32,530 nucleotides of DNA. Source: Candidatus Gastranaerophilales bacterium. Its GTDB lineage: Bacteria; Cyanobacteriota; Vampirovibrionia; Gastranaerophilales; Gastranaerophilaceae. Both the position numbers and the translations under genes were made by a program. The notes under the pieces are model-generated. The model searched no databases. It saw only the letters and a program-made list of their open reading frames with translations, and was not told where the DNA came from. Where the stretch lies: the NCBI GenBank assembly GCA_944324215.1, contig CALUVP010000115.1, positions 1-32,530 on the forward strand, in the 5' to 3' direction. Position 1 is the first letter of the stretch. Each line of letters begins with the position of its first letter. Of the stretch, positions 1 to 32,530 are shown in pieces.

Positions 1-1387
1 ATTTTTGAATATCTTCTTTATGAGCTAATACTTTTTCAATCTTCTGAGGCAGAACTATTAATTCATGTTTTAAATCCTTCAATTCATTAACATCCATAGA
101 ACCTTTAATTTCAGCCATATAAATTGCAAGTAAGTAGAAAGAAATCAATTGTGCCATATATGATTTTGTAGCCGCAACCGAAACTTCAATTCCGGCATAA
201 ACGGGAACCAAGCTATCAGCTTCTCTTGCCATGGTTGAGTCAGGTCTGTTTGTAACGATTAAAATATGAGAACCTTTGGCTTTTGCTTGTCTAACAGCAG
301 TAATTGTATCAGCAGTTTCCCCGGATTGTGAAACTCCTATAACCAAAGTGTTCTTGTCTGTAATTGTTTTTCTGTAAATGTATTCACTTGAAGGCTCAAC
401 ATCAACAGAAATTCCGCAAAAATCTTCTATTATGTATTTGCCAACCATTGCTGCGTGCAAAGATGTTCCACAAGCAACAATTTGAATACGACTTAAGTCC
501 TTTAATTTTTCTCTATCAAGAGTTACTTCCTGCAATGTAATCGGTTCATCCATTGCTCTTAATTTTCCGGATAAAACATTTCTAACAACATCAGGTTGTT
601 CGTGAATTTCTTTTAGCATGAAATGTTTGTATCCCATTTTGCTTAATGCAACAGGCTCCCAAGGAAGCATTTCAACTTTTCCGTTAACAATATTATTATC
701 AATATCTATTAATTTCATTGAATCCGGAGTAACAGTTACAATCTGATTGTCATCAATATACATAGCTTTTTTCGTATGTTGAATAATCGCTGGAACATCA
801 GATGCAATATAATATTCTTTTTCGCCCAAGCCAACCAGTAATGGAGCGTTTCTTCTTGTTGCAACAATTGTATCTTTAACATCTTGATGAATTACACAAA
901 GAGCATAAGCCCCTTCAATTTCTTTTGTAGCCAATCTTACAGCTTCTGTTAAATCTCCGATTTTTTCATTTTTATTTGCAACTAAATGTGCGACTGTTTC
1001 AGTATCGGTTTGAGAACGGAATGTGCAGCCTTCTTTTTCTAATTTTTCTCTTAACTCTTTAAAATTTTCGATAATTCCGTTATGCACAACAGCAACTCTT
1101 CCACAATTACAAGTATGCGGGTGAGCATTTATAATTGAAGGTGCTCCGTGAGTTGCCCAACGAATATGCCCTATTCCTATTGTTGATTTAGAAATTTCTG
1201 CATAATTCTTCTCAACAACATCTTTTAAATTTTGCAATTTACCTTCGGCCTTGTATAGTTGTACTTTTCCATCAACACTTACTGCAACTCCTGCTGAATC
1301 ATATCCTCTGTATTCAAGATTAGTTAGCCCATCAAGCAAAATATCAATGGCTTTTTTACTCCCGATATATCCTACAATTCCGCACAT
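1..1387 (-). CDS. glmS: Glutamine--fructose-6-phosphate aminotransferase (isomerizing), 3' end cut by window edge
   Basis: This enzyme makes glucosamine-6-phosphate from fructose-6-phosphate and glutamine, the first step towards UDP-GlcNAc for peptidoglycan and lipid A. It begins Met-Cys-Gly-Ile-Val-Gly; Cys2 is the N-terminal nucleophile of the class II glutamine amidotransferase domain, so the start at 1387 is well supported. A GAGAGG ribosome site lies just upstream. Further along I read RIQIVACGTSLHAA, SQSGETADT and EVSVAATKSY, which are hallmarks of the sugar isomerase (SIS) domains. About 462 residues are present out of the usual roughly 600; the missing C-terminus lies left of position 1 and the gene shows no break within the window. 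I see no glmS ribozyme-like leader: only 83 bp separate it from the next gene. Identification is close to certain from the motifs. Confidence 0.96.
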   Translation of the reverse strand, partial: MCGIVGYIGSKKAIDILLDGLTNLEYRGYDSAGVAVSVDGKVQLYKAEGKLQNLKDVVEKNYAEISKSTIGIGHIRWATHGAPSIINAHPHTCNCGRVAVVHNGIIENFKELREKLEKEGCTFRSQTDTETVAHLVANKNEKIGDLTEAVRLATKEIEGAYALCVIHQDVKDTIVATRRNAPLLVGLGEKEYYIASDVPAIIQHTKKAMYIDDNQIVTVTPDSMKLIDIDNNIVNGKVEMLPWEPVALSKMGYKHFMLKEIHEQPDVVRNVLSGKLRAMDEPITLQEVTLDREKLKDLSRIQIVACGTSLHAAMVGKYIIEDFCGISVDVEPSSEYIYRKTITDKNTLVIGVSQSGETADTITAVRQAKAKGSHILIVTNRPDSTMAREADSLVPVYAGIEVSVAATKSYMAQLISFYLLAIYMAEIKGSMDVNELKDLKHELIVLPQKIEKVLAHKEDIQK

Positions 1388-1409
1388 ATATACCTCTCTA
1401 AATTTATCA

Positions 1410-1438
1410 ATCTTAAATGGTTTAAAACCCATTACCAA
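1410..1438 (-). promoter_or_regulatory. Putative sigma70-type promoter for glmS
   Basis: Read on the minus strand, TTGGTA (1433-1438) and TAAGAT (1410-1415) are separated by 17 bp. This would start transcription roughly 15-20 nt before the glmS ATG. Both boxes are imperfect and the region is AT-rich, so this is only a plausible candidate. Confidence 0.4.
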
Positions 1439-1470
1439 ACAATATTAGCATAAAATTATATTTTTTCTAA

Positions 1471-1773
1471 TTAAGATTTTCTAAAGAAGCTTTTAATTTT
1501 ATCAAAACCAGCAATTCCTGCTGTTAGGAGAGTAACTCCTCCAAAGATCTTAAAATACATTGATTTGTTAAAATCGTGTTTTGATTTTTCTTTTTGGGCA
1601 CCTTCGTAAATATCGTTGTTGATACTATTAATTTTCGTATTGGCTTCTTTTTCTGAGAATAATTTATGTTTTGGCAAAACAACAGGTGCTTCTGCAACTT
1701 CTCTTGCAGGATTCTTCACTTTTGTTTGCGTGGAATAGTGACTTTCCAGAATATTATTTCTAATTTCACTCAT
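1471..1773 (-). CDS. Hypothetical protein, 100 aa, C-terminal hydrophobic segment
   Basis: I do not recognise the family. The first 70 residues are polar and charged. They are followed by one hydrophobic stretch (about residues 73-90, beginning FKIFGGVTLLTAG) and a basic tail ending FFRKS, which looks like a C-terminal tail anchor. The start codon follows directly on the TAG stop of the upstream GNAT-like gene with no intervening base, which suggests translational coupling and a shared operon. The distant GT5-like protein at 2697-5354 also ends in a hydrophobic segment, so membrane attachment through the C-terminus may be a theme here; that is inference. The tight coupling makes it likely to be a real gene. 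Confidence 0.7.
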   Translation of the reverse strand: MSEIRNNILESHYSTQTKVKNPAREVAEAPVVLPKHKLFSEKEANTKINSINNDIYEGAQKEKSKHDFNKSMYFKIFGGVTLLTAGIAGFDKIKSFFRKS

Positions 1774-2403
1774 CTAGAATAATTCTCCATATCTTAAAAG
1801 TTTGTGAAGCCGGCTTTTAGGTAAATACATCATTCCTACCTGAGCCGGAATATCGGGTATTTTTTTGTTAATACATTCCTCCATATATTGGTTCGCCTCC
1901 GGACTTGTAAACCTAAATCCGAGTTTATAAAAGAACAGCGCAGGCGATGACTCCTTGACTATTGGTGCTGAAAAAGTTACAATCCTGCCTTCCGCCTTGT
2001 TATCAAACATAGCCTTTTCTGCCAAATTTTTGATAGCTTCACTTCCAAGACCGCATCTTGGTTTTGGAGATTGTATATAATCGATAATATAACAGTTTTT
2101 AAGATACTTAATTTTACGTTTTAATACTGGTAAACTGTATTCTGAAGATGTGAAGAAATTACTACCTCCAGAATCATAAATGCTTTCTTCTATTGTATCT
2201 ACATAATCGTCATCGATTTCTCCGGGAATAATTATGTTGTCTCCCCTTTTAATTTTTTTGACACGAATTTGCGCCTTTTCCTTGAGAGGAATTGATTTGA
2301 ACCCCAAAATCGGGGGCATACTAAAGCTTGAGAGCGATGGCGTAGGTTTAGCTACAGCCATCTGTGGACGCATGTCCACGGTTGTCGTAATATTGTTAAT
2401 CAT
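1774..2403 (-). CDS. GNAT-like acetyltransferase-fold protein with N-terminal GFKS motif
   Basis: A 209-residue protein. Residues about 105-165 resemble the core of a GNAT N-acetyltransferase: a strand ending YIIDYIQSP, a GLGSEAIKNL segment in the place of the acetyl-CoA pyrophosphate loop (R/Q-x-x-G-x-G/A), and FFYKLGFRF, the typical C-terminal 'FYxxxGF' element. The pyrophosphate loop reads KPRCGLGSEA, which fits. The substrate cannot be deduced. The first 30 residues are low-complexity (Ser/Thr/Pro/Met) and lead into ILGFKS at residues 32-37, similar to motifs in the proteins at 2697-5354 and 28256-29761. It is divergent from the GT5-like gene across a 293-bp gap and appears co-transcribed with the 100-aa gene downstream. 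GNAT assignment is moderate; the N-terminal extension is unusual for GNATs. Confidence 0.65.
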   Translation of the reverse strand: MINNITTTVDMRPQMAVAKPTPSLSSFSMPPILGFKSIPLKEKAQIRVKKIKRGDNIIIPGEIDDDYVDTIEESIYDSGGSNFFTSSEYSLPVLKRKIKYLKNCYIIDYIQSPKPRCGLGSEAIKNLAEKAMFDNKAEGRIVTFSAPIVKESSPALFFYKLGFRFTSPEANQYMEECINKKIPDIPAQVGMMYLPKSRLHKLLRYGELF

Positions 2404-2495
2404 ACCTACCTAACCTATATTCATCTAACCTTACTTATATAAAGTATTGTTGTGTAAAAAAATTGCCTAAATATAAAAATGCTCTAAAATATTTG

Positions 2496-2601
2496 TAACA
2501 AAAATTTACAATTAAACGCCCCAAATAACCCACCTGTAACTATTGAAAACGGAATGTTTTTTTGTTATTTTGTGTATAGAAATTACTTAACAAAAATTTA
2601 C
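2496..2601. repeat. Pair of 14-bp direct repeats in a divergent intergenic region
   Basis: TAACAAAAATTTAC occurs at 2496-2509 and again, identically, at 2588-2601. The two copies lie between the divergent GNAT-like gene (start 2403) and the GT5-like gene (start 2697). The rest of this 293-bp gap is very AT-rich, and I see no RNA gene or further ORF in it. The repeat could be a shared regulator site or a chance product of base composition. Confidence 0.5.
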
Positions 2602-2696
2602 TTAACATTTTGTAATATTTGAATATTATGAGTTAAATTTTTTTGTGTGTGGTTTTTTATATATATAGAAATTATGTGTGTAAGGAGTTTTGTCTT

Positions 2697-5354
2697 ATGA
2701 AGATTAACGCAATTGGTGCTGATTATTCTGCCTTAAGAGTTCAACCAAAAGGAATTAAAGAAACTGAAACTGTAAACCAAGGGGCAATTCCAAAAAATTT
2801 TTCTGTAATTTCATTTAAGGGCGGTAATAAAGATCATGTGCTTCATGTCGTTGCTGAATGTAAACCTTTTAATCAAGCAGGTGGTGTCGCTACTGTTGTG
2901 CAAGATTATCAAAAATTAAATAATGTGTCACCGACTGAAAAAGGAAAAGCTGTTTTTGTAACTCCTTTCTACAATGGCGTTGTAAAATATGAATGTTCGG
3001 ATAAAGCATCTGATTTCCAGAAAATAAAAGTAGAGTTACCGCGTGTACCAGAAGGCTTGCCGGCAGATCATCCTCTTAAAGGTAAGGAAGGACAGCCTGT
3101 ATATGTAAAAGCAGATTTGTCAAAAACAACGTTAAAAGAAGCTTTAGAAGCCAGAAAAGACTATTGGTTGTTGGAAGAAGTTGCTGATAAAAAAATGAAA
3201 TGGGGTATGCAGGAAGATGCACCTGTTAAATTGCTTAAAGTTGTTTCAGATGCTCAAGGTAAACCATTTGGTGATGAAGTTTTTATGATTTTTACAGAAG
3301 CTACTGCTTATGATGCAAAGCCTTATTCTGCAAATCAGTATTCTTCTCAGGTAAAAGATATTGTAAGATCTTGGAATGGTGATCCATATGCAAAATTTGA
3401 TAAGGCTGTTGTTGAATGTATGGAAGATATAAGTAAAAAGATGGGAGATTTTGATCCTGCTACTGTTGTATGTTCAGATTCACAAGCAGCTTACGTAACT
3501 CATTATATGGCTCAAAAAAATGCATCTGGTGTTGAGTATTTTAAAGGTAAAAAGCCAATGCAGATAGGGCATAATTTAGGAGATGGATATATAGGAATTA
3601 CTTCTCCAAGAAATATGGTAGTTAATTTGAATATGTTTACTCCAGAAGAGCTAAAAGCTTTGACTAATTCAGAAGAGCTAAGGAATGCTATTGTTACTGG
3701 TGGAAAAGATGAAGATGTATTTTTCAGTAAATTATTGGAAAGTATAAATGCAAAAAATAAATGTTCTGCTATGAGTATTCCAGTTCATTATGGAAAAACT
3801 GGTTATTTGCAAACATTTGGTGTAGTCTCTCAAGGATATTTAGATGAAATTGTTAAAAACAAGGAGATTGCTCCGTTCTTATATGAAGATTTGCAAGATT
3901 TGAAAACAAGAGGGGTTGCTATAGGTTTGACAAACCCTCATAATGTTAACAATACGGCTTTTACCAAAGTAGGGTTGCCAGGATATAATTCGATACAAAA
4001 AATTAAACTTGCTAATGGGACAGAAGAAACTATAGAACCATTGAAAATGTTTACTGAAAAGGACAAGTCCACTATTACCTTGGAAGATTTAAGGAAGGTG
4101 AAACGAGAAAATAAGATTAACTTTTTGAACAGATTTTCTACAAAATATGATGGCGCACAGCTTTGGAATGGTGCTAAAAATAGTTGGGATGCCGCAGGTA
4201 GTGGAAGTTCAGTTATAAGAAAAGGTATGGCTGGGAATATGCCAATTGTTCAAAGTATCGATGTAGATAAATATATAGAAAAGTTGAAAAAAGGTGACGA
4301 TGTAAAAGTTGTAGTATCTTGGGGGCGTGGAGATTTTCAAAAGGCATTTGATGAAGCACTTAACGGATTTAAAAATTATGTATTGAAAACCGGAGATAAG
4401 GATACTCTGTTAATTGTAGGCGGTGACTTAAATAATGATAAAGTCGAAGGGCAAAAAATAAAAGATATTGCAGAGTTGTTGGTAAAAGATCCTATTTTTA
4501 ACGGTAGAGTTATGTTATTGGATGATTTTGCACCGGGTGAACCGATGGCGTTAATGGCAGATGCATCTATTGCGACATCAAGAACTGCACCTTGTGAGTT
4601 AATTGATCTTGAAGCAAAAAAAATGTTATGTACTCCAATTGTTGCAAATGGTCAAGGTTTAGGACAAAAGAACTTTGAGCCAAGAATTGCAAATGAAGCT
4701 AATATGGCTGATGCATTCAAAACTAAGCATCAATTCTTTGATTCAAGAGATGATATGTTAAAATCTGCCTCAGAAGATTCAAAAAATAGATTTAATAAAG
4801 TTTATAATAAAGTAAAAAATGATATATCAACAAAATACAAAGTTGTAATTGGAGGCGATATTCCTAAAGAAAAACTAGAACTATTCTTGGAAGCTAATGA
4901 TGATTATAGAAATGCACTGAGAAAATTGCGTGATGAAGTTATGGCAGATGATATAGCTGAATGCTTGGAGGAATGCCTTATAAAGCATCGTAATGATGAT
5001 GTTGCTAAAACAATATTGAAAAATCAAGCTAATATAAAAACCGGCTGGGAAAATAACCAAGCTATAACACGTTCAAGTGTTCCTACTGGAGAATTGTACA
5101 GACAACAGTTTAAAAAAGATGCTCACAATATTTCTTCAGATAAAGTTATTGGTCATAATATAAAGAAACCCGAAGGAATTACAATGGGCGGACACAAGAC
5201 AATTCGTTTTAATGGTAAAGCTAAGAAAATTGCTACTGCTGCATTAGGGGTAGCAGCTCTTGCTGGACTCGGAATTACAGGTTACAAATTCGGCTGGTTC
5301 TCTCCTAAGTTTGAGGAAGAAAAACCAACCGGACACCTCTCTTGTGTCGGCTAG
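2697..5354 (+). CDS. Diverged glycogen/starch synthase-like (GT5, GT-B fold) protein with C-terminal hydrophobic segment
   Basis: The start at 2697 is chosen because AAGGAG lies at 2682-2687, nine bases upstream; an upstream in-frame ATG lacks this. The 885-aa product opens with a short leader containing ISFKG (residues 38-42), then HVLHVVAECKPF, matching the start of the GT5 synthase domain. The ADP-glucose-binding KTGGL loop is present as QAGGV (60-64), so the usual Lys is Gln. A SWGRGDFQK segment (541-549) keeps the Arg and Lys that contact the nucleotide phosphates. The E-P-C-G-L motif reads A631-P-C-E-L, so the usual Glu is Ala. Residues about 845-868 form one hydrophobic helix, unusual for a soluble synthase. 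It probably acts on alpha-glucan or another glycan; catalytic competence is uncertain. The last codon directly abuts the promoter of the next gene. Confidence 0.75.
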   Translation: MKINAIGADYSALRVQPKGIKETETVNQGAIPKNFSVISFKGGNKDHVLHVVAECKPFNQAGGVATVVQDYQKLNNVSPTEKGKAVFVTPFYNGVVKYECSDKASDFQKIKVELPRVPEGLPADHPLKGKEGQPVYVKADLSKTTLKEALEARKDYWLLEEVADKKMKWGMQEDAPVKLLKVVSDAQGKPFGDEVFMIFTEATAYDAKPYSANQYSSQVKDIVRSWNGDPYAKFDKAVVECMEDISKKMGDFDPATVVCSDSQAAYVTHYMAQKNASGVEYFKGKKPMQIGHNLGDGYIGITSPRNMVVNLNMFTPEELKALTNSEELRNAIVTGGKDEDVFFSKLLESINAKNKCSAMSIPVHYGKTGYLQTFGVVSQGYLDEIVKNKEIAPFLYEDLQDLKTRGVAIGLTNPHNVNNTAFTKVGLPGYNSIQKIKLANGTEETIEPLKMFTEKDKSTITLEDLRKVKRENKINFLNRFSTKYDGAQLWNGAKNSWDAAGSGSSVIRKGMAGNMPIVQSIDVDKYIEKLKKGDDVKVVVSWGRGDFQKAFDEALNGFKNYVLKTGDKDTLLIVGGDLNNDKVEGQKIKDIAELLVKDPIFNGRVMLLDDFAPGEPMALMADASIATSRTAPCELIDLEAKKMLCTPIVANGQGLGQKNFEPRIANEANMADAFKTKHQFFDSRDDMLKSASEDSKNRFNKVYNKVKNDISTKYKVVIGGDIPKEKLELFLEANDDYRNALRKLRDEVMADDIAECLEECLIKHRNDDVAKTILKNQANIKTGWENNQAITRSSVPTGELYRQQFKKDAHNISSDKVIGHNIKKPEGITMGGHKTIRFNGKAKKIATAALGVAALAGLGITGYKFGWFSPKFEEEKPTGHLSCVG

Positions 5355-5382
5355 TTGATACTAAAAGTTTTTATTATAAAAT
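5355..5382 (+). promoter_or_regulatory. Putative promoter of the MBL-fold hydrolase gene, giving a near-leaderless mRNA
   Basis: TTGATA (5355-5360) begins at the first base after the upstream stop codon and is followed 16 bp later by TAAAAT (5377-5382). The expected start point, about 6-7 bases beyond the -10 box, coincides with the ATG at 5389. No Shine-Dalgarno sequence precedes that ATG, which agrees with a leaderless transcript. Confidence 0.5.
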
Positions 5383-5388
5383 TATGGT

Positions 5389-5997
5389 ATGATTTTAAAA
5401 ACTTTTGTTGAACCACCAATAGATAATAATAATTATTTAATAATAGACGAACAATCCAAAGAGGCAGCTCTTGTGGATTGTTCTGCTGTTGATAAAGATA
5501 TTGAAGACTCTTTAAATGAAGAGGGTGCAAAACTTAAATACATTTTGCTTACCCACGGACACTTCGATCATGTTGCAGGTATTAGACCTAATTCTGACGT
5601 AAAAGTCGTTATGAATAAAGAGGATTTAGGATGGTTAAACAAAACTAATCAATATCTGCCAATGTTTGGGATGCCTGAGATGACTATTCCCAGTATTGAT
5701 ATTTTTGTTAATGACGGTGATATCCTTAAATTAGGCAATCTTGAGATTAAAGTTCTTCATACCCCAGGACATACTCCTGGTGGAGTATGCTATTTGGTTG
5801 ATGAGAAATTATTTTCTGGCGACACTATTTTTAGAGAAAGTGTTGGAAGATGTGACCTCGAAGGAGGAGATTTCGACCAGATTGTTCAAAGTATTAAAAA
5901 CAAAGTTTATACCCTCCCTCCTGAAACTTTAATTTATCCAGGACACGGTCGCATGACATCAGTTGAGTGGGAAAACTTGTATAACAGGTTCTTATAA
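5389..5997 (+). CDS. Metallo-beta-lactamase-fold hydrolase (glyoxalase II-like)
   Basis: A 202-residue single-domain protein with the complete metal-binding set of the metallo-beta-lactamase superfamily: THGHFDH (His56, His58, Asp60, His61), HTPGHTPGG (His124), SGDT, and PGHG near the end (His186). Length and motif spacing match the short glyoxalase II-like group (YcbL/GloC type), which hydrolyses thioesters such as S-lactoylglutathione or related thiol conjugates; the true substrate is not readable from sequence. There is no signal peptide, so it is cytosolic. A competing ATG at 5384 runs into a stop after one codon, so 5389 is the only reasonable start. It converges with the small hypothetical gene at 5999, with one base between the two stop codons. 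Confidence 0.88.
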   Translation: MILKTFVEPPIDNNNYLIIDEQSKEAALVDCSAVDKDIEDSLNEEGAKLKYILLTHGHFDHVAGIRPNSDVKVVMNKEDLGWLNKTNQYLPMFGMPEMTIPSIDIFVNDGDILKLGNLEIKVLHTPGHTPGGVCYLVDEKLFSGDTIFRESVGRCDLEGGDFDQIVQSIKNKVYTLPPETLIYPGHGRMTSVEWENLYNRFL

Positions 5998-5998
5998 T

Positions 5999-6220
5999 TT
6001 ATATACCAAGTTTTCGTGATATTGTGTTCATTTGTTTACAACTTCCTGCTATTGTTCTGTTGAGAATTTCTGACAAAGCACAAATTCCTGAAGGACAAAT
6101 ATTTCCGCTATTATTTTCTATAAGCTCGTTCAATATCAAGCCTAAGTGTTTTACATACCACAATTCAATCCCTAGTTTATTCAATTTTTGGCAAAGCATT
6201 TCTCTCTCTTTTTCGTCCAT
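5999..6220 (-). CDS. Hypothetical protein, 73 aa
   Basis: I do not recognise this family. The product is a small, soluble, probably helical protein with three cysteines in its second half (around NICPSGICALSEIL and AGSCKQ). Confidence that it is real comes from a perfect AGGAGG ribosome site about six bases before the ATG on the minus strand. An overlapping plus-strand frame (6024-6305) lacks such a signal and is treated as a shadow. It is divergent from the HTH gene at 6351, so the two could share regulation across the 130-bp intergenic region. Confidence 0.65.
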   Translation of the reverse strand: MDEKEREMLCQKLNKLGIELWYVKHLGLILNELIENNSGNICPSGICALSEILNRTIAGSCKQMNTISRKLGI

Positions 6221-6278
6221 TATTCCTCCTTTTGTAAAATTTTATGTAGCAAAACATTCCACTTTTCTCAACTATATT

Positions 6279-6332
6279 CCATATATGGCACACATGGTAC
6301 AATAATAAGACATATTTGTCAACTATTTGTCA
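6279..6332. promoter_or_regulatory. Candidate operator sites between divergent small genes: palindrome and direct repeat
   Basis: CCATATATGG (6279-6288) is a perfect 10-bp palindrome. ATTTGTCA occurs at 6314-6321 and again at 6325-6332, exactly 11 bp apart, about one helical turn, so both copies face the same side of the DNA. The first copy contains the -35 box of the HTH gene and the second lies inside the spacer. This layout suits a repressor site, possibly autoregulation by the HTH protein; that is inference. Confidence 0.45.
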
Positions 6333-6344
6333 TAAACGTATAAT
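6316..6344 (+). promoter_or_regulatory. Strong sigma70-type promoter of the HTH gene, with leaderless start
   Basis: TTGTCA (6316-6321), a 17-bp spacer and a perfect TATAAT (6339-6344). The start codon at 6351 begins seven bases after the end of the -10 box, where transcription should begin, and no Shine-Dalgarno sequence fits in between. Confidence 0.75.
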
Positions 6345-6350
6345 GAATGT

Positions 6351-6575
6351 ATGGAGAATTATGTAAAAAAACAAATAAAAATTTTACTTTTACAAGAGGA
6401 TATGTTGTTGAAGGAACTTGTTCCAATTTTGTCTGAAAAAACTGGCAAGCCATATTCTCCAGGTTCTTTGTCTCACAAGATTGCAAGGAACAGTCTTTCT
6501 TATAGTGAGATGGTGTGTATAGCTGAGATTTTGGGATATGAAGTTAAATTTGTAAAAAAACAAGAGGGCAATTAA
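6351..6575 (+). CDS. Small phage-like helix-turn-helix protein, 74 aa
   Basis: The layout is that of small phage-type HTH proteins related to the XRE/Cro class: an opening KKQIKILLLQEDMLLKELV (helix 1 and the start of helix 2), then PYSPGSLSHKIARNSLSYSE (recognition helix and turn), then MVCIAEILGYEVKFV. It would bind DNA as a small regulator. It has its own strong promoter with a tandem ATTTGTCA repeat over the -35 region, consistent with self-regulation. Its stop codon lies in the loop of a bidirectional terminator shared with pflA, and the two genes overlap tail to tail by four bases. No other phage genes are nearby, so it is a stand-alone regulator or a remnant of a mobile element. The HTH assignment is from pattern recognition only. 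Confidence 0.7.
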   Translation: MENYVKKQIKILLLQEDMLLKELVPILSEKTGKPYSPGSLSHKIARNSLSYSEMVCIAEILGYEVKFVKKQEGN

Positions 6576-6588
6576 TTTTGCCCTCTTG
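6561..6588. terminator. Bidirectional terminator containing both stop codons in its loop
   Basis: CAAGAGGGCAA (6561-6571) and TTGCCCTCTTG (6578-6588) form a perfect 11-bp stem around the 6-base loop TTAATT. A T-run follows on the plus strand, and an A-run precedes on the plus strand (a T-run for minus-strand transcripts), so it should work in both directions. The TAA of the HTH gene starts in the loop at 6573-6575 and the TAA of pflA occupies 6572-6574. Confidence 0.9.
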
Positions 6589-7321
6589 CTTTTTTATAAG
6601 CTTTCATAATTATGTTTCTGGCTTCAATCGCTTGATCGTGAGTTAGTGGCGGAACGCCCTTTAGCGGGTAATCAATTTTCAGATTTTCGTATTTTGGAAT
6701 TGCCATATCGTGATATGGAAGAACGTCCAGTGCTGCTATATTCTGTAATCCAGCTAAAAACTCACCTAATTTTGTTAAGTATTCTTCTTTAAATGTTATT
6801 TCAGGGACTACAACGTGTCTTACCCACATTGGTTTTTTAATATCAGAAAGATATTTAGCAAATTCAAGAATATTTTTATTTGAGTGACCTGTCAATTTCT
6901 TATGTTCCTCATCGTCAATGTGTTTGATATCAAGAAGAACTACACTTGTGTATTTTAGTAATTCATCAATTTTTTCTGTATTATTTTTATTGAACAGTAA
7001 TCCTGATGTATCAAGAGCTGTATTAACTCCCATTGCATTTGCTTTTTTGAACAATTCAGTAACGAAGTCTATTTGACATAGAGGTTCCCCTCCTGTTACA
7101 GTTATTCCTCCGCTACAAAATTCTTTTACACCTTCATATTGTTCAAGAATTTCATCTACTGTCATCTTGTTATTATCTTTAAATTCCCAAGTATCAGGGT
7201 TATGGCAATATTGGCACCTCAAAGGACAACCTTGTGTAAATACTACAAATCGTATCCCCGGACCGTCTACTGTTCCGCAGCTTTCTATCGAATGAATATT
7301 TCCATAAATTTTATCTGTCAT
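6572..7321 (-). CDS. pflA: Pyruvate formate-lyase-activating enzyme (glycyl-radical enzyme activase)
   Basis: A 249-residue radical SAM protein that uses S-adenosylmethionine and a [4Fe-4S] cluster to install the glycyl radical on pyruvate formate-lyase under anaerobic conditions. Visible features are GNIHSIESCGTVDGPGIR near the N-terminus, the cluster motif C32-PLR-C36-QY-C39, and the SAM-binding TVTGGEPL. The length matches PflA without the extra ferredoxin domain found in other activases. No pflB gene is in the window, so the partner enzyme must be encoded elsewhere. It lies 31 bp downstream of plsY on the same strand and is probably co-transcribed with it. The gene points to fermentative, anaerobic metabolism. 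A different glycyl-radical enzyme partner is possible, but the motif set fits PflA best. Confidence 0.92.
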   Translation of the reverse strand: MTDKIYGNIHSIESCGTVDGPGIRFVVFTQGCPLRCQYCHNPDTWEFKDNNKMTVDEILEQYEGVKEFCSGGITVTGGEPLCQIDFVTELFKKANAMGVNTALDTSGLLFNKNNTEKIDELLKYTSVVLLDIKHIDDEEHKKLTGHSNKNILEFAKYLSDIKKPMWVRHVVVPEITFKEEYLTKLGEFLAGLQNIAALDVLPYHDMAIPKYENLKIDYPLKGVPPLTHDQAIEARNIIMKAYKKARGQN

Positions 7322-7352
7322 TTACTTTATTAACCTCTTTTAGTGATTTATT

Positions 7353-7961
7353 TTATCGAACTTTGTTTTCATTTCCATTAATTAGTCGTTTAATGTTTTC
7401 CCTATGTAGGTAAACAATATAAATTGCTCCTAGAGAGCAATAAGCAACATAGGCAATTGGTGAATGCAGAAAATACATTACAAATGGAGAAAGTAGTAGT
7501 GCTATAATAGAGCCTACAGAAACATATTTTGTAAAGTATGTGATTATTCCCCAAACTACTGCAATAATAAGTCCTGCAATCCAGTTGAGAGCAAGGATTG
7601 TTCCAACTCCTGAGGCAACAGATTTTCCGCCTTTGAATTGAAGAAAAATTGATTTGCTGTGACCAATTATTACTCCGATTGCAGCTATTACGGGAATTAA
7701 ACCTATTGAAACTGCTGTTGTAGCAAATACTTTCGCTAAAATTACAGGTAATGCGCCTTTTAGAGCGTCAAGTAACATTACTATGAAAAAGTATTTTTTG
7801 CCAAGTACTCTCTTAACATTTGTAGCTCCTGTTGAACCTGAGCCTACTGTTCTTATGTCTTTACCGGTCTTTGCTTTTACTATTAAATATCCTGTAGGTA
7901 TAGAACCGATTAGATATGCTATTATGGCTGCCAGAAATATTTCTATCATTAAATATGACAT
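7353..7961 (-). CDS. plsY: Acyl-phosphate:glycerol-3-phosphate acyltransferase PlsY
   Basis: An integral membrane enzyme that transfers the acyl group from acyl-phosphate to glycerol-3-phosphate, the first step of membrane phospholipid synthesis. It shows the PlsY signatures YLIGSIPTGYL, GSGSTGATNVKRVLG, IIGHSKSIFLQFKGGKSVASG, and about five hydrophobic segments. I place the start at 7961 (MSYLMIEIF) because GGAGG sits eight bases upstream, giving 202 residues, the family length. A longer frame reaching 8024 would add 21 residues with no ribosome site. The gene probably heads a two-gene unit with pflA, and is divergent from the P-loop/TPR gene at 8054. Confidence 0.93.
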   Translation of the reverse strand: MSYLMIEIFLAAIIAYLIGSIPTGYLIVKAKTGKDIRTVGSGSTGATNVKRVLGKKYFFIVMLLDALKGALPVILAKVFATTAVSIGLIPVIAAIGVIIGHSKSIFLQFKGGKSVASGVGTILALNWIAGLIIAVVWGIITYFTKYVSVGSIIALLLSPFVMYFLHSPIAYVAYCSLGAIYIVYLHRENIKRLINGNENKVR

Positions 7962-8003
7962 TAAATTATCCTCCAAGTTATTATTTATTATACTGCAAAT
8001 TTT

Positions 8004-8012
8004 ATTATACCA
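8004..8012 (-). promoter_or_regulatory. Extended -10 promoter candidate for plsY
   Basis: Read on the minus strand this is TGGTATAAT, a full extended -10 element with no clear -35 box. A second TATAAT lies at 7987-7992 on the same strand. Either could start a 20-40-nt leader carrying the GGAGG site of plsY. Confidence 0.5.
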
Positions 8013-8018
8013 AAACAT

Positions 8019-8047
8019 TTGCAAATTATATAAATATCATTTAAAAT
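8019..8047 (+). promoter_or_regulatory. Putative promoter of the P-loop/TPR gene, leaderless
   Basis: TTGCAA (8019-8024), 17-bp spacer, TAAAAT (8042-8047). The ATG at 8054 lies at the expected transcription start and no Shine-Dalgarno sequence precedes it. It overlaps the divergent plsY promoter region. Confidence 0.5.
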
Positions 8048-8053
8048 CGAGTT

Positions 8054-10297
8054 ATGGATTATAATTTTTTAGATAGCTCGGTCGATGTTGATAATTTAAA
8101 TTTGCCAGAATCTGGTTGTATAAATCCTTTTCTTTTGAGAAATAATTATGGTGATATTACTAAAGCTATTGATTTTTTAAATTCTGACGGAACTTTTTTG
8201 TACATTCATGGTTTTTTGGGTACGGGAAAAAGGCAATTTATAAATTATGTTTCGGAGTTTTTAAATAAAGATGTTGTAAAATTGGAATATTATTGCAAAG
8301 CAGCTACTGTATGCGATGATATATTAATATATTTTCTTGAAATTATAGAAAAGGATTCTATCTCAAAACTTGTAAATATTAATGCTAAGGTAACAACTCT
8401 TGCTGTAAAATTTCAACAATATATTTCTTCAATAAAAAAGCCTTTTGTAATAGTATTACATTCTTTTGATGATATATTAGAGTGCAATAGATCATTGGTA
8501 ATAGATTTATTGGAGCAAATTGCTCAAAAATCAAATGTGAAAATCATTGTATCTACCAGGGCAATGATACCAGGAGCTTTTGGTGGTTTAAAAATTGATA
8601 AAAAGATCTTTTTGAAAGCTTTTTCAAAAGATGTTTTCAGAGATTTTATAAATTCATACAAAATAATTCATACAGATACTCTGTTGGAGGATTTTTATAA
8701 ATATACACGTGGGTATTATTATTATACAGCACTAACATTAAAAATAGTTCAGGCAATGAGAATGCCTTTAAATGACTTTTTAGCCAAATTTGCAGCTTCC
8801 GGGATGAGTTTTGATTCGTATTTGGGTTTGAATTATATAAACATAGTTCCTTCTACCATAAGAAATTTTTTCTGGTTTTTAAGGACCATAAGACATGGTA
8901 TATCTGTTAATGCACTTGCTGTTTTTGACTTGTATGATGAATTTTCATTGGAGTATTTAAAATCTAATTTGATGATTTTTTTATCAGGCGAAATGGTTTA
9001 TGTGCAGGATTATTTTCAACAGGATATAGATATTTCAATTCCTGCAAAAACTGAGATAAAGCTTCACAAATATATTATAGGAATATATGAAAAGCAGCTA
9101 AAAGAACCTTTACAAACCAGAGAAATTATGCTTTCAAGACAAGCTTTGCGTGCTGAAATTGAATATCATAATGAAAAAATAGAAGAGATAGAAAGTGGTA
9201 AAAAAAAGCAAGCTGAGATTGTTGAAACGGTTACTCCTCGTATGCCTGTTGAAAGTGTTGAAAAGTCTCCTAGTATTGATGAAAAATTGAAGCGTGCTAA
9301 AAAGTTTGTTGAAGAAAAGAAAAATACTGAGGCAATTGATTTATATAAAGAAATATTAAATTCTCCAGATATTGATTTACACACATTAATAGAAACAAGA
9401 ATGGTATTGGCTAGGTTATACAAAGATATTGATAATTATTCAATGTCACAATATTATTATGAACTTGTTGAAAGTTTTTATAAAAAGCATAATGAGGTTA
9501 TTAATCTTAATTATCTTTATTACGAAATGACTGATTTATATTTTCTGATGTATAAAAATGAGCGTGCAATAGAGACAATAAAAAAAGTTATTTATTCTGT
9601 AGATACGCCTCAATCTCTTTTTGTTCAGGCTTGTACTAGACTTGGTAATTTGTATTATGCATTAGAAAATCTTGATGAGGCTTACACATATTATGAAAAA
9701 GCAATTGAGGCATTGGATGAAAATTCTGAAAATGACATATTATCGGAGTTGTATTTTAAATTTGCTCTTGTTAATGATGACAAGGGGGATGAAAAAAAGG
9801 CTTATGAATATTATTCAAAATGTATAGCGCTTTCAGGAAATAATGAATATAAAGCTTTAGCGTATTCTAATATGGGTTCTTGTTATTTTGATAATGAAAA
9901 TTATTCGGATGCAAAAAGTTGTTTACAAAAAGCTTATGAAATTGAAAAATCTAAAAATAATTATGATGGTGTGTTTTATACAGCGTCTTATTTAGCAAAA
10001 ATATGCGAGTTGGAGAGGGATAAAAAGGCTTTAGATTATTTATTGGAGGCAAAGCAAAGTGCTGAATTTATCAATGACGATTACTCTCTATTAGAAGCTG
10101 GTTTAGCGTTGGGTGATTATTATTATAATAATATATCGATGAATAAGAAAGCTTTGATTGAATATTTTAAGGTAAGAAGAATAGCGCAGACAATAGGAGA
10201 GTCTGTTGATATTTCCAAAATAGAAGCCAGAATTAAGGATATGAAGTTGCGTATGGCCAAAGATGTATTTGAAGATATTGAGAAAAAGTATGGATAA
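8054..10297 (+). CDS. STAND/AAA-like P-loop ATPase with C-terminal TPR repeats
   Basis: A 747-residue protein in two parts. The N-terminal third looks like a STAND or AAA-type NTPase: a P-loop GFLGTGKR (residues 53-60), a Walker B-like hydrophobic strand ending FDD (138-140) and VSTR (166-169), the 'STR' sensor motif of NB-ARC/STAND proteins. After a charged linker rich in Glu and Lys (about 365-410), the second half is built of TPR-like helical pairs, for example YALENLDEAYTYYEKAIEAL and MGSCYFDNENYSDAKSCLQK. The P-loop has Arg in place of the usual Ser/Thr after the Lys, which normally helps hold magnesium, so activity is uncertain. STAND proteins commonly act as signal-responsive switches, including in regulation and phage defence; nothing here tells which. 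It overlaps rsmG by eight bases, suggesting co-translation. Confidence 0.75.
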   Translation: MDYNFLDSSVDVDNLNLPESGCINPFLLRNNYGDITKAIDFLNSDGTFLYIHGFLGTGKRQFINYVSEFLNKDVVKLEYYCKAATVCDDILIYFLEIIEKDSISKLVNINAKVTTLAVKFQQYISSIKKPFVIVLHSFDDILECNRSLVIDLLEQIAQKSNVKIIVSTRAMIPGAFGGLKIDKKIFLKAFSKDVFRDFINSYKIIHTDTLLEDFYKYTRGYYYYTALTLKIVQAMRMPLNDFLAKFAASGMSFDSYLGLNYINIVPSTIRNFFWFLRTIRHGISVNALAVFDLYDEFSLEYLKSNLMIFLSGEMVYVQDYFQQDIDISIPAKTEIKLHKYIIGIYEKQLKEPLQTREIMLSRQALRAEIEYHNEKIEEIESGKKKQAEIVETVTPRMPVESVEKSPSIDEKLKRAKKFVEEKKNTEAIDLYKEILNSPDIDLHTLIETRMVLARLYKDIDNYSMSQYYYELVESFYKKHNEVINLNYLYYEMTDLYFLMYKNERAIETIKKVIYSVDTPQSLFVQACTRLGNLYYALENLDEAYTYYEKAIEALDENSENDILSELYFKFALVNDDKGDEKKAYEYYSKCIALSGNNEYKALAYSNMGSCYFDNENYSDAKSCLQKAYEIEKSKNNYDGVFYTASYLAKICELERDKKALDYLLEAKQSAEFINDDYSLLEAGLALGDYYYNNISMNKKALIEYFKVRRIAQTIGESVDISKIEARIKDMKLRMAKDVFEDIEKKYG

Positions 10298-10898
10298 TAT
10301 TAGGTTTGATATAAAAGCAGATTTTGATGAATATAAGAAAGTTTTTCTGGAAAAGAATGCTAAATTAAATCTCATCTCCAAAAATGATGAAAAATTTCTT
10401 TTTGAGAAACATATTTATGATTCTTTAGCAATAAAATTGTTTTTTGAAAAATATCATATTAAAGAGGCAGAAATACTAGATATAGGATGTGGCGGAGGGT
10501 TTCCTTGTGTGCCGATAGCGATTGAATTTACTGATTTTAAAGTTGTGGGTATTGATAGTATAAGAAAAAAAATTAATGCCATTGAAGAAATGAAAAATGT
10601 ATTGAAACTTTCTAACTTAGATGTAATATGCGATAGGGTAGAAAATCTTAAAGGTAAAAAGTTCGATATAATAACCAGTCGTGCTGTTGCAGATTTAAGT
10701 AAAATATGTGAATATGCACTCCCGCTTCTAAAGAAGAATGGATATTTTGTTGCGTATAAATCTAAAAAAGCTTTTGAAGAATTAGAGAATGCAAAGAAAA
10801 TTTTGACAAAATATAAAGCAAAGGTAAGAGAAATTATATCATACAATTTACCGTTAGAAGAAGTTTACGAGCGTAATCTCATTATTATTTCATATTAG
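10290..10898 (+). CDS. rsmG: 16S rRNA (guanine-527-N7)-methyltransferase RsmG
   Basis: A SAM-dependent methyltransferase that modifies G527 in the 530 loop of 16S rRNA. The start is placed at 10290 (MDNIRFDIK): the ATG overlaps the end of the preceding gene, with the upstream TAA inside this frame's third codon region, a typical coupled arrangement. The product has 202 residues. The family signature is ILDIGCGGGFPCVPIAI (from residue 62), the SAM-binding motif I, followed by VVGIDSIRKKI and DIITSRAVADL, the RsmG-specific 'SRAxA' element. The upstream part NLISKNDEKFLFEKHIYDSL also matches the family. Its 3' end overlaps the convergent waaA gene by 14 bp. Confidence 0.93.
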   Translation: MDNIRFDIKADFDEYKKVFLEKNAKLNLISKNDEKFLFEKHIYDSLAIKLFFEKYHIKEAEILDIGCGGGFPCVPIAIEFTDFKVVGIDSIRKKINAIEEMKNVLKLSNLDVICDRVENLKGKKFDIITSRAVADLSKICEYALPLLKKNGYFVAYKSKKAFEELENAKKILTKYKAKVREIISYNLPLEEVYERNLIIISY

Positions 10899-12132
10899 TT
10901 ATGTCTTTAATTTTGTCAATAACAAAGTTGATTGCACCTCTGTTTGAGATGAAAACATTTTTTGTAGCTTTTTTTGTTCTGTCATAAAATTCCGGATCTT
11001 CAAGCAGAGTATTTATATAGTTATAAAATTCTTCAGGAGTTTGTACGACTTTACCTGCGCCTGATTTGCATAACACTTCATAAATATCTTTGAAATTAAA
11101 TACTGCAGGACCTGATACAACAGGTTTTTCAAAAATTGCAGCTTCTAGTGGATTGTGTCCCCCTGTATTATTAAAGCTTCCGCCTATAAAGGCTATATCA
11201 CATATTGAATACATTTTTTTTAATTCACCTAACGTATCTAAGATAATTACGTCTATTAATAAAGAAAATTTGCAATCTTGAGAGCGCAAGCCATAAGATA
11301 AATTATGTTTTTTGACAATATCCTTTATCTCCTCAACGCGTTCAAGATGTCTTGGAGCAATCAATAGTTTTAAGTCATTATGTTTTTCTTTTAATTTTTC
11401 ATAAGTAGAAATTACAATTTCATTTTCCTTTTTATGTGTGCTTCCCGCAAGAAAAATTCTATACCCACTCTGTCCGATATCCACCTTCTCTGCGGTAGGT
11501 TCAATATCAAATTTTAAATTTCCCATTACATCTGCTTTGTTTTCATCAAGCCCGATTGAGATAAATTTGTTTTTATCTTCAACACTTTGAGAATAAACAG
11601 CTTGGTAATTTGCAAGAACTATTTTGAAAAATAATTTGGCACGCTTATACGAAGAATATGATAAATCAGAAATTCTTGCGTTAATTATGAGAAGCGGAAT
11701 ATTTCTTTTTTTGCAGCTGTAAGCAAAATAAGGCCAGATTTCCGTTTCTGCAATAATAGAAATTGCAGGTTTAATTTTGGATAAAAATTTGTTAACTGAA
11801 ATTGCTGTATCAAAAGGAAAATAGGTTACATAATCTGCAATATTTTCAAATTTCTTTTGCGCAATTTGCTGACCTGCATAAGTAAAAGTTGTCACAACAA
11901 GCTTATGCTTTGGATATTTTGATTTAATTTCCTTTACCAAATTTTCAATAGCAAGTGCTTCTCCTACAGAACAGGCATGGATATGTATAACTTTGTCTTC
12001 TTTGCTGAATTCTCTTACATTACCAAATTTTTCTTTCCAACCGTGAGATTTTTTATGAATTACACGCTCAACAAAATAAAACGGTAAAAATAAATAAAAC
12101 AAAATTGTTACAATTATTTCTAAAAGAAGCAT
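10885..12132 (-). CDS. waaA: 3-deoxy-D-manno-octulosonic acid (Kdo) transferase
   Basis: A membrane-associated GT30 glycosyltransferase that adds Kdo from CMP-Kdo to lipid A precursor. The 415-aa product has an N-terminal hydrophobic anchor (residues 2-21), then IHIHACSVGEALA with Glu58, the catalytic-base position, AETEIWPYF, GNLKFD, LAGSTHKKENE and the late FIGGSFNNTGGHNPLEAA and E-K-P-V-V-S-G-P segments that define this family. I prefer the ATG at 12132 because AAGGTG precedes it; an upstream TTG would add five residues. It is 27 bp downstream of a DxD glycosyltransferase and probably in its operon. The gene implies an LPS-type outer membrane, in agreement with the flagellar L ring. Its end overlaps rsmG by 14 bp. 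Confidence 0.93.
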   Translation of the reverse strand: MLLLEIIVTILFYLFLPFYFVERVIHKKSHGWKEKFGNVREFSKEDKVIHIHACSVGEALAIENLVKEIKSKYPKHKLVVTTFTYAGQQIAQKKFENIADYVTYFPFDTAISVNKFLSKIKPAISIIAETEIWPYFAYSCKKRNIPLLIINARISDLSYSSYKRAKLFFKIVLANYQAVYSQSVEDKNKFISIGLDENKADVMGNLKFDIEPTAEKVDIGQSGYRIFLAGSTHKKENEIVISTYEKLKEKHNDLKLLIAPRHLERVEEIKDIVKKHNLSYGLRSQDCKFSLLIDVIILDTLGELKKMYSICDIAFIGGSFNNTGGHNPLEAAIFEKPVVSGPAVFNFKDIYEVLCKSGAGKVVQTPEEFYNYINTLLEDPEFYDRTKKATKNVFISNRGAINFVIDKIKDITNMK

Positions 12133-12159
12133 TCTTACACCTTGCAAATTTTTTAGTAA

Positions 12160-12885
12160 TTATTCCCAATATTTATCAAGCCACTTGGTAGGCTTAACAT
12201 ATCTTAGTCCGCCTTTACCCATAAAACCTTTATAAGCTTGCTCCGGTGTTGGCCTTCCGTGAAATACTATAATTTTTGCTTCTTGAGGATCTCTTGGCAT
12301 TTTAAAGAAATTCAGCGGGAATGGTTGAAGACAGTTTCTCTTGAAGCTTACACACCAAGTTGTATCCCAATATTTTAGAATACCTTTTCTTTGCATTTCG
12401 TATGATAAAAATGCTTGTTCGTTTTTATAGTCGTGTCTAATTTCGTTTCCTAATTTGTAGAAGTTTTCTAATACATCGGGGTGTTTTCCTACTTCAAAAC
12501 GAAATACAGAGGAATTACCGATAATGTCGTCAGGAAAATCCCAGTCTTTTACGATAAGAAATTCTCCTTCAGCTTCGAAAAATGGAGCTAAATCGCTTCT
12601 TATTACAATATCTAAGTCTAAAAATAATGCTGTACCTTCTAAATCGGCAAGTTTTTCGTTGAAAAGTGATAATTTTCTCCAACCCTTATCACCGATATTA
12701 GGATTATCTTTGTAAGGAGGTAGTTCTCTGGTTTCGATACCTTCCGCTAAACCTTCGCTGTTGTCGGTGAAACAGATGAAACGATGCGGTAGGGAAAGAT
12801 TTTTTTCTACCATCTTGTACAATCTGTTAACGTATTCTGGTCCAAATTTTGTACCCCATTTGATACAAATAACATTTTTTGTCAT
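12160..12885 (-). CDS. GT-A-type glycosyltransferase-like protein with DLD motif
   Basis: A 241-residue cytosolic protein resembling nucleotide-sugar-dependent GT-A enzymes: an N-terminal VICIKWGTKFG strand, FICFTDN, then ALFLDLDIVI with Asp90-Leu91-Asp92 as the metal-binding DxD motif. Later come NSSVFRF, a WCVSFKRNC segment and KIIVFHGRPTPEQA, where the His resembles the C-terminal metal-contacting His of GT8-like enzymes. Donor and acceptor are not known. It lies directly before waaA under its own strong promoter, so LPS or surface glycan synthesis is likely. It follows the flagellar cluster on the same strand, but a terminator and a promoter separate the two, so flagellin glycosylation is less likely. 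GGAGGGAG upstream of the ATG supports the start. Confidence 0.75.
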   Translation of the reverse strand: MTKNVICIKWGTKFGPEYVNRLYKMVEKNLSLPHRFICFTDNSEGLAEGIETRELPPYKDNPNIGDKGWRKLSLFNEKLADLEGTALFLDLDIVIRSDLAPFFEAEGEFLIVKDWDFPDDIIGNSSVFRFEVGKHPDVLENFYKLGNEIRHDYKNEQAFLSYEMQRKGILKYWDTTWCVSFKRNCLQPFPLNFFKMPRDPQEAKIIVFHGRPTPEQAYKGFMGKGGLRYVKPTKWLDKYWE

Positions 12886-12918
12886 ACTCCCTCCGAAACT
12901 TTTATAGACACGTGTTTA

Positions 12919-12947
12919 ATTATATGACAAATACTGTATTCCGTCAA
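12919..12947 (-). promoter_or_regulatory. Strong sigma70-type promoter for the glycosyltransferase-waaA unit
   Basis: On the minus strand, TTGACG (12942-12947), exactly 17 bp, then a perfect TATAAT (12919-12924). It would give a leader of about 27 nt that contains the GGAGGGAG ribosome site. This separates the glycan genes from the flagellar operon. Confidence 0.8.
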
Positions 12948-12959
12948 ATTTAGCAAGTA

Positions 12960-12993
12960 AAAAAACAAAAAAGAAAGGACAAAAAATGTCCTT
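12960..12993 (-). terminator. Rho-independent terminator after flgL
   Basis: AAGGACA (12975-12981) and TGTCCTT (12987-12993) form a 7-bp stem with a loop of five A's. On the minus strand the stem is followed by a long run of T's broken by C and G. This is a convincing end for the flagellar transcript. Confidence 0.8.
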
Positions 12994-13038
12994 AAAAATG
13001 GTAAGTATATTAAAATTGTAGACTAAATATTTTGTGAA

Positions 13039-13068
13039 CCCGCATTTTTCATCCGTGAATAATGCGGG
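13039..13068 (-). terminator. GC-rich hairpin just after flgL
   Basis: CCCGCATT (13039-13046) pairs with AATGCGGG (13061-13068), and inside it TTCA pairs with TGAA around the loop TCCG, with one T-T mismatch: about 12 paired positions. No strong T-run follows on the minus strand, so it may protect the 3' end or cause pausing and work with the terminator at 12960-12993. Confidence 0.6.
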
Positions 13069-13076
13069 AATAATTT

Positions 13077-14177
13077 TTATAAATAATTAAGCAAACTCAT
13101 TCCCATAGAGGCAGATGAAACCTGTAAGCTTGCTTGATACGCGTACTGTGCCATATACCAATCAGTAATTGCTGTTGTTATATCAACGTCTCGAATTTCT
13201 GATAAATAAGCTGTTAAATTTGTATTATTTGTATCAAGTGTGGAAGTAGTCATTTCTAAACGATTATAGACACCACCAAATTTAGTTTGTTCTTCGGTTA
13301 TCATTTTCATAGATGAATCAAACATATCTAATGTAGAATTCATTTGTTCATAACCAGCTTCAGTGTCACCATCCAGAATCATTTGTATAGAATTGCTCAA
13401 AAGTTTCATAGCACCCATAACGCCAGAGTACTCTTCGCTTGCCACTGAGACTTTCAAGTCAGCTGTATCACCATTGTATGTTGTGCCGTCTTCATAAGCA
13501 TAAGTCTTACTTCCGTCAGCTTCTACTGTTTCTATAACTTTTTTACCGTCAGCATCTGTGAAAACATTTTTGCCGTCTGCTGTCTGTTCTTGAATTGCTT
13601 TATAATAACCAAATACCCTGTCGCCGGTAGTATTTATTATTTCAAAAACTCCATCCGCTACTTCTGTTTGTCTTATGTAATCGGGATTATCATAAGGTGT
13701 TCCGTTGTAAATTATATTTCCGTTTTCATCTATTGTATATGGTGTGGTTTTAGTATTTGCGCCACCAAAAATGTAATTATCATTATATTCGGTGTTGGCA
13801 AGATCCACCATTGTTTTTATGGTTTCGTCTATTTCTACTTTTATAGCCTCTAATGAATCATTGCCATAAGTTTGGTTACTAGCTTGCACAGCTTTATCCC
13901 AAACAGAGGATAAATAACCTGTAGCTAAGCTCATTAAATCATCAAGTGTGCTTAATTCACTTTTTGCCATCTCAACATTGGTTGAAAATGTGTCGATTTG
14001 TCCTAGCTGCCTGTTAGTATTTATGATATTAACAGCTGCAATGGGATCATCAGTTATGTTCATAACTTTATGACCGGAAGTTAGCTGTGCTGTAATTTTA
14101 TTGTAGTTAATAAGGTTTTGTTGCATATCAGCAACGAGTTGAGAGTATTTACCGCTAGTTGAAATTCTATCTACCAT
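13077..14177 (-). CDS. flgL: Flagellar hook-associated protein 3 (FlgL)
   Basis: FlgL forms the second ring of the hook-filament junction, outside the cell, and is exported through the flagellar type III apparatus without a cleaved signal. The 366-aa product has a flagellin-like N-terminal helix (YNKITAQLTSGHKVMNITDDPIAAVNI) and a matching C-terminal helix (MAQYAYQASLQVSSASMGMSLLNYL), the coiled-coil D0/D1 parts. The middle (about residues 180-250), containing TADGKNVFTDADGKK, looks like a variable exposed domain. It starts four bases after the flgK stop and is the last gene of the operon, before two hairpins. The start has a GGAGGTTAG-like ribosome site overlapping the flgK end. Confidence 0.93.
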   Translation of the reverse strand: MVDRISTSGKYSQLVADMQQNLINYNKITAQLTSGHKVMNITDDPIAAVNIINTNRQLGQIDTFSTNVEMAKSELSTLDDLMSLATGYLSSVWDKAVQASNQTYGNDSLEAIKVEIDETIKTMVDLANTEYNDNYIFGGANTKTTPYTIDENGNIIYNGTPYDNPDYIRQTEVADGVFEIINTTGDRVFGYYKAIQEQTADGKNVFTDADGKKVIETVEADGSKTYAYEDGTTYNGDTADLKVSVASEEYSGVMGAMKLLSNSIQMILDGDTEAGYEQMNSTLDMFDSSMKMITEEQTKFGGVYNRLEMTTSTLDTNNTNLTAYLSEIRDVDITTAITDWYMAQYAYQASLQVSSASMGMSLLNYL

Positions 14178-14181
14178 AAAA

Positions 14182-15792
14182 CTAACCTCCTAGTGTCATT
14201 AAAGTGTCTAAACAAGCATTACAAGTGTTGAAAACCTGTGCTGCTGCAGAATATGCCGTTTGATATTTCACTAAATCGACCAGTTCTTCGTTTATGTCAA
14301 CTCCTGTTGCATCCTTAATTTTTGATTCCACCGAATCAACAACTGATGACTGCGTATCATAAAGAGTTTGTAAACTGCTTCCTGCTGAAGCGATTTTACC
14401 AACCATTGATGTATAAAAATCTTCTATAGACATTCCGTTTAAAGAATCTTGTTTTGTGTTTCTTGTGCCCAACATTGCTGCAACGTTTTGAGCGTTACCT
14501 ACGGCATTTTCGTCAAAGTTTGCACCATCCTCAAAATAAGCGCAGGATATATTCCAAATCCCGTCTTCTGTTAATAATTCAGGATTAAGTTGGATATTAC
14601 CGGCTGTAATTCCGTTTGTTACAATATTCCCATCAGCATCTGTTGTGACAAATATAAAGTTATCATCCGGACTGTCTATTAATTTCCCAGTATCATCTGG
14701 ATTAATGCAATATGCGCCTTCTCTTGTATTTAATTCATTGAAAATATCTGCTACTGTTTGTGCTAATTTATTAAGGCTATTCATAACCGTTCCGGCATTT
14801 GTTTCGCCATCTACTGCTGTCGCCGAATGTAACATTCCTCCAAGAGTTCCTTCCGTAATAATTGAATTCGCGTTTGCCATTACAACAGCTCCGTCTTCCT
14901 CTGGATTTATAATACTGATAACAGCATTTTCTCCATCCCAGTCATCAGGATAAGCAATTGGTGGATTCTGTGATTCACAATAATCTTTTGCAGTCTGAAT
15001 ATCAAGTTCTCCAACAACTTTTGCGCCCCTTACAAGATCAACATTTCCTATTGAAACTCTTACTGCACCATTGTGAATTTCTTCGACATTAATGTCTACA
15101 AATTGAGCAATATCGTTTAAAATTAAATCACGTTTGTCCAATAAATTATTTGCTTCTAATGTTCCTGTTTGTGTTACCATTAGAGCTCTGTTAACATCTG
15201 CCAATTCTGCTAATTTGTCATTTAATGCAGAATATTGAACATATATTTGCGAACTTTCTAAAGCACTTTGTGATTTACCATCTCCAAGAACTTTTGTTGT
15301 TAGTTGTTCTAATTCGATACTTTTAGAGTTCATTGTAGAAACCAAGGTTTTTGCTGTTTCTATAAAGTTTGTTCTAGCAGTAGAACTTGCAGGATATTCG
15401 TTTAAGTTGTTTAATGCTTCATAAAAATCTGACAATGCTGCATCAAGTCCTTCTCCTTCTAAATCATCGAAAATGTTTGCCAAATCTCCTATTGCATCTA
15501 GCTGTTGATCGAGAGTGTTAAGGTGAGAAAGTTGCTCTCTATAGTAATTATTTAAGTATTCGTCATTATAACGCATTACATTTGCTATCATAACACCACC
15601 GTTGGCACGGATCTGGTTATTTACATTATCTCCGATGGCGCCAGCAATATTTCTTGTTGCTAGATTTACGCGTTGTTTGTGATACCCTTCTGTATTCATG
15701 TTTGCAACGTTATGTGAAACAACACTTATTGCTTTCTCGTTTACAGAAAGTGTATTCGCTGTCATATTTAATGATGATAACAAACTTGCCAT
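14182..15792 (-). CDS. flgK: Flagellar hook-associated protein 1 (FlgK)
   Basis: FlgK is the first junction protein between hook and filament. The 536-residue product carries the rod/hook-family N-terminal motif (VVSHNVANMNTEGYHKQRV, residues about 24-42) and the C-terminal helix (LVDLVKYQTAYSAAAQVFNT) characteristic of FlgK. The central D2/D3 region is divergent. Length is in the normal FlgK range. It is followed immediately by flgL and preceded by the flgN-like chaperone, the usual order in many bacteria. An 8-bp perfect hairpin (TAATCAAA / TTTGATTA, 15831-15848) sits in the 58-bp gap between flgN and flgK. Confidence 0.95.
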   Translation of the reverse strand: MASLLSSLNMTANTLSVNEKAISVVSHNVANMNTEGYHKQRVNLATRNIAGAIGDNVNNQIRANGGVMIANVMRYNDEYLNNYYREQLSHLNTLDQQLDAIGDLANIFDDLEGEGLDAALSDFYEALNNLNEYPASSTARTNFIETAKTLVSTMNSKSIELEQLTTKVLGDGKSQSALESSQIYVQYSALNDKLAELADVNRALMVTQTGTLEANNLLDKRDLILNDIAQFVDINVEEIHNGAVRVSIGNVDLVRGAKVVGELDIQTAKDYCESQNPPIAYPDDWDGENAVISIINPEEDGAVVMANANSIITEGTLGGMLHSATAVDGETNAGTVMNSLNKLAQTVADIFNELNTREGAYCINPDDTGKLIDSPDDNFIFVTTDADGNIVTNGITAGNIQLNPELLTEDGIWNISCAYFEDGANFDENAVGNAQNVAAMLGTRNTKQDSLNGMSIEDFYTSMVGKIASAGSSLQTLYDTQSSVVDSVESKIKDATGVDINEELVDLVKYQTAYSAAAQVFNTCNACLDTLMTLGG

Positions 15793-15850
15793 TGTTTACC
15801 TCTTTTTTTCTTGAAGCACTACTTAAGAACTAATCAAAACTTTGATTATC

Positions 15851-16348
15851 CTAAACTTCTTCATTTATGGTCCACATGTCATATTCATGTGTGTCTGTCT
15901 TGCCTGCTCCGTTATAATTACATCCTTGAGGAGCAAATGCATCTATAATTGTTTCCAACATCTTGTTAGATATTACGATGCCATGTTTTAGCAGTTCCAC
16001 ATTTTGATTATTTAATAACGTTAATTCGGGAATTATTTTACAAATCTTTACTTTTCTCTCCTCTAAAGCATTTACATATTCCGGCGCTTCGTTTGTTGCA
16101 AACTCTATGAATCCGGACATATTAGTGTCTTTGCCAAACATTTTAATAGCCAGTTCTTTCCTTGATTCATTAAGCTTACTTATTTCATTATTAAGAGCAA
16201 GAATTTTGTTGTCTAATACTCCCAAATCATCTGGCTTAGACTTCTTTAAAGTTTCCTTCTTTTCTTCAAAGAGAATCTTCAGTTTTGAATAAGCTGTAAT
16301 TATTTTATCCAATATTTCTATTAAATTCTTAAATGCTTTTTTATCCAT
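15851..16348 (-). CDS. flgN: FlgN-like flagellar export chaperone
   Basis: FlgN proteins bind FlgK and FlgL in the cytoplasm and deliver them to the export gate. This 165-residue product is nearly all helical: residues 1-40 (FKNLIEILDKIITAYSKL) and a long coiled coil (LNNEISKLNESRKELAIKMFG). Its end (LLKHGIVISNKMLETIIDAF, then a Tyr-x-x-x-G-like NYNGAG) fits the FlgN C-terminal pattern in which hydrophobic helix residues bind clients. A longer frame to 16510 would overlap flgH; the ATG at 16348 has AAAGGA five bases upstream and leaves a normal 37-bp gap after flgH, so I choose it. Position directly before flgK-flgL supports the assignment. Sequence similarity in FlgN is low, so the call rests on architecture plus context. 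Confidence 0.72.
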   Translation of the reverse strand: MDKKAFKNLIEILDKIITAYSKLKILFEEKKETLKKSKPDDLGVLDNKILALNNEISKLNESRKELAIKMFGKDTNMSGFIEFATNEAPEYVNALEERKVKICKIIPELTLLNNQNVELLKHGIVISNKMLETIIDAFAPQGCNYNGAGKTDTHEYDMWTINEEV

Positions 16349-16385
16349 TTTATCCTTTAATTTTCTTTTTACACTGTTAGTTATA

Positions 16386-16994
16386 CTAGAACAGATATTT
16401 AACAAATCTGTTGAAGATACCTTCGTTCTGGTTTCTGGAGATTGCGCCTCTGCCTGATAGAGCAAATTGTAGGTTAGAAACATTGTACGAATAAATTTCT
16501 CCGTTAGCATTCAACCACCTAGGGTCAACAACTCCTGTTACTATAAAATCCATTCTTTCATTACCGTTTACAAGAGTCTTTTTGCCTTGTACTGCTAAAT
16601 TCCCGTTAGGAAGCTGTTGGACAACTTGTACTGCGATCTGATCGCCAAATGTTAAACTTCTACCCCCTGTTGCTGAATTTGCAACTTCATTTGTTCCGCC
16701 AAAACCGTTAGCATCCTTAAGAGATAAGCCTAACCACTTATTGATAAATGTTGTAAAAGTATCAACAGTATTTGAAGATTTTTCTGATGAGTAGGTCAAA
16801 CTATCATTTACAGAGATATTCTCTTGCATAATTATTGATATCAAATCTCCGATTTGGTGAGCTTGAACTCCCCCAAATAAAGATCTTGGTACACCTGCAT
16901 AATTTTGGGTTGCTCCAAGTGTAAACAATGATTCTGCATTTACGCAAATTGTTGTCATCATAAGTATTGCAATTATTGTTAACACCTTTTTCAT
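16386..16994 (-). CDS. flgH: Flagellar L-ring protein FlgH
   Basis: FlgH forms the outer-membrane L ring around the flagellar rod. The 202-aa product has a signal peptide (MKKVLTIIAILMMTT...VNA), then GDLISIIMQENISVNDSLTY, GGRSLTFGDQIAVQVVQQLPNGNLAVQGKKTLVNGN and VVDPRWLNANGEIYSYNVSNL, all matching the family, and a C-terminal GIFNRFVKYLF. Most FlgH proteins are lipoproteins with an L-x-G/A-C box; here the only nearby cysteine is preceded by Ile (TIC), so a lipobox is not evident and cleavage after VNA by signal peptidase I seems likelier. The gene proves a diderm envelope. It lies in the operon between a small hypothetical gene and flgN. Confidence 0.93.
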   Translation of the reverse strand: MKKVLTIIAILMMTTICVNAESLFTLGATQNYAGVPRSLFGGVQAHQIGDLISIIMQENISVNDSLTYSSEKSSNTVDTFTTFINKWLGLSLKDANGFGGTNEVANSATGGRSLTFGDQIAVQVVQQLPNGNLAVQGKKTLVNGNERMDFIVTGVVDPRWLNANGEIYSYNVSNLQFALSGRGAISRNQNEGIFNRFVKYLF

Positions 16995-17021
16995 ATTTTA
17001 ATCCTCAAGTCCCTATTTTTT

Positions 17022-17300
17022 TTAGCAAAGAAATTCTGCTATAACACTTCTACCGTATAATAGACCGTACTTTATGTCATCATCTGAAATGTTGAATTCA
17101 CCTACAGCCTTTGCGCACTCTCTCAATTCATTTACGTCAATTCTTTCAAGAAGAGTTTTGGCGTTATTCGACTCAGTGCCGCCTGAAACTTCTTTTGTTT
17201 CTGCTCCTTCATTATTTTTAGGAAGAGTTTGTGCTGATTTGAAAGCACTTAATGCACTGAATTGTTGTACTGAATTATTTTGTCCTATTGATGATAACAT
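17022..17300 (-). CDS. Hypothetical protein inside the flagellar operon, 92 aa
   Basis: I do not recognise the family. The N-terminal half is polar and low complexity (Ser, Asn, Gln, Glu); the C-terminal part, from about residue 50, is likely helical and distinctive: LLERIDVNELRECAKAVGEF followed by NISDDDIKYGLLYGRSVIAEF. The gene lies 12 bp after the flgJ-like gene and 27 bp before flgH, on the same strand, so a flagellar role is likely. A disordered start and a helical end are reminiscent of FlgM-type anti-sigma factors, and the size fits, but I do not see a convincing FlgM signature. A small structural or regulatory flagellar factor is the safest statement. Confidence 0.65.
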   Translation of the reverse strand: MLSSIGQNNSVQQFSALSAFKSAQTLPKNNEGAETKEVSGGTESNNAKTLLERIDVNELRECAKAVGEFNISDDDIKYGLLYGRSVIAEFLC

Positions 17301-17312
17301 TATGTCCCCTTA

Positions 17313-17663
17313 TTAGTTAACGTATTTTTCCATTTGTCTGTAAATTTGGTCCGCAAATCCGAATGATGTTCTAGGATTGTTTGCAATATCTCGTCCCATT
17401 TGTTGATAAACTACTGATTTAAAAGTATCTACATATTGACTTTCTTTACCAAATAATCCGTTTTCTCTATCTACGGTTTTGTCCATTTCTGATAACATTT
17501 TGGTTATGAATATTGATTCAAATTCTGTTGCAGCCTTTCTTAATTGCTCTTTGGAATCTCCGGATTCTTTAATTCTGTTATATAGAACTTGATCCGAGTT
17601 TACTGTCTGAGCATTATTTAACCCATTTTTTATTAAATCTATTGCAGGTGTTGAAAAATCCAT
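17313..17663 (-). CDS. flgJ: Rod-binding FlgJ N-terminal-domain protein
   Basis: A 116-residue protein matching only the N-terminal half of FlgJ, the scaffold or cap needed to assemble the rod. The diagnostic segment is LRKAATEFESIFITKMLSEM followed by FGKESQYVDTFKSVVYQQMG and GFADQIYRQMEKYV. The C-terminal muramidase domain found in enterobacterial FlgJ is absent; a separate lytic transglycosylase gene (21751-22299) is in the same cluster and may provide the wall-cutting activity. It starts 16 bp after flgI, in the order flgI-flgJ that is common in many phyla. There is no signal peptide, as expected for cargo of the flagellar export system. Confidence 0.88.
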   Translation of the reverse strand: MDFSTPAIDLIKNGLNNAQTVNSDQVLYNRIKESGDSKEQLRKAATEFESIFITKMLSEMDKTVDRENGLFGKESQYVDTFKSVVYQQMGRDIANNPRTSFGFADQIYRQMEKYVN

Positions 17664-17679
17664 TCTTTTTCTTCCCTCT

Positions 17680-18783
17680 CTATATGATTACTAAATCTGC
17701 TTGCAAGCTTCCTGATTTTTTAAGTGCTTGAAGTATTGAAATTAAGTCAACTGGAGCCACCCCGATTGCGTTCAAAGCTCTTACTAAATCATTAAGGTTG
17801 CTGTTTGCAGGCATTGTAACTAAACTTCCAGGTGTCTTATTTATCTCAATGTCTGCATTTTCAAAACCAACTGTTGCTCCGTTTGCGAAAGCATTTGGTT
17901 GTGAAACTTCGTTTGTCGTAGAAACGGTTACAGTTATATTACCGTGTGCTACGGCTGCAGGAAGTAGTTTTACGTCTGCTCCGATTACTACTGTACCTGT
18001 TCTTTCATTTACTACGACTTTCGCTTTATCCATAGTCGGTGATACTTCCAAGTTCTCTACTATTGATAAAAAGTTTACTCTATCATTCATAAATCTTGCA
18101 GGAATTTCTACTCTAACAGAGCTTCCGTCAATTGCTTGTGCCGGTGCTACTTGTGATACGGTCTTTGCAATTCTTGATACAAGCGTGTAGTCAGAACGAT
18201 CAATAGAAAGTGTTATTGAATTTTCATCTCCGATTTCTGTATAAATATCACGTTCAATTATTGCGCCACCAGGTATTCTTCCTGTTGTTGTGATTGCTGT
18301 TCTGGCAGAAGATCCTCCTGCAGCTTTATTAATACCTCCTACTGATAAAGGTCCTTGTGCTACTGCTACTGCTTCTCCGTTTGGAGCTTTAAGAATAGTT
18401 TGGACAAGAACACCGCCTTCTAAGCTCTTACAGTCTGCCATTGCTGAAACAGTTACATCAATTTTGTCACCGTTTTTCGCAAATGGAGGAACTGTTGCTG
18501 TTACTATTACTGCTGCTGAAGCTCCTTTTTGAATGTAGTTTTCTTGTTCAATTACTGTACCAAGGTTTCTTAATAACATTTGGTTTGTAATCTGTGTTGA
18601 ACGGGAATTATCACCTGTTCCGGGTAGACCAACAACGACACCATATCCTACTAACTGGTTTTCTCTAACACCTTTTATATGTGTTAAATCGACGATTCTT
18701 ACTTTTGCATCAATAGCGCTAGCAGGCAATAACCCCCCTATAATCAACATCATTATTAATAAAACCGATAATACTTTTTTCAT
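17680..18783 (-). CDS. flgI: Flagellar P-ring protein FlgI
   Basis: FlgI forms the periplasmic P ring bound to peptidoglycan. The 367-aa product begins with a clear signal peptide (MKKVLSVLLIMMLIIGGLLP, then ASA) and continues with VRIVDLTHIKGVRENQLVGY, GVVVGLPGTGDNS, QMLLRNLG, the SAMADCKSLEGGVLVQT region, and LNDLVRALNAIGVAPVDLIS near the C-terminus, all highly typical of the family. It is the first gene after the repeat-filled 575-bp gap, so it probably has its own promoter there; a 7-bp hairpin (18805-18824) and an element shared with slt (18850-18868) precede it. Length agrees with the family. Confidence 0.96.
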   Translation of the reverse strand: MKKVLSVLLIMMLIIGGLLPASAIDAKVRIVDLTHIKGVRENQLVGYGVVVGLPGTGDNSRSTQITNQMLLRNLGTVIEQENYIQKGASAAVIVTATVPPFAKNGDKIDVTVSAMADCKSLEGGVLVQTILKAPNGEAVAVAQGPLSVGGINKAAGGSSARTAITTTGRIPGGAIIERDIYTEIGDENSITLSIDRSDYTLVSRIAKTVSQVAPAQAIDGSSVRVEIPARFMNDRVNFLSIVENLEVSPTMDKAKVVVNERTGTVVIGADVKLLPAAVAHGNITVTVSTTNEVSQPNAFANGATVGFENADIEINKTPGSLVTMPANSNLNDLVRALNAIGVAPVDLISILQALKKSGSLQADLVII

Positions 18784-18804
18784 AATACTTAACCGCTTTC
18801 TTTC

Positions 18805-18824
18805 AGGATTACATGAATAATCCT
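18805..18824 (-). promoter_or_regulatory. Hairpin in the flgI leader
   Basis: AGGATTA (18805-18811) pairs perfectly with TAATCCT (18818-18824) around the loop CATGAA. It lies about 20 nt upstream of the flgI start and may influence ribosome loading or mRNA stability. No T-run follows it. Confidence 0.4.
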
Positions 18825-18849
18825 TAAGAACATACCTTCCCCATTAAAA

Positions 18850-18868
18850 GTCTACATTGTATAGTTTA
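18850..18868 (-). promoter_or_regulatory. Conserved element upstream of flgI (copy 1)
   Basis: On the minus strand this reads TAAACT, four bases, AATGTAGAC, and is followed by TTTTAAT, GGGG and AAGGTATG. An equivalent arrangement occurs upstream of slt at 22370-22387. It lies about 66 nt before the flgI start. It could be a flagellar promoter or activator site; the TAAA resembles the -35 of sigma28 promoters, but I see no convincing sigma28 -10 box. Confidence 0.4.
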
Positions 18869-18960
18869 AAGCATCGAGCAGGATAAAACATCAATCATAT
18901 GGAGGAAATCTTGCCGGGGTGGGTGTATTTGTTGTTTTCTCGGTATGTTTTAAAGAGAAT

Positions 18961-19265
18961 TTATTCCCTCCTTTGAAAATGGAGCGGATTTAAGACAGGG
19001 TTGGGGTGGGGTTAATAAAGATTCCGAAATGAATTCGGAATGACAAAAAATCTTTTTTAAGATACTTCAAACTATTTATATACAAGCTCCCCTCCCCTTG
19101 AGGGAGGGGGATTGGGGGTGGGGTTAATAAAGATTCCGAAATGAATTCGGAATGACAAACAATCCTTTTTAAGATACTTCAAGCTATTTAGATACAAACT
19201 TCCCTCCCTTTGAAGGGGAGGGTTAGGGTGGGGTGGAATAATCCTGAAATAAATTCAGGATGACA
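18961..19265. repeat. Three-copy intergenic repeat array (units about 108-112 bp) with paired hairpins and G-runs
   Basis: This fills most of the 575-bp gap between flgA and flgI. Each unit has a C-rich/G-rich arm (for example CCCCTCCC, loop, GGGAGGGG at 19089-19109), a G-run tract ending GGGGTGGGG, and a short hairpin. The hairpins lie at 19021-19041 and 19133-19153 (stem ATTCCGAA/TTCGGAAT) and 19241-19261 (stem ATCCTGAA/TTCAGGAT). The first two share the following sequence (GACAAA..., AAGATACTTCAA) and are 112 bp apart; the third is 108 bp further on. The third stem differs by two base-pair changes that keep pairing. A degenerate G-rich remnant lies near 18914. It looks like a dispersed REP- or MITE-like palindromic element expanded in tandem. 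No ORF is supported in this gap. Confidence 0.85.
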
Positions 19266-19358
19266 TAATAACCCACAATCTATATAAATTCAAGCAAAGT
19301 TTAATAAATTTCAAATCAAGTTCAAAATGGTGTTTTAATTTATCCCTAAATATTTACC

Positions 19359-20063
19359 CTATATATTTACCATTACTTTGTTTTCACCGATTACTTTGCC
19401 GTTATAGACTTTTTTGTAGTTTTTGTTTTCAACATCAATGTAATCGCCGCACATTCCATCATCCATTGCTGTACCATCTACGGATACCATTACTGCGTCA
19501 TTTGATACGAAAAATATTCTAACTTCACCGTTTCTTACGACATCAGGGCGCATTTTGACAAATCTTCTGTCTATTACTTCGCCTTTTTGAAATGCTTTTT
19601 TTGATGACATTTCTTTTTCAAGAGATTTTTCTGTTAGTATGTAATCCATTTTCATTGAGACATCTATCTTTTTTACTGATACATTGTCTTTTGTAAGTGT
19701 TTGTTCTCTGTTTATAAAGTCATTTGCTACTAAGACTTCTTTGTAAATATTTGTTTGAACAGGAAGATTTAGAGTCTTAATAAATGCACTGTTTACATAT
19801 ACATCAACTCTTTTTATATCTCTTGGAACTATTTTATCTCCTCCTGAGACGATTTTATACTGGATTTTACCGTTAGGCAGCTGAAGTGTCGCAAAAGGTG
19901 TTCCAGTTACTTTTACTTCAACATCTCCATTTGAAATTTTTTTGTAGTTTTCTGTTAGTATTTTTGCAACAGAAGCTTTAACATCAGACGATGTAACAAC
20001 TTGGGCATTACTCCCAAGTGCTGTCAACATTAATATTAAAGCCGTTGCAAAATACTTTTTCAA
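19359..20063 (-). CDS. flgA: Flagellar P-ring assembly chaperone FlgA
   Basis: FlgA is a periplasmic chaperone for polymerisation of FlgI into the P ring. The 234-aa product has a signal peptide (MKKYFATALILMLTALGSNA) and a SAF-type domain starting near VPVQTNIYKEVLVANDFINR (approximate; the visible stretch is NLPVQTNIYKEVLVANDFI), followed by LTKDNVSVKKID, KKAFQKGEVIDRRFV and the late segment VRIFFVSNDAVMVSVDGTAM, with a final GKVIGENKVMV. These are the typical features of the C-terminal FlgA domain. It follows flgG by eight bases and is the last gene before the repeat array, where the transcript probably ends or is weakened. The pairing with flgI next door fits. Confidence 0.88.
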   Translation of the reverse strand: MKKYFATALILMLTALGSNAQVVTSSDVKASVAKILTENYKKISNGDVEVKVTGTPFATLQLPNGKIQYKIVSGGDKIVPRDIKRVDVYVNSAFIKTLNLPVQTNIYKEVLVANDFINREQTLTKDNVSVKKIDVSMKMDYILTEKSLEKEMSSKKAFQKGEVIDRRFVKMRPDVVRNGEVRIFFVSNDAVMVSVDGTAMDDGMCGDYIDVENKNYKKVYNGKVIGENKVMVNI

Positions 20064-20071
20064 TTTATCAC

Positions 20072-20857
20072 CTATGACATGTTATTTGTTAATTGCAAGA
20101 TGTTGCTTGAAGAGTTAATTATTTTTGAGTTTGATTCAAATGCTCTTTCTGCTTTAATTAAGCCTACAAGTTCATCTACGATTTGAACGTTAGAACCTTC
20201 AAGCATGCCTTGTTGAATTAAACCAAGACCGTTTTGTCCAGGTGTATCCTGAACAGGGTTTCCTGAAGCTTGTGTTTCTTTATAAAGGTTGTGACCGATT
20301 GATAAAAGTCCTGATGGGTTTTGGAATTTTACCAATTGAAGCGAACCTACAATTGATTGTTGAGTTTGTCCCGGAAGTGTTACAGATATGTTACCGTCTT
20401 GAGTAATAGTAATTTCTGTAGCATCACGTGGAATTGATACTGATGGCTGGATTAAAAGACCATCATTTGTACAAAGCTGACCAAGTGAATCAACTTGTAA
20501 ACAGCCATCTCTGGTATAAGCTAATGAACCGTCTTCTTTCATTACTTGTAAGAAGCCTTCGCCTTCAATTTCAATATCGAGTTGGCGTCCGGTTGATATT
20601 GCTACACCTTGAGTGAATACACGGGTCGTAGCTGCTGTTTTTACACCAAGTCCGATTTCTATACCTACAGGTTGGTATGTACCTTGGTTCATTAATGCAC
20701 CAGGCGTTCTTTGTGCTTGGGATAGCAAATCTTGAAATTCTATTCTTGATTGCTTAAACGCTGTTGTGTTTACGTTTGCAACGTTGTTCGCAATTACGTC
20801 AAGATAGTTCTGCTGTGCTATCATACCTGTTGCTGCTGTTGTTAATGCTCTTAACAT
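20072..20857 (-). CDS. flgG: Flagellar distal rod protein FlgG
   Basis: FlgG builds the distal rod that crosses the periplasm. The 261-aa product has the canonical rod/hook family N-terminus (LTTAATGMIAQQNYLDVIAN, then NVANVNTTAFKQSR), the middle LDIEIEGEGFLQV and the C-terminal QQGMLEGSNVQIVDELVGLI and RAFESNSKII elements. The length of about 260 residues is typical of FlgG and distinguishes it from hook protein FlgE. It follows flgF after 63 bp and is followed by flgA. AGGAGAGA before the ATG supports the start. Confidence 0.94.
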   Translation of the reverse strand: MLRALTTAATGMIAQQNYLDVIANNVANVNTTAFKQSRIEFQDLLSQAQRTPGALMNQGTYQPVGIEIGLGVKTAATTRVFTQGVAISTGRQLDIEIEGEGFLQVMKEDGSLAYTRDGCLQVDSLGQLCTNDGLLIQPSVSIPRDATEITITQDGNISVTLPGQTQQSIVGSLQLVKFQNPSGLLSIGHNLYKETQASGNPVQDTPGQNGLGLIQQGMLEGSNVQIVDELVGLIKAERAFESNSKIINSSSNILQLTNNMS

Positions 20858-20920
20858 TTTACTTTATCTCTCCTAATTTAGTCTGGTAACCGTTACTCCA
20901 GTGACGATTTCCCTTTTATT

Positions 20921-21751
20921 TTATGAATTTCTTATCCTGCCCAATGATACTGCTGTTGTTAACATTTCGCTGTTTGTGCTTACGACTTTTGTTAAACTTT
21001 CATAATTTCTTGTCGTATTTATTGTGTTAATCATTTCTCTTATTACATTTGAATTTGAAAGCTCTAACATTCCCTGTTGTAAAGAAAACTTTTCTGAACG
21101 TAATTCAGGATTGTTTATTGTATCACGAGGTATGAACTTGGCATCTCCTATTTCAAATAAATCATCTTTGTCTGAAAAGTCCCATACCCCGATTGTTTGT
21201 AATGGGATTTTTTGGTTGTATGAATTTATTTCAATATTACCGTTTTCTGCAATAACTATATCTTTTCTGTCTCTAAACGCTGTTTCATCTTCCATATCAT
21301 AAGGTAGCATTCTGATTCTTCTGTTATCAACATCAAGAACGTATTCTCCCTGCTTTGTTTTTAGCCAATATCCATTATCTACAACAAAAGAACCGTTTCT
21401 TGTGTATGAAATGTTTCCCTCTGTATCTTGAATTTTGAAAAATCCATCTCCTTCTATTGCTACATCATAAGGATTTGATGTTTTTGTCAAAGCACCTTGT
21501 GAAAAATCATGAGTGTATTGCATACTAGCACTTCCTACACTTAAACTTCCTAAGTAATTATTTTCATTTGTATTTCTTATTATTGAACCCTCTTGTGAAT
21601 ATACAGCTGATTGCATTATGTCCTTAAATCTTAATGAACCTTTTTTGTACCCTACTGTATTTACGTTTGCAAGGTTATTTGCTGTATTATCATTCATATC
21701 CATTAAAGCATTCATACCATTTGCGGCAGCTTCAAAACTTCTTACTATCAT
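20921..21751 (-). CDS. flgF: Flagellar proximal rod protein, FlgF-like
   Basis: A 276-residue protein of the rod/hook family that precedes flgG and is best assigned as FlgF. It has the family motif NNLANVNTVGYKKGSLRFKD (about residues 25-44), VAIEGDGFFKI in the middle and LQQGMLELSNSNVIREM near the end, shared with FlgG. The central part differs from FlgG (KTKQGEYVLDVDNRRIRM). A second FlgG-like copy is the alternative, as FlgF and FlgG often look alike; the gene order flgF-flgG favours FlgF. Its ATG overlaps the stop of slt by one base (TAATG), indicating coupled translation. Confidence 0.83.
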   Translation of the reverse strand: MIVRSFEAAANGMNALMDMNDNTANNLANVNTVGYKKGSLRFKDIMQSAVYSQEGSIIRNTNENNYLGSLSVGSASMQYTHDFSQGALTKTSNPYDVAIEGDGFFKIQDTEGNISYTRNGSFVVDNGYWLKTKQGEYVLDVDNRRIRMLPYDMEDETAFRDRKDIVIAENGNIEINSYNQKIPLQTIGVWDFSDKDDLFEIGDAKFIPRDTINNPELRSEKFSLQQGMLELSNSNVIREMINTINTTRNYESLTKVVSTNSEMLTTAVSLGRIRNS

Positions 21752-22299
21752 TAGTTAGCTCCTTTCATATGGTCATAATTGCTCAAAACTTTTTTTACAT
21801 AATTTTGGGTTTCCGCATAAGGTGGAATTCCGCCGTATTTCTTTACTGCATTAGGCCCTGCATTGTATGCTGCAAGGGCTAAAGACTTGTTATTATCAAA
21901 CCTGTCCATTAAACCTTTTAAGTATTTTGTTCCGCCCATAATGTTTTGTTCCGCATCATAAGCATTTGTTACTCCAAGACCTTCTGCTGTTGAAGGCATT
22001 AATTGCATCAAGCCCATTGCTCCGCATTTTGATGTAGCATTTGGATTAAATCCTGACTCTTGCGTAATTACAGCTTTTACAAAATCTGAGTCTAGACCGT
22101 TTTTTTCTGCATACTTGTCTATCAAACCCTCAATTTCCGCTCTTGAAGCATTGCTTGTATTATTGTGGCTTGATATTGAGGTATCAAGAATTTTTTGGAA
22201 GTCAGCATCAGGTTTTGGCCCCAAAGACATAAGGGTTTGAAATTGTTTTTCAATCGTATTGATACGTTGTAAAGTTATGTCTAAACCCGTAAGATTCAT
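21751..22299 (-). CDS. Lytic transglycosylase (SLT domain) in the flagellar cluster
   Basis: A 182-residue protein with a complete SLT (GH23) domain: VITQESGFNPNATSKCGAMG, with Glu81 as the catalytic acid; MGLMQLMPSTAEGLGV; GGTKYLKGLMDRF; and LALAAYNAGPNAVKKYGG. It cleaves peptidoglycan, probably making room for the rod. No N-terminal signal peptide is visible: the first 50 residues are polar (LDITLQRINTIEKQFQTLM). It may therefore leave the cell through the flagellar type III route, as FlgJ-type muramidases do; this is inference. It heads the slt-flgF-flgG-flgA unit and overlaps the flgF start by one base. FlgJ in this cluster lacks its own enzyme domain, so slt is the likely partner. Confidence 0.88.
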   Translation of the reverse strand: MNLTGLDITLQRINTIEKQFQTLMSLGPKPDADFQKILDTSISSHNNTSNASRAEIEGLIDKYAEKNGLDSDFVKAVITQESGFNPNATSKCGAMGLMQLMPSTAEGLGVTNAYDAEQNIMGGTKYLKGLMDRFDNNKSLALAAYNAGPNAVKKYGGIPPYAETQNYVKKVLSNYDHMKGAN

Positions 22300-22369
22300 C
22301 TTACGCTTTCCTCTTCTTAATTACCTACCAAGTCTCTTTCAGGAGTTTATACTTTACCCCTGCTTATAC

Positions 22370-22387
22370 GTCTACATTAACAGTTTA
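22370..22387 (-). promoter_or_regulatory. Conserved element upstream of slt (copy 2)
   Basis: On the minus strand: TAAACT, three bases, AATGTAGAC, followed by GTATAAGC, AGGGG and TAAAGTATAAAC. It matches the element before flgI in order and spacing and lies about 70 nt before the slt start. A sigma70-type -10 (TATAAA) may be formed by the AAGTATAAAC stretch downstream. Confidence 0.45.
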
Positions 22388-22470
22388 GTATATAAGTATA
22401 TGCTTAACATCAATCCAAGGATTAGAATTATAAAGAGTCTATTGACCAGTTGGATAATCTGAAAAAATTT

Positions 22471-23247
22471 TTAATCTATTATGGTTAAAGAATTATCTTT
22501 AGAAAAATGTAATGCTCTAAGTTCATTTACTCTGTTACGAGCAAATACCGCATCTTCTGAAAACTGTTTTAGTTCTAAAAATTTCTTGTAATATCTTATA
22601 GCATCTTTGTATTTAGCCATTTTGTCAAAACTCATTGCGATTCCTAAGTATGCTTTGTAATAATCAGGGTTACGTTTAAGGAGTTGGAAGAATGTTCTTG
22701 ATGCTTCCATATAATTCTCCATACCCATTAACATTGCGGCTTTATTGTAATAAGCTTTTAAAAACTCAGGATTTGTTTCAATGAGCTTGTTGTAAATCAT
22801 TAGTGATAATTCTTCTTCTCCGACAAGTTCATGAGCTATTGCTAACTGTATTTGCGCCTCTAAATTCTCTCTATTGATTAAAATTGCTTTTATCAAATAC
22901 TCAATTGCTTTTGCAGGTTTACCGTCAGATAAAAAGCAAACTCCGACTTCAAAAAAGTATTCGTCATTGCTGTCATCTATGTTTACCAGTTTTAACAGTG
23001 TACTTATTGCTTTTTGGTATTCTTTTAAATATTTGTATGAGATAGCCAGACCAAAATAAGCCTTGCTTTCTTTTCTATCCATCATAATTGCCTGCAAATA
23101 TGTCTGAATAGATTCTCTGTACATTTTGGCAAATCTAAGAGCATCTGCTTTTACGCAAAGATTATATGATCGTGAACGCTCAGGTATTTTAACCTTTTCA
23201 ACGACTTTTGCTAAATTATTATTTTTTATCCCAGCATCTATTTGCAT
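22471..23247 (-). CDS. Tetratricopeptide repeat (TPR) protein
   Basis: A 258-residue soluble protein made of about six TPR-like units, for example AYFGLAISYKYLKEYQKAIS, YFFEVGVCFLSDGKPAKAIE, AYYNKAAMLMGMENYMEASR and AYLGIAMSFDKMAKYKDAIR. It has no signal peptide, membrane segment or catalytic domain, so it probably works as a protein-interaction scaffold. It lies upstream of slt on the same strand, separated by 171 bp containing a separate promoter element, so a flagellar role is possible but not shown. A GGGAGAGAG ribosome site supports the start, and TTAAAA-17 bp-TATTAT upstream on the minus strand is a possible promoter. Confidence 0.8.
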   Translation of the reverse strand: MQIDAGIKNNNLAKVVEKVKIPERSRSYNLCVKADALRFAKMYRESIQTYLQAIMMDRKESKAYFGLAISYKYLKEYQKAISTLLKLVNIDDSNDEYFFEVGVCFLSDGKPAKAIEYLIKAILINRENLEAQIQLAIAHELVGEEELSLMIYNKLIETNPEFLKAYYNKAAMLMGMENYMEASRTFFQLLKRNPDYYKAYLGIAMSFDKMAKYKDAIRYYKKFLELKQFSEDAVFARNRVNELRALHFSKDNSLTIID

Positions 23248-23348
23248 TACTCTCTCCCAACCGTATAATACTTGGTTGTGTTAAGTTTTTTAACGGTCAA
23301 AGGATTTAATTTGTTTAAATCTTTTGGTTAATATTTTGTAACTTTTAC

Positions 23349-24869
23349 ATGGCAAAAAAAATTTTTTTCAGTTATTATGATATGAGTAAATATCTGCTAA
23401 TTATTAAAAAAGGGAAGAAAGAAGTGGCAAAGAACCTCAAGCAAACCGTAAATATAAATCAGAAGGATGCTGTAAAAGTTAAAGCACCGATTGTAGAAGC
23501 TCTTAAGATGGCGTATGAAAATCCTACATACCAGTTTCATATTCCAGGACATACTAAAGGGAAGGCTATTTTCAAGGATTTTCGAAATTTAATTGGTGAA
23601 AAAGCTTTGAATATTGATACGACGGATGAGTTTGACAATTTGGGAACTCTACATCCTGCAACAGGTCCTATAAAAGAAGCTCAAGAACTTGCAGCTGAGG
23701 CTTTTGGTGCTAAAAAAACTTTCTTTTTATTAAACGGTTCAACAGCAGGAAATTTGGCTCTTGCTATGGCTTTAACTAAAAAAGGGCAGAAGATTATTGT
23801 TAATAGAAATTGTCACAGATCAATTTTGACGGGGCTTATTATTTCAGGAGCAGAACCAATTTGGATTTGTCCTAATAAAATTGAAGATTGGTCTGTTTGG
23901 GGTAACATTGATGCAGCTACTGTTGAGAGAACTATTCGGGAAAATCCCGATGTGTCTATGGTATGGATTACAAATCCTACTTATGAAGGAGTTGTTTCCG
24001 ATATTAAATCAATTAGTACTGTTTGTAAAAAGTACGGAATCCCTTTTATAGTAGATGAAGCTCATGGTTGTTTGTGGAATTTTAATAAACATCTTCCGGA
24101 AACTGCTTTAAAGCTTGGGGCTGATGCTGTAGTTCATTCACTTCACAAAACAGGCGGAAGTATGAGCCAAAGCTCTATGCTTCACATTGCAAAAGATTCT
24201 TGTCTTGATTGTGATGCTGTTGAAAAAGCTTTGAAGCTTCTTCATACAACAAGCCCTTCGCTTATGTTGCTAGCAAGTCTTGACGCTGCAAGAGCTAATT
24301 TGCAATCTAAGAACGGACAAAATTTGTTGGAAAGAGCTGTTAAAAATGCTAAGTATTTAAGAACAAGACTCGATGCAATTCCAGGGGTGCACCAGCTTAA
24401 GGGTGATTTTGGATATAAAACTGATGTAACTAAAGTTTTTATAAAAGTTGACGGGCTTTCAGGGAAAAGACTAGAATCTATATTAGAAATTGATTTTGGT
24501 ATTGAGGTAGAATCAGCTTCTGATATTGGGGTTTTGATTTTGTGTAATATCGGAAACAAACATTCTGATTTCAAGTATTTGGCAGACTGTTTGGAAAAAA
24601 TTGCGGCAAATCATTATCAGGATATATACTATCTTGAAAAGCGTAAACATATGCCAATGTTAGAGCCTCAAATAAAAATGAGTCTTAGAGATGCATTTTA
24701 CGCAGAAAAGGAAACTGTTGCTAAAGAAGATGCAATAGGTAGAATTTCTGCAGAGGTTGTTGCAGAGTGTCCTCCGGGGATTTCTATTTTGCTTCCCGGG
24801 GAATTAATAACAGAAGAGCATTTGCCTTATCTAAATGATTATAAAACACTTGATGTTGTTCGAGTTTAG
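23349..24869 (+). CDS. Orn/Lys/Arg decarboxylase-family PLP enzyme (probable arginine or lysine decarboxylase)
   Basis: A fold-type I PLP enzyme of the short (YaaO/SpeA-like Gram-positive type) branch, which decarboxylates arginine, lysine or ornithine to polyamine precursors. Visible landmarks are YQFHIPGHTKG near the start, FFLLNGSTAGN, IVDEAHG with Asp236 (contacts the pyridine N) and VVHSLHKTGGSMSQSSM with Lys267 as the Schiff-base lysine (numbering from 23349). The C-terminal domain ends with VAECPPGISILLPGELI, a typical family feature. Length is 506 residues. The first 25 residues are basic and not conserved; an in-frame GTG at 23424 or ATG at 23382 are alternative starts, GTG having a weak GGGA site ahead. 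Exact substrate is uncertain. A strong terminator follows, shared with alaS. Confidence 0.87.
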   Translation: MAKKIFFSYYDMSKYLLIIKKGKKEVAKNLKQTVNINQKDAVKVKAPIVEALKMAYENPTYQFHIPGHTKGKAIFKDFRNLIGEKALNIDTTDEFDNLGTLHPATGPIKEAQELAAEAFGAKKTFFLLNGSTAGNLALAMALTKKGQKIIVNRNCHRSILTGLIISGAEPIWICPNKIEDWSVWGNIDAATVERTIRENPDVSMVWITNPTYEGVVSDIKSISTVCKKYGIPFIVDEAHGCLWNFNKHLPETALKLGADAVVHSLHKTGGSMSQSSMLHIAKDSCLDCDAVEKALKLLHTTSPSLMLLASLDAARANLQSKNGQNLLERAVKNAKYLRTRLDAIPGVHQLKGDFGYKTDVTKVFIKVDGLSGKRLESILEIDFGIEVESASDIGVLILCNIGNKHSDFKYLADCLEKIAANHYQDIYYLEKRKHMPMLEPQIKMSLRDAFYAEKETVAKEDAIGRISAEVVAECPPGISILLPGELITEEHLPYLNDYKTLDVVRV

Positions 24870-24890
24870 TGTAAAATCAAAATTTATTAT

Positions 24891-24921
24891 AAAGAAACAC
24901 TCTTTTTAAGAGTGTTTCTTT
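24891..24921. terminator. Strong hairpin terminator between converging decarboxylase and alaS
   Basis: A perfect 14-bp stem: AAAGAAACACTCTT (24891-24904) with AAGAGTGTTTCTTT (24908-24921) around a 3-base loop TTT. The T-rich ends allow function in either direction, closing both the decarboxylase (plus) and alaS (minus) transcripts. Confidence 0.88.
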
Positions 24922-24942
24922 GCTTAATTTAATACTTATTTC

Positions 24943-27594
24943 TTATTTAAGTTTATTTTCAATCTCAGCTAAGATCTCATCAAGTTTAGAAGCGTCTTTC
25001 ACACCGCCTTGAGCAAAGTTTGGACGTCCGCCGCCGTTTGCGCCGGTTGCTCTTGCAATTTCGCCTACAAGCTTGCCTGCATTTATGCCTTTTTTAACGA
25101 AACTGTCGGTAACTTTTACTACTACCATTCTTTCATTAGCAAGAACTATAACACATTCTCCGAGTTTGTTTGCTAAAAGTTCAATTCCTGCTTTAACTGC
25201 ATCTGAATCGAAGTTTTCTATCTTGGAGATAAACAATTTGCCGCCTTCAATATCTTGAGCTCGTGAAATAAATGTTGAGAATTTACTTCTTGCCATTTCT
25301 GCCTTGGTTTCTTCTAAAGATTTTTGAAGTTCTTTGTTTTCTTCAAGAATTTTTTCTATTCTTGCTTCAACTTCGTCAAAATGAACTTTGAATTTTGAAG
25401 CGAGTTTGTCAATTTCTGCAGATTTTGCGTTCAAATACTTAATTGCAGCATCTGCGACTACTAATTCTATTCTTCTTGTACCTGCTGCAATTGCGCCTTC
25501 AGATACAATTTTTGCCAATCTTAATTCTGCTGTATTTGAAGCATGAGTACCTGCGCAGAATTCTTTTGATACAACTTCGTGTTCAGGATGCTCATGGTGT
25601 CCTTTGCAATTTCCGTCACCGCAGTTGCATTTTTTCTTACCGCCGATTGTTACTACTCTTACGACATCTTCGTATTTTTCGCCGAATAAAGCGGTTGCAC
25701 CGGTGAGTTTTGCCTCTTCAATATCCATTACATCAGTTTGAACAGGAAGTTTTTCACCTATCCATTTGTTCATAATTTCTTCTGTTTTTTCGATTTCTTG
25801 AGGTGTCATTGCTCGAGAGAAAGTAAAGTCAAATCTCATTCTGTTTTCTTCTACCTGAGATCCTGCTTGTTTTACTTCATCTCCAAGAACATTAATCAAT
25901 GCAGCTTGAAGAAGGTGAGCAGACGTATGGTGTACTCTTATTTGTGCTCTTCTTGAAGAATCTATTTGAGCAAAAACATATTCACCTATGTTAACTTCGC
26001 CATTTACAACCTGACATCTGTGTACAAAAAGATGATTTACTTTAAATGTCGTAAGAACTTCTGCTTTCAAATTCTCGTTTACGATAAATCCGCTATCACC
26101 AACTTGACCGCCACATTCTGCGTAGAAAGGAGTTCTGTCAAGAACAACATCCACGTAACCTTCACCTTCTATAGTTGCAAGAATTTTTGCTTCACAGCAG
26201 TCAACAAGATAACCTACAAATTCAGTAGAACCGACTTGTTCTTCTACCTTTGCATATTTTATATCACCTGTAACAGAAATCTTTTCAGTAGCTGCTTTTG
26301 CTCTGTCTTTTTGTTCTTGCATTGCGGATTTAAAGCCTTCTTCATCTACGTTTAATCCGTTTTCTGAAGCGATTTCCTTGGTTAATTCAAATGGAAAGCC
26401 GTATGTATCGTATAATTTGAATGCACTTTCTCCGTCTATATCCTTTTTGTCGGATATAAAATCTTCTAACATTTTGTATCCTCTATCGAGAGTCTTAGAG
26501 AAGCGTTCTTCTTCTTTTTTGATTACGTCAATAACTTTAGCTTTATTCTTAACCAATTCAGGATAAGCTTCACCGTAATTATCGACAACTACGTCAACCA
26601 ATTTATATAAGAAAGGAAGTTCCATTCCCAAGATTTTTCCGTGTCTTAAAGCACGTCTTAAAATCATTCTAAGAACGTAGCTTCTGCCTTCATTTCCCGG
26701 AATTACACCGTCAGAAATCAAGAAAGTTACACATCTTGCATGGTCGGTAATTATTCTAAGCGAAATATCTGTTTTTTCTGATTTTTTGTAAGGTACACCG
26801 CTCATCTCTGAAACTTTGTCTAAAATCGGTCTTAACAAATCAGTTTCAAAAGTTGACCCAACACCTTGGCAAACCATAGCTATACGTTCCAAACCCATAC
26901 CGGTATCTACGTTTTTCTTCTCTAATGGAGATTGGTTTCCTTCTTCATCCTGATAAAGTTCTGTAAATACGAGGTTCCAAATTTCTACCCATCTGTCACA
27001 TTCGCAAGTATCAATACCGCAATTTGGATCATCACACTTGTATTCTTCGCCTAAATCATAATGAATTTCTGAGCAAGGGCCGCAAGAACCTGATGCACCT
27101 GGAGGGCCCCAAAAATTATCTTTTTTACCTTTTCTTTTGATACGTTCTGCAGGAACTCCTATACTTCTCCAAATTTCGAATGCTTCATCATCTGTTTCAA
27201 AAATTGTTATCCATAATCTATCTTTATCAAGTTTTAAAACTTCTGTTACAAATTCCCAAGCCCAAGGAATAACTTCTTTTTTGTAGTAATCACCAAAAGA
27301 GAAGTTTCCTAACATTTCGAAAAACGTATGGTGTCTTGGTGTTCTTCCTACATTTTCTATATCAGAATCTTTTCCACCGGCTCTTGCACACTTTTGGCAA
27401 GATGTTGCCCTTGCAGGTTCATAAGGACATTTTTGTATTCCTAAAAATATCGGCAAAAACTGTAACATGCCAGCGGTTGTTAATAATACAGTAGGGTTAT
27501 CAGGCACAAGGCTTGAACTTTCTACTATAGTATGTTGATGTTTATCTTTAAAATAATCTAAGTATAATTTTCTAATTTCGTTTCCTTTAAGCAT
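24943..27594 (-). CDS. alaS: Alanyl-tRNA synthetase with Cys/His-rich insertion
   Basis: AlaS charges tRNA(Ala) and edits mischarged Ser/Gly. At 883 residues it has normal length. The N-terminus (RKLYLDYFKDKHQHTIVESS), RTPRHHTFFEMLGNFSFGDY, GPCSEIHYDLG and VEIWNLVFTELYQ mark the class II catalytic core. The editing domain has VHHTSAHLLQAAL and a Cys680-A-G-T-H684 zinc/catalytic site (usually CGGTH). The C-terminal C-Ala domain ends with GGGRPNFAQGGVKDASKLDE. Just before the editing site, residues 656-673 form a short insertion with three Cys and four His in CNCGDGNCKGHHEHPEH, not seen in E. coli AlaS. A promoter with perfect TATAAT lies upstream; the terminator at 24891-24921 ends the transcript. 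The gene is transcribed alone. Confidence 0.97.
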   Translation of the reverse strand: MLKGNEIRKLYLDYFKDKHQHTIVESSSLVPDNPTVLLTTAGMLQFLPIFLGIQKCPYEPARATSCQKCARAGGKDSDIENVGRTPRHHTFFEMLGNFSFGDYYKKEVIPWAWEFVTEVLKLDKDRLWITIFETDDEAFEIWRSIGVPAERIKRKGKKDNFWGPPGASGSCGPCSEIHYDLGEEYKCDDPNCGIDTCECDRWVEIWNLVFTELYQDEEGNQSPLEKKNVDTGMGLERIAMVCQGVGSTFETDLLRPILDKVSEMSGVPYKKSEKTDISLRIITDHARCVTFLISDGVIPGNEGRSYVLRMILRRALRHGKILGMELPFLYKLVDVVVDNYGEAYPELVKNKAKVIDVIKKEEERFSKTLDRGYKMLEDFISDKKDIDGESAFKLYDTYGFPFELTKEIASENGLNVDEEGFKSAMQEQKDRAKAATEKISVTGDIKYAKVEEQVGSTEFVGYLVDCCEAKILATIEGEGYVDVVLDRTPFYAECGGQVGDSGFIVNENLKAEVLTTFKVNHLFVHRCQVVNGEVNIGEYVFAQIDSSRRAQIRVHHTSAHLLQAALINVLGDEVKQAGSQVEENRMRFDFTFSRAMTPQEIEKTEEIMNKWIGEKLPVQTDVMDIEEAKLTGATALFGEKYEDVVRVVTIGGKKKCNCGDGNCKGHHEHPEHEVVSKEFCAGTHASNTAELRLAKIVSEGAIAAGTRRIELVVADAAIKYLNAKSAEIDKLASKFKVHFDEVEARIEKILEENKELQKSLEETKAEMARSKFSTFISRAQDIEGGKLFISKIENFDSDAVKAGIELLANKLGECVIVLANERMVVVKVTDSFVKKGINAGKLVGEIARATGANGGGRPNFAQGGVKDASKLDEILAEIENKLK

Positions 27595-27627
27595 ATAATT
27601 AATCCCTTTTTCTCTACATGTAAATTA

Positions 27628-27657
27628 ATTATACATCAAAGGGTAGAAAGGGGTAAA
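27628..27657 (-). promoter_or_regulatory. Promoter of alaS
   Basis: On the minus strand, TTTACC (27652-27657), 18 bp, then TATAAT (27628-27633), followed by a short leader of about 27 nt. I see no T-box or other long leader structure. The -10 box is perfect; the -35 is weaker. Confidence 0.65.
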
Positions 27658-27740
27658 TATATTCTTTGTCAGTTTATATACTCAGAACTCAGCACCTTAT
27701 AAAAGTATATTTTTTACTTTAAAAAAGGACAGGTGGATTT

Positions 27741-27950
27741 CTAATTAAAATTCGTCAGCTTACAAAAATCAACTTCCAGAACATCTGCTAATTCAAATAA
27801 TTTTCGTAAGCTCATATACTTTTGTCCTCTTTCTACGCGACAGATGTACTCGTATGAAAGGTCTAGTTTTTCTGCCAAAGCAGCCTGTGTCAAACCTTTT
27901 GTTTCTCGATATTTTTTTATATTTTTACCTAATTCTTCTAATCTTGACAT
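27741..27950 (-). CDS. Small XRE-family HTH regulator, 69 aa
   Basis: A single helix-turn-helix domain of the Cro/C1 (XRE) family: LGKNIKKYRETKGLTQAALA (helices 1 and 2), EKLDLSYEYICRVERGQKYM (recognition helix) and LRKLFELADVLEVDFCKLTN. Such proteins bind short DNA operators as dimers. It is divergent from a second XRE gene at 28014 across a 63-bp region containing two near-identical 13-bp sites; the ATG lies three bases from one of them. Mutual or self-control is likely. No toxin or phage gene accompanies it, so this is not an obvious toxin-antitoxin or prophage switch. There is no good Shine-Dalgarno site, so a very short leader is likely. Confidence 0.85.
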   Translation of the reverse strand: MSRLEELGKNIKKYRETKGLTQAALAEKLDLSYEYICRVERGQKYMSLRKLFELADVLEVDFCKLTNFN

Positions 27951-27952
27951 AT

Positions 27953-28000
27953 GACCTATTTTTCCATAATATTTATATTATGTCATTGACCTATTTGTCC
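27953..28000. promoter_or_regulatory. Operator-like direct repeat between two divergent XRE genes
   Basis: GACCTATTTTTCC (27953-27965) and GACCTATTTGTCC (27988-28000) match at 12 of 13 positions and are 35 bp apart in the same orientation. Between them are AT-rich TATTAT-type -10 boxes on both strands. The layout suits binding by one or both XRE proteins to control the divergent pair. The repeat also resembles the ATTTGTC repeat before the HTH gene at 6351. Confidence 0.65.
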
Positions 28001-28013
28001 AAGAGAGGGGAAT

Positions 28014-28253
28014 ATGCTTTCTAAAAAAAATAAATATCAACAAATATTCAAAGAGTTGGGAAAAAATATCAGGAAACTTAGAGAATATAATAATATGACT
28101 CTGCAAGAACTGTCTAAAAAGACAAACATTCGAAAAGAATATTTACAGAAGATAGAAGACGGTAAAGCCTATGGGCTAGACACCTTAAAATTCTTAAAAA
28201 TCGCAGAAGCTCTTAAAACACCTGCTCATATCTTAGTAGAAGGAATAAAATAA
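28014..28253 (+). CDS. Small XRE-family HTH regulator, 79 aa
   Basis: A second single-domain Cro/C1-type regulator: FKELGKNIRKLREYNNMTLQ (helices 1-2), ELSKKTNIRKEYLQKIEDGK (recognition helix) and LKFLKIAEALKTPAHILVEG. AGAGGGGAAT precedes the ATG, so this one is translated from a normal ribosome site, unlike its divergent partner. The two proteins are related (LGKNI[KR]K is shared) and probably derive from a common ancestor. Its stop is two bases from the end of the convergent 501-aa gene, and I see no terminator between them. Confidence 0.85.
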   Translation: MLSKKNKYQQIFKELGKNIRKLREYNNMTLQELSKKTNIRKEYLQKIEDGKAYGLDTLKFLKIAEALKTPAHILVEGIK

Positions 28254-28255
28254 AA

Positions 28256-29761
28256 TTAACCCCTGTTTTTTCTGGCTTTCCTTTCTGTAATTTTGGCGTT
28301 CATCATCGGGAGCAATATCCCTAAAGTAATTGCAGAATATGCTATACCGGAAGCGTGTGCAAGGTTTAATTTCCACATATTTTTCTTTGCAAAAACTTCG
28401 CCTTTTGATGCAATTTCGTTATGTGTTTTTAATGCCATATCATTAAGCCAATGTTTTAAACCTTTACCTTCCTTTTGGTAATTAAATAAATTTTTGCCGC
28501 TTTTATCTAAAAGATTTGCAACACCTTTAGCCGCAAAACCGCCAAATACAAGCCAGTTTAAGAAGCCCAAATAATCTCTTGTCATTGATTCTCTCAACTC
28601 TGTTCCGTTATCTGCTGCCATAAATCTTCCGATTATATTTGCGGCATAAACGGTTTTGATTGCATTCCCACTTGTTATCGGTCCTGTAAATTCAAGTTTT
28701 TTTGCGAATTGCTTGAAGTTTTTTACACCCATTACACTGAATACCATTCCTGCCATAAGTGCACTTGCACCAAGCTTCTTTAAAATTAGTAATTTGTCTT
28801 TTTTCTGTTCGCCTCTAAATGTAGAAGTGTAATCGACATCACCCACAAAGCCTTTCTTACCTGTCCTTTTTTCTGTTATTTTTCTATTAATCCACTGATT
28901 TGTAAGCCCTAAAACACAAGATGCTGAAATAGCACCAAAGGCTTTAATTTTATTTACGCGTGAAATCTTATTAATTGCTTGTTCTATTTCCTTATTACTT
29001 TTCTTTGTAAAAATATCTTTTGCCATATCGTGTGTATCACGCAAAATATTTTCTAATTTGGCAGAAAGTTTAGTCCCATCAATATTTAATTCAGTATCAC
29101 GTTCCGCACCCAGAGCATTTGTTAGACGTTTTTCAATAATTGAGAGAGCGAATTTTTTATCATCTTTTGTTATGTTTTTGTCTTTTATAAGTTTTTTAAG
29201 AGTCTTTATAAAACCTTCTTCTGTTTTTAATTCATTTTGAATTCCTTTGTTCTCCGGATTGTTCCACTTGATTTTATCCCATCTGGCTTCATCAATCCAT
29301 TCAACTTTTTTCCAGTTTATGTCTTTGAAATGATTTGTTTTCATTCCATCTCTGCCTGAAATGTTTTCAAGAACAGTTTTTATGTATTTATCAAGATTTC
29401 CGCTTTTCTCCCAAGCTTTATTCAAGGTCTCTAAAGATTCTTGTGTGTACCAGCTGTCAGGGTTGATTTTTACCTCGGGTTCTACTCGTCTAGATGCAAT
29501 TTTTGAAATACCCATTGCAAATAAGCCAGCTGAAAGACAATTGATGAAAGTTCCACTAATTTCTCTTATAAAAGTTTCGGCACCTGCAAATTCATTTCGA
29601 GCTTTTGTATCATAATATGCTCTTGGAACAACCATAGCTCCGACATCAAGACCAACAGCATTGACCATTTCATTCATGTCACAGGTTCTCAAAATCCCTG
29701 TTACAGCTCCATCTAAGGGTCCTTTGAATCCAATGTTGCTATTTATATTGCTAATTTTCAT
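28256..29761 (-). CDS. Membrane protein of unknown function with N-terminal GFKG motif, 501 aa
   Basis: I do not recognise the family. The N-terminus, MKISNINSNIGFKGPLDGAV, has the same MKI start and F-K-G motif as the GT5-like protein (2697-5354), and matches the GFKS of the GNAT-like protein. Several hydrophobic segments are visible: about residues 70-90 (FINCLSAGLFAMGISKIA), 275-290 (AFGAISASCVLGLTNQWI), 333-350 (LGASALMAGMVFSVMGV), 405-420 (FLNWLVFGGFAAKGVANL) and near the end (GIAYSAITLGILLPMM). Between them is a charged helical region (residues about 100-265). No signal peptide is evident. A membrane-remodelling or structural role is possible but unproven. It has its own promoter and a leader of about 175 nt with a potential hairpin. 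AAAGGAT precedes the ATG. Confidence 0.7.
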   Translation of the reverse strand: MKISNINSNIGFKGPLDGAVTGILRTCDMNEMVNAVGLDVGAMVVPRAYYDTKARNEFAGAETFIREISGTFINCLSAGLFAMGISKIASRRVEPEVKINPDSWYTQESLETLNKAWEKSGNLDKYIKTVLENISGRDGMKTNHFKDINWKKVEWIDEARWDKIKWNNPENKGIQNELKTEEGFIKTLKKLIKDKNITKDDKKFALSIIEKRLTNALGAERDTELNIDGTKLSAKLENILRDTHDMAKDIFTKKSNKEIEQAINKISRVNKIKAFGAISASCVLGLTNQWINRKITEKRTGKKGFVGDVDYTSTFRGEQKKDKLLILKKLGASALMAGMVFSVMGVKNFKQFAKKLEFTGPITSGNAIKTVYAANIIGRFMAADNGTELRESMTRDYLGFLNWLVFGGFAAKGVANLLDKSGKNLFNYQKEGKGLKHWLNDMALKTHNEIASKGEVFAKKNMWKLNLAHASGIAYSAITLGILLPMMNAKITERKARKNRG

Positions 29762-29817
29762 TAATTATCCTTTCAGAGTTTTTATCGGCATTAATAAAAA
29801 ATCCCTTTTAAACTAAC

Positions 29818-29876
29818 GGGACTTCTATTAAATTCTGCTATATACAAAAATTACATATCAAAACCAAGCAAGTCCC
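29818..29876 (-). promoter_or_regulatory. Structured leader of the 501-aa membrane-protein gene
   Basis: GGGACTT (29818-29824) pairs perfectly with AAGTCCC (29870-29876), enclosing about 45 nt. In the transcript, the GGGA/TCCC part could instead pair weakly with GGGA at 29802-29805, followed by a run of six T's. This could be an attenuator-like switch, but the alternative stem is only four pairs and I match it to no known riboswitch. Confidence 0.35.
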
Positions 29877-29942
29877 AATTGAAATTTGGAGGATTTGGAT
29901 GAAGAATTATTTATAATCCCTAATATGTATTGCATATATTTG

Positions 29943-29972
29943 AGTATACTACCACTGAGTATATCGTGTCAA
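29943..29972 (-). promoter_or_regulatory. Strong sigma70-type promoter for the 501-aa gene
   Basis: On the minus strand, a perfect TTGACA (29967-29972), 18 bp, then TATACT (29943-29948). The start would be near 29936, giving a leader of about 175 nt. It sits directly after the groEL terminator, so it separates the two units. Confidence 0.75.
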
Positions 29973-29979
29973 TATACAG

Positions 29980-30008
29980 AAAGGGTAGCTTATTATAAGC
30001 TACCCTTT
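29980..30008 (-). terminator. Terminator after groEL
   Basis: A perfect 13-bp stem, AAAGGGTAGCTTA (29980-29992) with TAAGCTACCCTTT (29996-30008), around the loop TTA. The T-run after it on the minus strand is short. Its position 33 bp after the groEL stop supports termination. Confidence 0.8.
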
Positions 30009-30040
30009 CTATAACGGAAATTTTGGTTGTGAATGACGGG

Positions 30041-31693
<1,653 letters not shown>

Positions 31694-31715
31694 TTATATT
31701 CTCCTTTTCTAAAAT

Positions 31716-32003
31716 TTACTCAACTATTGCAAGAGCATCTTTTATTGACAAAATCTTATACTCTACTCCGTCCATTTTTACATCTGTTCCGGCATATTTA
31801 GCGTATAAAATAACATCTCCCACTTTTACATCCATTGGTTCTCTTTCACCACTTTCATTAATTTTGCCTTCACCAACAGCAACAACTTCACCCTTTTGAG
31901 GTTTTTCTTTTGCACTGTCAGGAATAAATATTCCTCCTGAAGTTTGCTCTGTATCTTCTATTACCTTGATAACAATTCTGTCTTGTAATGGTTTTAATGC
32001 CAT
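31716..32003 (-). CDS. groES: 10-kDa co-chaperonin GroES
   Basis: GroES is the heptameric lid of GroEL. The 95-residue product begins [14 protein letters not shown], has the mobile loop ([18 protein letters not shown]) and the roof and closing strands ([16 protein letters not shown]). The start has a strong AGGAGG site seven to eight bases upstream. A weak promoter candidate on the minus strand is TTAATA (32059-32064), 18 bp, TATAAA (32035-32040). I searched the 142-bp divergent region by eye for the CIRCE operator (TTAGCACTC / GAGTGCTAA) and did not see it, so HrcA control is not evident. Confidence 0.98.
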
Positions 32004-32107
32004 AATATAATCCTCCTATCTACTAACATCTATATTTATATAATGATTTTCAAGTTTTTATTAAAAAATTAAGGAAATTTTAATATTTCATTATTTTTAA
32101 GTTTTTA

Positions 32108-32136
32108 TTGATAACATCTGTAATTTCTTGTATACT
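32108..32136 (+). promoter_or_regulatory. Promoter of the GH57 gene, giving a near-leaderless mRNA
   Basis: TTGATA (32108-32113), exactly 17 bp, TATACT (32131-32136). The ATG at 32146 lies about three bases after the expected start point, and there is no Shine-Dalgarno sequence; the preceding ATG at 32142 hits a stop two codons on. Confidence 0.75.
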
Positions 32137-32145
32137 CATTTATGT

Positions 32146-32530
32146 ATGAATAAGCGTTTAAAGAAACTTTCACTTGCCATTTATTGGCATATGCATCAAC
32201 CGGTTTATGAACTTGAAGGCACATACCTTATGCCTTGGGTTAGATTGCACGCGGTTAAAGACTATTTGGATATGGTTCTTATTCTGGAAAAATTTCCAAA
32301 ATTAAAACTGAATTTTAATATCGTACCAGCTTTATTAGATGCCATTATTGATTATTCTGAAGCTGGTTATCATGATATTCATTCCGAGTTAACGGTATCT
32401 GAAACCGAAAATCTTACTGATGAAGAAAAAGCGTTTATTATTAACAACTTTTTTAGCTCTAAATATGAAACTATGATTTATAGGAGTGAAACTTATAAAA
32501 ATCTCTTCCAAAAAAGATTTGCAAAAGACA
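32146..32530 (+). CDS. Glycoside hydrolase family 57 protein, 5' part only
   Basis: The first 128 codons of a GH57 enzyme; the rest lies beyond the window. It begins after a few basic residues with LAIYWHMHQPVYELEGTYLM, including the conserved HQPxY segment at the start of the family's catalytic barrel. This is followed by MPWVRLHAVKDYLDMVLILE and LKLNFNIVPALLDAI, also typical. GH57 members include alpha-amylases, amylopullulanases, 4-alpha-glucanotransferases and branching enzymes, acting on glycogen-like polymers; the catalytic residues are not in the visible part, so the activity cannot be named. It would fit with the GT5-like synthase at 2697-5354 in alpha-glucan metabolism, though the genes are far apart. 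It is divergent from groES. Confidence 0.88.
   Translation, partial: MNKRLKKLSLAIYWHMHQPVYELEGTYLMPWVRLHAVKDYLDMVLILEKFPKLKLNFNIVPALLDAIIDYSEAGYHDIHSELTVSETENLTDEEKAFIINNFFSSKYETMIYRSETYKNLFQKRFAKD

What the first reader, a model, noticed from the sequence alone, without database searches (positions are those of the whole stretch)
1774..2403. Shared short N-terminal motif [IL]-[SG]-F-K-[GS] in three unrelated proteins
ISFKG (residues 38-42) in the GT5-like protein, ILGFKS (32-37) in the GNAT-like protein and NIGFKG (9-14) in the 501-aa membrane protein are all close to the N-terminus, preceded by a low-complexity Ser/Asn/Thr/Pro stretch, in proteins with no other similarity. Two of the three start MKI. 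A common short motif at the front of different proteins is the pattern expected for a sorting, processing or tethering signal. I recall similar motifs in proteins from Gastranaerophilales, but have no citation.
Basis: partly seen in the sequence, partly recalled or inferred. Interest (0 to 1): 0.65.

Follow-up and report, generated by a model that had tools for sequence, protein, structure and literature searches.

The report
N-terminal export tag in gut melainabacteria
Dozens of otherwise unrelated proteins in these non-photosynthetic gut relatives of cyanobacteria share the same short tag at their front end, most likely an address label for a second, non-flagellar protein export gate that nearly all of these bacteria keep even after losing flagella.

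Summary
All three window proteins carry the motif as described. An unsupervised comparison of N-termini with protein interiors in three sampled Gastranaerophilales genomes ranked FK[GAS] first (51 seen, 21.4 expected, p=4e-8). After collapsing to families, [NSTPQ]F[KGNTRQS][GAS] lies in 8.2% of N-termini against 3.0% of internal stretches. The tag is bipartite: Ile/Val near residues 3 and 6, a polar disordered linker, then [S/N]-F-x-[G/A/S] just before the folded domain. It is conserved in orthologs, and about 4% of ORFs carry it against 0.6% in loci of other phyla. Part one fits published type III secretion signal features (Ile3, few acids, polar). Nearly every genome of the order keeps a second export gate (FlhA-2, FliP, FlhB), including 119 of 192 that lack the flagellar FlhA; FlhA-2 forms its own clade. 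Carriers include PTP-, GNAT-, CHAP-, SLT-, lipase- and M16-like enzymes. A sorting signal is well supported. Export through FlhA-2 is inferred, not shown: motif genes do not cluster near FlhA-2, the known flagellar gate motif (FxxxPhi) is not met, and genomes without FlhA-2 could not be sampled as proteins.

The parts
1774..2403 (-). 209-aa GNAT-like protein; leader MINNI...(linker)...PPILGFKS, residues 1-37
   Evidence: ortholog alignment; AlphaFold2: residues 1-41 pLDDT <50, first strand from residue 45; best Foldseek hits are mostly GNAT proteins but weak (E 0.05)
2293..2310 (-). codons of the motif ILGFKS (residues 32-37)
   Evidence: computed from the translation: residue 1 ends at base 2403, residue 32 spans 2308-2310, residue 37 spans 2293-2295
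2697..5354 (+). 885-aa glycogen synthase-like (GT5) protein; leader MKINAIG...VISFKGG, residues 1-43; C-terminal hydrophobic segment
   Evidence: Pfam PF08323 E 9e-8; orthologs keep both ends of the leader, e.g. MKINA and ISF[KR]G
28256..29761 (-). 501-aa helical membrane protein of a multi-copy family; leader MKISNINSNIGFKG, residues 1-14
   Evidence: AlphaFold2 mean pLDDT 84, residues 1-12 <50; no Pfam, no significant PDB or viral fold match
17022..17300 (-). 92-aa FlgM-like protein starting MLSSIGQNNSVQQFSALSAFKS; possible carrier, tentative
   Evidence: identity as FlgM from its place in the flagellar cluster and sequence style only
1471..1773 (-). 100-aa protein with C-terminal hydrophobic segment, directly behind the GNAT-like gene; no motif of its own
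   Evidence: similar proteins beside the gene in genus relatives

Best explanation
The motif is the second half of a bipartite N-terminal sorting signal: (1) a start-anchored M-x-[I/V]-x-x-[I/V]-[N/S]; (2) a disordered linker of variable length, rich in Asn, Ser, Thr, Gln and Pro; (3) [S/N]-F-[K/G/N/Q/S]-[G/A/S] just before the folded domain. Shown: the signal exists, is widespread in Gastranaerophilales and is conserved in orthologs. Inferred: it sends proteins without Sec leaders to a second, non-flagellar type III export gate (FlhA-2/FliPQR/FlhB), the N-terminal hydrophobic part acting at the gate and the F-motif docking the substrate or a chaperone, so that carriers are exported.
For: N-terminal enrichment and two-part linkage. 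Conservation of both ends with a free linker. Motif in disordered tails before folded domains. Motif at 13-60 predicts Ile3 (OR 3.0, p=1.3e-3), I/L/V/P at 3 or 4, and no acid in 2-12 (I/V3 plus no acid OR 4.7, p=6e-5); no such link for internal motifs. Ile3, polar, few charges are published T3S-signal features (PMC2668754), and a hydrophobic N-terminus plus a spaced docking motif is how early flagellar substrates are exported (PMC8983047). A second gate is present in the order, alone in 119 of 192 genomes, with FliE/FliF/FliH/FliMN/FliO/Q/R, in its own FlhA clade. The motif is present in G028, which lacks FlhA-1. Carriers include PTP, PARP-like (sub-threshold), CHAP, SLT, alpha/beta-hydrolase, M16, GNAT and CheR domains. 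The 501-aa family occurs in FlhA-2 families f1, f9 and f15 and was not listed in f8 or f13.
Against: No carrier was shown to be exported. Motif genes are not enriched beside FlhA-2 (1 of 126 ORFs). The flagellar docking motif FxxxPhi is not met (Phi at +4: 0.37 vs 0.30 background). Some carriers (DEAD helicase, AAA, GT5) are unusual export cargo. f14 has FlhA-2 but no 501-aa family, and four f12 genomes without clear FlhA-2 give weak family hits. The DNA-pattern test across the class did not separate FlhA-2 genomes from others. Family co-distribution is confounded by phylogeny. Other secretion systems were not searched.
Confidence: 0.5

Rival explanations
1. An intracellular tether: the leader docks diverse enzymes and membrane proteins to one scaffold or compartment inside the cell, as encapsulation peptides do.
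For: Carriers include enzymes with cytosolic-type roles (GT5, AAA, DEAD helicase). Short conserved peptide plus flexible linker.
Against: The best-conserved residue (F) sits next to the folded domain, not at the free end. The first residues carry published T3S-signal features. Peptidoglycan hydrolase-like carriers (SLT, CHAP) suit action outside the cytoplasm.
Confidence: 0.2
2. An export or processing signal for a different machine (type IV, contractile injection, an unknown system), possibly with cleavage after F-x-[GAS].
For: Small residue at +2 (G28, A14, S12 of 60; partly selected for) soon before the folded domain resembles a cleavage site. A type IV system was proposed for the related Vampirovibrio (PMC4451040).
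Against: No such machine was tested in these genomes. The N-terminal features match type III signals.
Confidence: 0.18
3. Export by the flagellar gate (FlhA-1).
For: The window itself holds a flagellar cluster and a FlgM-like possible carrier.
Against: The motif is present in G028, which lacks the flagellar gate, keeping one full-length FlhA, one FliP and one FlhB. FxxxPhi not met.
Confidence: 0.03
4. Chance and composition: Asn/Ser-rich N-termini in AT-rich genomes with a common tripeptide.
For: Any single match is weak; F[KGNTRQS][GAS] occurs in 14% of internal 51-residue stretches.
Against: Enrichment after family collapse, two-part linkage with null internal control, ortholog invariance, about 7-fold excess over other phyla.
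Confidence: 0.05

Closest known systems
Bipartite export signal of early flagellar rod/hook subunits (FlgD: hydrophobic residues 2-5 plus gate recognition motif at 36-40; PMC8983047)
   Same: Hydrophobic element at the extreme N-terminus, flexible linker, second short element with a hydrophobic residue tens of residues on, no Sec leader
   Different: The second element is [SN]-F-x-[GAS] rather than the flagellar gate motif; carriers are enzymes and membrane proteins; signal present where the flagellar gate is absent
N-terminal secretion signal of type III effectors (SIEVE; PMC2668754)
   Same: Ile at 3, polar, few acidic residues
   Different: To my knowledge those signals share no fixed downstream motif; here F-x-[GAS] is common to dozens of families
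Encapsulation peptides of bacterial microcompartments (from general knowledge)
   Same: Short N-terminal peptide plus linker on unrelated proteins
   Different: Those are amphipathic helices; here the leader is predicted disordered
Flagellar export components kept by non-flagellated Lysobacter enzymogenes (PMC7277350, abstract)
   Same: Flagellar-type export genes retained without flagella
   Different: There the reported role is control of twitching; here the second gate is a separate FlhA clade that coexists with flagella in some genomes

Membership tests
[quoted passage not shown]
   I at 3 in 30/60 vs 7 expected (curated set); motif-only selection: I/V at 3 OR 3.7, p=1.8e-5
Early flagellar substrate signal | Gate recognition motif FxxxPhi | tested here: not met
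   Hydrophobic at +4 in 37% vs 30% background; the FxxxPhi form is taken from general knowledge
Early flagellar substrate signal | Occurs with a flagellar gate | tested here: not met
   G028 lacks FlhA-1 and still has the motif
Type III effector N-terminal signal | Ile at position 3 | tested here: met
   OR 3.0, p=1.3e-3; internal-motif control not enriched
Type III effector N-terminal signal | Asn at 5, Ser/Gly at 8, Ser at 9 | tested here: inconclusive
   OR 1.7, 2.1, 1.3; p 0.21, 0.06, 0.55
Type III effector N-terminal signal | Polar, few acidic residues, disordered | tested here: met
   No D/E in 2-12: OR 2.1, p=8.7e-3; linker rich in Q, P, N, T, S; pLDDT <50 in the two proteins modelled
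Type III effector | Secreted in a gate-dependent way | not testable with these tools
   needs experiment
Type III secretion apparatus (second gate) | Export gate FlhA, FliP, FliQ, FliR, FlhB | tested here: met
Type III secretion apparatus (second gate) | Basal ring and sorting platform (FliF/SctJ, FliH/SctL, FliN/SctQ) | tested here: met
   Pfam hits in G028
Type III secretion apparatus (second gate) | Export ATPase (FliI/SctN) | not tested
Non-flagellar injectisome | Secretin, needle, translocon | not tested
   not searched; the FliE model matches better than YscI, so the system may be flagellum-derived

The most novel reading that the evidence does not exclude
Gastranaerophilales and relatives use an undescribed type III-type secretion system (the FlhA-2 lineage) to export some 50-80 proteins per genome, recognisable by a sequence-defined bipartite N-terminal tag, which would give uncultured gut bacteria a readable secretome.
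Probability: 0.42. Interest if true: 0.88.

Novelty: new variant of a known kind. Interest (0 to 1): 0.7.

Why it matters
Type III export signals are usually recognised only by loose composition rules; a tag with a near-fixed Phe motif shared by many unrelated proteins would let a secretome be read from sequence in a common but almost uncultured gut group. The order-wide second export gate, kept where the flagellar gate is lost, calls for such cargo. No paper found in the searched library links Melainabacteria or Gastranaerophilales to a non-flagellar type III system, judged by titles and abstracts.

Tried and rejected
Unsupervised EM with a width-6 motif did not converge on it: signal too sparse; the pattern-enumeration test replaced it. 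DNA patterns for the tag: one had no match, another was too weak per genome, and across the class the third gave excess in FlhA-less f8 as well (ratio 1.8 vs 2.4 in f1); the reversed-pattern control is poor because gene starts are not symmetric, so this is inconclusive. Clustering of motif genes near FlhA-2: not found, 1 of 126 ORFs. Flagellar export by FlhA-1: rejected because a genome without FlhA-1 carries the tag. Flagellar FxxxPhi docking motif: not met.

Full report
What is in the window. The 209-aa protein (1774-2403, -) begins MINNI and has ILGFKS at 32-37; the 885-aa GT5-like protein (ATG at 2697, +) begins MKINAIG and has ISFKG at 38-42; the 501-aa protein (28256-29761, -) begins MKISNIN and has NIGFKG at 9-14. 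Pfam finds only a partial glycogen synthase domain in the second and nothing in the others. The window lies in a 2.07-Mb, 176-contig genome. The closest FlhA-2 relatives in named collections are largely Candidatus Gastranaerophilales MAGs, several others being labelled only as uncultured bacteria and one as Acinetobacter.

Is it more than chance. Stretches of the own genome, a same-genus genome and a genome of another family in the order were taken (further stretches, including two more genomes). In an enumeration of short patterns with no motif given in advance (though residue groups such as [GAS] were supplied), FK[GAS] was the most enriched in N-termini (residues 4-55) over the rest of the same proteins: 51 against 21.4 expected, p=4e-8. 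With five genomes, 1875 ORFs and one representative per sequence family, FK[GAS] is in 5.5% of N-termini and 2.5% of internal stretches (p=2.5e-7), and [NSTPQ]F[KGNTRQS][GAS] in 8.2% and 3.0% (p=1.6e-14; these classes were widened after looking). A start-anchored element M..[IVL]xx[IV][NGSTQ], itself chosen after reading the hits, goes with the F-motif (OR 4.4, p=1.8e-7), while the same start shows no link to internal F-motifs (OR 1.02). With one fixed filter, 46 of 1097 ORFs pass in three Gastranaerophilales genomes and 8 of 1405 in FlhA loci of other phyla (OR 7.6, p=3e-10); the filter was tuned on the former and the latter are flagellar neighbourhoods of different base composition, so this ratio is indicative.

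Anatomy. In 11 GNAT-like orthologs M1-I5, I32, F35 and K36 are invariant and the linker between them varies. In 31 members of the 501-aa family the motif Phe is at least 90% conserved at 24-74% identity, and GT5-like orthologs keep both ends. Across 60 families chosen partly by eye, position 3 is Ile in 30 (7 expected), position 6 Ile in 18 (8), position 7 Asn in 19 (4.4); -1 is Ser or Asn in 41, +2 is Gly, Ala or Ser in 54 (the positions around F were part of the selection). AlphaFold2 leaves residues 1-41 of the GNAT-like protein and 1-12 of the 501-aa protein without confident structure, with a folded domain starting soon after. The GNAT-like fold assignment is weak, and the 501-aa fold, though confident, has no significant match.

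What carries it. Most carriers scanned singly have no Pfam domain. Recognised ones include GT5, GNAT, AAA, M16 peptidase, DEAD helicase, CheR, dual-specificity phosphatase, a sub-threshold PARP match, SLT, CHAP and alpha/beta-hydrolase. Several are typical of exported proteins; others are not.

A candidate machine. A FlhA search over 192 genomes of the order gave 71 with a flagellar-type FlhA-1 as best hit, 119 with only a second type, FlhA-2, and 2 with neither (types told apart by score). FliP and FlhB, tested in 12 genomes, show two copies where FlhA-1 is present and one full-length copy where it is not. In the non-flagellated G028 the second system includes FliE, FliF, FliH, FlhA-2, a FliMN-type protein, FliO, FliP, FliQ and FliR, and this genome still carries the tag. 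A maximum-likelihood tree puts FlhA-2 with a Caenarcanales FlhA in one clade (100/100), apart from FlhA-1 and flagellar FlhA of other phyla (midpoint root, no injectisome sequences included). In the class, FlhA-2 relatives at 58-66% identity occur in families f9, f14 and f15; the 501-aa family is in f1, f9 and f15 but not f14, and was not listed in f8 or f13, with weak hits in four f12 genomes.

How it probably works. Published type III effector signals favour Ile at 3 and polar, weakly charged N-termini (PMC2668754); early flagellar substrates need a hydrophobic N-terminus and a spaced docking motif (PMC8983047). Selecting proteins only by an F-motif at 13-60, their first 12 residues show Ile3 (OR 3.0), I/L/V/P at 3 or 4 (OR 2.3) and no acid (OR 2.1), with no such effect for internal motifs. 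I therefore favour export through the FlhA-2 gate, with the F-motif docking the substrate or a chaperone. The existence of a sorting signal is shown statistically; the machine, the export itself and any cleavage are inferred.

Limits. ORF calls are mechanical. Only parts of five genomes were read. Proteins of genomes lacking FlhA could not be sampled, and the DNA-pattern substitute was inconclusive. The export ATPase, secretin and other secretion systems were not searched. Motif genes are not concentrated beside FlhA-2.

Noticed in passing
L154:10491-11966 (-), L156:8888-10369 (+): A ~495-aa protein resembling only the cytoplasmic half of FlhA, without the membrane part, found in nearly all genomes listed, flagellated or not.
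   Followed up: partly
L017:864-9287 (+): A 2807-aa ORF close to the own genome's FlhA-2, with EF-hand-, LysM- and FHA-like stretches judged by eye.
   Followed up: no
L133:1100-16400: A run of about eight tag-bearing genes in one 20-kb stretch of G016.
   Followed up: partly
window:1471-1773: A 100-aa protein with a hydrophobic C-terminus sits directly behind the GNAT-like gene; similar proteins lie beside it in genus relatives.
   Followed up: no
window:28256-29761 and L164:10895-14243: The 501-aa family is multi-copy, often tandem, with a confident helical model that matches nothing in PDB or the viral library.
   Followed up: partly
L133:12098-14362, L134:9300-9575, L182:11596-13932: Some proteins carry two copies of the F-motif near the N-terminus.
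   Followed up: no
window:13077-22299: A flagellar gene cluster (hook, rings, rod, FlgM-like, lytic transglycosylase; named by eye), consistent with FlhA-1 in this genome.
   Followed up: partly
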